Shown: piece by piece, positions 1 to 59,055 of the stretch
How the letters are laid out: the number at the start of each line of letters is the position of its first letter
How positions within the stretch are numbered: position 1 is the stretch's first letter
NCBI GenBank assembly: GCA_944390225.1
Contig: CALXPB010000005.1
Span: 1 to 59,055, forward strand
Reading direction: 5' to 3'
DNA: 59,055 bases
Source of the DNA: an uncultured Alphaproteobacteria bacterium
GTDB taxonomy: Bacteria > Pseudomonadota > Alphaproteobacteria > Rs-D84
Program-made: the position numbers and the translations under genes
The notes under the pieces: model-generated
What the model saw: only the letters and a program-made list of their open reading frames with translations
Told to the model about the DNA's origin: nothing
The model's database searches: none

Positions 1-73
1 TGTAGCTCAGCTGGTTTAGAGCGTCTGCCTGTCACGCAGAAGGTCGCGGGTTCGAGCCCCGTCAATCCCGCCA
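1..73 (+). tRNA. tRNA-Asp (GTC), 5' end cut by window edge
   Basis: The D arm, the anticodon loop CTGTCAC (anticodon GTC), the T arm with TTCGAGC and an encoded CCA end at 71-73 are all visible. The 3' acceptor strand CAATCCC (63-69) implies a 5' strand GGGATTG, of which only the last two bases (TG) lie in the window, so about five bases are missing. The discriminator is G, giving a GCCA tail that matches the UGGC element of the aspS leader at 2315-2321. Confidence 0.95.
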
Positions 74-80
74 GTTATTA

Positions 81-108
81 ACGTCATTCTTGAATGACGT
101 TTTTTATT
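81..108 (+). terminator. Rho-independent terminator after tRNA-Asp
   Basis: A nine-base stem ACGTCATTC / GAATGACGT (81-89 and 92-100) with a very short loop is followed by a T-rich run. It lies eight bases after the CCA end and ends the tRNA transcript. Confidence 0.85.
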
Positions 109-192
109 TTATTAGGATGATATACTTAATTTGAATAAAATTATAAAACATAAAAACTTTCTAACATACTTGCTATGAAGAATAATATTCTG

Positions 193-220
193 TTGCTATA
201 TCTTGTAAGATTGGTATACT
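193..220 (+). promoter_or_regulatory. Putative sigma70-type promoter of the lipoprotein gene
   Basis: TTGCTA at 193-198 and TATACT at 215-220 are separated by 16 bases. The predicted start lies about 30 bases before the ATG at 257. The string TATACTTAATTT also occurs around 120, so a second start further upstream is possible. Confidence 0.5.
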
Positions 221-256
221 TAATTTCAGAACAAGAATTATAACAAGGGGGAAACT

Positions 257-721
257 ATGAACAAGAAGTTATTTGCGATAATTGCGAGTGTATTGGCATT
301 ATCTGCTTGTGGGGACAAGACGCCAGATCCAGAGATGTTAAAGGGTGCCAGTTTTATATCTGCGGCCGAGGGTACAGATATAACATTAATGTTTGATGCG
401 ACAGATATGAAAGTGAACGGTCAAGTAGTAAACTTATACCACGGCACGTACGAGGCAAATGGAGATAAGATAAAGTTTGGTCCGATGGCATCTACTATGA
501 TGTTAGGTCCGACGAACGCCATGCAGACAGAGCAAGATTATTTTCAGTTTTTGACCACGGTCGAGACATACGATTTACAAGACGGTCGTCTAACGCTTAT
601 GAACGCGGAAGGTAAAGAGATAGTTTTTCAGCAAGTTGAGGAACCGGTAAGTGATACAGTTGAAGGGGTAGAAACGGTTGAGACAGTAGCAGTTGAAGAA
701 CCTGTTGCATCGCAGGATTAA
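257..721 (+). CDS. Lipoprotein of unknown function
   Basis: A 154-residue protein with a lipoprotein signal: MNKK, a hydrophobic stretch, and the lipobox LSAC with Cys at residue 18, so the mature protein should be lipid-anchored at the membrane. The start is supported by AAGGGGG a few bases upstream. The central part (about residues 30-120) looks globular; the last 30 residues are rich in Glu, Val and Thr and probably form a flexible tail. I recognise no family. It stands alone between two tRNA genes with its own promoter. That it is a lipoprotein is well supported; the role is unknown. Confidence 0.85.
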   Translation: MNKKLFAIIASVLALSACGDKTPDPEMLKGASFISAAEGTDITLMFDATDMKVNGQVVNLYHGTYEANGDKIKFGPMASTMMLGPTNAMQTEQDYFQFLTTVETYDLQDGRLTLMNAEGKEIVFQQVEEPVSDTVEGVETVETVAVEEPVASQD

Positions 722-746
722 AATCTAGTTTTTATCTTAAAAAGCC

Positions 747-775
747 TTGACAAGGGGGATAAAGGCAGTTATAAT
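747..775 (+). promoter_or_regulatory. Consensus promoter of tRNA-Glu
   Basis: TTGACA at 747-752 and TATAAT at 770-775 with 17 bases between them are perfect sigma70 boxes at ideal spacing. They lie 35 bases before the tRNA-Glu 5' end and show that the housekeeping sigma factor uses the standard consensus. Confidence 0.92.
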
Positions 776-810
776 TTGGCGGCGTTTTGAATAAGAAACG
801 CGGCAGTTTT

Positions 811-886
811 GGCCCCATCGTCTAGAGGCCTAGGACACCGCCCTTTCAAGGCGAGAACACCAGTTCGAATCTGGTTGGGGCTGCCA
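811..886 (+). tRNA. tRNA-Glu (TTC)
   Basis: A complete cloverleaf: acceptor GGCCCCA pairs with TGGGGCT (G-U at the first pair), anticodon loop CTTTCAA with anticodon TTC, T arm with TTCGAAT and encoded CCA. Its 3' tail and the following bases (881-895) recur twice downstream at 2570 and 3423 as apparent tRNA-end remnants. Confidence 0.96.
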
Positions 887-892
887 AGATAA

Positions 893-920
893 AACGACCT
901 GAAAAGGTCGTTTCTTTTTA
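893..920. terminator. Bidirectional terminator between tRNA-Glu and aspS
   Basis: AACGACCT (893-900), loop GAAA, AGGTCGTT (905-912) and then a T-rich run. On the minus strand the same hairpin is followed by TTTT, so it also ends the aspS transcript, whose stop codon touches it. Confidence 0.88.
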
Positions 921-2231
921 TGGCATTATGCGTGTCGGGCCACGGAATAAGAAAGTAGCCTCCCTTAAACTTGGCAATTCCAACAACTGTTTTATAAATC
1001 TGGCACCGCCCATTCCCCAACCACCATGCGGAGGCATACCATATCTAAAACAATCCAGATACCATTGAAGCCCCTCTTGATGAAGTCCTTTTTCTTTTAG
1101 CTGTTCACACAGTTTTTCATAGGACTCTTCACGTTGGGCACAAGTAACCAATTCTACCCCTTTGTATATCAAGTCAGCAGAAATAGATATCGCTTGTCCT
1201 ATTTCGCTTATACCCTTTTTATGGTAAAAAGGTCTGGTTTCCCACAGGAACTCGGTAATGAATACGAATTGCGAACCTGTTGTTTTTTCAACATAATCAC
1301 CTATCGCTTTTTCTTCCGCCGTTGTTAAATCAGGTGATTCACTTACCTGCCCCAATTTTTTCAGAATCTTTTTCGCCTGATACATAGTAATTCTTGGTAT
1401 CGGTTTCTTTAACTGGAAATCATATATACCAAAGTATTTCTTAATTTCTGGTCCAACCGCTTTGCGTACACTTGTTAGCATATATGCAATAGTTCGCTCC
1501 AAAGTTTCCATAACATCTTCAAAGCTTTCTATATACCCCATTTCTACGTCAAGCGATGTAAATTCTGTTGAATGGCGCGTGGTAAAAGAATGGTCTGCCC
1601 GAAATGCCGGTGCAACCTCAAAAACTCGCTCCAAACCAGAAGCTATCGCCATCTGTTTAAATAATTGCGGAGATTGAGCAAGATATGCTTTTTTGCCAAA
1701 ATAATCCAAGCTGAACAGCTCTGCTTTTGATTCTGACGGTGTCGCCATTATCTTTGGCGTTTGGATTTCCAAGAAGCCCTCTTTTAATAAGGCTTCCCTG
1801 TAACCGGTCAAAGCTGCAGACAAAGCCTTCATTACTGTTGCGCCTTTTGCACGACGTAACGTCAGAAAACGCCAATCTTGACATTTTTCAGAAGAAACTT
1901 CTGCTCCCTTTTCTATGACATGTATCGGCAAAGCTTCCGCCAGCGACAAAACCTTTATCACAGACACAGCAATCTCAACCCCCTGTTCAGTACAAGCAGT
2001 TTGTTTTACTATACCTGTTATTTCTAGCACAGATTCCGTCGTTATGGTCTTTGCCAATTCAAAGGCTGAACCCGAACGTTCTATAACGCACTGCACAGTA
2101 CCAGTTATATCACGCAACACGATAAACGTAACCGAACTCTGCACGCGCAACGTTTGCACATGCCCTTTTATTTTTACTTCTTCGCCAATTTTATGTGGAA
2201 TTTCGGCGATATGCGTTCTTATTATAGACAT
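918..2231 (-). CDS. aspS: Aspartyl-tRNA synthetase, archaeal / non-discriminating type
   Basis: A 437-residue class IIb synthetase that charges tRNA-Asp. An N-terminal OB-fold (about residues 10-95) that binds the anticodon is followed by the catalytic core with motif 1 (GFLEIQTPKIM), motif 2 (FRADHSFTTRHSTEF) and motif 3 in the last 35 residues. The length, the lack of the bacterial GAD insertion and the ending TRIMP mark the archaeal type rather than the roughly 590-residue bacterial AspRS. Family knowledge: such enzymes are often non-discriminating and may also charge tRNA-Asn, which would need GatCAB; that cannot be judged here. The start at 2231 is chosen because AAAGGAGG lies just upstream; an in-frame extension to 2291 would run through the leader hairpin. 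Expression is probably controlled by the T-box leader. An AsnRS of the same class is a less likely alternative. Confidence 0.9.
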   Translation of the reverse strand: MSIIRTHIAEIPHKIGEEVKIKGHVQTLRVQSSVTFIVLRDITGTVQCVIERSGSAFELAKTITTESVLEITGIVKQTACTEQGVEIAVSVIKVLSLAEALPIHVIEKGAEVSSEKCQDWRFLTLRRAKGATVMKALSAALTGYREALLKEGFLEIQTPKIMATPSESKAELFSLDYFGKKAYLAQSPQLFKQMAIASGLERVFEVAPAFRADHSFTTRHSTEFTSLDVEMGYIESFEDVMETLERTIAYMLTSVRKAVGPEIKKYFGIYDFQLKKPIPRITMYQAKKILKKLGQVSESPDLTTAEEKAIGDYVEKTTGSQFVFITEFLWETRPFYHKKGISEIGQAISISADLIYKGVELVTCAQREESYEKLCEQLKEKGLHQEGLQWYLDCFRYGMPPHGGWGMGGARFIKQLLELPSLREATFLFRGPTRIMP

Positions 2232-2492
2232 TTTAACCTCCTTTGTGTTGTTTATTTGTTTCAAATAAGAACACAAGGACGTTTTACGCATATCTAAAGA
2301 TAAGCGGACAACGTGGTGCCACCTTGTTTTATGATATCATCACTGATATCACCTTGATAACTCTCGCAGATCGCCGACCTTGAAAGAGTCCTTTGCTGTA
2401 ACGGGCATACCCGGGAAGTTCTAATAAGCCCGACTGACGTCGGCACCGTTCTTCTTCCGCCTCCCCATTGTTAGTGGATTATCGGCTTTATT
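2232..2492 (-). promoter_or_regulatory. T-box riboswitch (translational type) in the aspS leader
   Basis: Read on the minus strand, the leader holds an eight-pair stem III (TGATATCA, loop GTGA, 2332-2351), then ACAAGG (2327-2322), the bulge UGGCACC (2321-2315) and ACGU (2314-2311). These can pair with ACGU-CCUUGU at 2282-2273, which forms the standard T-box antiterminator fold. UGGC fits the GCCA end of tRNA-Asp or tRNA-Asn. The same CCUUGUGUU can instead pair with AACACAAAGG, which overlaps the Shine-Dalgarno AAAGGAGG; the hairpin spans 2240-2278 and has an inner UUAUUUG/CAAAUAA stem. No U-tract follows, so control of translation rather than termination is inferred: uncharged tRNA would free the ribosome site. 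Stem I lies between 2360 and 2480, but its specifier codon could not be assigned with confidence. Confidence 0.82.
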
Positions 2493-2498
2493 ATGGTT

Positions 2499-2526
2499 AT
2501 TATAGATTACACAAATTATTTTTCAA
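2499..2526 (-). promoter_or_regulatory. Promoter of the aspS T-box leader
   Basis: On the minus strand TTGAAA (2526-2521) and TATAAT (2504-2499) are 16 bases apart. The predicted start near 2492 gives a leader of about 260 nt, a usual length for a T-box. Confidence 0.78.
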
Positions 2527-2556
2527 GTTAAAAAAATCCCACGTCAATCCTAAAAC

Positions 2557-2590
2557 TGCACAATAGGCTCTGCCAAGATAAAACCGCCCG
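2557..2590. repeat. Direct repeat copy 1, resembling the tRNA-Glu tail
   Basis: TGCAC, three variable bases, then a 26-base block beginning AGGCTCTGCCA and ending AACCGCCCG. The same block recurs exactly at 3418-3443. The part CTGCCAAGATAAAAC is identical to the end of tRNA-Glu plus its flank (881-895). The pair brackets a small two-gene cassette. Confidence 0.85.
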
Positions 2591-2610
2591 TTTGGGCGGA
2601 TTTTTATTTA
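2584..2610. terminator. Terminator at the end of the cassette genes
   Basis: CCGCCC (2584-2589), loop GTTT, GGGCGG (2594-2599), with ATTTTTATTT on the plus side and TTTTATCTT on the minus side. It follows the stop of the minus-strand gene at 2616 and can work in both directions. Confidence 0.8.
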
Positions 2611-2615
2611 TATTT

Positions 2616-2801
2616 TTATTTTTCTATGCCTTGAACTCTAACTGTCCCTGCCTTCCCTGATTTCAACCATTCTAAAACAGAAATTCTTGCGTCTATACTC
2701 GCTTTTTCTGCTTCTGTTTCTGTGGGGATTTTCTTCAAAGCATCTATTACCGCATCTATTTTTGACACAACCTCTTCAGTTAATACTTTACTTTTATTCA
2801 T
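2616..2801 (-). CDS. Small hypothetical protein, helical
   Basis: A 61-residue protein with a convincing ribosome site (AAAGGAGAG before the ATG). It is rich in Lys, Glu, Ala and Ile with heptad-like spacing, so a helical hairpin is likely. No signal peptide or membrane segment is visible and I recognise no family. It is the second gene of a pair, 20 bases after the gene at 2822, inside the segment bounded by direct repeats. A small cargo protein of a mobile cassette is possible but is inference. Confidence 0.65.
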   Translation of the reverse strand: MNKSKVLTEEVVSKIDAVIDALKKIPTETEAEKASIDARISVLEWLKSGKAGTVRVQGIEK

Positions 2802-2821
2802 GTTCTCTCCTTTACTTTACC

Positions 2822-3181
2822 TTACCTGATATGAAAAAAATGATTTTTATACAAATTATTTTTTACGTTTCTATCAAACAAAAAAGAATTATTTATAACA
2901 TTTATCGACTTTGCATCTTCCTTCTTATCTTCATCTTTTGGAACATATGTTATTTCTTTGTCGTCATCATATTCTATTAATTCGTCTATTTCTATTTCAT
3001 AATATTGACCCGTATCATCTTGATAAATAACAGTCTCTGAATCTACTGGCACTTCTATCACACCGCTATCTTCTGGTTCGTCCCATTCAGATGTATCTAT
3101 ACTCCAACTATCGAACATAAATCTGTTATTATACTTTACGGCATTGCTTTCTTTTTTATTATAAATACAATCTAATCGCAT
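2822..3181 (-). CDS. Hypothetical acidic protein
   Basis: A 119-residue protein starting at the ATG at 3181; a GTG at 3196 would add five residues. The ribosome site is weak (GAGGTG, about 13 bases away), so the start is uncertain. Residues 30-110 are strongly acidic, with many Asp and Glu and runs such as EYDDDKEITYV, and the end is basic. No family is recognised. It is cotranscribed with the gene at 2616. Acidic proteins of this size include DNA mimics and anti-defence proteins, but nothing specific supports that here. Confidence 0.55.
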   Translation of the reverse strand: MRLDCIYNKKESNAVKYNNRFMFDSWSIDTSEWDEPEDSGVIEVPVDSETVIYQDDTGQYYEIEIDELIEYDDDKEITYVPKDEDKKEDAKSINVINNSFLFDRNVKNNLYKNHFFHIR

Positions 3182-3213
3182 TGACTTTTTAAGCACCTCT
3201 TTTTAAAAATAAA

Positions 3214-3277
3214 TAATTATTTTTTCAATATATATTTTAATATATATAATTATTTTTTCAATATATATTTTAATATA
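3214..3277. repeat. AT-only tandem repeat, period 33, two units
   Basis: The 31-base string TAATTATTTTTTCAATATAT... begins at 3214 and again at 3247, giving two nearly perfect units. It sits just upstream of the gene at 3181 (minus strand), where its promoter is expected, so the repeat may alter promoter spacing or activity. The rest of 3278-3410 holds no gene that I can support. Confidence 0.85.
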
Positions 3278-3409
3278 ACTGCAGATAAATAATGAAAGTA
3301 TCTAAGTGTTTTACAAAAAGATATCTTATATACTTACAGTCGATCTATTTTCTTATTATACTTTATCGCCAAATTGCTAAGATATCTTCTATATCATCAG
3401 TCCGAGAGT

Positions 3410-3443
3410 TGCACCGCAGGCTCTGCCAAGATAAAACCGCCCG
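3410..3443. repeat. Direct repeat copy 2, resembling the tRNA-Glu tail
   Basis: The partner of the repeat at 2557: TGCAC, three variable bases, then an identical 26-base block containing CTGCCAAGATAAAAC. The distance between copies is 853 bases. Confidence 0.85.
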
Positions 3444-3460
3444 AATAGGCGGTTTTCTTA
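3435..3460. terminator. Terminator shared by repeat copy 2 and the gene at 3458
   Basis: AACCGCC (3435-3441), a six-base loop, GGCGGTT (3448-3454) and T-rich flanks on both strands. It overlaps the stop codon of the minus-strand gene that ends at 3458. Confidence 0.75.
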
Positions 3461-4237
3461 ATGTTCCGATACATTTTTACGGTCTTGTATCACATTTATT
3501 GTTTGGGCCGAAACCTTTATCGTTTTCATCGGTGCTACCTTGAAACGTTTTTCGTTAAAATCTTTGTTCTTTTTAACCGCATTTGAAAAACGATTTTCAT
3601 AGTACTTCTGTGCATCAACAAACAGTTTTCGTATTTGCTTTGCTTGCTCGCTATTTTTATCTAAATCAAACAAGCAAACATTACCAAAAGTCAAAAACTG
3701 TCTGCACAACTTCTTAAATGAAGCATCGTATAAGGGTTTACCTTCTGCTGCACCAAGTACGACACCCGCTAAATCCAAAGACATATGTTCTTTCGCAAAT
3801 ACGTCTTTCTGCTTGTCCAGAACCTTGGCAGATTTTAAAACCGCTTCCAAAACATCTGATTCACTTGGGTTTGCGTTTCCAACCAAAAAACCTTCTGCAA
3901 TCGAAGACACTTCTGCAACATACTTTAACAGAATGTTAGAATAAGGATTTGCCCCAACAAGTTTTACCGGTAACGCAGCATAATTCTGGCACAATCTTTT
4001 ATAATACACAATATACTGTTCACGATGTGCATTATAATATGCAACCATTTTTGCAACCTTGTTATCCTTGCTGACATTACCTTGTATAGAATAACGGTAA
4101 ATAATAACTTTATTCCCAATCAAGTCAAATGAACCAGCACGCATTTCTGACATATTATTTTCATAATATCTCAACAAATTATCATTAATAACAACGTCTT
4201 TAAAAGAAATGCTTATCGGCTTATTATCCAAACTCAT
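3458..4237 (-). CDS. Hypothetical protein
   Basis: A 259-residue soluble-looking protein starting at ATG 4237 behind AAAGGAT. There is no signal peptide or membrane segment. The middle (about residues 110-200) is rich in Ala, Leu and Val and probably helical; the last 50 residues are basic. I recognise no family. It has its own promoter and terminator and is divergent from the gene at 4470. As an orphan in the accessory stretch it may be specific to this lineage. Confidence 0.7.
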   Translation of the reverse strand: MSLDNKPISISFKDVVINDNLLRYYENNMSEMRAGSFDLIGNKVIIYRYSIQGNVSKDNKVAKMVAYYNAHREQYIVYYKRLCQNYAALPVKLVGANPYSNILLKYVAEVSSIAEGFLVGNANPSESDVLEAVLKSAKVLDKQKDVFAKEHMSLDLAGVVLGAAEGKPLYDASFKKLCRQFLTFGNVCLFDLDKNSEQAKQIRKLFVDAQKYYENRFSNAVKKNKDFNEKRFKVAPMKTIKVSAQTINVIQDRKNVSEH

Positions 4238-4263
4238 TTTTTATCCTTTTTACTTTTTTCACG

Positions 4264-4293
4264 AGAATAACACAAAAGAACCTTATTTGTCAA
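4264..4293 (-). promoter_or_regulatory. Promoter of the gene at 4237 (minus)
   Basis: On the minus strand TTGACA (4293-4288) and TATTCT (4269-4264) are 18 bases apart, about 27 bases before the start codon. Confidence 0.65.
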
Positions 4294-4414
4294 GAATAAA
4301 AACGTGACATGTTTGCAATACTTAATCGTACTTTGAATTCGGGATATATTATTATATAAACACTTGCATAAAATGTCCGAGAATTCAATTATACTAATAT
4401 AAAAAACAAAAAAC

Positions 4415-4443
4415 TTGACATCTTTTATTTTTTGTACTATATT
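4415..4443 (+). promoter_or_regulatory. Promoter of the gene at 4470
   Basis: TTGACA at 4415-4420 and TATATT at 4438-4443 are 17 bases apart, 26 bases before the ATG. Confidence 0.75.
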
Positions 4444-4469
4444 TATAAAAACAAAAAAGGGATAGAAAT

Positions 4470-4973
4470 ATGAAAAACAAAGAAACTATCGTTTTCTCTT
4501 CTTTGGCCTTGGCTACGTTGTTTAGCATAGCATATCGCGCAATCAGCAATCATAAAGTACCCGCCAGTAACAAGACCGAGATAGAAAACCTGCAATTTAA
4601 TTTGGATCATTATGAAGCAAAGTATGAAATTTTCTGGGAGGATGCAGTTAAACTTTCTAGAACGGCTTTTCTAGAATCTGAACAGGGTCAAGAATTGCTA
4701 AGACAAATTAACAACCCCCAAAAAACTCTTCTTGACGCGCTGAACGCTTATGATTCTGCCGAAGCCGTATTTATAAGCGACAAATTAAGTCAAAATCCCG
4801 AGTTGATAAAGGCGTTATTCAAAATGCAACAAGCCGAGAAAGAAATTAAACAAACAAGACACATTTTAGATTCTTTGGACGATCAGGAAACCAAACGTGC
4901 TAAAATGTTAGAAACACCAACATATGTACGTTTTAAACGTAATATAAGTTCTATGTTTCAGAAATCTCGTTAA
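4470..4973 (+). CDS. Membrane-anchored coiled-coil protein, unknown
   Basis: A 167-residue protein with ribosome site AAAAGGGAT. Residues 6-24 form one hydrophobic segment that could be an anchor or an uncleaved signal; the rest is Glu/Lys/Gln-rich and helical, with likely coiled-coil stretches around 35-60 and 105-135. No catalytic motif is visible and no family is recognised. It is a single-gene unit with a clear promoter and terminator. The topology (short anchor, soluble helical tail) is predicted from sequence alone. Confidence 0.7.
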   Translation: MKNKETIVFSSLALATLFSIAYRAISNHKVPASNKTEIENLQFNLDHYEAKYEIFWEDAVKLSRTAFLESEQGQELLRQINNPQKTLLDALNAYDSAEAVFISDKLSQNPELIKALFKMQQAEKEIKQTRHILDSLDDQETKRAKMLETPTYVRFKRNISSMFQKSR

Positions 4974-4983
4974 AGATTTATAA

Positions 4984-5010
4984 AAAACCGCCTGTTTGGG
5001 CGGTTTTTTC
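4984..5010 (+). terminator. Terminator after the gene at 4470
   Basis: CCGCC, loop TGTTTG, GGCGG, flanked by A-run and T-run, eleven bases after the stop codon. Confidence 0.85.
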
Positions 5011-5070
5011 TTGGCTTTTAAACACATTGTGAATGGTTGTAATTAACATGATATAAACACGTTAAATTGA

Positions 5071-5454
5071 TTTTTCAATTCATTATGGTATAATATTTTA
5101 AAAGGCATAATTTATGAAAATCAGGGTACGGTTTTTACTGATGTAGATAACAGAACAGGTTCTTTCTTTGGTATATCTTTATCTTTGTATAATGAATATT
5201 TTACAAACCCCGAAAAAATAAAAAACTTATTACAAGATACATATTATAAATATGTAAAAAACCATATTATTGAAGAACGCCCTAATGGTGCAAGACGTTA
5301 TAAAGTTTCTGCGTTAAATCTTCCAGGTGATAAAATTGGATACTACGTATTGAATGGTATGCAGGAATTAATAAAGGGAAACCCGGAATACACAAAAATA
5401 TTTGAAGAAACCAAACCTTTGCCTCCTATAAACCAAAATCAAACACAGCGATAA
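5071..5454 (+). pseudogene. Gene remnant or gene with non-standard start, unknown family
   Basis: The frame is open from 5071 to the stop at 5454 and reads like coding sequence from about 5113 (YENQGTVFTDVDNRTGSFFG), well before the first usual start, TTG at 5185. There is no ATG, GTG or TTG upstream in frame. AAAGG at 5101-5105 precedes an ATG at 5114 that lies in another frame and stops after ten codons, and an ATT at 5110 in the right frame. So this is either a truncated or frameshifted relic or a gene using a rare start. The C-terminal 60 residues look globular with a Pro/Gln tail. No family is recognised. Confidence 0.5.
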
Positions 5455-5532
5455 ATATTTATACTATTCTCATCTATGTGAAAAATTTCTTTAGGCACAA
5501 CAAATATTTACATATTTTATTTCAAGCTTTGT

Positions 5533-5646
5533 TCAATTTTCCTGCAAAAATCCACCTGACTGTAATTTCCACAATCTTGCGTATTCACCTTTACGACGAA
5601 GTAAAGATTGATGGCTTCCTTGTTCTACAACAAGCAGACAGAGGCT
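5533..5646 (-). pseudogene. C-terminal remnant of an ABC transporter ATPase
   Basis: On the minus strand this stretch translates to [20 protein letters not shown] followed by [12 protein letters not shown] and a stop. That is the hallmark end of exporter-type ABC proteins such as MsbA: the H-loop-distal VEQGTHEELL segment and the YARLWxLQ tail. Reading upstream (5647 onward) meets a stop codon and no Walker or signature motifs, so only the last 30-odd residues survive. It marks deletion or replacement at this locus. The overlapping plus-strand frame 5478-5726 is its antisense shadow. Confidence 0.8.
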
Positions 5647-5729
5647 CTATTTTTTACATTAGTATTTTTGCAAATAATAAATTGACAGAACCTAAAAATA
5701 TGCTAAAACCGTTTAAAACGGGATAAAAT

Positions 5730-6614
5730 ATGGATAAAAAAATTTTATTTGATAATTTTATTTATGACGTCAGAAAGAAAAAGTTTATTCAAACCGACGC
5801 AAATATTTATACGGACGGGTTCATATCTGCTATTAAAAAAGAGTTTCGTTTGAAGCGCGTTCATCTGGAAGAAAACCCGACAGAAAATATAACCAGAATT
5901 TTTGCGAACAAAACACTTATCCTTGAAATTAAAGACGGGCATATAATTAGTCTGTACATGCCAAAGACAAAGAGAATCAAAAATAAATTCTTGTTTTTAA
6001 ACACAGAATTAAAAAAGGCGGTTTTTCAGAGTGCAAAATATTTTGACAATCATTTTCTAGGTTCAAATGAAAAACTCTCTGATTTTCAGGCTCCGAACGG
6101 CGAGTTTTTTGGTGATTGGTTCATGCCAAAGAACACCGAACTTGAAACAATTTCTCTGCCCAAAGCGGTACAATTCGGCAATTTCTTTTTATCTGCTAAT
6201 GAAAAACTTACAAAAGTTATCGTGCCAGAAGTTCAGAAAATCGGTTTCGGTTTTTTAGTAAGAAATAAAAATCTTAAATCTATAAATTTAGATAAACTTA
6301 TTAAACTTGGTGGTTATTTTATGCCCGCAAACGAGGAGTTATCCAAAATAAAATTATTAAGCTGCGAAGAAATTCATAACGGCTTTATGATTAATAATAA
6401 AAAATTAAAAAAAATACATTTAAATAGTCTAATTTATCTTGGAAATAATTTTTTACCGAGCAACAACAAGAATCTTTCTGTCTTTTACGCACCCAAATTA
6501 TCCATTAAATACATCGAAAAACAAATTAATCCCAGAGTAAAAGAATTATACTTGCAAGATATCTACAAAGAAACCAAAAAATTAACAAATCCGAATATAC
6601 AAAAAACAAAATAA
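5730..6614 (+). CDS. Repeat protein of the BspA-like leucine-rich type, paralogue A
   Basis: A 294-residue protein with GGGAT before the ATG. An N-terminal domain of about 90 residues (DNFIYD... IFANKTLILEIKD) is followed by roughly seven repeats of 22-23 residues with the pattern L..I.LP....IG..FL..N, e.g. LETISLPKAVQFGNFFL. This resembles the LRR_5/BspA-like solenoid. There is no signal peptide, so it is cytoplasmic or exported by another route. The gene at 8939 has the same domain order and a related N-terminal domain, so the two are paralogues on either side of a secreted Cys-rich protein. A binding role is likely from the fold; the partner is unknown. Confidence 0.75.
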   Translation: MDKKILFDNFIYDVRKKKFIQTDANIYTDGFISAIKKEFRLKRVHLEENPTENITRIFANKTLILEIKDGHIISLYMPKTKRIKNKFLFLNTELKKAVFQSAKYFDNHFLGSNEKLSDFQAPNGEFFGDWFMPKNTELETISLPKAVQFGNFFLSANEKLTKVIVPEVQKIGFGFLVRNKNLKSINLDKLIKLGGYFMPANEELSKIKLLSCEEIHNGFMINNKKLKKIHLNSLIYLGNNFLPSNNKNLSVFYAPKLSIKYIEKQINPRVKELYLQDIYKETKKLTNPNIQKTK

Positions 6615-6625
6615 TTATAAAAAAC

Positions 6626-6648
6626 TGCCACTGGGGCAATTCTTTTTT
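6626..6648 (+). terminator. Weak terminator after paralogue A
   Basis: A short stem TGCC/GGCA (6626-6629, 6635-6638) followed by ATTCTTTTTT. Confidence 0.45.
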
Positions 6649-6706
6649 ATAAAAAATAATTCCTGAAAGTATCGGTTTTCTGCCGTCTGCCTAGGATTTT
6701 TATATG

Positions 6707-6817
6707 CATAATTTAAACGGTGGTTTTTTTGTTCTTTTTTCTTGAATGTATTTTAGCCAGTTTTCCAAACTTTTTTCAATAAAAAAATTGCATAAAAAAA
6801 CCACCGTTTAATTTATG
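6707..6817. repeat. 24-base inverted repeat before the Cys-rich gene
   Basis: CATAATTTAAACGGTGG plus seven T (6707-6730) is the reverse complement of 6794-6817 with one mismatch, and the loop is 63 bases. The right arm ends just before the ribosome site AGGGGGG of the gene at 6833. It could be a long regulatory stem in the mRNA leader, a terminator pair, or the ends of a miniature element of about 111 bases. Confidence 0.85.
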
Positions 6818-6832
6818 TAAATCAGGGGGGAT

Positions 6833-8827
6833 ATGTCGGTGCAAATGCGGAGAATTTTGGCTTTATTCATATTTATTTTTATGCCGTTTTTTTCTGCAAA
6901 TGCGGTTGTTTGTGATGTCGGGCAATATACCGACGGTCAATATTGCTATACTTGCCCTGCAAATGCATCTTGTGATGACGGTGTAAAGTTCGTGTGTAAT
7001 GACGGTTGGTATAACAGCGGTGGCGTATGCACAAAGTGCAGTGTAGAAAATGCAACATGTACCAGTGCAGAAGATTACAGTTGTTTAAGCGGTTTTTATG
7101 ATAGTGACGGAAAATGTAACGCATGTCCTGCAAATGCAACTTGTGCCGGTGACCATGAATACTTTTATTGCAAAGACGGGTATTATAAACAGATTTATCA
7201 AGATAATACCCCACGATGTCTTTCTTGTTCAGGTCATGTATGTGACGGTGAAAGCCTTATAAGTTGTGGCGATGGGTATTATTTACATCATTCTGGTTAT
7301 TGTTATCCTTGTGGTGCAAATGGTTATTGCCCGGCAGGTTCTACAACACGGAGATGTAAAGAGGGTTATTATTATCATAGCAGCGCATGTAAAGTCTGTC
7401 CAACGGGTTATTATTGTCCCTTAGGGGAGTCTATATATTATAATGTATATAACTATTGTGCATCAGGATATTATCGTACAGGTGGCAGTTGTACTAAGTG
7501 TGATGACGATGTTGTATGTCCTGGGGGTAAGATAGAAGAAATAGTTTGTCCAGACGGTCTGTACAAACACGATGACGGACGTTGTTTAACTTATGCCCAA
7601 GATGATTGTGGAACTGCACCAAAGTGTAATTCGGGTTGTTATGATTCAGGTGGTATATGTACAAAGTGTGTTGAAAATTCCACTTGTAGCAGTGCGGAAG
7701 ATTTTGACTGTATTGCAGGATATTATAAAAACGGAAACAGTTGCACAATTTGTCCCAATAATTCGAATTGCCCCGCTGGCAGTACAGAGATTAAATGTTT
7801 TGACGGATATTATCTGAATGGTAAATCTTGTAGTAGTTGCCCATCTTATGGTTATTATTGTAATAATAACATCCGTTATGAATGCCCCGAGGTGATTCTT
7901 GGAAAAACATTGGATAATCCGCCAAAAGGACATAATTTTATCAAATATAGTTATATATATACATTGCCAGAAACAAACGCGTCAAGTATATCAAACTGTT
8001 ACGTATTATATATTTATGTTTCTACCACAGAAGGTGAGTATGTGATATCCAGAAGCCAGCAATATGATGGTTCAAAATACCCATTGGATTACACAACCGC
8101 GACTAAATATTGGTATTCAGCGAATACTGGATATTACTTGGATGTTGTAAAAATTCTTAACGGAATAGTTTACTACACATACAGTAAATCTTGTACTAAC
8201 GGACCCGAGAACTCGTATTACACAGGTTCTGGTTCAATTGGTGGTAATGATTGTCCTTGGGTATGTAATGACGGGTTTTATCGTGATGGAAATTCTTGTC
8301 TGGTATGTCCGGACGGTATGGAGTGTGTCGGTGGTGGGGTTGTTTGCCCGATGGGAATGTATGCAGAAAAAAATCAATGTATGCCATGTCCGTCTGGATA
8401 TACGGACTCACAAAAATCAGGAGCCCAATCAATAAAAGATTGTCAGATAAAGTGCATAGGTGGAACATATATATCAAAATCAGAATCACAGAAGTGTGAA
8501 AATGTAGGTGAGGGATATTGGATAGGAGAAAACTATACGAATTATGGGGCAACAGGTACAAAGAACGCATGTGAAGCAGGTATGACCACGATAGGATACG
8601 GGGCCGGAGCAGACGAAGCAGACGACTGTGGTCGAATATTGCACATAGGTGAAGAGAAGGTATATTTAAGACAAAGTCCACGGACAGAGCCGACCTTGGT
8701 AGTAAAATATGGTGAAAAGAAATACTATGCACACACGACCACGAAGGAAGTAGGTCGTATAAGACTGGGTATATCTGGCAAGGTATATTCAGTTTACGAT
8801 GACTCTATGGCAGACAGCGCACAATAA
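6833..8827 (+). CDS. Large secreted cysteine-rich repeat protein
   Basis: A 664-residue protein with a signal peptide (MRRILALF... FFSANA, cleaved near residue 24) and no later membrane segment. About a dozen Cys-rich modules follow the pattern C..G.Y..G..C..CP.N..C......C..GYY, like EGF- or TNFR-type repeats; the even spread of Cys suggests disulfides formed outside the cytoplasm. Residues about 345-455 are Tyr/Ser-rich with few Cys. The last 60 residues (from CGRILHIGEEKVYLR to KVYSVYDDS) form a Cys-poor C-terminal domain that may be an anchoring or sorting domain. AGGGGGG lies only 2-3 bases before the ATG at 6833, so the ATG at 6845, which begins right at the signal peptide, may be used. 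Surface adhesion or matrix function is inference. Confidence 0.8.
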   Translation: MSVQMRRILALFIFIFMPFFSANAVVCDVGQYTDGQYCYTCPANASCDDGVKFVCNDGWYNSGGVCTKCSVENATCTSAEDYSCLSGFYDSDGKCNACPANATCAGDHEYFYCKDGYYKQIYQDNTPRCLSCSGHVCDGESLISCGDGYYLHHSGYCYPCGANGYCPAGSTTRRCKEGYYYHSSACKVCPTGYYCPLGESIYYNVYNYCASGYYRTGGSCTKCDDDVVCPGGKIEEIVCPDGLYKHDDGRCLTYAQDDCGTAPKCNSGCYDSGGICTKCVENSTCSSAEDFDCIAGYYKNGNSCTICPNNSNCPAGSTEIKCFDGYYLNGKSCSSCPSYGYYCNNNIRYECPEVILGKTLDNPPKGHNFIKYSYIYTLPETNASSISNCYVLYIYVSTTEGEYVISRSQQYDGSKYPLDYTTATKYWYSANTGYYLDVVKILNGIVYYTYSKSCTNGPENSYYTGSGSIGGNDCPWVCNDGFYRDGNSCLVCPDGMECVGGGVVCPMGMYAEKNQCMPCPSGYTDSQKSGAQSIKDCQIKCIGGTYISKSESQKCENVGEGYWIGENYTNYGATGTKNACEAGMTTIGYGAGADEADDCGRILHIGEEKVYLRQSPRTEPTLVVKYGEKKYYAHTTTKEVGRIRLGISGKVYSVYDDSMADSAQ

Positions 8828-8882
8828 AAATCTATCTATATAGAACTTTATGTAAAACTTAGTTTTTTCTTTCTAAAAGTAC

Positions 8883-8910
8883 TTGACAAAGTCAAAATAT
8901 GTATTATCTT
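8883..8910 (+). promoter_or_regulatory. Putative promoter of paralogue B
   Basis: TTGACA at 8883-8888 and TATCTT at 8905-8910 are 16 bases apart, about 29 bases before the ATG at 8939. Confidence 0.6.
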
Positions 8911-8938
8911 ATATAAGAATTTTCAAAAAGGATTTGCA

Positions 8939-9922
8939 ATGAATACAAGTTTAGTTCTGGATAACTTCACTTTTAATCCGGATACAGCCGAAGTCTCGTT
9001 AACTGGCAAAAATAATGCTTATAAAGATGCTTTTGTTGATACGTTAAACGAAGAATTACGCGGTAAAAAAGTTGAGGTAAAAACCGATGAAATTTCTGGT
9101 ATTACTTCAATTTTGGCTAATAACAAAGTTATTGTAGAAGTAAAAGATAATGATATTATTAGCATACATTTAAGAAACACCAAAAAAATTGGAAATAATT
9201 TTTTAATATATAATAATTCCGTTGAAAAAGTAATTTTGGATAAAGTCGAAGAAACAGGAGATGCTTTCCTTTCTAACAATGAGGTCCTGAATGTTTTTGA
9301 AGCACCTAAATTAAAAAAAGTTGAAAGAAGTTTTCTAAAATTTAATCTTTGTCTTGAATCTATATCATTACCCAGCATAGAACTAATTGAAAATGATTTT
9401 ATGTATGCAAATGTTATTCTAAGCGATTTCAGTGCCCCGAAACTGAAAAGTGTTGGTGATAGATTTTTTGAAAACAATAAAGGCATAAAAAAACTGGTAT
9501 TAAACAAAATAACGCATTTCGGTGATAATTGCTTTTATAAAAATGAAATCATGAACACGTTCGAAGCCATAAATCTTTTAAAAATTGGGAATGACTGTTT
9601 TCATTTTAATAAAGAAATTGAGTCTCTGTCATTTAAAAGAGTTAGAAATATTGGCAATAATTTCTTTTATTCTAACCCAAAAATTAATTATATAGAAATA
9701 CCAAACTGTGAAAAAATCGGTAACAGTTTCTGCTGTCAAACGAATGCTCTTCCAGAGATATCGTTGAATAAAGCCGAACAAGTTGGATTCAACTTTTTGA
9801 ATAATGACAAGAATATAAAAACACTTAATGCCCCTAAATGGAAAACCTCGCTTATACGCGGGCAAGCAAACAGAAATTTGATAATGGCGTATCATAACGC
9901 CCAGACTCAAAAATCAAAATAA
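8939..9922 (+). CDS. Repeat protein of the BspA-like leucine-rich type, paralogue B
   Basis: A 327-residue protein with AAAGGAT before the ATG. It opens with the same kind of 90-residue N-terminal domain as the gene at 5730 (shared features: LDNF, a central SILANNK/IFANK block, then VEVKDNDIISI). About nine 22-23-residue repeats follow, e.g. LESISLPSIELIENDFMYAN, alternating LP and AP at the turn. There is no signal peptide. Sequence divergence between the two copies is large, so the duplication is old or they arrived separately. It ends in a strong terminator shared with the oleate hydratase gene. Confidence 0.78.
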   Translation: MNTSLVLDNFTFNPDTAEVSLTGKNNAYKDAFVDTLNEELRGKKVEVKTDEISGITSILANNKVIVEVKDNDIISIHLRNTKKIGNNFLIYNNSVEKVILDKVEETGDAFLSNNEVLNVFEAPKLKKVERSFLKFNLCLESISLPSIELIENDFMYANVILSDFSAPKLKSVGDRFFENNKGIKKLVLNKITHFGDNCFYKNEIMNTFEAINLLKIGNDCFHFNKEIESLSFKRVRNIGNNFFYSNPKINYIEIPNCEKIGNSFCCQTNALPEISLNKAEQVGFNFLNNDKNIKTLNAPKWKTSLIRGQANRNLIMAYHNAQTQKSK

Positions 9923-9942
9923 AGGCTACAAAAAACTTAGTA

Positions 9943-9971
9943 AAAAAAACCGCCTTACAGGCGGTTTTTTT
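9943..9971. terminator. Bidirectional terminator between paralogue B and ohyA
   Basis: AACCGCC, loop TTACA, GGCGGTT with seven A before and seven T after. It overlaps the ohyA stop codon on the minus strand. Confidence 0.9.
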
Positions 9972-11742
9972 AAACCAATTTTGCTTCTTTCAACAATTCC
10001 TCCAAATATGTGCCTTTGACTTTTTTCATTCCTTGCTTTTCCAACAATTTTAAAACCCATGGAACGTCTATATCTTTTAACTTTTTTCTATCGTTCAAAT
10101 AATAAATACTCTGCAACAACATACGAACATCAAAACAAGAATCAAATACTTCTGGGACTCCGCGATCGATATTTAGCAAGGTATATACTGCTTCCATAGC
10201 CGTTCTGACAGAGTATTCCGTTGTAAACACTGTATCTCTTTCTGTTTCTGCATAGTTGCCTATAAACGCAAGGTTTACTGACCCTTTTGGTACAACCAGC
10301 GGTCTATCCCCCAGCGCACGTGGCATAAAGTATGTTGTTATATAAGGCATATGTGAAGGCACAGTGTTTGCACTGTTATGGGCAATATCTTCTATTTCCT
10401 TTTCTGGAACGCCGATATGATATAACCATTCTGCACATAGTTCTGCACCGGTACAGTCCGCTATTTTTTTCTTTACATAATTACCCTCGGTATCCGACAA
10501 CAAACCATATGTCCATACTATTATTTCATTTGGTTTCTGACTGCGGAAATGCGGTTGACGAGATATACTGAACCCGTACAACCAATTAGAATCTTTTATT
10601 GTCACAGGCCCACTACTTACAATAGAACCACTGTGCGGATTTTTCTTACAGATTTTTTCTATATAAGGTACAACTCTATCATCTGTTAAAGTTATAGTTG
10701 CGGACATAACCCAATTCGCAGCAGGTATATTTTCACAGAATTTTTCTGGTCGCCCGAATTCTTTATTCTGTTTTGCGATATTTTTCCACAATTCCCAACT
10801 GCCGCCCAGTTCGTGATGAGTATCTGCCGGTGTATCGTTATCACCGTATGTTGTGCTTTCTGTAATAGAACCATTTGTGACAAATACCAAGTCATCCGGA
10901 GTTACGGATAATTCTTTTTCTTTGCCGGCCTTTACCATTTCTATTTTTTTTGCAACTTTTTTATCAGACTTACAATCTACGATGACATTCGTTATACGCG
11001 TGTCATAGTGGAATTTTACTCCGTTATTTTCTAACCAACGAACCAATGGGGTAATTAAAGACTCGTACTGATTGTATCTTGTAAATTTAAGAGCAGACAT
11101 ATCCGCTAGTTTCCCAACATGATGAATAAAGCGCAAAATATAACGACGCATTTCCATAGCACTGGACCATTTTTCAAATGCAAACATAGTTGCCCAATAT
11201 AGCCAGAAATTTGATTCAAAAAATTCTTCTGTAAAGACCTGATTTATTTGTACATCTTGCAATTTTTCTTCTGGTGTTAGTGCTAAATCTATCAATTCGC
11301 GAATTGCGGTCGGTGTTAAAGTCAATTTACCGTCGTCTTTCATCCGTTTACCACGTTTTTCGATTGCGCGACAATGTGAAAAACTGGGGTCTGCTTTATT
11401 AAGCCAATAAAATTCGTCCAAGACAGATACTTTTTCATCTTCTAACGACGGAATGGAGCGAAATAAGTCCCACAAGGTCTCAAAATGAGCCTCCATTTCA
11501 CGACCACCACGAATTATATAACCGCGCTGTGGATTTAAGATTCCGTCCATACTACCACCTGCTAATGAAAGTTCTTCAAAGATATGAATCTTATTTCCTT
11601 TCATTTTTCCGTCACGAATTAAAAATACCGCAGCCGCAAGGCCTGCTAAGCCACCACCTATTATATAAGCAGACTTTTTATCTACACCCTCTGGTTTGCG
11701 GGGATTGGCAAAAGCCTCGTAATTTCCATTACTGTGATACAT
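9970..11742 (-). CDS. ohyA: Oleate hydratase (myosin-cross-reactive antigen family)
   Basis: A 590-residue FAD enzyme that adds water to the cis-9 double bond of oleate and similar free fatty acids, giving 10-hydroxy acids. The FAD-binding GGGLAGL lies at residues 29-35, followed by the family blocks LAGGSMDG and [15 protein letters not shown], where the conserved Glu is found. Full length matches the family. The start at 11742 has AAAGGAGAG upstream; a longer frame to 11784 has none. Family knowledge: common in Firmicutes and other gut bacteria, with a role in detoxifying host or diet fatty acids. It stands alone between terminators, so it may be an acquired gene. Confidence 0.93.
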
Positions 11743-11832
11743 GACATCTCTCCTTTTGTTATGTACAAAAGAAGAATAAACCATAATCAGAATCTATAAC
11801 ACAGGATAGAATTCCGATTTATCATCAAAAAA

Positions 11833-11860
11833 TTGACACTTAAAAACTAATAGTTATAAT
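11833..11860 (+). promoter_or_regulatory. Strong promoter giving a leaderless mRNA
   Basis: TTGACA at 11833-11838 and a perfect TATAAT at 11855-11860 are 16 bases apart. The ATG of the lipoprotein gene begins at 11868, seven bases after the -10 box, so transcription should begin at or next to the start codon. Confidence 0.8.
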
Positions 11861-11867
11861 TAAATAC

Positions 11868-11987
11868 ATGAAAAAATTATTTATGGGCTTTTTATTAATC
11901 GCAACACTTGCAGTTTCTGCATGCGGTGTGAAATCGGATTTATCAAAACCAGACCCGTCATTTCCGCGCAATTACCCAGTGTATTAA
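11868..11987 (+). CDS. Small lipoprotein, apparently leaderless
   Basis: Only 39 residues: MKKLFMGFLLIATLAVSAC with lipobox VSAC (Cys19), then 20 residues rich in Pro, Ser and Asp. It resembles the tiny LptM/YifL-like lipoproteins of proteobacteria, which carry a short Pro-rich tail, but the match is by type rather than by a clear motif. There is no Shine-Dalgarno, and the -10 box lies right before the ATG, which supports leaderless translation. The LptM likeness would imply a role in outer-membrane LPS machinery; this is inference. Confidence 0.75.
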   Translation: MKKLFMGFLLIATLAVSACGVKSDLSKPDPSFPRNYPVY

Positions 11988-11999
11988 AAAAGAAGATTT

Positions 12000-12084
<85 letters not shown>

Positions 12085-12137
12085 ATTGTAAAAATATAAA
12101 TTAAATCAAGGTTTTTGTATATTATTATAAAAATTAC

Positions 12138-12166
12138 TTGATTTCCAGTAAAAATTAACCTAGAAT
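12138..12166 (+). promoter_or_regulatory. Promoter of rpmG
   Basis: TTGATT at 12138-12143 and TAGAAT at 12161-12166 with a 17-base spacer, about 30 bases before the ATG. Confidence 0.65.
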
Positions 12167-12195
12167 TTCCGAAAGAATAAGAAAAGGTATATAAA

Positions 12196-12375
12196 ATGGC
12201 ATCTAAAAAAGGTAGTAAAGAAGTTGTAAAACTGGAAAATAAAGAAACCGGTTATTTTTATACGACAACAAAAAATACAAAATCGGAAAATACCACAGGT
12301 AAGATGAAATTTCGCAAATATGACCCAAAATTGCGCAAACATGTGGTCATGACAGAAGCAAAAATGCCTCACTAA
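12196..12375 (+). CDS. rpmG: 50S ribosomal protein L33
   Basis: A 59-residue basic protein, MASKKGSKEVVKLENKETG, then YFYTTTKN and a C-terminal KMKFRKYDPKLRKHVVMTE, which is the bL33 signature. Zinc-binding Cys pairs are absent, so it is the Cys-minus form usual in alphaproteobacteria. AAAAGG lies upstream. It is monocistronic with its own promoter and terminator. It acts near the ribosomal E site; the family is not essential in E. coli. Confidence 0.95.
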   Translation: MASKKGSKEVVKLENKETGYFYTTTKNTKSENTTGKMKFRKYDPKLRKHVVMTEAKMPH

Positions 12376-12400
12376 TATTTTGCAAGCATATCAGTTTATA

Positions 12401-12432
12401 AAATACGTACTCGGTTGAGTACGTATTTTTAT
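12401..12432. terminator. Terminator between rpmG and parC
   Basis: A twelve-pair stem AAATACGTACTC / GAGTACGTATTT (12401-12412, 12417-12428) with loop GGTT and a T-run. It also reads as a terminator for parC on the minus strand. Confidence 0.88.
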
Positions 12433-12473
12433 TATATTTATCTTTTAAAAAATCCTCAAAATGGGGACTTTTT

Positions 12474-14705
12474 TTATTTGTTAAACTTTCCACTACGCGG
12501 GAAACCTACAGGTATCGTACGTCCCTGAGAAGCGCGTTTACCAACCCACGGTTGCCAATCGTCTAACTTTGTCGTACCGCGTCCAGTTGTCCAACCGAAA
12601 CCGTCCGTCGCATTAAAGAACATGACGTCCAAAACATAAGTTCTTTCTGCATTATATTTCTGTAATATCACACCCTTGCCACGTGTCATTTCCGGTATCT
12701 CGGAGGTTAAAAATATCAGCAACTTGTCATTAGAGCCAGACATTGCGATACTATCTCCTGAAACTTTTACACACATTATAGCCGGATTCTTGACATCTAC
12801 ATTCATTACCTGTTTACCAGTACGCGTCTGAGCCAAACAATTTTCACCGCTGACTATGAAACCGGTACCGTGACGACCGACAAGTAAATATCTGGCGTTA
12901 GTATCCAGAACAAACGCACCGACGATATTTTCATCTGCCCCTATTTCTACCATCATTCTGACCGATTCGCCGAAACCACGTGCAGACGGCAAATCATTCG
13001 CGGACAAAGTAAACATCTTACCGCCACTGGCAAATAAATTTATCTTGTCCGTAGACATTGCATGAAATGCAAACTGTAATTCGTCGCCTTCTTTGAATTT
13101 TAAGTCCAAGTCATTTAATTCTAAATGCCCCTTGGCCGCACGAATCCAACCCATAGTAGAAAGAATTACTGTAACAGGCTCTTTTTCAATAAACTCCTCT
13201 GCGTTAACGACTATTTCCTCGGTCTGCGGGAGCCATTGAGTCCTGCGACGCCCCAATGCAGTCTTTTTATCATAAGTCTTTTTTATATCATTAAACCATG
13301 CTTTTAACTGGTCGTTCTGCATATCCTGACTGGCAAGCAATTCTTGCAGTTGCTTCTGCTCGGCCAACAGTTCTGCATCTTCACGACGTATTTCCATCTC
13401 TTCCAGTTTGCGCAAAGAACGTAAGCGAGTATTTAAAATTGCCTCTACCTGAACTTCTGTTAACTTAAACTCGTCCATTAAAACCGCTTTCGGATCGTCT
13501 TCATTACGAATTATCTCTATCACCCTATCTAAATTTAAATAAACTATTAATAACCCACCTAAAATTTCTAACCTTCGCGCTATATTACCTAAACGCCAGT
13601 TCGTTCGACGTATCAATACACCCTTTTGATGCGCAATGAATTCACGAAGTACGTCACCAATTCCCATAACACGTGGTGCACCGGCAGAATCAATGACATT
13701 AAAGTTCATGTTAAACTTATATTCTAAATCCGTTAATGCAAATAAATGCGCCATCATTTTGTCCGCAGGAACGTTCCGACTTTTCGGGGTAATTACAATT
13801 CTTACGTCTGTCGTAGACTCGTCTGATATATCTTCTACCAGAGGCAACTTCTTGGCGTCAATTAAACCCGCAATTTGCTCTACCAATTTAGACTTTATTA
13901 TCCCATACGGGATTTCTGTTATTACAACCTGTTCGGCACCACGATCTAACTTTTCTACCTGCCACTTTGCCCTGATACGAAACGCCCCGCGACCGGTATC
14001 ATAGTTTTTTACAATCGTATCAAAAGAATCTATCAAAACACCACCCGTCGGGAAATCTGGTCCAACCATTTTCTTCATAATCTGAGATGTTGTTGCCGTC
14101 GGATTATCAACGACCAAGTTCAAAGCATCACAAACCTCTGCCACATTGTGCGTCGGTATATTTGTAGCCATACCAACAGCAATCCCCATACCACCGTTCG
14201 CCAGCAAATTAGGAAATGCACCCGGCATCACAACGGGTTCAACCGTAGTACCATCAAAATTAGGCATCATGTCAACGCTGTCTTCGTCGATACCCTCCAT
14301 AATCAGCATTGCCGCTTCGGTCATTTTAGATTCGGTATAACGATACGCCGCCTGCGGATCACCGTCAATATTACCGAAATTACCCTGCCCGTCGATTAAG
14401 GGATAACGTACAGAAAAATCCTGCGCCAGACGAACCATTGCATCATACACAGACGAATCCCCATGCGGATGATAATGCCCCAACACATCACCAACCACCG
14501 TCGCACACTTACGAAAAGCAGCAGACGGAGATAACTTCTGACGCAACATGGAATATAAAATCCTGCGGTGGACAGGCTTTAAACCGTCACGGACATCCGG
14601 CAAAGCACGCGAAACAATCGTGCTGACGGCATACGACAAATAACGTTCGGACAAAGCGTCCGACAACTGCTGTGAATCTATTCTTTCTACGATTTCTTTA
14701 CTCAT
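12474..14705 (-). CDS. parC: DNA topoisomerase IV subunit A
   Basis: A 743-residue type IIA topoisomerase breakage-reunion subunit, which unlinks daughter chromosomes together with ParE. The N-terminal winged-helix/tower core carries the catalytic Tyr at residue 123 (AAYRYTES, with the preceding Arg). The quinolone region [10 protein letters not shown] keeps Ser84 and Asp88, the sensitive-type residues. The C-terminal part (about 500-743) is a short beta-propeller without the GyrA box QRRGGKG, which favours ParC over GyrA. The start at 14705 ([10 protein letters not shown]) is chosen over 14744 because the extra 13 residues are hydrophobic and unlike the family; no good ribosome site is seen. 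parE is not in the window. Confidence 0.92.
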
Positions 14706-14845
14706 GACAAGCAAGAATTTAAAACATTTCAAAAAAAATAACAACAGAAAAAATGCCTTTTATACGCATTTCCCCACTAAAAAAACACCTTTAAACCAGA
14801 AAATATACTTACAATAAAATAAAAAACGCACAGAAAAGCACTTTT

Positions 14846-15121
14846 TTAGTTTATCTTGTTTTTTATTTCTTTTATTCTTGCCAGAATTTCCTTTAAGTCA
14901 GAATCTGAAACAGCTGGTACAGGTTTATTGTGAACCTCGTCCGCTAAAACGATACACAGCGTTGCCAGCAGTGCGCTTTCCGGTAACGGACCGATTTTAT
15001 CCAGAATCTCTCGCGCGCGCGCGTCAACCATTTTTCCAAGTTCAATCAATCGTGCCTCTTGCCCGTCTTCACAACCCATAGGATAATTCTTATTAACAAT
15101 CGGTATTGATACTACGCTCAT
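14846..15121 (-). CDS. zapA: Cell division protein ZapA
   Basis: A 91-residue protein with the ZapA pattern: an N-terminal IPIVNKNYPMGCEDGQE block (YxLxCxxGQE in relatives) followed by two helices. ZapA crosslinks FtsZ filaments at the division ring. It overlaps the upstream coiled-coil gene by four bases (ATGA), so the two are translationally coupled. Confidence 0.88.
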   Translation of the reverse strand: MSVVSIPIVNKNYPMGCEDGQEARLIELGKMVDARAREILDKIGPLPESALLATLCIVLADEVHNKPVPAVSDSDLKEILARIKEIKNKIN

Positions 15122-15327
15122 TTCAACTTCTTTAATATAGATATAGACTGATTTATCATTTCTGTCGCCTTGACGTTCTTTTCACGCAAGTTTTTTACCT
15201 GTTCCGTTAAAATCGCAACTTCTAGGTCAGTTTGCTTGCCGGCGTTTACAGCCGTAGCACTTAACCGACCAACTGCATCTTCCAACGCGGTCAGTTCTTG
15301 AAATATCTGTTGCTTTATATCGCTCAT
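15118..15327 (-). CDS. Small coiled-coil protein upstream of zapA
   Basis: A 69-residue helical protein, MSDIKQQIFQELTALEDAVG..., with clear heptads throughout. Small coiled-coil genes directly before zapA are usual in alphaproteobacteria (DUF4164-like), and a division-related role is presumed from that. The start at 15327 fits the family length; the longer frame to 15369 overlaps the divergent promoter. No Shine-Dalgarno is visible. Confidence 0.72.
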   Translation of the reverse strand: MSDIKQQIFQELTALEDAVGRLSATAVNAGKQTDLEVAILTEQVKNLREKNVKATEMINQSISILKKLK

Positions 15328-15373
15328 GTTTTTCAGTTTAAGATATTTTTTATATGCGTTCAACATCAAAATG

Positions 15374-15382
15374 TGATATAAT
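15374..15382 (+). promoter_or_regulatory. Extended -10 promoter of the 15411 operon
   Basis: TG, one base, then TATAAT (15374-15382) is an ideal extended -10 box, about 29 bases before the ATG. No good -35 box is present, as expected for this type. Confidence 0.7.
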
Positions 15383-15410
15383 AACGGAATTAATTGGGAG
15401 TTTCGTTTCT

Positions 15411-16364
15411 ATGAAGACTAAAATCATTTACATTTCCGGCAACGAGGTCTTTGATATGAATGATATTCGTGCCGCATTTGAAGAAGTTAGAAATACTTTG
15501 AGCTTAGATAAAAACACTATATTATTCGGTGTTCCGGTAGACTCTGACAGTGCTTTTTCCCTTAACGAAACGCAAAAAAATACGCCTGATAACACTGTAA
15601 AAACATCAGACAAAGAAAAACTTTCTGACGAAATTAACGATTCTGAAACACCGATAGAAAAAAAACTTAAAGAAACCGAAAAGAAAACACAAACTCGTTC
15701 AACGGTAAAAAATATAGACTCCGAAATATCTTCCTCTTCAAACGTATCAAAGGAAGAATCTGTTAAAGAAAAAGTAGTACCTATTTTATCTGTGCTATCG
15801 GTAAAAAACGAAGAAAAACAAAAAATTGCTGACGATAACGAAATAGGATCAGAAATATCAAAACTAGATATTGAAAAAGTTATTGAACCCGATGTTCCAG
15901 AAACTGCGGCAGATGAAAGCAAATCCGATGCCGAACGCGTAACTATTGACGATATAATCGCATCTGACGCTCCGAATGAACCGATAGAAAAAACATTGGA
16001 ACAACTATTAGAGAGTATGACGCCCTTGCGTGAAGATGTCACCGAAGAAAACTTCTCTGAACCAACGACAGAACCAGAAATAGAAATCGACGAAACATCA
16101 GCAGAATTTTCTACAAAAGAATCCGACGCTACCTTGGAACAACTGGCAGCAGAGTTTGCAGAAAACGAGGATAAAATTGCGTCTGAAAAGAAGCCTGAAA
16201 ACCATAGTAAAATAGGCAAATTAAAAAACATTCTCCCATTTAAAAAAGCAAGACGTGAAGATCCCGGAATTATGGGCGACCTGTTTGGTTGGGCAGGAAT
16301 CGCCGCCAACGATGAAGAAATTTCAATTCCCGGTTTCTTTACAAATGCCGCGTCTAAAAAATAG
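15411..16364 (+). CDS. Acidic low-complexity protein, first gene of an envelope operon
   Basis: A 317-residue protein. The first 45 residues (MKTKIIYISGNEVFDMNDIR...) look folded; residues 55-260 are a highly charged Glu/Lys/Ser/Asp-rich disordered region with several EE and EK runs; the last 50 residues (from KIGKLKNILPFKKARR to the end) are again ordered, with a Gly/Trp motif DLFGWAGIA. The start at 15411 has GGGAG upstream; a longer frame from 15354 lacks one. No family is recognised. It is the first of three genes on the same strand (gaps of 17 and 10 bases); its partners are membrane proteins, so a scaffold role at the envelope is possible. Confidence 0.7.
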   Translation: MKTKIIYISGNEVFDMNDIRAAFEEVRNTLSLDKNTILFGVPVDSDSAFSLNETQKNTPDNTVKTSDKEKLSDEINDSETPIEKKLKETEKKTQTRSTVKNIDSEISSSSNVSKEESVKEKVVPILSVLSVKNEEKQKIADDNEIGSEISKLDIEKVIEPDVPETAADESKSDAERVTIDDIIASDAPNEPIEKTLEQLLESMTPLREDVTEENFSEPTTEPEIEIDETSAEFSTKESDATLEQLAAEFAENEDKIASEKKPENHSKIGKLKNILPFKKARREDPGIMGDLFGWAGIAANDEEISIPGFFTNAASKK

Positions 16365-16381
16365 GCAAAATATGAGGTTTG

Positions 16382-17371
16382 ATGAACACAGATTTAATTC
16401 TTAGATTGCTAAAAAATTCTGGGTTCAATATATTGGGCTCGGACGGTACTTTTTTATATCTAGAAGACCCTTCTTGCATCTTGCGCAGTTTTGAAACTTT
16501 CATTGAATATGCATGGATTGGTATTAGTTGCATAACTATTTTATTACTTTTCGGCTGGGCAATTTCTATGATACGCGGCATAAAAAATGATATTTCTATG
16601 AACCTGCGAAATTTAGTATTGATGTTTGGTACTTTATCGGTCGCCATTCCTATCATAAATACAATATGGGGAGACGATTTGTTTGCTTACGGTTGCAGAA
16701 CAATTAAAGTCTCTATTGCTGAAGTTAATGAAATACTGGAAACCCGAAAAAAACAACTTTCAGAAAAAGGCGATGATTTATATGAAGAATTTTATATATA
16801 CGACTCGGGTTCACAAAATAAACAACCCAATGAAATACCGTATTCAGAGGCACCACTAATTGCACCGGAGGTCCCGTCAGATGTAAATGTATCTGTTTAT
16901 GGTGGTGTACCGAATACTTTTATTCAAAATGCCAAACGTGCCAAAGAAAACGGTAGAGATGTTATATATACAAATTCTGATGGAAGTTCTTATCGTAAAA
17001 CAGGAGGGACTCGTTCGTGGAGAAATAACAACCCAGGAAATTTAAAGTATTATGAATTTGCACGTAAAATGGGTGCAATTGGTCAGGCTGACGGGTTTGC
17101 AGTATTTCCGGACGAAGAAACAGGTATGCGCGCATTAAATGAGTTATTACGTAGCAATAGTTATAACAAACTTACAATTGCGGGTGCTATCAATAAGTAC
17201 GCTCCGAAAAAAGAAAACAATGTAAGCGCGTACTTAAATCAAATTCAAAATCTAACAGGTTTATCCATTAACAAACGAATGGTTGACTTAACAGAATCTG
17301 AATTGTCTCGGGTAGCAAACGCCATTTTAAAAATAGAAGGTTGGGAAACAGGGCAAATAATACAGAATTAA
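16382..17371 (+). CDS. Membrane protein with P5-like muramidase-type domain
   Basis: A 329-residue protein. Two hydrophobic segments (about residues 42-64 and 78-96) precede a linker and then a C-terminal domain from about residue 205: SWRNNNPGNLKYYEFARK, then GFAVFPDEETGMRALNELL and INKYAPKKENNVSAYL. That pattern, RNNNPGN.. GFAVF....G..AL, followed by (Y)AP..EN....Y, matches the phage structural protein P5/lysozyme-like family of putative peptidoglycan-acting domains. It starts at ATG 16382 behind GAGG; a TTG one codon earlier is unlikely. Placement between an acidic protein and another anchored protein suggests a cell-wall-remodelling membrane complex; the enzyme activity is not proven. Confidence 0.72.
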   Translation: MNTDLILRLLKNSGFNILGSDGTFLYLEDPSCILRSFETFIEYAWIGISCITILLLFGWAISMIRGIKNDISMNLRNLVLMFGTLSVAIPIINTIWGDDLFAYGCRTIKVSIAEVNEILETRKKQLSEKGDDLYEEFYIYDSGSQNKQPNEIPYSEAPLIAPEVPSDVNVSVYGGVPNTFIQNAKRAKENGRDVIYTNSDGSSYRKTGGTRSWRNNNPGNLKYYEFARKMGAIGQADGFAVFPDEETGMRALNELLRSNSYNKLTIAGAINKYAPKKENNVSAYLNQIQNLTGLSINKRMVDLTESELSRVANAILKIEGWETGQIIQN

Positions 17372-17381
17372 AGGAATAAAA

Positions 17382-18023
17382 ATGTTCTTGAAAATAAATA
17401 ATAATGAAGAAAATGGTTCTGTTACCTTAATTGTACTACTGATAATAATGCTGTTAGTAATCGTCGGTTTAGTTTATATGCTGTTTGGTAGCAGGACTCA
17501 GAAACTAACTCCGTCAACTGGTGGTATTGATTCGCCAAACCAAACCTTGTATGAAGAAGGGGGCAAAAAAACAAATGGAGTATTTAATGACGGTCTTATT
17601 AAACCGGACTTTTCAGAGGAATACTCTCTTAACGAATTCGGCGAAGGTATTGCATCCAAAGAAATATTTGACATAGATATAAATAACGACGGGTATAAAG
17701 ATAGAATTACAAAAACGAAAATAGAAAACGGTACGGCACATTTTCATTATGAATATAAAATCGAGATAAACAAAAACGGTTCTTTTTTTGATATAACGCC
17801 AGAAGATTTCATAACGTCCGAAGGAGCAGAATGCGCGTTACAAAAACTAAAATTTATTTTCAAACCAGAATTTCGTGTAATAAAAATTTCGCGAGATTGG
17901 AAAGAGTCTTGGATAACCCCCACGCAAGCAGAAAAAACGACCTTTGCTTTTTCTGGTAATGAAATAAAGCCAATTCGCACGCAGAAAATGCAACCGGTCT
18001 GTGACGTTTCAGAACTATTTTAA
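17382..18023 (+). CDS. Single-pass membrane protein with Asp-rich calcium-type motif
   Basis: A 213-residue protein with AAAGGAAT before the ATG. Residues 14-35 form one membrane segment preceded by an acidic, Asn-rich tip; the rest should be periplasmic. The motif DIDINNDGYKD near residue 95 has the DxDxDG spacing of EF-hand/FG-GAP calcium loops. The N-terminus (NGSVTLIVLLIIML) recalls Tad-type pseudopilin leaders but without a clear cleavage site. It is the last gene of the operon and overlaps the convergent radC by nine bases. Confidence 0.68.
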   Translation: MFLKINNNEENGSVTLIVLLIIMLLVIVGLVYMLFGSRTQKLTPSTGGIDSPNQTLYEEGGKKTNGVFNDGLIKPDFSEEYSLNEFGEGIASKEIFDIDINNDGYKDRITKTKIENGTAHFHYEYKIEINKNGSFFDITPEDFITSEGAECALQKLKFIFKPEFRVIKISRDWKESWITPTQAEKTTFAFSGNEIKPIRTQKMQPVCDVSELF

Positions 18024-18695
18024 AAGAAATAAATTGCGTGCCGAATAAATTATATTACTTGAAACTACATAATGGTCGTATAAATCTATATCAAATGTAT
18101 TCAACTTTTCTTTTATAGTCATCGTAATTTCTATATCATCACTTGAAAAAGAAGTATTCGGAGTCGGATGATTATGTAACAAAACCACATATTTTGCATT
18201 TAAATCCAAAGCATGTTTAACTATTTCACGTGGGTATACTGCGGTCCAATCCACTGTTCCGCAACTATGTAATTCGTCCTTTAACAATCGCATATCCGAA
18301 CTTAGATATAATATATGAAATTCTTCTACTGTTTTACCGCTTAACAATAACGTGCAATAATTTGCCAGAACCTTTTCATTACGGAAAACAGGTCCCATAT
18401 TCAAACAAGATTTATATCCGCTTATCATTATCTGATGAATTGCCTTGATAAAAATAGCGGTATTTCTACCGACGCCATTATATTCTTTCAAATCATCAAA
18501 CGAAGCAGTTAAGACTTGATATATTCCACCGAACTTCGCAATTAAACCGCGAGCCAATGGACGCACATCACGTCTTGGAATAACAAAACTTAACAATAAT
18601 TCAAGCAATTCATAATCAGTAAGTTTATTATCCAGAAACTTCTGTCGTAATCTTTCTCTATGTCCGCAATGAAAAGATAAATCTTCCGATTTCAA
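18015..18695 (-). CDS. radC: RadC-family JAB/MPN protein
   Basis: A 226-residue protein with an N-terminal helix-hairpin-helix (GVGRNTAIFI near residue 75) and a C-terminal JAMM metal site: HNHPTPNTSFSSDD (H-x-H ... S-x2-D). Despite the name, the function in DNA repair is unclear; the JAMM fold suggests a metallohydrolase. The start is a TTG at 18693-18695 behind AAGGAAG. It is the last gene of the lptE-holA-map-radC cluster. Confidence 0.9.
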   Translation of the reverse strand: MKSEDLSFHCGHRERLRQKFLDNKLTDYELLELLLSFVIPRRDVRPLARGLIAKFGGIYQVLTASFDDLKEYNGVGRNTAIFIKAIHQIMISGYKSCLNMGPVFRNEKVLANYCTLLLSGKTVEEFHILYLSSDMRLLKDELHSCGTVDWTAVYPREIVKHALDLNAKYVVLLHNHPTPNTSFSSDDIEITMTIKEKLNTFDIDLYDHYVVSSNIIYSARNLFLLK

Positions 18696-18716
18696 GGCGA
18701 CTTCCTTAAATCAACG

Positions 18717-19478
18717 TTACATCTGTTTTTCTGTAAATATTATTGCACCGTCTTCCGTGATACCGATTGTATGTTCCCATTGAGCAGATAATCCACCGTC
18801 AACCGTTCTTGCCGTCCAGCCGTCAGCATCTATTTTACATTCCGGTCGACCAGTATTTATCATAGGTTCAATTGTAAACACTAATCCTGGTACCATTTTA
18901 ACTTTATCATAAGATTTTTCATAAAAATGGAGTATCTGTGGCTCATCATGCATTACCTTACCGATACCGTGTCCTACAAAATCTCTAGAAATTGAAAAAC
19001 CGTGCGGTTTCACAACAGATTCTATTGTTTTACCAATTTCAGACAAAGGGACCCCCGGAGCACAAACAGCAATCGCGGCATTCAGCGCATCTTGACAAGT
19101 TTGTACCAGTTCACGTGCCTGCGCCGATACATTACCGATCATAAACATTCTTGATGCATCGCCATGAAAACCTTTATATTCTGCCGTCAAATCAACGTTT
19201 ACTATATCCCCATCTTTTAATATAACATCGTCACTTGGTATTCCATGCACAATTACATCATTTACAGACGTGCAAATATTTTTAGGATATCCCTGATATC
19301 CTAAATCAGAAGATCGCGCACCATTTTCCTTTAAAAAAGCAGCCACCATCCGATCTATTTCACCTGTTGAAATTCCTGCTTTTATATATGGACTGATATA
19401 ATCAAAACAGCGTGCAACCAAATCTCCGACGACGCGTAAACGTTTAAAATCTTTCGGTGCGTATACAGAAGCCAACAT
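18717..19478 (-). CDS. map: Methionine aminopeptidase, type I
   Basis: A 253-residue enzyme that removes the N-terminal Met from new proteins. All metal ligands of the pita-bread fold are visible: VNVDLTAEYKGFHGDASRMF (two Asp), GHGIGKVMHDEP (His), FTIEPMINTG (Glu) and the late AQWEHTIGITEDG (Glu). The length matches type Ia, with no N-terminal extension. It lies one base after holA, so it is cotranscribed and probably coupled. Confidence 0.96.
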   Translation of the reverse strand: MLASVYAPKDFKRLRVVGDLVARCFDYISPYIKAGISTGEIDRMVAAFLKENGARSSDLGYQGYPKNICTSVNDVIVHGIPSDDVILKDGDIVNVDLTAEYKGFHGDASRMFMIGNVSAQARELVQTCQDALNAAIAVCAPGVPLSEIGKTIESVVKPHGFSISRDFVGHGIGKVMHDEPQILHFYEKSYDKVKMVPGLVFTIEPMINTGRPECKIDADGWTARTVDGGLSAQWEHTIGITEDGAIIFTEKQM

Positions 19479-19479
19479 C

Positions 19480-20469
19480 TTATTTCCTTCTTTTTATAGC
19501 CATTTTAGCAGCACGAACAACCAGTTTTAACGAGAAATCCCGTAATAAAATTTCTGACGGCATACCAGTTGTTCTTAATTGCTTTTCCAGTTCGTTCAAC
19601 CTTACAAGTACAGCGACAATTTCCGGTTCCGACCATATTTTCATAGCCTGATTAAACTTTTCCGCAACTTTCCAAAACAGACGGGGTAACTGCCCGTCAA
19701 CCACGGCCGTTAGCAATTTTTTAAAGTGAATATCTAGCATACGAACCAACATATTAGGTTCTGCGTTATCATACAACAGCCTATCCAGTGCCATCATCGT
19801 CTGCTGGATATGTCCTGCCGTTAAAGAATAAAGAAAGTCATCGGTATCTGCCGCTGCTGTATCGGGAAGGCACTTTTCAACATCTTCCAGTTCAACAATT
19901 TTCTTATCATCTACGTACAGAGCAATTTTTGTAAGAAAGCCACGCGTTATCCCGCGATCACCCCCAAGATGATTTGTCATGTATACCATCGCATCAGGAG
20001 TTATTTGCTCTATTCCCGCACTGGCAGATAGTTCTTTACGAATTAAAGTTGCCAAAGAACGCGCATCGTCAGTATAACAAGGTAATGCAGCCAGTGTATC
20101 AGAATTTTCAAACAACGACCGAAGTCCCCCACCGGCGCGTAAATCTCCTGCTGTAATAATTACAGTTGCACAAAGACCGTTATGCTCAACCAATTCTGCT
20201 ATCTGTTTAGCGTCGCTATCACCTGCATTTGATATTATAACCATTTTACGTCCACCAAACATAGACGGACTGCAACTTTCTGCAAATAATGCGTCTTGCT
20301 TTTCACGTAATTCATCAGAATCCAAAGCAAATAAATTATCTTTTTCTATTTCTAACTTTTCTATTGCCTTATCACAAAACTCATCAACCTGCCCCGCATC
20401 TTGACCATAAATCAAGATTGCCCGAACAGAATCTAACCCTTTGTTAAAATCGGTTTCCTTCCACTTCAT
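19480..20469 (-). CDS. holA: DNA polymerase III delta subunit
   Basis: A 329-residue clamp-loader subunit. The N-terminal domain with ILIYGQDAGQVDEFCDKAI opens the sliding clamp; an HLGGDRGI segment near residue 165 and the C-terminal helical collar domain follow. The start codon shares a base with the lptE stop (TAATG). The lptE-holA order is typical of proteobacteria and backs both calls. Confidence 0.85.
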   Translation of the reverse strand: MKWKETDFNKGLDSVRAILIYGQDAGQVDEFCDKAIEKLEIEKDNLFALDSDELREKQDALFAESCSPSMFGGRKMVIISNAGDSDAKQIAELVEHNGLCATVIITAGDLRAGGGLRSLFENSDTLAALPCYTDDARSLATLIRKELSASAGIEQITPDAMVYMTNHLGGDRGITRGFLTKIALYVDDKKIVELEDVEKCLPDTAAADTDDFLYSLTAGHIQQTMMALDRLLYDNAEPNMLVRMLDIHFKKLLTAVVDGQLPRLFWKVAEKFNQAMKIWSEPEIVAVLVRLNELEKQLRTTGMPSEILLRDFSLKLVVRAAKMAIKRRK

Positions 20470-20951
20470 TATTCGTTCTTATTACTATTATTTTCGTAAC
20501 GGTATGTTTCTGCAATTACCTTTGTGCTGATTTTTTCTGCCAGAACTTTTATAGTATTTTGTACCGCGTTATTATAAGAAGCATTAGCCGCAACCAAATA
20601 ACGTACAAAACTGTAAGATTCCGAAGCACTTTCGCTTCCGCTTGCAATTTTCTTACCGTTAGTACTCAACACATAATCAGCCTTTAACATAATCTGTTGC
20701 CAAGTTGCATCACCCGTTGGTTCCAAAGCCTTATATTTTGTAATCGGGGTTTTCAAAGTAACTTTTAAAGTATATTTTGCATCTGGTTCTCGTTGCCCAC
20801 CGAATTCGGCATTCAAAGAATTCCTTAAATCAATACCGTTAATACCGCTTATCGGCGTAACATAAATGTCTGTATCCTGACCAGAAAACATCGGCTTGAA
20901 ACCGCACGCAGACAACAGCAGAACAAAAGCAAAAAAATTTTTTTTCATCAT
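20469..20951 (-). CDS. lptE: LPS-assembly lipoprotein LptE
   Basis: A 160-residue lipoprotein with lipobox LSAC followed by GFKPMFSG, the classic start of mature LptE (CGFxP). LptE plugs the LptD barrel that inserts LPS in the outer membrane. The body has the expected strand-helix pattern and ends in a helical, Lys/Asn-rich tail. It is the first gene of the lptE-holA-map-radC cluster; leuS, which often precedes it in other genomes, is not here. Confidence 0.88.
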   Translation of the reverse strand: MMKKNFFAFVLLLSACGFKPMFSGQDTDIYVTPISGINGIDLRNSLNAEFGGQREPDAKYTLKVTLKTPITKYKALEPTGDATWQQIMLKADYVLSTNGKKIASGSESASESYSFVRYLVAANASYNNAVQNTIKVLAEKISTKVIAETYRYENNSNKNE

Positions 20952-21016
20952 TAAACCGTTTTCCTATTGCATTTTATCCTTATATTACCTAGACTTTTAA
21001 TAAATCGCAAGAGGGA

Positions 21017-22258
21017 ATGATGAATATTTTTATCATGATTTTAGTTGCTATCTTAATGTTAGGATTTTATATGATCAGCAGCCCTAACCAACAAATTAAA
21101 GAACAAGAAACCGAATATGCCATAACCCAATCTGATTTACGTTCTATTGCAGAATGTGCAAATGCAAAGCATAACGCTCAAATGAAGGGGGTTGAATACC
21201 AAGACATTTGTATAAAACAAAATGAAATTCAAAGTGAATTTATCTGTTTGAATTCAAGTCAAAGAAAAACAAATTGTGAAATAATACGAAATAAGAAACC
21301 GGATTACAGTTATATAATTACCGCGACAAAAAAATTACCGAAAGATAATTATAATAGCATGCTGGATGTGTTGGAAACATACTTCCCAGACGCTGGAAAT
21401 TTTGGGATTTTCTTGGACGGTAAAATAATGTCCAGTGGTATAAGTAATGCTCGTGAAGTTCCCGAAACAATTATAAAAGAACTCAACCTAGAAAACGGGC
21501 AATTGGTTTATCTTACGCAATATGAAATGCCGGACAATAACACAGAGTTTACAACACCCGATGATGCGAATATTGTTTGCCCGATTGGAACAATAAAAAC
21601 ATATAAATTCAGTCGTTGGCAATGTATACCATATAATACTAAAACCGACTGCGGCGGGGATATGATATGGGATTCTGAACTATTAGAATGCGTAGCAGAC
21701 GAATCAAAAAAACCTTTGTGTGCAGAGCAACAAACTGCTGTAATTGTTGATAACGTCTGGGAATGCGTTAACCCGTTTCCAGAAAAAGCCTGTCCAGATA
21801 ATATGGTTGCACGTTTAAATTATACTACGCTTGAATGGGAATGTGTTTCTGATCCAACAGCGATAGAAACAGTAACGAAATGTGAAAATGTTAAAAAAGG
21901 GGCAGTATACGGTGCAATCGGTTCAACGGTTCGCATTCCGTCGTCTTCCTGTACAGATTGCGAAAAAATGTTAATTGATCCGGACACTTGCGTTTCGGTT
22001 TGTATACCAGATCCAAACCAAATTAATAATCCAAAGTGTTATCCTGGTAACCCAAGAGAATGCAGCGGAAATTCTCGTGCTTTTTATTTCGGCTTTCCTA
22101 GCTATTCGTACGCAACAAATATAGAAGAACTAAAAGGCGAAAATATACCTTTGGATGCACAACACGCACAGAACAGAAAATTTAATTGCCTTGATTGCGG
22201 AATGGGAGAGATTGATTCTGCAAAATCTAATCCACCATATATTGCGGTATGCAAATAA
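21017..22258 (+). CDS. Membrane-anchored cysteine-rich exported protein
   Basis: A 413-residue protein with ribosome site GAGGGA and adjacent ATG codons at 21017 and 21020; the second has the better spacing. Residues 3-20 are one hydrophobic segment with the look of a pseudopilin or signal anchor, followed by a helical stretch. From residue 180 on, Cys-rich units recur with the mark WQC, LEC, WEC, EWEC (roughly every 30-40 residues), each near CP or C.G. The end has further Cys pairs. Disulfide-bonded extracytoplasmic domains are likely. No family is recognised; it is related in style, not in sequence, to the protein at 6833. Confidence 0.72.
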   Translation: MMNIFIMILVAILMLGFYMISSPNQQIKEQETEYAITQSDLRSIAECANAKHNAQMKGVEYQDICIKQNEIQSEFICLNSSQRKTNCEIIRNKKPDYSYIITATKKLPKDNYNSMLDVLETYFPDAGNFGIFLDGKIMSSGISNAREVPETIIKELNLENGQLVYLTQYEMPDNNTEFTTPDDANIVCPIGTIKTYKFSRWQCIPYNTKTDCGGDMIWDSELLECVADESKKPLCAEQQTAVIVDNVWECVNPFPEKACPDNMVARLNYTTLEWECVSDPTAIETVTKCENVKKGAVYGAIGSTVRIPSSSCTDCEKMLIDPDTCVSVCIPDPNQINNPKCYPGNPRECSGNSRAFYFGFPSYSYATNIEELKGENIPLDAQHAQNRKFNCLDCGMGEIDSAKSNPPYIAVCK

Positions 22259-22287
22259 AAAAGACGCATCGTTTGATGCGTCTTTTT
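22258..22287. terminator. Bidirectional terminator
   Basis: A 13-pair stem AAAAAGACGCATC / GATGCGTCTTTTT with loop GTTT lies between the convergent genes ending at 22258 and 22286 and overlaps both gene ends. Confidence 0.92.
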
Positions 22288-22831
22288 ATCGACTTAACTG
22301 ATTTATTTCATATGATATTTTATTCCTTTCTTCCATTATTCTTGCGTATTCTAAATTGTAATACTTCAAGTCATTTTCTGATTGTAAGCAAACATCTTCG
22401 GAACGATGTGAAGGATCCATATTTATTTCACAAGCAAAAATTTTATCGTCTAACTCAAATAATTTTGAATCTAATTTATCATACATTTCCTTTAACCTTT
22501 TTATTTCAGGATAAACTACCACTTGTTTATAGGTTCTATAAAACTCTTTTGCTTGTTTTAATTCCTGACTTGCTATGATCGCTTTTTCTTTATCTTTGTT
22601 TAGTTGTTGAATTTTTCTTTCCAAATCTTCGATACTTTTCTTTAATTCTCTTGTATACTCTACATCACAAACATTGATACGTATACAATTTTCTACATCT
22701 TCAATATAACCCTGTAAAGTATATATTGTTTTCTCGGCTTCAACGCCTTTTGCAACTCTCTGTTTTAAAACAGGAACTTTTTTATCGATGATATTTTTCA
22801 ATATACCGAAAACTTCCCGAACGTTTTTCAT
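22286..22831 (-). CDS. Coiled-coil protein, unknown
   Basis: A 181-residue, highly charged helical protein with ribosome site GAGGTG. Long heptad stretches run from about residue 55 to 135 and again in the last 30 residues. There is no signal peptide and no recognised family. It carries three Cys (two in the VCDV/FACEI segments). A structural role in the cytoplasm is the most that can be said. Confidence 0.68.
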   Translation of the reverse strand: MKNVREVFGILKNIIDKKVPVLKQRVAKGVEAEKTIYTLQGYIEDVENCIRINVCDVEYTRELKKSIEDLERKIQQLNKDKEKAIIASQELKQAKEFYRTYKQVVVYPEIKRLKEMYDKLDSKLFELDDKIFACEINMDPSHRSEDVCLQSENDLKYYNLEYARIMEERNKISYEINQLSR

Positions 22832-22929
22832 ATTTCACCTCTTATACAAAAACATACCACTTTTTATTGTTTTGTCAACATTTTTATACTAACGAGAATA
22901 TTTCAAAAGATATAAGATATTATAATCTG

Positions 22930-24519
22930 CTAATCTTCATGGCTTTTTTTAGTAAATAATCCTTTATCCAACATATCACGGACGGCGAAATGCTTTATCT
23001 TTTTTGCAGAAGTTTGCGGTAATTCTTCTTCTGTTATTGCAAAATGCTTTACCCACTTATATGGAGCGATTTTCAAATTTGATGCTTTCAGCAACATTGC
23101 GACTCTTGCAACCGAAGTTCCCGGCTTAACCTGAAACACGGCGAAAGGTACAGTTTTACCTTTTATAACATATTCAAACACAGCGGCTGATAAAATCTCT
23201 TCGTTTTGCAGATACAAATCTTCCAGTTCGTCTGGATATACGTTTTTACCGCTATCCAAAACGATTACTTGTTTCTTACGCCCTTTCACGATCAAACGCC
23301 CATATTTATCCAGCATGCCTAAATCACCTGTTTTAAACCATCCGTTTTCAAAGGCTTCTGCGTTTGCCTCGTCATTATCGATATACTTTGGCATGACAAG
23401 ATTTCCACGAACCCATATTTCACCGACCCCGTGTTTATCTGGATTATGAATTTCTATTTCATTACCTGGCAACGGTCCCGCATAGTGCATAGAACCGTCT
23501 GGCATACGAAATGCAAAATTAAAAATCGCCGGTCCCGTGGTTTCCGTTAAACCATAGCAATCTCCAACTACGAACCCCAGACTTTCAAAAAACTTTCTGA
23601 TAGAAGGTTTTAAAGTCGCGCCGGCAGACACCAGCACTTTCGTATTTCCTCCGAACAAATCATGAACGGGTTTTGTTACTTTTTTAACCAACCACCCCAT
23701 ACCTATGGTACGTAAAATTTTTCGCATAGAAATTACTATTCGCATAAGTGTATAAACATGTTTTTCCTTAGCCGTTTCTACTATTCTTTTATAAAAACTT
23801 TCCCACACACGTGGTACTCCGGGGATAACATCTGGATGATATTGTTGAAAATCCTTTAAGAATTCTCGTGGGTTCAGCACGGGTTGTAAAAGCAATTTTC
23901 CTTCCAATACCAAAGGTGCAATTATATTTATTACAACACCATAAATATGATAAAGAGGCAAGAACCCGTAAAAAATATACTCAGGCAAAATTACCGGTTT
24001 ATAAAACAACGCCCCTTGCCCAAGCGATAAAATGTTATCATGCGTTAAACCTACGACTTTTGGGTTTCCAGTAGACCCAGATGTAAAAGATAGCATTGCG
24101 ATATCTTCACGAATCGCGTCTGCCGCAACGAAGTCTTTTTCATCGGTATCATCAGGCGTTTCAATATCAAAAGTTTTCGGTCCACCTTCTACAAAATACT
24201 CTTTCTGAGCCAGAACAAGTTTACAATTTGTTCGCTGCATCATATTAAGATGTTCCTTTGCCGACAACCCTGTATCCAGCATTAAAACGCGCGCGCCCTG
24301 TGATGTTATAGCAAAATAAGATTTTATAAATTCGGGGGTATTGCCAGACAATATTGCAACCGTATCACCCTTTTTTATTCCGAATTTTTTGGCTAACAAA
24401 ACCGCACGTTGTTTAACTTTTTTTAACAAATCCGCATAAGTTTCATTTTGTCTGACAAAGAAAATTCGCTTTTTATTTTTTAAACAAACATCTTGTAGCA
24501 TTTCATATATATTTTTCAT
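22930..24519 (-). CDS. AMP-forming acyl-CoA synthetase-like protein
   Basis: A 529-residue adenylate-forming enzyme. The AMP-binding P-loop LSFTSGSTGNPKVVGLTH lies near residue 145; then PLYHIYGVV, the YGLTETTGP motif (A5) near residue 320, WFKTGDLGMLDKYG (A7/A8) and a C-terminal catalytic Lys in QTSAKKIKH. This fits long-chain fatty acid CoA ligases (FadD-like) or acyl-ACP synthetases; the substrate cannot be fixed. It may activate free fatty acids, which fits with oleate hydratase elsewhere in the window. It is monocistronic. Confidence 0.85.
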   Translation of the reverse strand: MKNIYEMLQDVCLKNKKRIFFVRQNETYADLLKKVKQRAVLLAKKFGIKKGDTVAILSGNTPEFIKSYFAITSQGARVLMLDTGLSAKEHLNMMQRTNCKLVLAQKEYFVEGGPKTFDIETPDDTDEKDFVAADAIREDIAMLSFTSGSTGNPKVVGLTHDNILSLGQGALFYKPVILPEYIFYGFLPLYHIYGVVINIIAPLVLEGKLLLQPVLNPREFLKDFQQYHPDVIPGVPRVWESFYKRIVETAKEKHVYTLMRIVISMRKILRTIGMGWLVKKVTKPVHDLFGGNTKVLVSAGATLKPSIRKFFESLGFVVGDCYGLTETTGPAIFNFAFRMPDGSMHYAGPLPGNEIEIHNPDKHGVGEIWVRGNLVMPKYIDNDEANAEAFENGWFKTGDLGMLDKYGRLIVKGRKKQVIVLDSGKNVYPDELEDLYLQNEEILSAAVFEYVIKGKTVPFAVFQVKPGTSVARVAMLLKASNLKIAPYKWVKHFAITEEELPQTSAKKIKHFAVRDMLDKGLFTKKSHED

Positions 24520-24910
24520 TTTTTCGCTTTATTTTTTTGGTTAGACTGAATACAAAATCAGATAAAAAACTGACTTAACATTCCTAGTATACAATGTTTA
24601 TAATAGGAAAAACAACCCATTTAGCAAAAAAAGAGGATTTTTATACCCCGAACACCCATATTAATTAACAAATTTCTTAGAGCAACATTTTGTCAATATA
24701 TAGACATCAAATCACTTTTTTAAAACTATATTTTGTATTTTTTTAAAAAAAGTTAAGAAACGAATCATTTTTTATACATAATTTTTGATATAACAAACAC
24801 TAAAAGTGATTTCGTGTGCATATTTTATGAATCGCATATCTTCCTATGCCCCGAAAAATAGGCTTTTTAAAAAGTAAAGAGAAAAATTAAAATTTTTTTA
24901 CTTTTACGCA
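24520..24910. other. Long AT-rich intergenic region without a gene
   Basis: No supported ORF or RNA is seen in about 390 bases. There is an 11-base inverted repeat AAATCACTTTT (24709-24719) / AAAAGTGATTT (24802-24812) with an 82-base gap; this could be an operator pair or chance in AT-rich DNA. Confidence 0.5.
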
Positions 24911-24939
24911 TTGATAATAAGGACTATATACTATATATT
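24911..24939 (+). promoter_or_regulatory. Promoter of nrdD
   Basis: TTGATA at 24911-24916 and TATATT at 24934-24939 with a 17-base spacer. The -10 box is embedded in the first NrdR-like box, which fits direct repression. Confidence 0.72.
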
Positions 24940-24976
24940 GTTATAAAATCGACAAAACAAATACTATATATTGTTT
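24928..24976 (+). promoter_or_regulatory. Two tandem NrdR-like boxes
   Basis: ATACTATATATTGTTA (24928-24943) and ATACTATATATTGTTT (24961-24976) match most positions of the known NrdR consensus ACACWATATATWGTGT. Their starts are 33 bases apart, close to three helical turns, as in known nrd promoters. NrdR, which senses ATP/dATP, would repress nrdD here. The nrdR gene is not in the window. Confidence 0.82.
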
Positions 24977-25000
24977 TTCTTAAAAATCTGGAGCAAAAAC

Positions 25001-27031
25001 ATGTCTAATGAAGCGAATGAAAATAAAACGCAAATTGTTCTGACGCTTAGCACGAAGTTGAAGGCCGTACAGAAACGTTCTGGAGAAACGGTACCATTTG
25101 ATTCTAAGAAGATATTTGACGCGATAAAAAAGGCGGTTGCGGTTACACAAGAAATAACCGACGAAAGAATCGCTGCGGTGACTCAGACAGTTCTTGAAAA
25201 ACTGGAAGCAGAATTTACAGAAAAAATTCCAACGGTAGAGGCGATTCAAGAAAAAGTCATAGAAACTCTGATGGATTATAAAGCATATAAAACAGCCGAA
25301 GCATATATAATATACCGTCAGAAACGCAGTGAGATTCGTAATTCTTATGTAGACGCAGTAGAAATAATAGAGGGTTATGTCGGTGGTTCAAACTGGCGTA
25401 TAAAAGAAAACGCAAACATAGGTTATTCGGTTGGGGGGCTTATTTTACGTACCAGCGAACGCGTTACAGCAGAATATTGGTTGAATTTGTATCCCAAAGA
25501 AATTTCAGAAGCCCATAAAAATGCATCTATACATATTCATGACCTGGGTTGGTTGACGGGTTATTGTGCTGGCTGGTCCCTGCGCGAATTATTGTACGAG
25601 GGCTTCAACGGAGTACCCGGCTTTTTACAATGTGCCCCAGCAAAACACATGGCAACGGCAATTTCTCATATTGTAAATTTCTTGGGAACGTTGCAAAACG
25701 AATTTGCTGGCGCGGAAGCATTTTCTTCAATAGATACATATTTATCACCATATGTCAGGGTTGATAACCTTTCCTATGAAGATGTCAAGAATGCTATGCA
25801 AACCCTTATATTCAACTGCGCTGTCCCATGTCGTTGGGGGACCCAGACACCGTTCATAAACTTTACATTTGATTGGACTTGTCCGGAAGACCTGAAAAAC
25901 CAACATCCTTTCATTGGTGGAAAACAAGTAGACTTTACATATGGTGAATTACAGAAAGAAATGGATATGATAAACCAAGCCTTTATAGAAGTTATGACAG
26001 AAGGTGATGCCCAAGGTCGTCCGTTTACTTTCCCGATTCCGACTTATAACATAACAAATGATTTCCCATGGGATCATCCGAATGTGAAACCATTGTTTAA
26101 TTTGGCAGCAAAATATGGGATTCCGAACTTCCAGAATTTCTTGAATTCAGACTTGAATCCGACGGACGTTCGTTCTATGTGTTGCAGATTGCGCTTGGAT
26201 GTACGCGAATTGCTAAAACGTGGTGGCGGATTATTCGGTTCTGCAGAAAAGACCGGTTCTATTGGTGTTGTGACAATTAATTTGTCTCGTCTGGGATATA
26301 CGCACAAGGGCGATCGAGACGGTCTGTTTGCCGAACTAAAAAGATTGTTGGAGTTAGCTCGCGATTCTTTGGAAATTAAACGTCGCATAATTACTAAAAA
26401 TATGGAGCGCGGTTTGTATCCGTTTACTCGCCGGTATTTAGGAAATTGGAATCACCATTTTTCTACCATTGGTGTGAACGGTGCGAATGAGATGGTCAGG
26501 AACTTTACAAACGATAAAGAAAATATAGCCACACCGTTCGGTAAAAAACTTGTCTTGGATATAATGGATTTCATACGTGAAAATCTGGCAAATTTCCAAG
26601 AACAAACGGGGAACTTATATAACTTGGAAGCAACACCCGCAGAAGGTTGTTCTTATCGCTTTGCCAAAACAGACGTAAAGAACTTCCCAGACATCATAAC
26701 GGCAGGGACAAAAGAGGCTCCGTATTATACGAATTCAACTCAATTACCTGTAAACTATACGGACGACCCGTTCGTAGCGTTAGAGCATCAAGAAGAATTA
26801 CAACGTAAATATACAGGTGGTACCATGTTCCACTTGTACTTAGGCGAACCTGTATCAAGCGGTGATGCAGCAGAAAAAATAGTTCGTACGATATTTGAAA
26901 ATTACAAGATTCCGTATATGACGCTTACACCGACATTTTCTATATGTCCAAAGCACGGTTATCTTGCTGGTAACTACGAATTCTGCCCAAAGTGTGATGC
27001 AGAAATTGCGGCAAATCAAAATAAAAAATAA
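25001..27031 (+). CDS. nrdD: Anaerobic ribonucleoside-triphosphate reductase, main chain without the glycyl-radical tail
   Basis: A 676-residue class III reductase that makes dNTPs without oxygen. An N-terminal ATP-cone (about 10-100, starting KAVQKRSGETVPFDSKKI) gives allosteric control; the barrel follows with FNCAVPCRWGTQTPF and Cys-rich MCCRLRLDV; the end has the zinc site CPKHGYLAGNYEFCPKCD. The chain then stops, whereas family members continue with an Arg/Gly radical segment. That segment is on the next ORF (27053), in the same frame. The start at 25001 has GGAG upstream; a start at 24971 would lie inside the second NrdR box. It resembles the Thermotoga-like NrdD group. Confidence 0.93.
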   Translation: MSNEANENKTQIVLTLSTKLKAVQKRSGETVPFDSKKIFDAIKKAVAVTQEITDERIAAVTQTVLEKLEAEFTEKIPTVEAIQEKVIETLMDYKAYKTAEAYIIYRQKRSEIRNSYVDAVEIIEGYVGGSNWRIKENANIGYSVGGLILRTSERVTAEYWLNLYPKEISEAHKNASIHIHDLGWLTGYCAGWSLRELLYEGFNGVPGFLQCAPAKHMATAISHIVNFLGTLQNEFAGAEAFSSIDTYLSPYVRVDNLSYEDVKNAMQTLIFNCAVPCRWGTQTPFINFTFDWTCPEDLKNQHPFIGGKQVDFTYGELQKEMDMINQAFIEVMTEGDAQGRPFTFPIPTYNITNDFPWDHPNVKPLFNLAAKYGIPNFQNFLNSDLNPTDVRSMCCRLRLDVRELLKRGGGLFGSAEKTGSIGVVTINLSRLGYTHKGDRDGLFAELKRLLELARDSLEIKRRIITKNMERGLYPFTRRYLGNWNHHFSTIGVNGANEMVRNFTNDKENIATPFGKKLVLDIMDFIRENLANFQEQTGNLYNLEATPAEGCSYRFAKTDVKNFPDIITAGTKEAPYYTNSTQLPVNYTDDPFVALEHQEELQRKYTGGTMFHLYLGEPVSSGDAAEKIVRTIFENYKIPYMTLTPTFSICPKHGYLAGNYEFCPKCDAEIAANQNKK

Positions 27032-27052
27032 AAAAACGAAAGGAGGAAGACA

Positions 27053-27235
27053 ATGGAACAAACAATACAAAGAACACCATGCGAAAGATTTTCACGTTCA
27101 ATGGGGTTCATACGCCCGGTATCAAACTTTAACATCGGAAAATATTCTGAGTTTTGCGAAAGAAAGACATTTACAGAATCCAATTGTTTATCCACCGGTC
27201 AAAGACATTCTGATTTAATGAAAAAAGCGGCATAA
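27053..27235 (+). CDS. Stand-alone glycyl-radical domain of NrdD
   Basis: A 60-residue protein. RTPCERFSRSMGFIRPVSNF, then GKYSEFCERKTF, matches the C-terminal radical segment of NrdD (R...EVYSR.VGY.RPV..WN.GK..EF.DRK.F in relatives); Gly18 in SMGF should carry the radical. It lies 21 bases after the nrdD stop, in the same frame, with its own strong site AAAGGAGG. So the reductase seems to be made as two chains, much as YfiD/GrcA supplies a radical domain to pyruvate formate-lyase. The last 18 residues have no counterpart that I know. Readthrough of the single TAA is a formal alternative. Confidence 0.85.
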   Translation: MEQTIQRTPCERFSRSMGFIRPVSNFNIGKYSEFCERKTFTESNCLSTGQRHSDLMKKAA

Positions 27236-27238
27236 AAA

Positions 27239-27940
27239 ATGAAAGACATTCAGATTGGTGGGTTGGTATCTTTCACAACAATAGACTATCCGGGGAAACT
27301 GGCAGCGGTAATATTTCTGGTTGGTTGTCCTCTTCGTTGTGCATATTGTTCCAACCCTCATTTACTGAATGTCCGAGACGGCGAATACGATCCAGAAAAG
27401 GTTTTTGACTGGTTAAAATCGCGCGTCGGAAAACTGGAAGCCATCGTGTTCTCTGGGGGCGAGGCTTTAATGCAAGGAGACGCGTTAATAGAATATATGC
27501 ATCGCGTAAAAGATTTAGGTTTTTTAATCGGGGTTCATACTAACGGTTTTTATCCCGAAACTTTAAAAAGAGCATCTGATTTTATCGATTGGATTGGTTT
27601 AGATTATAAGGCAACGCGAATAAAATATCCTGAATTAGTAGGACAAAATATTGCGCACGACAATATGATAAAAAGTTTAAGCGTTTGGCTTGATACCGGT
27701 AAAGATTTTGAAATTCGAATAACATGTGATCCCAGACATATTACAAAACTCGATTTACTGGAAATAATTCAAGACTTACATTCACGTGGGGTAAAGAAGA
27801 TAGCAATACAAAAATATATTCCACATTTTGAAGACAATGAACATGGTACAACGCCGGAACAACGCGCACAATACTTTAACGATGAAAAATTACGAGAAGA
27901 TATAAACTCAAAATTTGAATCTGTAATCTGGCGTGAATAA
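27239..27940 (+). CDS. nrdG: Anaerobic ribonucleotide reductase activating enzyme (radical SAM)
   Basis: A 233-residue radical SAM protein that puts the glycyl radical on NrdD. CPLRCAYC at residues 30-37 binds the 4Fe-4S cluster; IVFSGGEAL is the SAM-binding GGE motif. The N-terminus GLVSFTTIDYPGKLAAVIFL is typical of the NrdG2-type activases. It starts three bases after the radical-domain ORF without its own ribosome site, so it is translated by coupling. The order nrdD, radical domain, nrdG makes one regulon unit. Confidence 0.93.
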   Translation: MKDIQIGGLVSFTTIDYPGKLAAVIFLVGCPLRCAYCSNPHLLNVRDGEYDPEKVFDWLKSRVGKLEAIVFSGGEALMQGDALIEYMHRVKDLGFLIGVHTNGFYPETLKRASDFIDWIGLDYKATRIKYPELVGQNIAHDNMIKSLSVWLDTGKDFEIRITCDPRHITKLDLLEIIQDLHSRGVKKIAIQKYIPHFEDNEHGTTPEQRAQYFNDEKLREDINSKFESVIWRE

Positions 27941-28015
27941 GAACTGATTTTTTCTTGTCTCTTATTCATCTTAAAATTATACCACCTACGAGAGATAAAT
28001 ATTACGATAAAAAAT

Positions 28016-28036
28016 AAAACGCCCGAAAGGCGTTTT
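28016..28036. terminator. Bidirectional terminator between nrdG and valS
   Basis: AAAACGCC, loop CGAAA, GGCGTTTT; it lies next to the valS stop codon. About 75 bases of A/T-rich sequence before it hold nothing else. Confidence 0.82.
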
Positions 28037-28037
28037 A

Positions 28038-30632
28038 TTAGTTTATAGCAGAATCAAATTCTATATTTCCAAGCCTTATTCCGATTGTATCATCGGTAAC
28101 ATACTTTATATCATTAGTCGTTATATTTAAAACGTTCTTTATATCTTCCTGAGAATTCTTGATAAACTCCAAAGATTTTTCATCTCCGTATATTTGAACC
28201 ATAGAAACAGGTGCTTTCACAGAAAGTTTCTTTTCTGCTTTAACCTTTCTAACAGCTTCCACAACGCAAACAACCGAGTTATATAAATCAAAAGAGCCAA
28301 ATTCCTCATAATCTTTATCATCGGGATAACTTTCACGATGTACAGACAGACAACTGCCCCATGACCTTGATTGATAGACCTCTTCTGTAATGAACACCAA
28401 GAACGGAGCAAACATCTTACAGAATAAATCAACAGATAACATCAGGGTAGAAACAGCAGATTTAGAATTCTCGCCATATGCGCGCCCCTTTACTATTTCC
28501 AAATAGTTATCGCAGAAATCCCAGAAAAGATGCTCTGTTATTTCCAGCGCACCGGAATAATCATTATTTTCAAAATATTTTCTTGCATTTTTTATGCCCG
28601 CATTCATCTTTCCAATCCAAGAGCGATCCAAAGAATCAGTTATATTTTTCAAATATTCAGAACTTACGTTCATTCCGCTCTGAGCAACGATATTAAATAC
28701 GAACTTAGACGCGTTAAAGAACTTTGTACATAATTTTTTACCTTGATCCATAATTTTTTCTTCAAAAGTGGCGTCGATTCCAAGTCTTGCGCGCCCTGCC
28801 CAATATCTTACGGCATCAGAAGAATACTTTTCTATCAAATTCATTGGTGTCGTGACGTTTCCTTTTGACTTACTCATCTTTTTACGATCAGGATCAAGGA
28901 CGAAACCGCTAATATGAGCCTCGTACCAAGGTATCTGGTTTTCTGACGCATACGATTTCATAATAGTATAAAACGCCCACGTTCTTATTATATCATGAGC
29001 CTGCGGTCTAACATCAAAAGGTAGCGAAATATTATGACCTTTCGGTGCAACCGCCATCGCTATCTGAGGCGTCAACGAGGACGTAGCCCATGTATCCATT
29101 ATATCTTTTTCACCGATAAAACCGTTTGGTTGCCCGCGTTGCCCCTCTTCATAACCTGTCGGCACGTCTACCATAGGATCAATCGGCAATTGTGATTCAT
29201 CTGGGTATATAGGTTGATTATAATCTACAACACCGTTTTCATCTATTTTATACCATACGGGGAAAGGAACACCGAAAAAGCGTTGTCTAGAAATGCACCA
29301 GTCTTGATTTAAACCGTTTACCCACGCTTCGTATCTTGAAAGCATATGTTGAGGGACCCATTTAATTTTTCTACCCTGCTCTAATAATTGCTGTTTTATT
29401 CGCAAAATGTCGATAAACCACTGACGAGAAGATACGAATTCCAAAGGTCTTTCGCCTTTTTCATAGAACTTTACAGGGTGGGTCAACGGGCGCGGTTCTG
29501 CCATCAAATCCCCGCTTTCGCGCAAGAATTCAACAATCTGGGCACGCGCTTTTTTAATCGGCAAACCTGCGATTTTATCATAATATTCTTTTGCCGTTTC
29601 GGCGTCCAGACTGACGAAATTTCCCTGACCGTACTCCAAAGGAATCAGGCACCCGTCTTTACCTACTATTTGCTTTATAGGTAAACCAGATTTCTTCCAC
29701 CATGCCACGTCAGCGGCATCTCCGAAAGTACACACCATCATTATTCCGGTACCTTTATCTTTTTCTGCATGCTCTGACGCAATGATAGGTACAGGTATCT
29801 TAAACAACGGAACTATCGCCGTCTTACCGAAATATCTTTGATACCTTTCATCATCGGGGTGCGCGACAACAGCGATACAAGCCGGTAAGAATTCCGGTCG
29901 CGTGGTTGCAATTTTTATAAAATCATTATTATCACCTTCAATTCCGAAACGAATATCATGAAAAAAGCCCGAGACTTCACGATCCTCTATTTCTGCCTGT
30001 GCGACCGCAGATTGAAAGTCTATATCCCACATAGTCGGTGCTTCAACACACTTACAAAACCCTTTTTCAACCAAATCCAAGAAAGATTTCTGTGAAACCT
30101 TTATTGCGGTCGGAGAAATCGTAGAATACTTCAAATTCCAATCATAAGAATGACCTATTCTGCGAAAAACGTCTTCAAAAACGGCTTCGTCTTTTTCCGT
30201 TAAAACATTACAGGCTTCGACAAAATTTTTACGGGATACGTGTTTTAACTCTTTTACATCGTCAACATGCTCGGGAACAAAGTCAGGGTCATACGGTAAA
30301 TCTGCGTCGCAAGAAATTCCGTAATAATTTTGGACCCTTCTTTCCGTGGGCAGACCGTTATCATCCCACCCAATAGGGAAGAAAATCGCTTTTCCATTCA
30401 TTCTTTGCCAACGAACTTTGATGTCAGTTTGGGTATAACTCATTATATGCCCGATGTGCAAAGAACCCGATACCGTAGGAGGTGGCGTATCAACAACGTA
30501 AGTATTATTACGAGGGGCATTTTTATCGTACGCATAAACGTTCGTTTCTTGCCAATATTTTTCGCATCTCTGTTCTATATCAGAGAAAACCAACTTATCG
30601 TCCAGTGCCTTATTAGATTTGTAATTAAACAT
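28038..30632 (-). CDS. valS: Valyl-tRNA synthetase, archaeal/Rickettsia type
   Basis: An 864-residue class I synthetase. HIGH motif in SGSLHIGHIMSYT near residue 60, editing domain in the middle, KMSKSKGN near residue 590, then the anticodon-binding helical domain; the C-terminal coiled-coil arm of the usual bacterial ValRS is short or missing. The block PIGWDDNGLPTERRVQ is typical of the archaeal-type enzyme known from Rickettsiales. AAGGGAAT lies before the ATG. It is monocistronic, next to tRNA-Ser. Confidence 0.94.
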   Translation of the reverse strand: MFNYKSNKALDDKLVFSDIEQRCEKYWQETNVYAYDKNAPRNNTYVVDTPPPTVSGSLHIGHIMSYTQTDIKVRWQRMNGKAIFFPIGWDDNGLPTERRVQNYYGISCDADLPYDPDFVPEHVDDVKELKHVSRKNFVEACNVLTEKDEAVFEDVFRRIGHSYDWNLKYSTISPTAIKVSQKSFLDLVEKGFCKCVEAPTMWDIDFQSAVAQAEIEDREVSGFFHDIRFGIEGDNNDFIKIATTRPEFLPACIAVVAHPDDERYQRYFGKTAIVPLFKIPVPIIASEHAEKDKGTGIMMVCTFGDAADVAWWKKSGLPIKQIVGKDGCLIPLEYGQGNFVSLDAETAKEYYDKIAGLPIKKARAQIVEFLRESGDLMAEPRPLTHPVKFYEKGERPLEFVSSRQWFIDILRIKQQLLEQGRKIKWVPQHMLSRYEAWVNGLNQDWCISRQRFFGVPFPVWYKIDENGVVDYNQPIYPDESQLPIDPMVDVPTGYEEGQRGQPNGFIGEKDIMDTWATSSLTPQIAMAVAPKGHNISLPFDVRPQAHDIIRTWAFYTIMKSYASENQIPWYEAHISGFVLDPDRKKMSKSKGNVTTPMNLIEKYSSDAVRYWAGRARLGIDATFEEKIMDQGKKLCTKFFNASKFVFNIVAQSGMNVSSEYLKNITDSLDRSWIGKMNAGIKNARKYFENNDYSGALEITEHLFWDFCDNYLEIVKGRAYGENSKSAVSTLMLSVDLFCKMFAPFLVFITEEVYQSRSWGSCLSVHRESYPDDKDYEEFGSFDLYNSVVCVVEAVRKVKAEKKLSVKAPVSMVQIYGDEKSLEFIKNSQEDIKNVLNITTNDIKYVTDDTIGIRLGNIEFDSAIN

Positions 30633-30693
30633 ATTATTCCCTTAACATGACATCATAAAATAAAAAAGCATTAGCCTATTAAAATCTTATTTC

Positions 30694-30783
30694 TGGCGGA
30701 TGGGGAGGGATTCGAACCCCCGGTGGAGTTGCCCCCACAGCGGTTTTCAAGACCGTCGCATTCGACCGCTCTGCCACCCATCC
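30694..30783 (-). tRNA. tRNA-Ser (TGA)
   Basis: A class II tRNA with acceptor GGATGGG, anticodon loop CTTGAAA (anticodon TGA), a long variable arm GTGGGGGCAACTCCAC and an encoded CCA. Confidence 0.95.
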
Positions 30784-30899
30784 GAAACGTCTTCTGCCAA
30801 AATCGCAGAACGCATATTTCAACGACTTTGGTATAAACCTTTTTTATTCAACCTAAACGCGCTATACTATAAACTATCGTCTTGAAATTTTCAAGAATT

Positions 30900-31706
30900 T
30901 TATTCTTGTACTTTTTTTCTAATTGAATGAATAAACAAGCCCAAACCGCATGCAAACATCACAGCCGATAACAACTGCCCCATTGTCAATCCCCAACCGG
31001 TCAGGAAGCCTATTTGTACATCTGGCGCTCGAAATTGTTCGCACACGATTCTAAAAACTGCGTACAACATACCCAATACTCCCCCCAAAGCACCGGGATA
31101 TTTACGTAAACGAGTATATTTATACAAACAAAACATTATTACGAATAATAACAAACCTTCTGTTGCGGCTTCGTACAAAGGACTTGGATGTCTTGGTACA
31201 TAACCATGTCCCACGAAAACGACCCCCCAAGGTACATCTGTTTCACGCCCCATAACCTCCATATTTATAAAATTTGCTATTCTACCGAAAAACAAGCCTA
31301 TCGGTGCAATTACCGCCAATATATCCAATATTTTTAAACTGTTCTGTTTTTCTTTTCTAGAAAATAACAAAGTAGCAATTATAACGCCTAATAAACCGCC
31401 ATGGAAACTCATTCCCCCATGCCAAACCGCGAATATTTCCAAAGGATTCGATAAAAAGAACGGCAGATTATAAAACAAAACATAGCCCAACCGCCCGCCT
31501 ATTATAACACCAAGGATAACATAAGTTAACAAATCATCCAGTTGCTTTTTAGATAAAGATATTTCTTTATTTTTACCGCCCATAAAAAAACGGAATGCAA
31601 AGTACCCGACTACAAAAGCCGCAACGTAAGCCAACGCATACCAACGTATATCCAGACCAAAAACAGAAAACGCGACAGGCGAAATAGGATTTATATATAT
31701 TGCCAT
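30900..31706 (-). CDS. lgt: Prolipoprotein diacylglyceryl transferase
   Basis: A 268-residue inner-membrane enzyme with about seven membrane segments. It transfers diacylglycerol to the lipobox Cys of prolipoproteins, such as those at 257, 11868 and 20469 in this window. The Lgt signature is plain: HGGMSFHGGLLG near residue 95 and GRIANFINMEVMGRETDVPW near residue 140. It is monocistronic on the minus strand. Confidence 0.96.
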   Translation of the reverse strand: MAIYINPISPVAFSVFGLDIRWYALAYVAAFVVGYFAFRFFMGGKNKEISLSKKQLDDLLTYVILGVIIGGRLGYVLFYNLPFFLSNPLEIFAVWHGGMSFHGGLLGVIIATLLFSRKEKQNSLKILDILAVIAPIGLFFGRIANFINMEVMGRETDVPWGVVFVGHGYVPRHPSPLYEAATEGLLLFVIMFCLYKYTRLRKYPGALGGVLGMLYAVFRIVCEQFRAPDVQIGFLTGWGLTMGQLLSAVMFACGLGLFIHSIRKKVQE

Positions 31707-31786
31707 TTTTAGTATTTATTTATGTTTCATCTTGAATTAATGTTTTCATTGTATTATATAAATAAATAACTAACAAGGAGAAAAAA

Positions 31787-32536
31787 ATGGCAGTAAAAAG
31801 CGTCGCGCTTAAAACGAAAGCGGACACATCAAAACTTAATCAGACAAAATCTGGTGGCATTGAACTTTATTTAAAGCGCATTTTTGCTTTGATGTTCGGT
31901 GCGGTTGCTCTGACGGCGGTTGCGACATATATGACAATATGGGGTGGCTGGTTCGTTCATTTAATAAACTTTCAGACAGGTGGTTTTACGGCATTATATT
32001 ACATTCTGCTTTTCGGTGGTTTGGCTTTGTCTATATGGGCGCAGGTACGCGCGTTCAGTTTTAAACCCGGGACAGGTGCTTTACTGCTGGCTTTGTATGC
32101 CGTACTGATAGGCGTTGTAATGACCCCTCTTATCGTTGTTACTTTAACAGTTAACCCTACATCTATCTTATTTGCCTTTATAATATCGGCAGTTATGTTT
32201 GCGTGTATGGCCTTATTCGGCTACAAGACCGTGAAAGACTTATCTTTTATGGGCATATTCTTGATGATGGGTATGATAGGTCTGATACTTATCGGTATAG
32301 CCTCGTTCATATGGCCGACAATGCTTGGTGGTACTTTCGGCACAATCGTATGCTTTATTGGCGTATTAATATTTGCTTTATTTACCGCTTATGATATGCA
32401 AAACTTAAAACGAGCATACGCCGTAATAGGTGATGATACGCAAAAGAATCAGTTGGCTGTATTGGGTGCATTACACTTATATATATCTTTCGTTGCGATG
32501 TTCCAATACTTACTAAGCCTGCTTAATAGAAACTAA
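31787..32536 (+). CDS. Bax inhibitor-1 family membrane protein
   Basis: A 249-residue protein with a short basic N-terminus and seven hydrophobic segments. The end AYDMQNLKRAY... LGALHLYISFVAMFQYLLSL holds the conserved Asp of the BI-1/YccA/YbhL family, which includes pH-gated calcium leak channels. AAGGAG lies before the ATG. It is 22 bases upstream of a ferredoxin gene, so the two are probably cotranscribed. Confidence 0.92.
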   Translation: MAVKSVALKTKADTSKLNQTKSGGIELYLKRIFALMFGAVALTAVATYMTIWGGWFVHLINFQTGGFTALYYILLFGGLALSIWAQVRAFSFKPGTGALLLALYAVLIGVVMTPLIVVTLTVNPTSILFAFIISAVMFACMALFGYKTVKDLSFMGIFLMMGMIGLILIGIASFIWPTMLGGTFGTIVCFIGVLIFALFTAYDMQNLKRAYAVIGDDTQKNQLAVLGALHLYISFVAMFQYLLSLLNRN

Positions 32537-32558
32537 TAGAAATTATACGGAGTAAAAA

Positions 32559-32738
32559 ATGGCTTATAAAATAGATTCCACAAAATGTATTGGTTGTCAT
32601 ACTTGCATGGGTGCATGTCCTGTTATGGCGATATCGACAGGTTCGGACGGGAAATGTGTAATAGACCCTGCAAAATGTATGTCTTGTGGTACCTGCGCGG
32701 CTGTATGTCCTGTTTCAGCGATTACCCTAGACGCATAA
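32559..32738 (+). CDS. 2[4Fe-4S] ferredoxin
   Basis: A 59-residue bacterial ferredoxin. Two CxxCxxCxxxCP sites are complete: CIGCHTCMGACP and CMSCGTCAAVCP. It carries low-potential electrons between redox enzymes of anaerobic metabolism and radical SAM activases. A ribosome site CGGAG lies upstream. The gene ends in a good terminator. Confidence 0.95.
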   Translation: MAYKIDSTKCIGCHTCMGACPVMAISTGSDGKCVIDPAKCMSCGTCAAVCPVSAITLDA

Positions 32739-32751
32739 ACGACTAGTTAAT

Positions 32752-32780
32752 AAAAAAGCGGGGTTAAACCCCGTTTTTTT
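32752..32780 (+). terminator. Terminator after ferredoxin
   Basis: CGGGG, loop TTAAA, CCCCG (32759-32773) with A-run before and seven T after. Confidence 0.9.
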
Positions 32781-32854
32781 ATTTATCGTATTAAATATTG
32801 CAAAAAACTAAAATACGTATAATATATAACCTATAACATTCTGGGAGTATAAAA

Positions 32855-34216
32855 ATGGCTGCAAAAACAATCAATGATATAGTTGCACTATGCAAACGTA
32901 GAGGTTTTATTTTCACAAGTTCGGAAATATATGGTGGCTTGGGTGGCGCATATGACTATGGTCCGTATGGCATAGAACTGATGAAAAATATTCGTAATGC
33001 ATGGTGGAATGCCATGATTTATTCTCGGGACGACATAGAGGGTTTGGATGCAGCGCTGATAAGCAACAAATTAGTCTGGAAGTATTCCGGTCACGAAAAC
33101 AGTTTTTCCGACCCATTGGTAGAGTGTAAAAAATGTGGCACTCGCATGCGTCAAGACAAGATGAAAGACCCGCATAAATGTGATAATTGCGGAAGCAGTG
33201 AACTTACCGAACCGCGAGACTATCAATTAATGATGGGTTTATCCATTGGTGCCACCGCAGACGGTGCGATAAACGCGTATTTACGTCCTGAAACGGCGAC
33301 CACAACATATATAAACTTCAAGAACGTTCTTGACGCAAAACCGCACAAATTACCTTTCGGAATCGCCCAAATCGGTAAAGCGTTCAGGAATGAAATCTCG
33401 CCGCGCGGTTTTGTATTTCGTATGCGTGAATTTGAACAAGCAGAAATGCAGTACTTCGTCAGACCAGATGAAGATGAAAAATACTTTGAAATGTGGAAAG
33501 AAATTCGTACTGCATGGTGGATAAACGTGCTTGGGATACCTGCAACCAAAATACGTTTTACTCCGCATGAGAAACTTGCCCACTATGCAAAGGCGGCAGG
33601 TGACATTGAATACGCTTTTCCAGACGGGTTCGATGAAGTAGAAGGTATTCATAATCGTCAGGATTTTGATTTAGGCTCTCACACAAAATCACAGGAAGAA
33701 TTCAACATTCACGCAAAAGTCATGGAAAACAAAGATAGCACCATGAAATTATCTTACAGCGACCCCCAAACCGGAGAAACATTTATTCCGTATGTGATTG
33801 AGACCGCAATGGGTACAAACCGCGCAATGCTGGCAGTTATGCTGGAAGCATACACAGAAGAGGAACTACCAGACGGGAAAAGTCGCATTGTATTAAAGTT
33901 AAAACCGTGGTTGGCACCTGTAAAAGCGGCCGTTATACCGTTGGCAAGAAACGTGCCAGAGTTATTAGATATAGCTACAGACATTAAAAATTCTTTACGC
34001 AAGTTAAACTTGGGACGCATAGAATTAGAAAACTCTGGGAATATCGGTAAGAACTATCGTCGTCATGACGAAATAGGTACACCCGTATGCATAACAGTTG
34101 ATCATCAAACGTTAGAAGACAAAACCGTAACATTGCGCCATCGTGATACAATGGAGCAAGAACGTATTAACATCGCTGACATCCAAAAGCGAATATCAGA
34201 AATAATAAATCAATAA
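32855..34216 (+). CDS. glyS: Glycyl-tRNA synthetase, single-chain eukaryal/archaeal-like type
   Basis: A 453-residue class II synthetase of the homodimeric type (as in Firmicutes with glyQS, archaea and eukaryotes). The N-terminus GGLGGAYDYGPYGIELMKNI, a zinc ribbon CKKCGTRMR...CDNCGSS near residue 90, motif 2 FRNEISPRGFVFRMREFEQA and the C-terminal anticodon domain are all present. Alphaproteobacteria normally have the two-subunit GlyQ/GlyS enzyme, so this is an unusual replacement. TATAAT at 32818-32823 is a likely -10 box. It is monocistronic with its own terminator. Confidence 0.95.
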   Translation: MAAKTINDIVALCKRRGFIFTSSEIYGGLGGAYDYGPYGIELMKNIRNAWWNAMIYSRDDIEGLDAALISNKLVWKYSGHENSFSDPLVECKKCGTRMRQDKMKDPHKCDNCGSSELTEPRDYQLMMGLSIGATADGAINAYLRPETATTTYINFKNVLDAKPHKLPFGIAQIGKAFRNEISPRGFVFRMREFEQAEMQYFVRPDEDEKYFEMWKEIRTAWWINVLGIPATKIRFTPHEKLAHYAKAAGDIEYAFPDGFDEVEGIHNRQDFDLGSHTKSQEEFNIHAKVMENKDSTMKLSYSDPQTGETFIPYVIETAMGTNRAMLAVMLEAYTEEELPDGKSRIVLKLKPWLAPVKAAVIPLARNVPELLDIATDIKNSLRKLNLGRIELENSGNIGKNYRRHDEIGTPVCITVDHQTLEDKTVTLRHRDTMEQERINIADIQKRISEIINQ

Positions 34217-34241
34217 AAAACGCCCATTTGGGCGTTTTTTT
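34215..34241. terminator. Bidirectional terminator after glyS
   Basis: CGCCC, loop ATTT, GGGCG with six A before and eight T after, between the convergent genes ending at 34216 and 34241. Confidence 0.9.
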
Positions 34242-35917
34242 TACATACTTGGTATTTCTATTATATCGTTATAAAAACTAAGGAATCTATCACCAGTTAC
34301 GCAATAAATTTTCTGCAAAGAATCCTTATATTCACGCACAGCCGTAGTCCAACGATTTTGAATATCCGATTGCGCCCCTTGATATGCACTGAATGCACCC
34401 ATCGCACCACCGATGCCCGCACCAGTCAAAGTTGCTTTTAAACGAGCCTTGTTATTTAAATCTATTAAACCACCGTCCTCTGCATCAACTTTCATCGGAT
34501 AAAAATTACTAACAGAAGCCCCCTCAATTACGCCAGATGGTTGCCCAGATGAATTACGTGCATAAATCGAAATCCCCATACTGTAATTCTTTTTCCATTC
34601 TTTCCAATCAGACTCTTTCATTCCAAACGCTTTATCCCTTACATCAGGTATAACCGCAGGCGTTTCTTTCTTGATACGCTTGGCAGATGATATTTTTAAA
34701 AAACTACCTTTATCTTCGTCGATAGAAAAGCTGTCTTTTTCGTTTTCTTTAATAATTTTTTCATTGCCGTTATTATCAGTTGCAAAATAAAAAATATTTT
34801 CGGAATTGTTTTTTATGTCGTTAAATTCTGCCGTTTCTAAATCATTTATATATTTATTGGATGCAGCCTCTAACTGTACATCCATTAACGTCTCCTTATA
34901 ACAACGTGACCCGTTACAAACATAAGTATCTTCTGTGTCAATATTATAATATGCTGTATCGCTGGTCCCTAAATTTTCACCTTCTACGAAAGATCCCCAC
35001 AAACAACTTGTTTCCCGTCCGTCAACGGTACAATTTTCTATACGCAGCACAGATTCACCAGATGCCATAATATTACCTGCAACCGCACCAGCCGCAGCGT
35101 TTACCCCAGTAGATAAAATTATATCGCCACCTACCTTACCGGCATAAGTATTACCAGCCATCAATGCGGCCCCACCCAGTGCGCCGATGACGGTATTTTT
35201 CACTTTTCCTTTATCTGTCCCCAGCAGACTTTCTTTACCTGGGTCGTTTTCACCGGAAATATTTCCACCCAATCCCCCAAGTATAGCACCAGCAGCAATT
35301 TTTAAAACGGCATTCTGTTTTTGCTCTTCATTCATAACCTTTTTAACATCTTCTATTGTAGGTTCGTTATCCGCAGGAAATTCGATTTTACCGGCATCTG
35401 CCGTATAAGAAACGTCAGGAAATTCAGAAATATTACATTTTACCGAGTCTCCTGCAGCCAGATTTGCACGCGCTAAAACCACATCGGAACCATTTACTCC
35501 CATCTGAGATCCGCGCATTTCAACAACTGCGACACAAGTACTGCCACCACCGATGCCGTGTCCAAGACTTGGGCTATCCCAAGCAAATTCACCGTTTGGG
35601 TATATCATAGAGCACCGTTCCAGTTGCCCCATAATGACCTGAGCATCATCACCACCACTTGTTATTTTTTCAACCAGTTCTGAATTTGCTACGCGAACAG
35701 GTAGATTATTTTCCACATCAGTTGATGGTGTAGTAATTAAATTTTCTTGATTTTGGTAATATTGCGCTTGCTGCTGCATGGCGTTAACTTGATTATAAGC
35801 CTCGGCATAACTGCGACTGGAATTTCCAACTCGAATTGCTGCAAGACCCGAATTCGAAAGCGCTATCATAGATATAGCAATTAAAGAACAATTCAAAAAA
35901 TAATTCTTTTTTTTCAT
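34241..35917 (-). CDS. Exported protein with glycine-zipper segments
   Basis: A 558-residue protein with a signal peptide (KKKNYFLNCSL... SGLAAIRVG, cleaved near residue 28). A Gln/Tyr-rich stretch follows. Residues about 207-290 carry two glycine-zipper segments (AAGAILGGLGGNISG and GALGGAALMAG) and a third lies near residue 500 (GAGIGGAMGAFSAYQGA). Glycine zippers mark outer-membrane or pore-forming lipoprotein-like proteins. Cys pairs in the middle (CTVDGRETSC, CNGSRC) suggest disulfides. No known family is recognised. It is followed on the same strand, upstream, by two outer-membrane barrels, so it belongs to an envelope cluster. Confidence 0.72.
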   Translation of the reverse strand: MKKKNYFLNCSLIAISMIALSNSGLAAIRVGNSSRSYAEAYNQVNAMQQQAQYYQNQENLITTPSTDVENNLPVRVANSELVEKITSGGDDAQVIMGQLERCSMIYPNGEFAWDSPSLGHGIGGGSTCVAVVEMRGSQMGVNGSDVVLARANLAAGDSVKCNISEFPDVSYTADAGKIEFPADNEPTIEDVKKVMNEEQKQNAVLKIAAGAILGGLGGNISGENDPGKESLLGTDKGKVKNTVIGALGGAALMAGNTYAGKVGGDIILSTGVNAAAGAVAGNIMASGESVLRIENCTVDGRETSCLWGSFVEGENLGTSDTAYYNIDTEDTYVCNGSRCYKETLMDVQLEAASNKYINDLETAEFNDIKNNSENIFYFATDNNGNEKIIKENEKDSFSIDEDKGSFLKISSAKRIKKETPAVIPDVRDKAFGMKESDWKEWKKNYSMGISIYARNSSGQPSGVIEGASVSNFYPMKVDAEDGGLIDLNNKARLKATLTGAGIGGAMGAFSAYQGAQSDIQNRWTTAVREYKDSLQKIYCVTGDRFLSFYNDIIEIPSM

Positions 35918-35972
35918 TCAATATCATCTTTATATTTTTTGTTGCGGCAGAAATTCGCAACACATTTGTTTC

Positions 35973-37061
35973 CTAGAATTGCAATCTTAATCTTATACCC
36001 ATATCAACAGTACTCAGGCGACCGCTTTCGTACCAATTCGTATAGTGAAATACGCTATCATAAGGTGCCGGATATTCATTACCAGCACCGTCCCCCAACC
36101 ACTCTGTCTGAGAAACAATTATACTTCCCGAAGTTTGAACTTTTCCCAAATTTGTATACCTGACAAAGAAATCTAATTTGATACCACCGTCCAATTCTGT
36201 TGTTACACCACCCTCAACCATTAATGCCAACTGCTCTGTTGTGCCACCGTTGTGATAGGCGTAGACATCTGAAATTCCGGTTAATTTTCCTGCTGGTGCC
36301 TGACTAGGCTCCATAACAGAATAGAAAGTACCATCATAAACTACATAGTCAGATATGGTATTAAGGGAAATTCCAAGGCCTACCCCAACATATGGTCTAA
36401 GAGCACCACCCGCTATATACCCCGTATAAGAATCAATGTTATAATACACGTTTAACATGGTTGCGTTTGAAGTTATTGCACCACCGTCAACCTGACCTTC
36501 TACATAACCCCCAACGCCGTCAGAAGACTGAACAACACTGGGATAACTTATCCCAGAATAACGCAAATAAGAGAAATCTATACGAATATCATTATTAATC
36601 GCCGCCCCGACAGATAACTGCAAAGGTAAAACCGTATCCGTATTAAAATCTGCTTCCTTAAATGCACCCGGGACGTATCCTGCATCTTCTTCGTTCATAT
36701 AATCGGACAACATCGATCCTTTGACACTGGCAGAATAACCGACAGAAAACCCGACATATAAACCGCTATCTGCCAATCTGTCATAATCAGTGGGCTCGTA
36801 ATACTGTCTGCCGGCGTTTGTCGTATTAGACCCAACGCGTGGCAAAGCCCCAGTAATTCTTGTCGGGCTTGCCGCATTAACGGCGTTTGTATAAACAACG
36901 GAACCGTTACTTACAGTTGTCTGACCCACCGTCTGCGTCGGCACATAGACCGTTTGCCCCTGTCCCTGATAACCAGAATAGACAGGATAAACCGCATCTG
37001 CCACACCAGAAAAACCAAACAAAAAACCAGCAAAAGCGCTTAATATACTGATTTTTTTCAT
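35973..37061 (-). CDS. Outer-membrane beta-barrel protein, msp-like
   Basis: A 362-residue protein with a signal peptide (cleaved near residue 23, ADAVYP), then a Gln/Thr/Val-rich 60-residue linker, and a barrel domain from about residue 95 (LYVGFSVGYSASVKG) to the terminal RLRLQF. The C-terminal Phe is the signal for barrel insertion. The layout recalls the surface-antigen/OmpA-like barrels of Rickettsiales. The barrel at 52946 has the same order of parts. A single gene; the ligand or role is unknown. Confidence 0.82.
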   Translation of the reverse strand: MKKISILSAFAGFLFGFSGVADAVYPVYSGYQGQGQTVYVPTQTVGQTTVSNGSVVYTNAVNAASPTRITGALPRVGSNTTNAGRQYYEPTDYDRLADSGLYVGFSVGYSASVKGSMLSDYMNEEDAGYVPGAFKEADFNTDTVLPLQLSVGAAINNDIRIDFSYLRYSGISYPSVVQSSDGVGGYVEGQVDGGAITSNATMLNVYYNIDSYTGYIAGGALRPYVGVGLGISLNTISDYVVYDGTFYSVMEPSQAPAGKLTGISDVYAYHNGGTTEQLALMVEGGVTTELDGGIKLDFFVRYTNLGKVQTSGSIIVSQTEWLGDGAGNEYPAPYDSVFHYTNWYESGRLSTVDMGIRLRLQF

Positions 37062-37137
37062 TCTCTTCCCATATTCCTTTTCGTTTATTATATCACAAAA
37101 AAGACTTGGAAAAAAGTATTTAGTAAAAATATATATA

Positions 37138-37169
37138 AAAACCCGTCTAAAAAAATTAAGACGGGTTTA
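37138..37169 (-). terminator. Terminator of the barrel gene at 37200
   Basis: AAACCCGTCT / AGACGGGTTT with a loop of about ten A/T bases; on the minus strand TTTTTATATA follows the stem. Confidence 0.82.
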
Positions 37170-37199
37170 TTTGTCCAATATATGTTAATTGTTTTTAGT

Positions 37200-38204
37200 T
37201 TAAAACGCCAGATTCAGACGAATACCGACTTCGGCCTTTATGTCAGAACCGTTCTGAGACTGTTCATGCGCAGTATCAAACGTATATTCGCCATACAAAG
37301 CGACCTGAACATAGTCCGTTAACTGATTTGCAACAGATAAAGACACGATATATTCATCAAAACCGTCGTTCATATCTGACAAACTATCAATTAAACTGTC
37401 AACCTTCTGTTTTTCCGCAGCCGACAAATCCGGAGACAAACTCGTTGCCAGGCTTTTTACACCGTTATCCGCGTGATGACTGTATTTAAAACCGCCGCCC
37501 AAGGACCATCTATCATCTAACTGGTAAAAAGCGTTCAGACCAGCGTTATATTCTGTTGTAGATTTTAAATTAACAGATATTTCTTCTGGCAAACCGGTAA
37601 GCATCGGAACCAACCTAGAAATATCAATTACATTATTATTGTTACCGAAGGTCTGTAAAACCTCAAAAAACGCGCTTGTTGTTAACTTTGACCAAGTTTT
37701 ACCAAAGCGAACGCCGACATCTGCACCCCAACGACCGTTGGAATAGTTATCATACTGGAAATAACCAACCGGGGGGTTTACAGGGATATAAGCACCGCGC
37801 ATTTTGTTTACACCGCCCAAATGAGCATCCGCATAAACATCAAAAACCGTACCGTCACCGAAATCCAGTGCACGATAAATCAAACCGGCACGACCATGAT
37901 TTAAACCTTTACGATCGATATCATTCGCCTGAGTATATGCAAACGCCCCGCGAATTGCCAAGCGATCTGTGATACCATAACCAAAATCCTCTTGTAAACG
38001 CCAGATTGGGAATTCTGTTGCCCCCGCATGGTCTTTGATTTTATTAACAAGTGTATCATCCGTTTTCTTGTACATGACACCTGCACCGGTTTTAGAATAA
38101 AACTCACCAGAAGAAGGTAAGTATAACGGATTTTCTAAGTTTGATGCCATCGCCGGCATTGTTAAAACAGACGCTGCCAGCGCCATTTTTAAAGTTTTTT
38201 TCAT
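37200..38204 (-). CDS. Outer-membrane beta-barrel protein
   Basis: A 334-residue protein with a signal peptide (cleaved after MPAMA near residue 20) and alternating amphipathic strands to the end VGIRLNLAF, with the barrel-type terminal Phe. AAGGAG precedes the ATG. A Ser/Asp-rich helix-like insert lies near residues 250-285 and may be an outer loop or periplasmic turn. A generic porin-like or MetA-like barrel; no clear subfamily. The long leader (38205-38340) carries a pair of direct repeats. Confidence 0.8.
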   Translation of the reverse strand: MKKTLKMALAASVLTMPAMASNLENPLYLPSSGEFYSKTGAGVMYKKTDDTLVNKIKDHAGATEFPIWRLQEDFGYGITDRLAIRGAFAYTQANDIDRKGLNHGRAGLIYRALDFGDGTVFDVYADAHLGGVNKMRGAYIPVNPPVGYFQYDNYSNGRWGADVGVRFGKTWSKLTTSAFFEVLQTFGNNNNVIDISRLVPMLTGLPEEISVNLKSTTEYNAGLNAFYQLDDRWSLGGGFKYSHHADNGVKSLATSLSPDLSAAEKQKVDSLIDSLSDMNDGFDEYIVSLSVANQLTDYVQVALYGEYTFDTAHEQSQNGSDIKAEVGIRLNLAF

Positions 38205-38241
38205 CTTTTATCTCCTTGTGTTTCGATGAAATTTCACAGCC

Positions 38242-38292
38242 CCCATTATTGGCAAGACTGAGGTTCATACCCGCACCACCCATTCTTGGCAA
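38242..38292. repeat. Pair of 14-base direct repeats in the barrel-gene leader
   Basis: CCCATTATTGGCAA (38242-38255) and CCCATTCTTGGCAA (38279-38292) differ at one base and are 37 bases apart. They lie 38-88 bases upstream of the start codon at 38204, so they may be an operator pair or part of an RNA fold. Confidence 0.7.
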
Positions 38293-38444
38293 TAGTACGT
38301 TTTTGCGATACGAACTTTAAAAGGGTGCTATATATTAAGAATAAAGTCAAAACAATTTTACGAACTTTCACTCCCTTGAAAAAATTCAGTTTATACCTAT
38401 ATTAATATATCAAGGGTAAAATACATTAATCGAAAGAGGCGAAA

Positions 38445-38984
38445 ATGGAAGATAATTTTATGCAATATATGAAGGTCGTTGCCGGTGAAAACCAACAAAA
38501 GACTAACGAAAAAAATTTAAGTGAAAAAGATAAACAGAAAATTTCGTCTGCGTATTTTCAACTATTTTATAACATATCTTTTTCAAACTGGCTTAAAGGT
38601 ATGACTCTGGGCGAGGCATGGTACAGGGCTATCAATAAAATGAAAACATTTATCGCTTCCAAGTCCCCAGAAAACCCAGCAACTATGTATCTGAGACAGA
38701 TTTTCTCTGCACATAAAACAAAATGGTCACAACTAATCATGACCCATCCAGAAAAAGATACGGTAATAGAATGTTCACCAGAGAAAAAGCAAGAATGGAT
38801 GGCTCGTATCGGGACAAGTATAAATAAAAACTTAACCGAAATTAATAATACTGCGGGGAATTATGAGCCAGATAAAAAGCAAGAGTACAAAAATCAAAAT
38901 GGATTTTCCGCAGGACAGCAAACAATGCAAATGCTTATTATGTGGCAAATGCAAAATCAAAACCAAAGAACGCGGTATAAATAA
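38445..38984 (+). CDS. Hypothetical protein
   Basis: A 179-residue soluble protein with GAGGCG before the ATG. It is rich in Lys, Gln, Asn and Met, with a Gln/Met-rich tail (QTMQMLIMWQMQNQNQ). No signal peptide, membrane segment or known motif. It has its own strong terminator. Confidence 0.65.
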   Translation: MEDNFMQYMKVVAGENQQKTNEKNLSEKDKQKISSAYFQLFYNISFSNWLKGMTLGEAWYRAINKMKTFIASKSPENPATMYLRQIFSAHKTKWSQLIMTHPEKDTVIECSPEKKQEWMARIGTSINKNLTEINNTAGNYEPDKKQEYKNQNGFSAGQQTMQMLIMWQMQNQNQRTRYK

Positions 38985-38997
38985 AACAGGAAAAACA

Positions 38998-39026
38998 AAA
39001 AAGGACGAAATATCGTCCTTTTTTTT
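38998..39026. terminator. Bidirectional terminator
   Basis: GGACGA, loop AATA, TCGTCC with A-run before and eight T after; shared by the convergent genes ending at 38984 and 39025. Confidence 0.9.
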
Positions 39027-40269
39027 ATTTATGTTTATATGCCAGAACATATGGTATAAATTTATCCTTATGTTCATTTCCCAGCCATTCACGCGGAATC
39101 AATAAACTATTATTTTGACCTGCGGACATTTTTGGTAATTCTTCATTATTCTTTGCATTTATTATCTTTTGCAAAACGACGGACGCCTTGACCATGGTAT
39201 TAGGCAAGAGAAAAGTAATTTCATCACCTTGTTTTATTTCGTTACGTAATTCCAAAGTAATATTTTTTTCGTCTACTTTCGTTATGACGCCTGCGGCATG
39301 ATAGACAGAATCCGATCTGGTAGTTTCATAGTTATGTGCCCCAGGTCCCAGATTTCCGTCAAAAAAAGCCGTTGTATAACCACGCGATTCCAATTTTTCC
39401 AGATCTTTCATAAAAGGTTCCGGATTAAAAGAGTCTGGGTTTTCTTTATACGCATCCAGCGCAGAACGGTACGCATGAACGACAGAACCAACATAATATT
39501 CGCTACGATTTCGTCCTTCTATCTTCAAAGAATCAGGTCCAGACTCTATCACTTCTCGCAGGCGAGGCATCAAGCATAAATCTTTTGCGTTCATTATGTA
39601 TGCACCGCGATTATCTTCTTCAATTGGCATTTCAATACCAGATTCACGCTCTCTTAAAATAACATCATATTTCCAACGACATAATTGCGCACAAGCACCA
39701 CGATTTGCAGGTCGCCCTGTAATAAAATTAGATAACAAACAACGCCCAGAATAACTCATACACATTGCCCCATGGATAAAAATTTCAAGTTTTATATCAG
39801 GACATTGTTGTCTAATGCTTTTAAATTCTGCGTGCGACACCTCGCGGGCAAGAACGCACAATTTTGCACCGGCATTTTGCCAGAACTTTACGCTGGCAGC
39901 CGAGCAAATATTTGCCTGCGTAGAAATATGTATCGGCATATCTGGGTGGTTTTCACGTACCCACATTAAAACACCAGGGTCTGAAATAATCAAAGCATCG
40001 GGTTTTAGATAATTTATAACCTCGCTAACTTTGGGCATATTTATAAAATCTCTATCATGCGCGAATAAGTTAAAGGCCAAATAAACCTTTTTTCCCGCCT
40101 CATGCGCCAAATCTATTCCTTGTTTTACTTCTTCTGTTGTTATCTTGGCGCGTGCACGCATAGAAAAGCCCGGTAATCCGGCATAAATTGCGTCTGCACC
40201 ATAAAGAATGGCCGTTTTAAAAGCGTCCAATGTACCTGCTGGTGCTAAAAGTTCTGGTAAATCTTTCAT
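39025..40269 (-). CDS. U32-family protein, probably tRNA hydroxylation protein TrhP-like
   Basis: A 414-residue protein with the U32 signature ELLAPAGTLDAFKTAILYGA at the start, and FIHGAMCMSYSGRCLLSNF with the conserved Cys residues followed by RGACAQLCRW, which bind an Fe-S cluster. The family was first called a collagenase; later work ties the YegQ/TrhP branch to 5-hydroxyuridine at tRNA position 34. The C-terminal beta-barrel domain (about 330-414) fits that branch. Monocistronic. Confidence 0.88.
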   Translation of the reverse strand: MKDLPELLAPAGTLDAFKTAILYGADAIYAGLPGFSMRARAKITTEEVKQGIDLAHEAGKKVYLAFNLFAHDRDFINMPKVSEVINYLKPDALIISDPGVLMWVRENHPDMPIHISTQANICSAASVKFWQNAGAKLCVLAREVSHAEFKSIRQQCPDIKLEIFIHGAMCMSYSGRCLLSNFITGRPANRGACAQLCRWKYDVILRERESGIEMPIEEDNRGAYIMNAKDLCLMPRLREVIESGPDSLKIEGRNRSEYYVGSVVHAYRSALDAYKENPDSFNPEPFMKDLEKLESRGYTTAFFDGNLGPGAHNYETTRSDSVYHAAGVITKVDEKNITLELRNEIKQGDEITFLLPNTMVKASVVLQKIINAKNNEELPKMSAGQNNSLLIPREWLGNEHKDKFIPYVLAYKHK

Positions 40270-40324
40270 GAGTATAATTTTTAACTGTTATTTTATAAAA
40301 GCAAGCGTTTTTATAAAATAGGGC

Positions 40325-40353
40325 TTGAAAAAGTAATTTGAAACTTGTATAGT
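40325..40353 (+). promoter_or_regulatory. Promoter of tRNA-Thr
   Basis: TTGAAA at 40325-40330 and TATAGT at 40348-40353, 17 bases apart, ten bases before the tRNA. Confidence 0.72.
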
Positions 40354-40363
40354 AAAGCACATT

Positions 40364-40439
40364 GCCAGTTTAGCTCAGCTGGTAGAGCGGCTGATTTGTA
40401 ATCAGTAGGTCGTTGGTTCAAGTCCGACAACTGGCACCA
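40364..40439 (+). tRNA. tRNA-Thr (TGT)
   Basis: Acceptor GCCAGTT/AACTGGC, anticodon loop TTTGTAA (anticodon TGT), T arm with TTCAAGT, encoded CCA. Confidence 0.95.
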
Positions 40440-40455
40440 GAATAAAAACATTAGG

Positions 40456-40488
40456 AAACTGACCATTAGGTCAGTTTTTATTTTTTCT
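40456..40488 (+). terminator. Terminator after tRNA-Thr
   Basis: AAACTGACC, loop ATTA, GGTCAGTTT, followed by TTATTTTTTC. Confidence 0.88.
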
Positions 40489-40545
40489 TTCACCTAACCG
40501 AATCCATGCAAGACTCTGTCGAGTTCATAAACACGCAACAAAAAA

Positions 40546-40570
40546 TCCGACTAAAAAGTCGGACTTTTTA
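40546..40570. terminator. Terminator of the gene at 40580
   Basis: TCCGACT, loop AAAA, AGTCGGA; on the minus strand TTTTTTG follows. A T-run on the plus side makes it work both ways. Confidence 0.82.
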
Positions 40571-40579
40571 TTTGGCGCT

Positions 40580-41056
40580 TTATTTTTTCTTCTTCGTTTT
40601 TTTAAAGTTTTCCCTTGTTTCTACGAAATCATCTTCTCCGAATATATCTATACCGATTACATCTTTTAAAACCTGCCGCGTTTTTGGGTTTCTATCAGCG
40701 AAGCGCTTTACACCTATTATTAGAAAAGCCGTTATAAGTCTTTCTATATACTGCGGTGAAAGTCTCTCACTGACTTTTTCTTTAATTTCCGAAGCCATAT
40801 TTTCTACTGTATCCTTCGCTCTGAAAAAGAACGAATGCCTACGACGTATAAGTTTTCTTATCTCGCAAATCCACATTACTACCAAAGAAACAAAAACCGG
40901 TACCGCCACACAGAAAATGACATATTTTTCTACCGAATCCGTACAAAAATTATTTGTAAATATGCTGTTACAGTTAGTTTTTGAGTGCAGAAATAATATG
41001 GCAAATATCTCGTACACAGAAAAAATCGTAAAATATATTTTGGCTTTTAAAAACAT
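40580..41056 (-). CDS. Small membrane protein, unknown
   Basis: A 158-residue protein with ribosome site AAAGGAGAG. Two membrane segments lie near residues 6-23 and 45-63, joined by a Cys-containing loop; the basic RKLIRRRH follows, placing the C-terminal helical half in the cytoplasm. The tail is strongly basic (KKTKKKK). No known family. It is 20 bases upstream of the barrel gene at 41828 reading frame end, on the same strand, so they are likely cotranscribed. Confidence 0.68.
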   Translation of the reverse strand: MFLKAKIYFTIFSVYEIFAILFLHSKTNCNSIFTNNFCTDSVEKYVIFCVAVPVFVSLVVMWICEIRKLIRRRHSFFFRAKDTVENMASEIKEKVSERLSPQYIERLITAFLIIGVKRFADRNPKTRQVLKDVIGIDIFGEDDFVETRENFKKTKKKK

Positions 41057-41075
41057 TTTCTCTCCTTTTTGTTTA

Positions 41076-41828
41076 TCAATCTTTCTGTCCTGGAATAAAT
41101 CTTATACCAAGCAGAACGGACCAATCGTTTCTGTGCCAATCACCGCCCAGACGCTTACCTATACGCGTCCAAACGCCGGTTGTTCTGTTCAACATTGTAC
41201 CAACCTCGCCTTCCATCAAGTATTCTATTCTTCCATCTTCATTATTTATCCATACCTGTGGGTCCAAAGCCACCCACCAACCATTATTAGACAGATACCC
41301 CATTAACAAGCGAACTTGCGTTTGATTAGTATCTTGATATTTTTCTTTGTCCAAGTTATATAAAGAAATAAATTGCTTTCCTACCAAAGCCGTAAACAAA
41401 TTTGAATTAAATGCATAAACGTAAGCCAAAGTAGGATCAAAAGTATATTGACGCGTTCCTAATGTATCAGAAGTAGCGGTGGGGAAAACAAATTCTGTCG
41501 CAGCAATTATTACATTATGTCCGAATCTGTATTGCCCACGACCACGAACTCTTAAATCACCTATACCGGCATCAGAAATCCCATAACCAGAAAAATGGCT
41601 TAGAGGCAATTCAAAGTTTATACCGAAAACTTTATAAAGTTCTTTATCGTATTTCAAACCTAATGTCGTGACAGAAGGTTTCCCTTCTATATCCATTACA
41701 TTTAAACTTGGTAACAATTCCATTTTTGTTACGTTATCCGCTGGATTAACACCCTTTACGGCACTATCAGCAAAAGAAGAAAGGGGTTGTAATAATGCAA
41801 CTCCTAAAATAAAAATTACTTTTTTCAT
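41076..41828 (-). CDS. Outer-membrane beta-barrel-type protein
   Basis: A 250-residue protein with a signal peptide (MKKVIFILGVALLQPLSSFA, cleaved after residue 20). Strands such as ATEFVFPTATSDTLGTRQYT and the repeated Gly-aromatic pattern resemble the MetA-pathway/transporter-like outer-membrane barrels. The end is FIPGQKD without the usual terminal aromatic residue, so barrel insertion is less certain. It lies between cvpA and a small membrane protein gene. Confidence 0.68.
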   Translation of the reverse strand: MKKVIFILGVALLQPLSSFADSAVKGVNPADNVTKMELLPSLNVMDIEGKPSVTTLGLKYDKELYKVFGINFELPLSHFSGYGISDAGIGDLRVRGRGQYRFGHNVIIAATEFVFPTATSDTLGTRQYTFDPTLAYVYAFNSNLFTALVGKQFISLYNLDKEKYQDTNQTQVRLLMGYLSNNGWWVALDPQVWINNEDGRIEYLMEGEVGTMLNRTTGVWTRIGKRLGGDWHRNDWSVLLGIRFIPGQKD

Positions 41829-41920
41829 TTTATATCCTGTATTTATACAGAATATATTTTCAAAAAAAATGATAATAAAATCACTAAGAACGAAAACCTA
41901 TAAAAACTTTTCGAGGTTAT

Positions 41921-42688
41921 TTACAAAGAAGCATCTGTTTCTATATCTTGTTGTTGTACATCTCGTTCTTCTTCTGCACGAGCAGCAGTTTCTATCTGCA
42001 ACAACTGATTTTCTAACGCAGTTCTTTCTGAAGATTTATAACCCATCTCGGTTGACTTTTCTTCGCTTTGCGCATCTGAAGAGCCCGATTTTGCATCATC
42101 TTTCTTGTCTGATACAGCCGGGTTTATTAAGTTTTTATAAATTTCTATTGCTTCTTCTGTACCGGTCATATCACGTCGAATTAAATTATTTTCTTCACCG
42201 GGTATAAACCACTCGTCCAGTTTCAGTGCGGTAAGTTGCATAATCGGTCTTGTCCTTGCTTCTGCGACCCACTTTGGTAGCATAGGATAATCGGAATAAT
42301 ACCACAAAGCAACCCAATAAACTAATCCCATAATAACAATACCGCGAATTATACCGAATATTATTCCCAATGTTCTGTCGGTTATTTTCATCATACTATT
42401 TTGAATTTTATCTCGTAATTTCTGGTTAAAGAAGCCCACTAACATTAAAATAACAAAAAATACGATAAAATATGAAGCAACTAATGTACCAACAGTAGAC
42501 CCACTTAAACCAAATAATCCTTGTAATAATTTATCTAACAAAGGAGATGCGAACCTTGCAGAAAAAGCAGCAATTACCCATGACAAAGTAGCAACAGTTT
42601 CGTATACCCCACCACGTATACTAGCCCACACAGTAGACGCAATTATTACGCCTATATAAATATAATCAAGAGTTGTTAAGTCAAACAT
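41921..42688 (-). CDS. cvpA: CvpA family membrane protein
   Basis: A 255-residue protein with four membrane segments in the first 130 residues (YIYIGVIIASTVWASIRGG, then the conserved DRTLGIIFGIIRGIVIMGL). CvpA proteins are small inner-membrane proteins tied to envelope stress tolerance and, in E. coli, colicin V export. The C-terminal 90 residues are a Glu/Asp/Ser-rich cytoplasmic tail. It follows the thioredoxin-like gene by 27 bases and is probably cotranscribed with it. Confidence 0.88.
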   Translation of the reverse strand: MFDLTTLDYIYIGVIIASTVWASIRGGVYETVATLSWVIAAFSARFASPLLDKLLQGLFGLSGSTVGTLVASYFIVFFVILMLVGFFNQKLRDKIQNSMMKITDRTLGIIFGIIRGIVIMGLVYWVALWYYSDYPMLPKWVAEARTRPIMQLTALKLDEWFIPGEENNLIRRDMTGTEEAIEIYKNLINPAVSDKKDDAKSGSSDAQSEEKSTEMGYKSSERTALENQLLQIETAARAEEERDVQQQDIETDASL

Positions 42689-42715
42689 ATTTCATTCCGT
42701 AAATATAAAAATATT

Positions 42716-43288
42716 TTATTTCTTCTTACCTTTTCTTATCAAGAGCAAACCAAACGCAGCAACTAATACTATCAACAGCACATATAAATACATTAATGTA
42801 CTTTGGTTATTAGTTTTTTTTTCCATATTATAAACCTCGGGCATATATTCTGATATTGCTTTTTTTCGCTCGGGGTGTTTTGCTCTAAAATTTTCCGGGT
42901 CTTTTTCCAGAGATTTTTTATTTTCTGCCGCAATTTCTTTATCTTTTTTTGATAAGTCTACTTCTACTGCATCACGTAAATCTTTCTGCATGAAATCGGC
43001 ATAACCCTGAAAGCATTTATCACCGACAACGATTACAGGAACGCCACCGCTTGTATATTCGCACTTTGCCAAAGCATCTTTAAACATGTCTAAATTACTT
43101 TTTTTCATAACATTTACTTGCACAACACGCAATTTCGGATATTCATAAATCATTTTATTTGCAAAAAACTCTTGCGCATGGTGGCAGTGAGGGCAAGAAG
43201 GCGAATAATATATAGTTATATCCGCCGCAAATGCAGTTCCGATAAAAAACACACCTAATAACAAAGGTAATAATTTCATTTTTTTCAT
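42716..43288 (-). CDS. Membrane-anchored periplasmic thioredoxin/glutaredoxin-like protein
   Basis: A 190-residue protein with a signal peptide (cleaved near residue 21, AFAAD), a thioredoxin-fold domain with active site CPHC (Cys32, Cys35) in YYSPSCPHCHHAQEF, then a charged helical linker (residues 100-160) and a C-terminal membrane segment (about 162-182) with a basic end. The cis-Pro is in GGVPVIVVG. So an oxidoreductase held at the membrane by its tail. The CPHC site is of the DsbA type; the domain is shorter and glutaredoxin-like. It might serve the Cys-rich exported proteins in this window. The start at 43288 has GGAG upstream. Confidence 0.82.
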   Translation of the reverse strand: MKKMKLLPLLLGVFFIGTAFAADITIYYSPSCPHCHHAQEFFANKMIYEYPKLRVVQVNVMKKSNLDMFKDALAKCEYTSGGVPVIVVGDKCFQGYADFMQKDLRDAVEVDLSKKDKEIAAENKKSLEKDPENFRAKHPERKKAISEYMPEVYNMEKKTNNQSTLMYLYVLLIVLVAAFGLLLIRKGKKK

Positions 43289-43419
43289 TAAATTCTCCTT
43301 TTTTGGAATTATAAAAGTCTGAAAGCATACGCGCAAGCCATTTTTATAAAATTATTTGCAAAAAAATCCTGTTGTCTTTTATTACTGCATTATACAAAAT
43401 AAATAAAAAGGAGTTTTTT

Positions 43420-44007
43420 ATGTTTTCTTTAAATGAATTTCCATTACCTTTTAACTCTGTCGCATTAGAACCTTACATTTCCCAAGAAACTATTGACTTT
43501 CATCATGGGAAACATCTGGCAACATATATAAAAAACTTAAACGATCTTTACCAAGGTACACAGTATGAAAATCTACCACTGAACGACATAATCATACAAA
43601 CAGCAAAAGATGACTCAGCAAAAAAAATATTTAATAATGCCGCGCAAGTATATAACCACAATTTTTTCTTTCATTGCTTATCGAACGAAAAATTTCCCAT
43701 CCCGTCAGAAATAACAGAAGCCTTTGAAAGCGCGGAAAATTTCTACTCTCAGTTTAAATCTGTTGCCACATCAATATTCGGCAGTGGTTGGGCTTGGCTT
43801 GTACAAGAAAAAGACGGCACATTAAAAATTATAAGCACTGCTAATGCAGATACACCTATCGCCCATAATTTAAAACCCATTTTAACTATTGATGTATGGG
43901 AACACTCTTATTATTTAGATTATCAAAACAGACGTGCCGATTATATCGATACAGTTTTAAAAAATTTGATTAACTGGGAATTTGTAAAAGAAAATTTGCA
44001 AAAATAA
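43420..44007 (+). CDS. sodB: Superoxide dismutase, Fe/Mn family (Fe type)
   Basis: A 195-residue dismutase. Metal ligands: His in DFHHGKHLATY, His in NHNFFFHCL, Asp and His in DVWEHSYYLDY. The motif GSGWAWLV and the N-terminal sequence fit the iron form. It detoxifies superoxide in the cytoplasm and argues for periodic oxygen exposure. The start at 43420 has AAAGGAG; a longer frame from 43372 does not. Monocistronic with a terminator. Confidence 0.95.
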   Translation: MFSLNEFPLPFNSVALEPYISQETIDFHHGKHLATYIKNLNDLYQGTQYENLPLNDIIIQTAKDDSAKKIFNNAAQVYNHNFFFHCLSNEKFPIPSEITEAFESAENFYSQFKSVATSIFGSGWAWLVQEKDGTLKIISTANADTPIAHNLKPILTIDVWEHSYYLDYQNRRADYIDTVLKNLINWEFVKENLQK

Positions 44008-44032
44008 AAAAACGGGTTTTTACCCGTTTTTT
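44008..44032. terminator. Bidirectional terminator after sodB
   Basis: ACGGGT, loop TTTT, ACCCGT with A-run and T-run on the two sides; lies between the convergent genes ending at 44007 and 44031. Confidence 0.88.
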
Positions 44033-45413
44033 AATATCTATCATAAATAACCGGTGTTTTATTTATCGTGTAAATTCTGCCATCATTTTCTGTATTATAA
44101 AAAATATATAAAACATTTGCCACATCACCATAAATCCAAGGATTGTTAATTCCTATTACTTGACGTTGGGTATTATAAGGAAACACCGTATGAAACGTAT
44201 TATCAAAAACTTGCGAATATTTGTCTTTAAAACTCACGCTTACTATCATATTCATTATTATTATACCATCTGGTGCAATTCTTGCTTTTATACGTTCCAT
44301 GAATTCAGCAGTTATTAAACCCTCTGGTATCTGATAAGAATTTGAATAAACATCTAAAATAATTAAATCATAGTTTTCATCGGTATTCTTTAAAAATTGA
44401 CTGGCATCTTGGACGACGAATTTTTTGTTATCGGTTAAAGTTTGCCCCAAAAAGTACTTTTCTGAAACATCTTTCAAAGTATGCTCTATATCAACAAAAG
44501 TGTAATCATTAAAAGTATCTTTTAAACCTGCTGTAAAACCACCTGCACCAAGAACTAAAATCTTATACTTTCTGTTTTTTGGAATTTTGTAAATAAAGTT
44601 ATCGTTTATATAATTTATGTACTCAGCCATACTACCATTTTTTGTATTATAAATTGACATTGGTAAACCGTTCATATCTAAAACTCTTAAATTTCCGAAT
44701 TCCGAGACAGATATTGTAGAATTTGCATTATTTACTAAAATACCGTATCTATTTCTTAGAACCTCTGAACTGTTTACCAATAAAGTCGGTATAAGTATCA
44801 AAACACAAATCAAAAAGACCCACCATTTTCTGCATGTAAACATCGCTGCAATTAAAGCCAAAAACACGATCATCATTACGGTATAATTTACCCCGATAAA
44901 AGGCATTAATATCAGAGTCGTTATCAGCGAGCCCATAACAGAACCGATTGTATCCCACGCCATAATATTACCGGTATAATTTGTATTATGCTTATGCAAC
45001 CACCTTGATAATAAAGTTGTATTAAAACCGAATAAGAAGGGTCCAACCGATAAGAAAACAAAAGAATAAATAAAAGTTTGAATTACGCTTGAAGTTATAC
45101 CCTTTGACCCAAGCCACGCAAAATATTCCGAGACCAGTGGGAAACTGGTTGCAACAAAAGCGATAAAAGCAATCGTCATAAAACTTACACATAAGATTTT
45201 TCGTATTTTTGAACCGCTAATTTTTTCAGATGAACCTAAGAAATATCCGAAAGACATAAACCCTAAAAATATTCCCATTATTATACTTGTAATTACAGCG
45301 CTGGAACCAACGTAAAAAGATAATTGACGTAATACAACCAATTCCAAAGATAAACTTACATAACCATTTATAAAAATTAAAAAAATCAGCCACAACCGCA
45401 ATTTACGCGTCAT
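44031..45413 (-). CDS. Spermidine-synthase-like protein fused to membrane segments
   Basis: A 460-residue protein starting at ATG 45413 behind GGAGAAAGGA. The first 215 residues hold about seven membrane segments (LELVVLRQLSFYVGSSAVIT is the family start); the rest is a spermidine-synthase/methyltransferase fold with LVLGAGGFTAGL as the nucleotide loop and YDLIILDVYSNSYQIPEGL as the gate-keeping segment. Such fusions are widespread but mostly uncharacterised; aminopropyl transfer is not established. The family calls it a fused spermidine synthase. Confidence 0.82.
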   Translation of the reverse strand: MTRKLRLWLIFLIFINGYVSLSLELVVLRQLSFYVGSSAVITSIIMGIFLGFMSFGYFLGSSEKISGSKIRKILCVSFMTIAFIAFVATSFPLVSEYFAWLGSKGITSSVIQTFIYSFVFLSVGPFLFGFNTTLLSRWLHKHNTNYTGNIMAWDTIGSVMGSLITTLILMPFIGVNYTVMMIVFLALIAAMFTCRKWWVFLICVLILIPTLLVNSSEVLRNRYGILVNNANSTISVSEFGNLRVLDMNGLPMSIYNTKNGSMAEYINYINDNFIYKIPKNRKYKILVLGAGGFTAGLKDTFNDYTFVDIEHTLKDVSEKYFLGQTLTDNKKFVVQDASQFLKNTDENYDLIILDVYSNSYQIPEGLITAEFMERIKARIAPDGIIIMNMIVSVSFKDKYSQVFDNTFHTVFPYNTQRQVIGINNPWIYGDVANVLYIFYNTENDGRIYTINKTPVIYDRY

Positions 45414-45476
45414 TCCTTTCTCCTTATTAAACACATACTAGTAAAAAAAACGAAACTCTTCAACAGAGAAAAAGGT

Positions 45477-45776
45477 TCACCGCACGTGTAAAAAGCGCAC
45501 ATCATCAAATTCTGGGTACTTACAAAACATAGCCTTTGCAAACGGGCACATTGTAATAATCTTTCTATTCTGATTACGAGCCAAATCCACAACTTGTCGC
45601 AATAAATTTATACCTATATTTTCATTTCTATAATTTTCTGATACATCGGTATGGTCTATTATTAACTTATCAATACCCACTCGGACAAAAGTTATTTCAC
45701 CTACATGCTTACCGTCACAATTCGCATAGAACCCTAACCCATCTGGAAACATATCATAAGTTATATCTTTTGCCAT
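45477..45776 (-). CDS. Small GNAT-type N-acetyltransferase (YjdJ-like)
   Basis: A 99-residue protein. VSENYRNENIGINLLRQVVDLAR is the acetyl-CoA-binding block (R/N-x-x-G-x) of the short GNAT family, followed by ITMCPFAKAMFCKYPEFDDV, where CPFA and the FDDV end are family marks. The substrate is unknown. Confidence 0.85.
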   Translation of the reverse strand: MAKDITYDMFPDGLGFYANCDGKHVGEITFVRVGIDKLIIDHTDVSENYRNENIGINLLRQVVDLARNQNRKIITMCPFAKAMFCKYPEFDDVRFLHVR

Positions 45777-45844
45777 GGTTAATGCCCCCTACCCGCAAAA
45801 TTATAGCAATTGATTATAAAGATATAAATCGGATTCTTGTCCAA

Positions 45845-45867
45845 AACAAAAGGGCTTGTACAGCCCT
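45845..45867 (-). terminator. Terminator of ldh
   Basis: AGGGCT, five-base loop, AGCCCT (45851-45867); on the minus strand TTTTGTTTT follows. Confidence 0.78.
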
Positions 45868-45874
45868 GAAATTT

Positions 45875-46810
45875 TTATTTACCGATAGAATCGTAGTTCT
45901 TTCTGATAATTCTAGCGCTTTTTCTTAAATCAATCGCTGCTTCGGCAGAAAGTCTGGGATTTAGTGTACATATTACTCCGTCACGACCGACTATACGCGG
46001 TAAAGACATAGCAACTGCTTTATTACCAGTTCCTGCGATACAACTTACCGTTAAAACGCGTTTTTCATCGTTAATTATGCAACGTAATAAGTCGGCAACT
46101 GCCGCACCGATTCCATCCCAAGTCGCCCCGCGCCCTTGAATGATTTCATACGCTGCATTATGAACCCGATGGCTTATTGTTTTTCTGGTAGTTCCAGGAA
46201 GTGATATTTTTGTCTGACGGCAGAAATCATCTAAACTCATTCCACCGACAACAACCGACGACCAATCAATTACACTGCTGTCGCCGTGTTCACCGATTAC
46301 ATTTGCGCAGATTGATTGCGTTGAAACGGATAACTGTCGAGACAAAATAGTTCGCAATCTTGCAGAATCAAGCATAGTACCCGTACCAATAACCCGACCG
46401 GCAGGAAGTCTAGATATTTCATAAGTTAACATGACCAAAACATCTAAGGGATTTGTTACAACTATTATTTTTACCCGTTTAGAATCTACGTTTGCCATGA
46501 CACGTGGAACTATATCCCTTATTACCGCAACATTTTTCTGTAATAAATCCGTTCGCGTTTCACCGGGTTTCTGATTTGCCCCAGCAGAAATAATTACTAT
46601 ATCGCTACCACGAATACCGCGATAATTACTAACTGCGTTAATTTTTACATCAAAACCGAAACTTGCAGCATGACCTAAATCTTCGGCAGCCGCCTGTGCA
46701 CGAATACCATCTTTATCAAACAATACAATCTCATGAACAAAACCCGTATTCTTTACGGCCGTCGCAACCGCAGAACCAACCGTACCAACACCTATGATTG
46801 CTATTTTCAT
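45875..46810 (-). CDS. ldh: L-lactate dehydrogenase
   Basis: A 311-residue NAD-dependent 2-hydroxyacid dehydrogenase that reduces pyruvate to L-lactate and regenerates NAD in fermentation. IGVGTVGSAV binds NAD; catalytic loop residues GANQKPGETR hold Gln80, the lactate-type discriminator (malate enzymes have Arg); GTGTMLDSARLR and GEHGDSSVIDWS give the catalytic Arg and His. A malate function is unlikely because of that Gln. Monocistronic. Confidence 0.92.
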   Translation of the reverse strand: MKIAIIGVGTVGSAVATAVKNTGFVHEIVLFDKDGIRAQAAAEDLGHAASFGFDVKINAVSNYRGIRGSDIVIISAGANQKPGETRTDLLQKNVAVIRDIVPRVMANVDSKRVKIIVVTNPLDVLVMLTYEISRLPAGRVIGTGTMLDSARLRTILSRQLSVSTQSICANVIGEHGDSSVIDWSSVVVGGMSLDDFCRQTKISLPGTTRKTISHRVHNAAYEIIQGRGATWDGIGAAVADLLRCIINDEKRVLTVSCIAGTGNKAVAMSLPRIVGRDGVICTLNPRLSAEAAIDLRKSARIIRKNYDSIGK

Positions 46811-46870
46811 AATAAAATCCCCCCAGTTAATTACTCTTCATTATATCAGAAAATAGATTCAAATGTTCGT

Positions 46871-47125
46871 TTATTTTAGATTTTCTAGTTCATACGGAAA
46901 TTTCATATATTGTAATAACGGTATAAAATGATATACAGGTATTGCCAATGTACCATTTTCATATTTTTCAAAAAAACTTACACTGACCCCGATAGCATTT
47001 GCAATATCTTCTTGAGATATTCCCAGTCTATTTCTGGCCGACTTTATCTTCTGACCAAGTTCGATATAGAAAAGTTCCTCATCCGGTTTTACAATCATTT
47101 CTTCTGGAATATTTTTTTCTATCAT
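46871..47125 (-). CDS. Small XRE-family HTH regulator
   Basis: An 84-residue DNA-binding protein. IKSARNRLGISQEDIANAIG followed by VSVSFFEKYENGTLAIP is a clear Cro/CI-type helix-turn-helix (about residues 26-70). No sensor domain is present. The ribosome site AGGTAG is weak. Targets are unknown; it may regulate itself or the flanking ldh. Confidence 0.86.
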   Translation of the reverse strand: MIEKNIPEEMIVKPDEELFYIELGQKIKSARNRLGISQEDIANAIGVSVSFFEKYENGTLAIPVYHFIPLLQYMKFPYELENLK

Positions 47126-47221
47126 TTGATACTACCTAGATTTATTTCCTAAATTTCAACCAAGATTATACGCAAAATCAAAACAAATTCCATAGGATTT
47201 GTTTCATAATAATTAACATAA

Positions 47222-47246
47222 AAAAACTGGGGAAACCCCAGTTTTT
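47222..47246. terminator. Terminator of proS
   Basis: CTGGGG, loop AAA, CCCCAG with five A and five T flanks; next to the proS stop codon. Confidence 0.88.
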
Positions 47247-48681
47247 AATAAGATTTTGCAACAAAGACATAACTTGAATCATTATCGTCCAGACAACGAC
47301 GAGATATTTTGTACTTTTCCATCAAATCATCAAATCTATCGTCTTTGGTTTGTTCGTATTTTATACGAAAGAAACCAATTTCACCGTTTGTTAATGCTTT
47401 TTCTAACTCAGTTAAATCAGCAACTTCTTTTATCATTTTTTTATTGCGCACTTCTGCTGCGTTGTACATATCAACCTGTATCTGACTTAGAATATCATTT
47501 GCTTCTTTCATCAAATCGGACACAGATATCGTACGTTTGGACTCTTTACCTAAATCACGACGAGTTATCGTTACGGAATCAGATTCCATTTCACGCGCCC
47601 CGATTTCAACACGTAATGGCACACCGCGCTTTATCCATTTCCACATCTTGTCCGGCGCACGCATATCAGAAGTATCTACGAGAACCCTTATTCCGTTATC
47701 ACGCAACTGCTGACCGACTGTTTCGGCAAACGCATTCAATACATCTGCATTTTCTTCACGAACAATAGGTATAATAACAATCTGATAAGGCGCAACTGCC
47801 GGCGGTAAAACCAAACCGTCATCATCAGAGTGTATCATGAACAAACTGCCCATCATCCTGGTCGTAGTCCCCCAAGATGTCGTCCATGCATGTTGCAGTT
47901 TACCATCTATACCCAAAAATTGTATTCCAAAAGATTTAGAAAAATGTTGTCCTAAATCGTGCGACGTACCAGCCTGCAAGGCCTTGCCGTCTTGCATAAT
48001 ATGCTCCAAGGTATATGTATGGTCTGCACCCGCAAAACGTTCTTCTGGGGTCTTTTCCCCCATAATAGAAGGTATTGCCAAAACCTCACGCATATAATCA
48101 CCGTACATCTTATGCATTTTTCGTGCGTCTGCGTTTGCTTCTTCGTGCGTTGCAAAAACGTTATGACCTTCTTGCCAGTTAAATTCAGATGTACGCAAGA
48201 ACAATCGTGGGCGCATTTCCCAGCGCATTACATTTACCCACTGGTTTAACTTTAACGGTAAATCGCGATGACTTTGAACCCAACGCGACATTGCTTCACC
48301 TATTATTGTTTCTGAAGTAGGACGAATGATATACGGTTCTGTCAATTTAGAATCTGGGTCTGGTTGTAATCTGCCGTCTATAAGTTTCAAACGGTGATGC
48401 GTTACCACTGCGCATTCCTTTGCGAAACCGGCAACATGTTCTGCTTCTTTATTAAAGAAATCGATAGGTATCAATAAAGGAAAATTTGCGTTTTGTACAC
48501 CGCAAGCCTTGATACGTTTATCCATTTCATCGCGCATCAATTCCCATATTGCCCAACCATAAGGTTTAATTGTCATACAACCACGAACAGGCGAGTTTTC
48601 TGCTAAATCTGCTGCCACAATCAAATTTTGATACCATTCACTAAAATTTTCCGCACGTGTCGGCGTTATTGCTGTTTTCAT
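47245..48681 (-). CDS. proS: Prolyl-tRNA synthetase, archaeal/eukaryal type
   Basis: A 478-residue class II synthetase. Motif 2 region (NVMRWEMRPRLFLRTSEFNW with QEGH), a threonyl/prolyl-type ATP site (AGTSHDLGQHFSKSFG), the anticodon domain (IPIVREENADVLNAFAE) and a C-terminal zinc-like domain ending in SY. The C-terminal Tyr ending and lack of an editing insert are features of the archaeal/eukaryal type, unlike the usual bacterial or short alphaproteobacterial ProRS. Four bases upstream, on the same strand, is the acyltransferase gene, so they are probably cotranscribed. Confidence 0.94.
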   Translation of the reverse strand: MKTAITPTRAENFSEWYQNLIVAADLAENSPVRGCMTIKPYGWAIWELMRDEMDKRIKACGVQNANFPLLIPIDFFNKEAEHVAGFAKECAVVTHHRLKLIDGRLQPDPDSKLTEPYIIRPTSETIIGEAMSRWVQSHRDLPLKLNQWVNVMRWEMRPRLFLRTSEFNWQEGHNVFATHEEANADARKMHKMYGDYMREVLAIPSIMGEKTPEERFAGADHTYTLEHIMQDGKALQAGTSHDLGQHFSKSFGIQFLGIDGKLQHAWTTSWGTTTRMMGSLFMIHSDDDGLVLPPAVAPYQIVIIPIVREENADVLNAFAETVGQQLRDNGIRVLVDTSDMRAPDKMWKWIKRGVPLRVEIGAREMESDSVTITRRDLGKESKRTISVSDLMKEANDILSQIQVDMYNAAEVRNKKMIKEVADLTELEKALTNGEIGFFRIKYEQTKDDRFDDLMEKYKISRRCLDDNDSSYVFVAKSY

Positions 48682-48685
48682 AATT

Positions 48686-49516
48686 TCATTCTCTTTTTTT
48701 ATTTTTTAATTCCATATATTTATCAGAAACTATTTTCTGCAGAGTTTCCGCAATCTGCTTTCTATCCATTCCCGCCAACGGCGGTGGTGGCATAATAGTT
48801 ATCTCTACCATAAAACCGCCTAAAACCATAATATGAAATACCTGACCGAATGCACTACGTTCACGCGAGCATGTTGGTCCCATATCTTGATTAGCATTAT
48901 TAAAATACGCAAAATGTTCGGCTAAATCATCATCACATATAGGACTGCCGTCACGAAAGCGATAATGCATAGCCATCGGCTGAACAAGTACATCAGAGTT
49001 TTCAATAAAATTAAACAAAGTACTTTTAAAGGGCTTTACATAAGATCCGTTTGTCGTTGTACCTTCTGGAAACAAAAACATCGGATAACTTACTTTTGAT
49101 AAGGTATCCTGAACAAGTTTCAACGCATCTTTTGCATGTGAAGGTCTTCTGTCTATGAATACAACCCCGAACTTTCGTGCAACCCAACCGACCAAAGGCC
49201 ATGATTCCATTTCTTTTTTAGCGATAAAACTACCCCCAAATGCCACAGGGAAAGTTGCTATTTCAAAAATGGATATATGATTAGCAATTACCAACAAAGG
49301 TCTATGTTTTGATAAATTCCCATGTACAACTATTTTTATTCCCGCCAACCATAAAAGAAAGCGCATAAATATTCCCATATACCAAACGGATGCACGACTG
49401 CGCGGTAATAAAAATATTATCGGCAATTGCAACACAACCAACACCCAAAAAGCAGTAAATTTTATTCCGGCAGATATAGTATTAAAGATATTCTGTTTTC
49501 TAACGCGAGCCATCAC
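48686..49516 (-). CDS. PlsC-family O-acyltransferase, probably OlsA-like
   Basis: A 276-residue membrane-bound acyltransferase. The catalytic NHISIFE (H-x4-E in place of the usual D), then AKKEMESWPLVGWVARKFGVVFIDR and FPEGTTT. The N-terminal hydrophobic region (about 15-40) anchors it. By sequence alone it acylates a lysophospholipid or similar; the overlap (four bases) with the gene at 49513, an OlsB-like N-acyltransferase, suggests it completes ornithine lipid or a related amino lipid. Alternative: ordinary PlsC of phosphatidate synthesis. Confidence 0.82.
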   Translation of the reverse strand: MMARVRKQNIFNTISAGIKFTAFWVLVVLQLPIIFLLPRSRASVWYMGIFMRFLLWLAGIKIVVHGNLSKHRPLLVIANHISIFEIATFPVAFGGSFIAKKEMESWPLVGWVARKFGVVFIDRRPSHAKDALKLVQDTLSKVSYPMFLFPEGTTTNGSYVKPFKSTLFNFIENSDVLVQPMAMHYRFRDGSPICDDDLAEHFAYFNNANQDMGPTCSRERSAFGQVFHIMVLGGFMVEITIMPPPPLAGMDRKQIAETLQKIVSDKYMELKNKKRE

Positions 49517-50472
49517 TCCTCACCATCTTCTAAATCTTTGGCATCTTCTATATATTCCGCATCCGCAGCGTCTTCACGTAACAAGAATTCCAAAAATGCG
49601 CGAACAACTTTAAACGAACCTGTCACAGGGAAAAGCATTATTTTTCCCAAAGTTTTCATCTTACCGTCTTTAACATCAAAATCTTCCAGTGCGTTTTCAC
49701 GGCCTAAAAAGTGCTTTTGATATGCAGCGTCTATTTTCTTTGTCTGCAACATAACAAAGACATCATAAGAATTAAAGGGTTTGTCTATAAATACACCTTT
49801 ACCAAAAGTAGCGCCAAGACGTAAATAACCTTTTATTAACGGAGTCATCTGACGACGCGCATCACTTTCATCAACGAATTCCCGCGGAAGAATGTTCATA
49901 CGAGATAATTTTGGATTTACACCTTCTGCAAAATTTTCTGGTAAAACTGTTGCTCGTAAACTTAAAGGAGAAAGATGATTATAATATAAATAAGATATCG
50001 CCTGTGCAGAATCAACCGGTTTAGAACCTGCCCATGACGCAACCCCGAATAAAATCATTATTTTACGACGAACAACGTATTCACCCAATCCTGCCCAAAG
50101 CATACGCATTACCAAAGCGTTTTCACGATACTCCTTGGCAACACACGCACGCGACATTTCTGCAATATTTGCATTATAACGTTTTATCTTTGAAATGTTA
50201 AATTCGGACTCTGTATAAAAACCGCCCATTTTTTCTGCGGCACTTCTATCAATAATTCTATAAGTTCCAACTATTTTTCCGTTATGAAAAACTGCCATAT
50301 ATTCCGCAAACCTATCATACGAATCATATTCCTCGCGCAAATTTTTCTGTTCTTCCGTAGCAACGGCACCCTCTTCCTCAACAAAAACGTTATAGCGCAA
50401 TTGACGAACCTGACGACGTTCTTCTTTATTCCGGGTTAACCTGACCTCATAATCACGAACTTTAATTGCCAT
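49513..50472 (-). CDS. OlsB-like N-acyltransferase
   Basis: A 319-residue GNAT-type enzyme. RQVRQLRYNVFVEEEGA, then GTYRIIDRSAAEKMGGFYTE and MSRACVAKEYRENALVMRMLWAGL are the hallmarks of OlsB, which joins a 3-hydroxyacyl group from acyl-ACP to ornithine. The C-terminal half is less conserved and ends in a Glu/Asp tail. The start at 50472 has AAAGGAT. Together with the adjacent PlsC-like gene this looks like an olsBA pair; the substrate (ornithine, another amino acid) is inferred. Confidence 0.8.
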   Translation of the reverse strand: MAIKVRDYEVRLTRNKEERRQVRQLRYNVFVEEEGAVATEEQKNLREEYDSYDRFAEYMAVFHNGKIVGTYRIIDRSAAEKMGGFYTESEFNISKIKRYNANIAEMSRACVAKEYRENALVMRMLWAGLGEYVVRRKIMILFGVASWAGSKPVDSAQAISYLYYNHLSPLSLRATVLPENFAEGVNPKLSRMNILPREFVDESDARRQMTPLIKGYLRLGATFGKGVFIDKPFNSYDVFVMLQTKKIDAAYQKHFLGRENALEDFDVKDGKMKTLGKIMLFPVTGSFKVVRAFLEFLLREDAADAEYIEDAKDLEDGEE

Positions 50473-50637
50473 AAAAAATCCTTTTATACATAATATTATT
50501 TCAAGATTACCAAAGAAACCTGCCCTTTTCAATCGTTTTTATTTTATCTTGCGATAAAAAAATATATTTAATAATATACATTTCGTATGTGAGTTAAAAA
50601 TTTGCATATCTTTGTCTTCAAACGCAAAGGATTTTTT

Positions 50638-50712
50638 ATGTTTATTTGTTCTAAAATCGCCATACTTTCCGGTGCGGTTGTTGCAAAAGGAGTATCATTA
50701 TGCAACAACTGA
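50638..50712 (+). CDS. Possible leader ORF overlapping the glycosyltransferase start
   Basis: A 24-residue ORF (MFICSKIAILSGAVVAKGVS and four more residues) with AAAGGAT upstream. Its stop lies 12 bases inside the glycosyltransferase ORF, whose own site AAAGGAG is inside this ORF. Such overlap would couple translation of the two. It may be chance. Confidence 0.35.
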   Translation: MFICSKIAILSGAVVAKGVSLCNN

Positions 50713-51848
50713 AAATTGCTTTTATTGTTCCTGATATGGTCATAGGTGGTTTAGAAACCGTATTCATTCAGACTCTTGATTGCCTGTCGAAAAGTGCACA
50801 GGTAAAAGTAGTAATACACACCACTTTACAAGAACCATTTTATATAGAATGGTTCAAAAAACATCCTGATATAAAGTTGTATACTTTATACCCTTTGTGT
50901 CGTTTTTTTGAGAAACTAAGAAAATACACTCGCGTATTCCCACTATCCAATATTAGAAAGATTATATTTAGTCTTTACAAAAAAGCGAAAAATCGTCAGG
51001 CTATTCATAAAGGATTATTCTCGGACTGTGATGTTATAATTGATTATAAAAATTGCCAATCAGCAAAAATAATGAAGTTTTTGCCAAACAAAAAAATTGC
51101 TTGGATACACGGTTCTATAAACTTTTTTAACGAATACAACTTAATAAAAGACATACCTTCGTATGACAAAGTCGTATGTATCACAAAAAGTTTTTTAGAT
51201 GACTTTTTATATCAATATCCAGAATACAAAAAGAAAATAACCCATATCTATAACCCGATAAATTATAAAGAAATTTCTGAATTATCAAAGCAACTTTCTT
51301 GTCCGTCGGGGAAATATTTCTGCGTGGTATCAAGACTTGATAAAGACAAAGATATAGCAACTGTTATAAACGCTTTTGACATTTTTTGGCACAAAGAAAA
51401 CAAACCAGATGTTAAACTTATAATTGTAGGCGACGGTACACAAACAGAAAACCTAAAAAAACGCGCAAATGAATTAGAAAGTAAAAAAAACATAATATTT
51501 ACCGGTTCTATACCTGTTCCATTCGGTTATATACGTGGTGCAATTGCTCATATTTTATCCAGTAAAAACGAAGGATTAGGAATGGTGCTTTTGGAAAGCG
51601 CTGCGTGTGAAACCTTAAATATCGCATCAGAATGTAAGAACGGACCAGCAGAAATATTACAAAACGGTGATGCAGGTTTATTATTTACTCCCGGTGACGA
51701 AAAACACTTGGCCGACATAATGGAAAAAGTTTGGCAAAACAAAGTCCCCAGAAAAGAAATGATTAAAAAAGCAAAAGATAATTTACAGAATTTTTCGGTT
51801 AATAAAATATCCGAGGAAATAATCAAATTAATCAAAGAAACAGTATAA
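50700..51848 (+). CDS. Glycosyltransferase family 4-type protein
   Basis: A 382-residue GT-B enzyme. The N-terminus IAFIVPDMVIGGLETVFIQT has the Gly-rich acceptor loop; the C-terminal domain shows VSRLDKDKDIATVINAFDIF, LIIVGDGTQTENLKK and SSKNEGLGMVLLESAACE with the E-x7-E-type donor site. It transfers a sugar, likely to a surface polysaccharide or LPS core. No polysaccharide cluster is nearby, so the acceptor is unknown. AAAGGAG lies upstream. Confidence 0.88.
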   Translation: MQQLKIAFIVPDMVIGGLETVFIQTLDCLSKSAQVKVVIHTTLQEPFYIEWFKKHPDIKLYTLYPLCRFFEKLRKYTRVFPLSNIRKIIFSLYKKAKNRQAIHKGLFSDCDVIIDYKNCQSAKIMKFLPNKKIAWIHGSINFFNEYNLIKDIPSYDKVVCITKSFLDDFLYQYPEYKKKITHIYNPINYKEISELSKQLSCPSGKYFCVVSRLDKDKDIATVINAFDIFWHKENKPDVKLIIVGDGTQTENLKKRANELESKKNIIFTGSIPVPFGYIRGAIAHILSSKNEGLGMVLLESAACETLNIASECKNGPAEILQNGDAGLLFTPGDEKHLADIMEKVWQNKVPRKEMIKKAKDNLQNFSVNKISEEIIKLIKETV

Positions 51849-51853
51849 TAAAA

Positions 51854-52933
51854 TTATTTCAGTTCATCTGCCAACATAGCAATTGCGATTGCGTACCAAT
51901 TAGAACTGTTCCAACGTTTAATCCGATAAAAATTAGGATAAGTTAAATATGCTTCTATTACAGGTTGCGGTGCCACATCTGTATCTATTGCATTGGGGTT
52001 TGCCGCATTCACGGATGCGGCAGCGGCGGCGGCAGCTCGGGTTTCCATAACAACGTTTACATCTGCAACTAAACCTGCCGTCATATCCGCAACAGGTATA
52101 GGCGAACCGTCTGGATTCATTACCCCCATAATCGCCCATTCAGATAAAGGTTTCTTTGTTTTACCGTCCAACAAAGAAACATCAAAGTCAGCGGGTAAAA
52201 CTACTTTACGTACAATCTTTTCGTTTTGGTTCCACCCGAGTTTATTTAAATAATTTCCTGCGCTGAACATAGCGTCACCAACGCTATGAATTATATCAAC
52301 TTTTCCGTCACCGTTGCCGTCAGTACCGTACTGCTTTAAAGTAGTCGGTATAAATTGAAAATGCCCCATAGCACCCGCCCAACTGCCATAAATATCATTT
52401 ATATCCAGACCATTATCATCCGCTATTTTCATCAAAGCCAGTAATTGATTTTCAAAAAATGTTTCACGTCGCCCTTCGTACATCAAGGTCAGAAAAGCAT
52501 CTGTCAATTTGTGTGCCGCTTTATAATTACCGTAATTGGACTCCAACCCCCAGAAAGCCAATATTACATGCGGTTGCACTCCATACTTCTTTTCTACGCG
52601 GGAAAGCATTGTAGGGTATGTTTCCCGCATTTTTCTTCCCTGTGATATTCTGGTTGGGTTTACCATTCGCGACAAATAACCGTCCAAAGTCAGTTTAAAT
52701 TCCAGTTGGTTTCTATCACTTTTTACAATTGACGGTATAAAAACCGGAGAACGTAAAGTTGCATTAACGGTATCTTTTGAAATGTTTTGCTGACTGGCTT
52801 TGACACGAACGTTATCCATAACAGAATACCAACGATCTATATCAAACACACCTCTATCTGCTTTTACAGTCAAAGGCATCATACATAACATCACAACACC
52901 GCAAAGGCGTGCAAAAAAACTATGTGAAATCAT
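51854..52933 (-). CDS. mltB: Lytic murein transglycosylase, MltB type
   Basis: A 359-residue periplasmic enzyme with a signal peptide (cleaved near residue 26, TVKADRG). Catalytic Glu in AFWGLESNYGNY; GSWAGAMGHFQFIPTTLKQY and the calcium-type DGNGDGKVDI loop complete the MltB pattern. It cuts peptidoglycan to 1,6-anhydro products. An Ala-run (AAAAAAAS) lies near residue 305, followed by a C-terminal domain ending YAIAIAMLADEL. The start is the ATG at 52933; a GTG three codons earlier is unlikely. Confidence 0.92.
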   Translation of the reverse strand: MISHSFFARLCGVVMLCMMPLTVKADRGVFDIDRWYSVMDNVRVKASQQNISKDTVNATLRSPVFIPSIVKSDRNQLEFKLTLDGYLSRMVNPTRISQGRKMRETYPTMLSRVEKKYGVQPHVILAFWGLESNYGNYKAAHKLTDAFLTLMYEGRRETFFENQLLALMKIADDNGLDINDIYGSWAGAMGHFQFIPTTLKQYGTDGNGDGKVDIIHSVGDAMFSAGNYLNKLGWNQNEKIVRKVVLPADFDVSLLDGKTKKPLSEWAIMGVMNPDGSPIPVADMTAGLVADVNVVMETRAAAAAAASVNAANPNAIDTDVAPQPVIEAYLTYPNFYRIKRWNSSNWYAIAIAMLADELK

Positions 52934-52945
52934 AAAGACCACCCT

Positions 52946-54427
52946 TTAAAAAGCGTATTTAATTCCCACATACAACCCAAACGATTGCCATGCTGCGTAA
53001 TTTAACTGATTACTTACGTATTGGGTACTGGCAGGTACGGTTTCTAAAATAGGTAAACCGTTATCATCTAATACGTACATGCCATTTTCATCCAAAACGT
53101 ATTGAGTATATTCAGCTAAATATAACTCGCCACCTATTTTACCGACATAGAAATAATCTGTATCGACCTTGATAGATAACTTCATACGATCAGATATCTT
53201 ATAGTTATATTCCATTTCTGCAGAATAAGTATATGCATCATTACTACCCTCATCAATGAAACTAGGGTTCTGTTGCCAATCTGTTCTGTTCGGCCATATT
53301 CCTTCTGAAGAGTACTTTGGCAGACCGAACTGGACGTAAAAACGTAAATTATCTTTTAATGTCATCTGCTTTTCTATTTCCAGACCGACATAAAAACCGC
53401 TCCACGTAGTATTATAAATGTGTGTTGTACCGTCAACTAATATTGGTCCGTCACCACCGATAATTACACACTCGCCGGAATCCACCCCCCATGGTATATA
53501 ACCCATATCAGGGTTATAATCACCGGTTACCAACGTTGTACCCAAATCAACCAATGCCCCACCAGCCGGAGCCTGAACTAACTTTATATCTTCTGGCGAC
53601 ATACAAACCTGATACCAATCTTCTGGTGCCTCTACATTAATAGGCAAGGAATAATAATTTCCATAAACATCACCATAAACATAATCACCCAAATTCGTCA
53701 TCAATGGTAAAAATATACCAGGATTTGGATATAAATGATCGGACATTTCCAAGTTATGATTAAAAATTTCGTACCCGAAAGACGGCGATAATTTCCATCC
53801 TCCTATATCCCATATATGATGAGCACCTATCCCCAATTTAAAATGATTCGTTTTTCCGCTCTGATCACCGACGGAAATGGTAAAGATTCCATAAGAAGGA
53901 TCCGCCTCGTCATACGGTTTCAAATCATAATCCATGGACAAACCACCATGAGACATAACGCCCATACTATATTCACCGTATGCGAACATATCAAAATTAC
54001 GTAAACTAAAATTATGTTGAACTCCGACACCGATTTCGTTAAAAACCATATCGTCCCATTCCAGAATAGAATTTACCCCTGTTTCAAACTGAAAGTCAGC
54101 AAAACGTCTGGTATAACCGGCAGAAACCGTAGTTGCTGGTTCCTCTGACGCTGGCATAGCAATACCATTCGTCGTCATTGTACCCATTATCTGAGGAGTC
54201 GTCGGACGGGGAACTTGATAAGAATAAGAACGACTGCCAACAACCTGTTTATTACCCGACTGCCCCACATATTTTGTATAACCCTGTTGCTGATATTGTC
54301 CGTAAGCAGTCTCGTTAACTGTTGTGCTTGTTTCGGTCTGATAATACGCTGGCACCCCTTCGTTTGACGCGTACGCCATAAACGAAACCAAAAACATACT
54401 AACAAACGAAACTAAATACGCTCTCAT
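52946..54427 (-). CDS. Outer-membrane beta-barrel protein with long N-terminal linker
   Basis: A 493-residue protein with a signal peptide (cleaved near residue 20, MAYASNEG). A Gln/Tyr/Thr-rich linker (about 25-95) precedes a barrel domain that ends GLYVGIKYAF, with terminal Phe. The barrel is large and has many Tyr/Trp at strand ends. The same order of parts is seen in the protein at 35973. AGGA lies before the ATG. The linker may lie in the periplasm or on the surface; the function is unknown. Confidence 0.8.
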   Translation of the reverse strand: MRAYLVSFVSMFLVSFMAYASNEGVPAYYQTETSTTVNETAYGQYQQQGYTKYVGQSGNKQVVGSRSYSYQVPRPTTPQIMGTMTTNGIAMPASEEPATTVSAGYTRRFADFQFETGVNSILEWDDMVFNEIGVGVQHNFSLRNFDMFAYGEYSMGVMSHGGLSMDYDLKPYDEADPSYGIFTISVGDQSGKTNHFKLGIGAHHIWDIGGWKLSPSFGYEIFNHNLEMSDHLYPNPGIFLPLMTNLGDYVYGDVYGNYYSLPINVEAPEDWYQVCMSPEDIKLVQAPAGGALVDLGTTLVTGDYNPDMGYIPWGVDSGECVIIGGDGPILVDGTTHIYNTTWSGFYVGLEIEKQMTLKDNLRFYVQFGLPKYSSEGIWPNRTDWQQNPSFIDEGSNDAYTYSAEMEYNYKISDRMKLSIKVDTDYFYVGKIGGELYLAEYTQYVLDENGMYVLDDNGLPILETVPASTQYVSNQLNYAAWQSFGLYVGIKYAF

Positions 54428-54539
54428 TCCTACAATTATTTTGTATTATACCATAAAAATTTTTTCATAAAAAGTGTTTTTCTTTTATATTTATCATATA
54501 CTAGATTTTTATTATTTTTTTTATAAAATACGCATAGTT

Positions 54540-55595
54540 ATGAAATCATACAATTTATATATTCACGTACCATTTTGCTTATCTAAGTGCAACTATTGCG
54601 CATTTTTCTCACGTGCTTGCAAAAAACCAGACTGGCAAAACTATGAACATAATATAATAACCGAATTAAAATATTGGGCCGAGAAACTAGGTAAAATTTT
54701 TATTTCTACCGTATTTTTCGGGGGCGGGACACCTTCTTTGATGCCGTCCCAACCCTTTGAAAATATAATTAAGACAATTAAATCCTGTTTCAATTTAGAC
54801 CCAGATTGCGAAATTACATTAGAAGCCAATCCGGGTACACTAGACAAACAGAAACTTAAAGACTTTTACAACGCAGGCGTAAATAGACTATCTATCGGTA
54901 TTCAATCTTTAAACGATGAAAAACTTAAATTTTTAGGTAGAGTTCATAATGCAGAACAGGCTTTATTTTTATTAAACAGTGCACAAAAATTAGGCTTACG
55001 AGTTTCTGCGGACTTCATTTACGGCTTACCGAACGAAACCGCATGCGATGTAATAAAAATTTGCAAAGACATCAACTCATTAGGTTTATCTCATTGTTCT
55101 ATGTATGAATTAACCATAGAACAGGGTACTCCGTTTGGTAAAGCGAACTTACAGATGCCCAGCAACGATGAAATGGCTGAAATGTACAAGGCAATTTCAG
55201 AGACTCTCGATTTACCGCGCTATGAAGTTTCAAACTATGCAAAGCCCGGTGAAGAATGTAAACATAATCAAAACGTTTGGGACGGGGAATCATACATAGG
55301 TATCGGTAATGGTGCAGCAGGACGTATCTTGATAAACGATGTTTGGTACGAACAAATGGGAAATCAGCAAAAATTTGAAAAAATCTCAAACGAAACCCGT
55401 GCACTAGAAAGGCTGATAACAGGTATGCGACAAGTTCGCGGTATAAAACTTGATTCTGACATAAAAAAAATTATAAACTTTGATTTCATAAACAAAAGTC
55501 CGACACTGTTAAAAATAAATTCTGAAAACAGGCTTGCAACGACAGAAAAAGGTATGTTGATTTTGGACGATTTATTGTTAAACTTGACGAGGTAA
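54540..55595 (+). CDS. hemW: HemW-type radical SAM protein
   Basis: A 351-residue radical SAM protein. CLSKCNYCAFF at residues 13-22 holds Cys13, Cys17 and Cys20; the fourth Cys of true HemN (CxC) is replaced by Phe, the mark of HemW, a haem chaperone rather than coproporphyrinogen oxidase. FFGGGTPSLM is the GGE-type SAM motif. The start at 54540 is chosen since the longer frame from 54474 is hydrophobic and unlike the family; no ribosome site is seen and the mRNA leader may be very short. Confidence 0.9.
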   Translation: MKSYNLYIHVPFCLSKCNYCAFFSRACKKPDWQNYEHNIITELKYWAEKLGKIFISTVFFGGGTPSLMPSQPFENIIKTIKSCFNLDPDCEITLEANPGTLDKQKLKDFYNAGVNRLSIGIQSLNDEKLKFLGRVHNAEQALFLLNSAQKLGLRVSADFIYGLPNETACDVIKICKDINSLGLSHCSMYELTIEQGTPFGKANLQMPSNDEMAEMYKAISETLDLPRYEVSNYAKPGEECKHNQNVWDGESYIGIGNGAAGRILINDVWYEQMGNQQKFEKISNETRALERLITGMRQVRGIKLDSDIKKIINFDFINKSPTLLKINSENRLATTEKGMLILDDLLLNLTR

Positions 55596-55597
55596 AA

Positions 55598-57592
55598 ATG
55601 CAAAACAAATTTTTAAACATAATCGGTATAATCGCTGTGGCAATTGCTGCAACTATTGCTTATTTTGTTATCACACAAAAGGAGAAAACTATGAGCGCAG
55701 GAATAAAACTAGAAAACATGGATTTATCAGTAAAACCTGGTGATAACTTTTTTGACTATGCAACTTTTGGTTGGCGCAAAGCAAACCCTATTCCAGATGA
55801 TTATACAAGATACGGTGCGTTCGAAATCCTTAACGAAACAAATCTAAACCGAGTTCGTGAAATTGCAGAAACGGATAAAGGTAAAATTGGAACGCTGTAT
55901 AAAATTGTAATGAACGAAGACAAACTTAATGCAGATAAAACAACACCTGTTCAACCTTATCTTGCAGAAATAGACGAAATCAAAACAAAAGAGCAATTAC
56001 CTGAATACCTCGGAAAAATGCATAATTTTTCTTCTGCTTTCTGGGGTGATGGCGTCGCATTAGATGAAAAAGATAGCGAATATTATTTATACAATATCGG
56101 TCAAGGTGGTCTGGGGCTTTCACGTGATTACTATTTTGATACAGACGATAAAACGGCAGAAATTAGAAAAAAGTATAAAGAATTTATTACAAAACAGATG
56201 CAAAACTTTGGTATACCCGTCGATGTAGAGTCATTATATAATCTAGAAGAGCGTATGGCAAAATCTTTTTATCCGAAAGAAAAATTACGTGACCCGCATG
56301 CAAACTATCATAAAATGTCTGTTGCAGAAGTAAAAGAACAATTCAAGAACTTTGACTGGGATAAATACTTGCAATCACGCGGTGCCTGCGCAGCAGAATA
56401 TATAAACATTAATCAACCAGAAGCAATTGCAGAGTCTATTGCGATACTTAATGACACCGATTTAGAATTAATTAAAACTTATTTAAAGTATCGTATTGTA
56501 AGTACCGCAGATACTTTGTTAGACGACGCTTCTTATGATATATCTTTTGACTTTTATAATCGGACAATGGCCGGTCAGAAAGAACCTAAACCAAGATGGA
56601 AAAGAGCCGTTAGTTTACTAGATTCATCATTGGGCGAAGAAATAGGTCATTTATATGTTAATAAATATTTCTCTGCCGAAGCAAAAGAACGTATGCAAAA
56701 ACTCGTAAAAAATTTACAACGTGCATACGCAAGCAGAATTGAAAACCTTGAATGGATGTCAAAAAAAACAAAAGAAAAAGCATTAGAAAAACTAAACACA
56801 TTCAAAGCCAAAATAGGTTATCCAGATAAATGGCGTGATTATTCAAAACTTGAAATAAGTGCAGAAAAATCACTATGGGATAATATGATAAATATTTCTA
56901 AGTTCGAAGACGTTTTCTGGTTGGAAAAAATAGGTAAAAAGAAAGACCCAACAATCTGGTATATGAATGCACACGAGATAAACGCTTATTATGATCCGTC
57001 AACAAATGAAATCTGTTTCCCTGCCGGTATTTTACAACCTCCATTTTTTGATATGTCAGCAGATGATGCATTTAACTATGGTGCAATCGGCAGTATAATT
57101 GGGCACGAAATGACACACGGTTTTGATGATGCAGGTCGTCATTTTGATAAAGACGGTAATTTAAAAGACTGGTGGACGGCAGATGACGCAAAAGGTTTTG
57201 AGGCTCGTGCAAAAGTACTGAAAGACTTTTTTAATAAAATAGAAATCGCCCCGGGGGTTTTCGCTAACGGAGAATTTACTCTTGGTGAAAATCTGGCAGA
57301 TTACGGTGGACTAACTATTGCATTTACAGCATATAAAAACTTCGGTACACAAACAAACGAGGTTCAAGGTCTTAGTCCCGACCAAAGATTCTTTATAGCA
57401 TACGCGGGTGCCTGGGCACAAAACATTCGTGATGAAGAAGCGTTGCGACTGACAAAAATGGACGAACACTCTTTGGCAGTGTGGCGCGTTAACGGGATAC
57501 TGCCACACATAAGTACGTGGTATGAAGCCTTTAATATACAACCGACCGATAAGATGTATATCACACCGGAAAATCGCATAAAATTATGGTAA
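55598..57592 (+). CDS. M13-family zinc metallopeptidase (PepO/neprilysin-like)
   Basis: A 664-residue protein with one N-terminal membrane segment (about residues 6-26), then a full M13 peptidase. Zinc site GHEMTHGFDD with His503, Glu504, His507, and the third ligand in GENLADYGGL; the substrate-binding NAHEINAYYDPSTNEICFPA and the end CEARCH-like region are normal (the family C-terminus usually has a CxxW, here ENRIKLW). It cleaves small peptides in the periplasm. GAGG lies upstream; it begins two bases after hemW, so the two are coupled. Confidence 0.94.
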   Translation: MQNKFLNIIGIIAVAIAATIAYFVITQKEKTMSAGIKLENMDLSVKPGDNFFDYATFGWRKANPIPDDYTRYGAFEILNETNLNRVREIAETDKGKIGTLYKIVMNEDKLNADKTTPVQPYLAEIDEIKTKEQLPEYLGKMHNFSSAFWGDGVALDEKDSEYYLYNIGQGGLGLSRDYYFDTDDKTAEIRKKYKEFITKQMQNFGIPVDVESLYNLEERMAKSFYPKEKLRDPHANYHKMSVAEVKEQFKNFDWDKYLQSRGACAAEYININQPEAIAESIAILNDTDLELIKTYLKYRIVSTADTLLDDASYDISFDFYNRTMAGQKEPKPRWKRAVSLLDSSLGEEIGHLYVNKYFSAEAKERMQKLVKNLQRAYASRIENLEWMSKKTKEKALEKLNTFKAKIGYPDKWRDYSKLEISAEKSLWDNMINISKFEDVFWLEKIGKKKDPTIWYMNAHEINAYYDPSTNEICFPAGILQPPFFDMSADDAFNYGAIGSIIGHEMTHGFDDAGRHFDKDGNLKDWWTADDAKGFEARAKVLKDFFNKIEIAPGVFANGEFTLGENLADYGGLTIAFTAYKNFGTQTNEVQGLSPDQRFFIAYAGAWAQNIRDEEALRLTKMDEHSLAVWRVNGILPHISTWYEAFNIQPTDKMYITPENRIKLW

Positions 57593-57599
57593 GCCAAAA

Positions 57600-57628
57600 T
57601 AAAACGCCGGCAAATACCGGCGTTTTTT
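57600..57628 (+). terminator. Terminator of the hemW-M13 operon
   Basis: AACGCCGG, loop CAAATA, CCGGCGTT with a T-run after. Confidence 0.9.
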
Positions 57629-57659
57629 ATCACTAATAATAAAATCCGGATATCACAAA

Positions 57660-57682
57660 AGGACCGGTATTTACCGGTATTT
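57660..57682 (-). terminator. Terminator of ihfA
   Basis: ACCGGTA/TACCGGT (57663-57678) with a two-base loop; on the minus strand CCTTTTG follows. The hairpin is short but lies just after the ihfA stop. Confidence 0.6.
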
Positions 57683-57683
57683 T

Positions 57684-57971
57684 TTATTTTTTTGCGACCC
57701 TTTTTCTAAACTCGTTACTAGGTCTAAACGCAGCGACCTTTCGCGCCGTAATGATTGCGGGTTCACCTGTTTTAGGATTTCTACCCATACGTTGCGATTT
57801 TGTTAAAATTTTAAAACTTCCGAAACCGGCAAATTTAACCTCTTCACCATGAATTAAAGATTCACAAATTTCATTAAAAACAATATCTACCAACTTATAC
57901 GAATCCGTAGTTGTTAAACCGAAACGTTCACGTAATCTGTTTGCCAAATCATTTCTTGTTATCGTTGCCAT
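57684..57971 (-). CDS. ihfA: Integration host factor alpha-type DNA-binding protein
   Basis: A 95-residue HU/IHF-family protein with TITRNDLANRLRERFGLT at the start and the DNA-binding arm GRNPKTGEPAIITARKVAAF. The N-terminus and the position right after fabH point to the IHF alpha subunit, as in other alphaproteobacteria. It bends DNA at promoters and in recombination. It is three bases downstream of fabH. Confidence 0.9.
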   Translation of the reverse strand: MATITRNDLANRLRERFGLTTTDSYKLVDIVFNEICESLIHGEEVKFAGFGSFKILTKSQRMGRNPKTGEPAIITARKVAAFRPSNEFRKRVAKK

Positions 57972-57974
57972 TTT

Positions 57975-58913
57975 TCACACCCTAATTAAAGCCGCACCCC
58001 ATGTTAAGCCACTGCCAAACGCAGGATACAATATTAATTGACCTTTTTTTATAAGTCCGTTATCAAAAGCATACGCCAGTGCTAAAACACCCGATGCCCC
58101 ACTTGTATTTGCGTGTTTATCTACCGTTACAAGTATTTTTTCCAAAGGAAAACCCAATCTTTCGGCACCGCTATGAATTATGCGCAAATTAGCCTGATGC
58201 GGAATAATCCAATCTACATCATCGGCAGTTATTCCCGCATGCTCCATTATATAATTAGCCGCTTCTGGCATTAATTTAACGGCTTTTTTATATGTTTCCG
58301 GACCGTTCATTATGATTCTATGATCAGTTGAACCGTGCAACATATCAAATTCTTTACCGTCGGACATAACGACAGTATCAATAATTCCAGAATAACTTGA
58401 TGTAGACCTTTCAAAAATCAGCGCCCCCGCCCCATCACCAAATAACACAGCTGTACTTCTGTCATTCCAATCAATGAACCGAGTCATTTTTTCTGCACCG
58501 ATTATCATTATACGCTGATGTATACCAGAAGCAAAAAAAGCACGCGCGCAATGCAGTGCATAAATATATCCGGTACACGCCCCGCGAACATCAAATGCCG
58601 GTGCATTATTATTCGCACATAAACGACCGCACACCTGCACCGCAACAGAAGGAAAGTCTAATTCTGGTGTAGTTGTTGCCACAATGACTAAATCAATATC
58701 GTTTATAGTAATATTAGCGTTTTTTAATGCGCGTTGCGCAGCGATTGTTGCCATATCAGCAACCGTTTCATCGTCACGTGCAAAATGCCGCTCTTTCATA
58801 CCGGTACGTTGAGAAATCCACTCATCCGTGGTGTCCATTATTTTTTCAAAGTCTTGATTGGTCATGATTTTTTCAGGTAAATATGCCCCATAACCAATAA
58901 GTCTACTTCCCAT
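57975..58913 (-). CDS. fabH: 3-oxoacyl-ACP synthase III
   Basis: A 312-residue condensing enzyme that starts fatty-acid synthesis by joining acetyl-CoA and malonyl-ACP. Catalytic Cys113 in DVRGACTGYIYAL, His in IIPHQANLRI and Asn in HANTSGASGV are all present. The start at 58913 has AAGGAAGGAT; a longer frame to 59003 runs into the tRNA-Arg gene. It is followed by ihfA. plsX, often upstream, is beyond the window or absent; a tRNA gene is there instead. Confidence 0.96.
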   Translation of the reverse strand: MGSRLIGYGAYLPEKIMTNQDFEKIMDTTDEWISQRTGMKERHFARDDETVADMATIAAQRALKNANITINDIDLVIVATTTPELDFPSVAVQVCGRLCANNNAPAFDVRGACTGYIYALHCARAFFASGIHQRIMIIGAEKMTRFIDWNDRSTAVLFGDGAGALIFERSTSSYSGIIDTVVMSDGKEFDMLHGSTDHRIIMNGPETYKKAVKLMPEAANYIMEHAGITADDVDWIIPHQANLRIIHSGAERLGFPLEKILVTVDKHANTSGASGVLALAYAFDNGLIKKGQLILYPAFGSGLTWGAALIRV

Positions 58914-58995
58914 ATCCTTCCTTTTTCGTGGAGTATTATACAAGTCAAGATTACAACTTGCAATATTAAAATCTATGTATAAAATATAATTCATC

Positions 58996-59055
58996 GTCCC
59001 CATAGTTCAACTGGATAGAATAGAGGTTTCCTAAACCTTTGATACAGGTTCGATT
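58996..59055 (+). tRNA. tRNA-Arg (CCT), 3' end cut by window edge
   Basis: Acceptor GTCCCCA, D arm, anticodon loop TTCCTAA (anticodon CCT) and the start of the T arm with TTCGATT are visible. A TATAAT at 58985-58990 lies only six bases before the tRNA; a matching -35 box is not clear. Confidence 0.88.

Follow-up and report, generated by a model that had tools for sequence, protein, structure and literature searches.

A T-box of Clostridium acetobutylicum, a member of the Firmicutes, reportedly stands ahead of an aspS2-gat operon. By the title of its description (Saad 2012, cited in PMC4206432), this T-box controls tRNA-dependent amidation for asparaginyl-tRNA(Asn). The element studied here differs from it in belonging to the aspS2 of an alphaproteobacterium and in its putative translational platform. 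Two other genera described as carrying T-boxes, Geobacter and Pelobacter, are now placed in a different phylum. Among 125 proteobacterial genomes surveyed in 2008 (Wels 2008), two had a T-box, only ahead of the leuA genes of Geobacter and Pelobacter, and these were described as typical and concern another gene and another amino acid (PMC2494555). In architecture, the element resembles the translational ileS T-boxes of the Actinobacteria (Nocardia, Mycobacterium; TBDB class II), with which it shares a short Stem I with a K-turn and the specifier, a Stem II (here with an S-turn-like loop), Stem III, a region that is here only IIA/B-like, and an antisequestrator that competes with a sequestrator of the Shine-Dalgarno (SD) sequence (PMC7583486, PMC10651847). 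It differs from them in its AAC specifier, in the gene (aspS2), in the phylum, and in an extra hairpin between IIA/B and Stem III; a second group of leaders in the source genus, those of aspS1, differs from the ileS T-boxes further in having lost Stem II, IIA/B and Stem III. The TBDB translational model has been applied to Actinobacteria and to class I hits that were truncated, and we found no report of a T-box in Alphaproteobacteria in the open-access literature.

Here, we analysed a stretch of 59,055 nucleotides (the window; contig CALXPB010000005.1) from an uncultured alphaproteobacterium that is known from assemblies only. A sequence-only reading of this DNA had placed a translational T-box ahead of an archaeal-type aspS, within 2232-2526; the T-box is real and occupies the minus-strand leader at 2510-2232, and all the strings quoted for it are present at their positions. 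The Rfam match, the covariation, the conservation in congeners and the lack of a terminator described below support this reading, and we consider it very probable from the sequence that aspS2 is under the control of a T-box riboswitch of the translational type, with a Stem I loop that would present AAC to the anticodon of tRNA-Asn.

Architecture and recognition of the aspS2 leader

From 2526 to 2231 on the minus strand, the modules follow each other in the order promoter match, short Stem I, Stem II, IIA/B-like element, extra hairpin, Stem III, antisequestrator, sequestrator, SD and ATG. The promoter that had been proposed corresponds to a match to TTGAAA-16-TATAAT (2499..2526), just 5' of Stem I; this is a consensus match only, and most of the congeneric aspS2 leaders show these boxes at a similar spacing. 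Stem I (2486-2459), Stem II (2458-2414) and the IIA/B-like element (2413-2395) are additional to the modules listed in the sequence-only reading. Stem I, assigned by sequence and by the Rfam alignment, is short, with a GCC/GGC base, a K-turn-like GAU..GGA, a 3-bp CCA/UGG helix and a 7-nt loop, CUAACAA, in which positions 3-5 form the specifier AAC, an Asn codon (2470..2472). It is nearly invariant among congeners, with a more canonical GAUGA form in L034/L040. Stem II is built of GGAAG/CUUCC, an internal S-turn-like loop (AGAA..UUAUUAGAA) and a covarying distal helix, and the module was also found in other families. In the IIA/B-like element (CGGG-UAUG-CCCG-UUACAGC), the IIA hairpin with its conserved tail was found, and the pairing of a IIA/B pseudoknot was inconsistent by eye. 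Between IIA/B and Stem III lies the additional hairpin GACUCUUU..GAGAGUU (2358..2391). The hairpin that had been called stem III is indeed Stem III (2352-2331); 8 of its 9 pairs are changed on both sides among congeners, and AAAACAAGG after it provides the purine flank of a Stem III.

The antisequestrator (2273..2327) consists of helix A1, ACAAGG/CCUUGU, and helix A2, ACGU/ACGU, with an apical hairpin; its strands are ACAAGG at 2327-2322, ACGU at 2314-2311 and ACGU-CCUUGU at 2282-2273. The T-box bulge UGGCACC (2321-2315) is shared by every aspS2 leader of the genus in the alignment. The competing hairpin that had been described over the ribosome site is formed by CCUUGUGUU (2278-2270) with AACACAAAGG (2249-2240); this sequestrator (2240..2278) covers the SD sequence AAAGGAGG (2237..2244, assigned by sequence), and its upper helix has variants in congeners and sister genera. 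The ATG at 2231 starts aspS2 (918..2231, minus strand), which encodes a 437-aa archaeal-type aspartate--tRNA(Asn) ligase (NCBIfam NF003483). The product reached the cut-off of this model (451.4 bits; cut-off 353) and did not reach that of a second model, TIGR00458 (349.4 bits; cut-off 368.4). By its family assignment, the enzyme would make Asp-tRNA(Asn), with a presumably non-discriminating activity. Just downstream of aspS2 lies a tRNA-Glu gene (811-886 of the window). The contig begins inside a tRNA-Asp gene (1-70 of the window) and contig C4 also ends at tRNA-Asp; the assembly probably broke at this repeated gene. Elsewhere in the window are a cysteine-rich repeat protein (6833-8827) and two repeat proteins alike in make-up (5730-6614 and 8939-9922), which are unrelated to the T-box finding.

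The search with the Rfam T-box model that the sequence-only reading had proposed gave a full-length match that nevertheless lies below the gathering score. As searched in 421 bases, RF00230 matched 2491-2272 end to end (model positions 1-219) with 38.3 bits and an E value of 4e-7 (2.1e-7 for the same match in a whole-genome search). Since this score is far under the gathering cut-off of 93 bits, a standard Rfam scan at that threshold reports no T-box in the aspS2 leader and routine annotation misses it. The model also matched 5 of 14 control genomes; these five are known or plausible T-box bearers, and only 2 of them were over the cut-off. When 20 aspS2-bearing loci were scanned at the gathering threshold, no T-box was reported, even at some (L208, L210, L211, L218) where it is plain by eye; the threshold is thus blind here. 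The leader itself has a predicted fold of -81.9 kcal/mol (z -3.9 relative to dinucleotide shuffles, with 0 of 200 shuffles as low). The low Rfam score would also fit a decayed relic of a T-box, or some unrelated structured leader with no more than a likeness to one. We regard this as highly improbable, given the covariation and the invariant T-box bulge across 15 aspS2 and 104 aspS1 leaders, and a specifier that varies between two codons only, both of whose tRNAs are expected substrates of such an enzyme.

Alternative folds and the candidate ligand

The same leader stands ahead of aspS2 in every congener whose leader could be read, and 15 of these congeneric leaders, including that of the window, were aligned. 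RNAalifold recovered Stem II, IIA, the extra hairpin, Stem III and the sequestrator. In the named structure, 98.9% of cells held standard pairs compared to 95.1% in shuffled alignments, and 11 pairs were changed on both sides compared to 3.9; none of 500 shuffles reached either value, and pairing fell below 47% when partners were slid by one base. Stem III is the source of most of this signal, and the antisequestrator says little by covariation because it is nearly invariant. Both mutually exclusive folds are kept among the congeners, with the antisequestrator paired in 150 of 150 cells and the sequestrator in 123 of 135. The sequestrator fold is predicted to be 5.8 kcal/mol more stable than the antisequestrator fold (-48.7 and -42.9 kcal/mol), and the predicted accessibility of the SD, 0.22 without constraint and 0.17 under a forced sequestrator, reaches 0.68 once the antisequestrator is forced. 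These modelled values are those expected of a switch that would be off unless tRNA holds the leader open. The ON state is not fully captured by the energy model, since the predicted accessibility of the AUG drops from 0.85 to 0.38 when the antisequestrator is forced.

A terminator hairpin with a run of U occurs in the T-boxes ahead of tyrS in other families of the same order (L003, L005, L007) and in the T-box that a Zambryskibacterium carries ahead of aspS2 (L218). Attenuation or Rho-dependent control could by the same token act on the aspS2 leader. We found no terminator-like site within this leader, in agreement with the absence of a U-tract noted from the sequence, and its competing hairpin lies over the SD, with GUUAAAAUG after it in place of a U run, an arrangement kept in congeners; control of transcription rather than translation is therefore quite unlikely.

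Under the favoured translational reading, which draws on established T-box biology for tRNA binding, the sensing of aminoacylation and the direction of regulation, the Stem I loop would present AAC to the anticodon of tRNA-Asn. When this tRNA is uncharged, its free GCCA end would pair with UGGC of the bulge and stabilise the antisequestrator ACAAGG/CCUUGU, so that CCUUGUGUU could not pair with AACACAAAGG, the ribosome site would be open and the synthetase would be made. With charged Asn-tRNA, presumably produced by AspRS together with the GatCAB amidotransferase, the bulge pairing would fail, the more stable sequestrator would form and translation would be low.

The ligand had been given as tRNA-Asp, and here the sequence-only reading needs revision: the Stem I loop reads AAC, so tRNA-Asn is the more likely ligand of the aspS2 leader. 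The fit between UGGC and the GCCA tail of tRNA-Asp holds, but it holds equally for tRNA-Asn, as both end in GCCA. The bulge matches G73 of both tRNAs in the source genome, in which most other tRNAs have A73 and end in ACCA; the tyrS T-boxes of the same order have a UGGU bulge, matching A73. Conservation of the specifier loop among relatives was also seen, with the AAC loop nearly invariant in the congeneric aspS2 leaders. None of 115 genomes of the genus has an AsnRS over the family cut-off, and the source genome encodes GatB; Asn-tRNA is therefore presumably made by aspartylation followed by amidation, a route established for bacteria without AsnRS (PMC4206432). In a few genomes of the genus (G105, G100, G102, G043, G052, G055, G089), proteins of ~270-356 aa match the asnS model in its C-terminal part only and are possibly asparagine synthetase A-like.

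The specifier also correlates with the AspRS content of the genome. Among alphaproteobacterial genomes, sister genera included, the aspS2 T-box has AAC in 18 of 18 with both aspS1 and aspS2, and GAC in 4 of 4 with aspS2 alone (Fisher P 1.4e-4, uncorrected for kinship). The tree allows one or two changes, and the split is perhaps one or two evolutionary events; some of the four GAC genomes are incomplete assemblies, in which the lack of aspS1 is not fully assured. Binding of tRNA-Asp, instead of or besides tRNA-Asn, would suit the UGGC bulge just as well, and either ligand could serve an AspRS gene, as 88 of the 104 aspS1 T-boxes of the genus present GAC and the other 16 present AAC. In addition, a two-codon T-box binding two tRNAs has been published for C. 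acetobutylicum, going by the title of the report (Saad 2013, cited in PMC4206432). Against this, the aspS2 loop is AAC in every genome with both synthetases, and pairing of AAC with a GUC anticodon would put an A-C mismatch into the first position of the codon, and we consider tRNA-Asp an unlikely ligand.

Reduced leaders ahead of aspS1

The other AspRS gene of the source genome is a bacterial-type aspS1, and it also has a T-box. This second T-box is of a minimal form with the specifier GAC (G000:C1:2493-2593; L002, L197), and it is conserved across the genus: 102 genomes yielded 104 aspS1 leaders, every one of them with the T-box core. For 66 non-redundant leaders, RNAalifold predicted a lower helix, the K-turn hairpin and the antisequestrator; in the named structure, 12 pairs had a change in both partners, and the share of paired cells was 90.5% compared to 75.6% in shuffled alignments. 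The GA/GA columns of the K-turn are invariant or nearly so, and specifier bases 2 and 3 are invariant, with base 1 only G or A. The sole tolerated change thus appears to swap codons whose tRNAs an AspRS without an AsnRS partner must serve. That the codon is set by the presence of aspS2 was considered and rejected, as 11 of the leaders with AAC come from genomes without aspS2 and 5 from genomes with it.

These leaders are reduced to Stem I and the antisequestrator, without Stem II, IIA/B or Stem III. Their linker of 19-25 nt is unstructured, with a conserved AAGUNAUAAA that resembles the purine flanks of Stem III. According to a review, a short Stem I makes the Stem II domain essential, binding was weakened about 1200-fold by removal of the pseudoknot, and a T-box cannot do without Stem III (PMC7583486). 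Either the aspS1 leaders are minimal T-boxes, or something has replaced the missing modules. We lean towards the view that they are working minimal T-boxes of ~100 nt, composed of a K-turn Stem I with a specifier loop the size of an anticodon loop, a linker and an antisequestrator, with no long Stem I that binds the tRNA elbow, and in most cases with a GGUGCC relay platform.

In 97 of the 104 leaders, the core is followed by an element E of the GGUGCC type, the complement of GGCACC in the bulge. Tentatively, E may act as a relay by deciding whether a further segment, F, pairs with E or with the SD. The E-F duplex was more stable for matched than for permuted partners (-14.5 and -12.2 kcal/mol), as was that of F with its own SD (-7.42 compared to -6.57 kcal/mol permuted over leaders, 0 of 5000), a difference that relatedness inflates; at the level of 13 SD types, the P value for the F-SD duplex was 0.053. 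The duplex test is suggestive only. The thermodynamic test of the relay did not bring out a switch: SD accessibility averaged 0.44 without constraint and 0.42 when the core was forced, and forcing the core raised it in only 23 of 104 leaders.

Distribution, origin and meaning of the T-boxes

At an E value of 1e-3, RF00230 matched 73 of 192 relatives, with none above the gathering cut-off and all matches inside the order. In a class-wide sample, 9 of 385 genomes matched, including families outside the order, two of which have long-form T-boxes ahead of aspS1 (L200-L203). In a third family outside the order, a T-box over the gathering score (L199:1501-1741; 110 bits) with a UGGU bulge precedes a DAHP synthase gene, which is followed by a prephenate dehydrogenase-like reading frame. 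We also searched with a model of the short-form aspS1 leader (R1) and one of Stem I-II-IIA (R2). R1 matched the source genus only in the 385-genome class sample, and R2 picked up long-form leaders in additional genera of the family, ahead of aspS1 (L296) and of aspS2 (L297, L298). Because stricter filters were used, the counts from these large searches are lower bounds. The terminator-type tyrS T-boxes with UGGU precede archaeal-type tyrosyl-tRNA synthetases in two other families of the order. Further afield, T-boxes stand ahead of aspS2 in an assembly of Candidatus Zambryskibacteria (L218:2800-2990; AAC, with a terminator) and in an unclassified bacterium (L214:2823-2953; GAC).

Of the two origins first suggested, that gene and switch were acquired together or that T-boxes are more widespread than thought, the second is supported. 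A recent joint acquisition is unsupported because aspS2 is monophyletic in the order, each of the 104 aspS1 leaders examined in the genus carries a T-box too, and the type of the aspS2 leader varies by lineage. In the tree, the aspS2 genes of the order and its close alphaproteobacterial relatives form one clade with full support. The gene is present in ~19 of 115 genomes of the genus and in other families, a distribution that an old gene with many losses fits better than a recent transfer does. Transfer of aspS2 into the ancestor is possible; in our search for a donor, there was no close outsider, and the nearest was ~45% identical. In a termite-gut relative (L208), a short leader of the aspS1 type, GGGUGCC included, stands ahead of aspS2, and in an assembly labelled Rickettsiales (L209:2540-2960), aspS1 and aspS2 lie head to head, each with its own T-box; leaders and genes have thus been recombined.

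Relatives have been recorded from the rumen and the termite gut. The finding places T-boxes on the AspRS genes of a gut-dwelling genus whose genomes are close to 1 Mb, in a class for which the open-access literature searched reports none; the asparagine of these bacteria is presumably formed on tRNA. The natural exchange of GAC and AAC ahead of the same gene offers material on how the tRNA-dependent supply of asparagine is sensed, and the loss of all accessory modules in about 100 species offers material on the minimal needs of a T-box.
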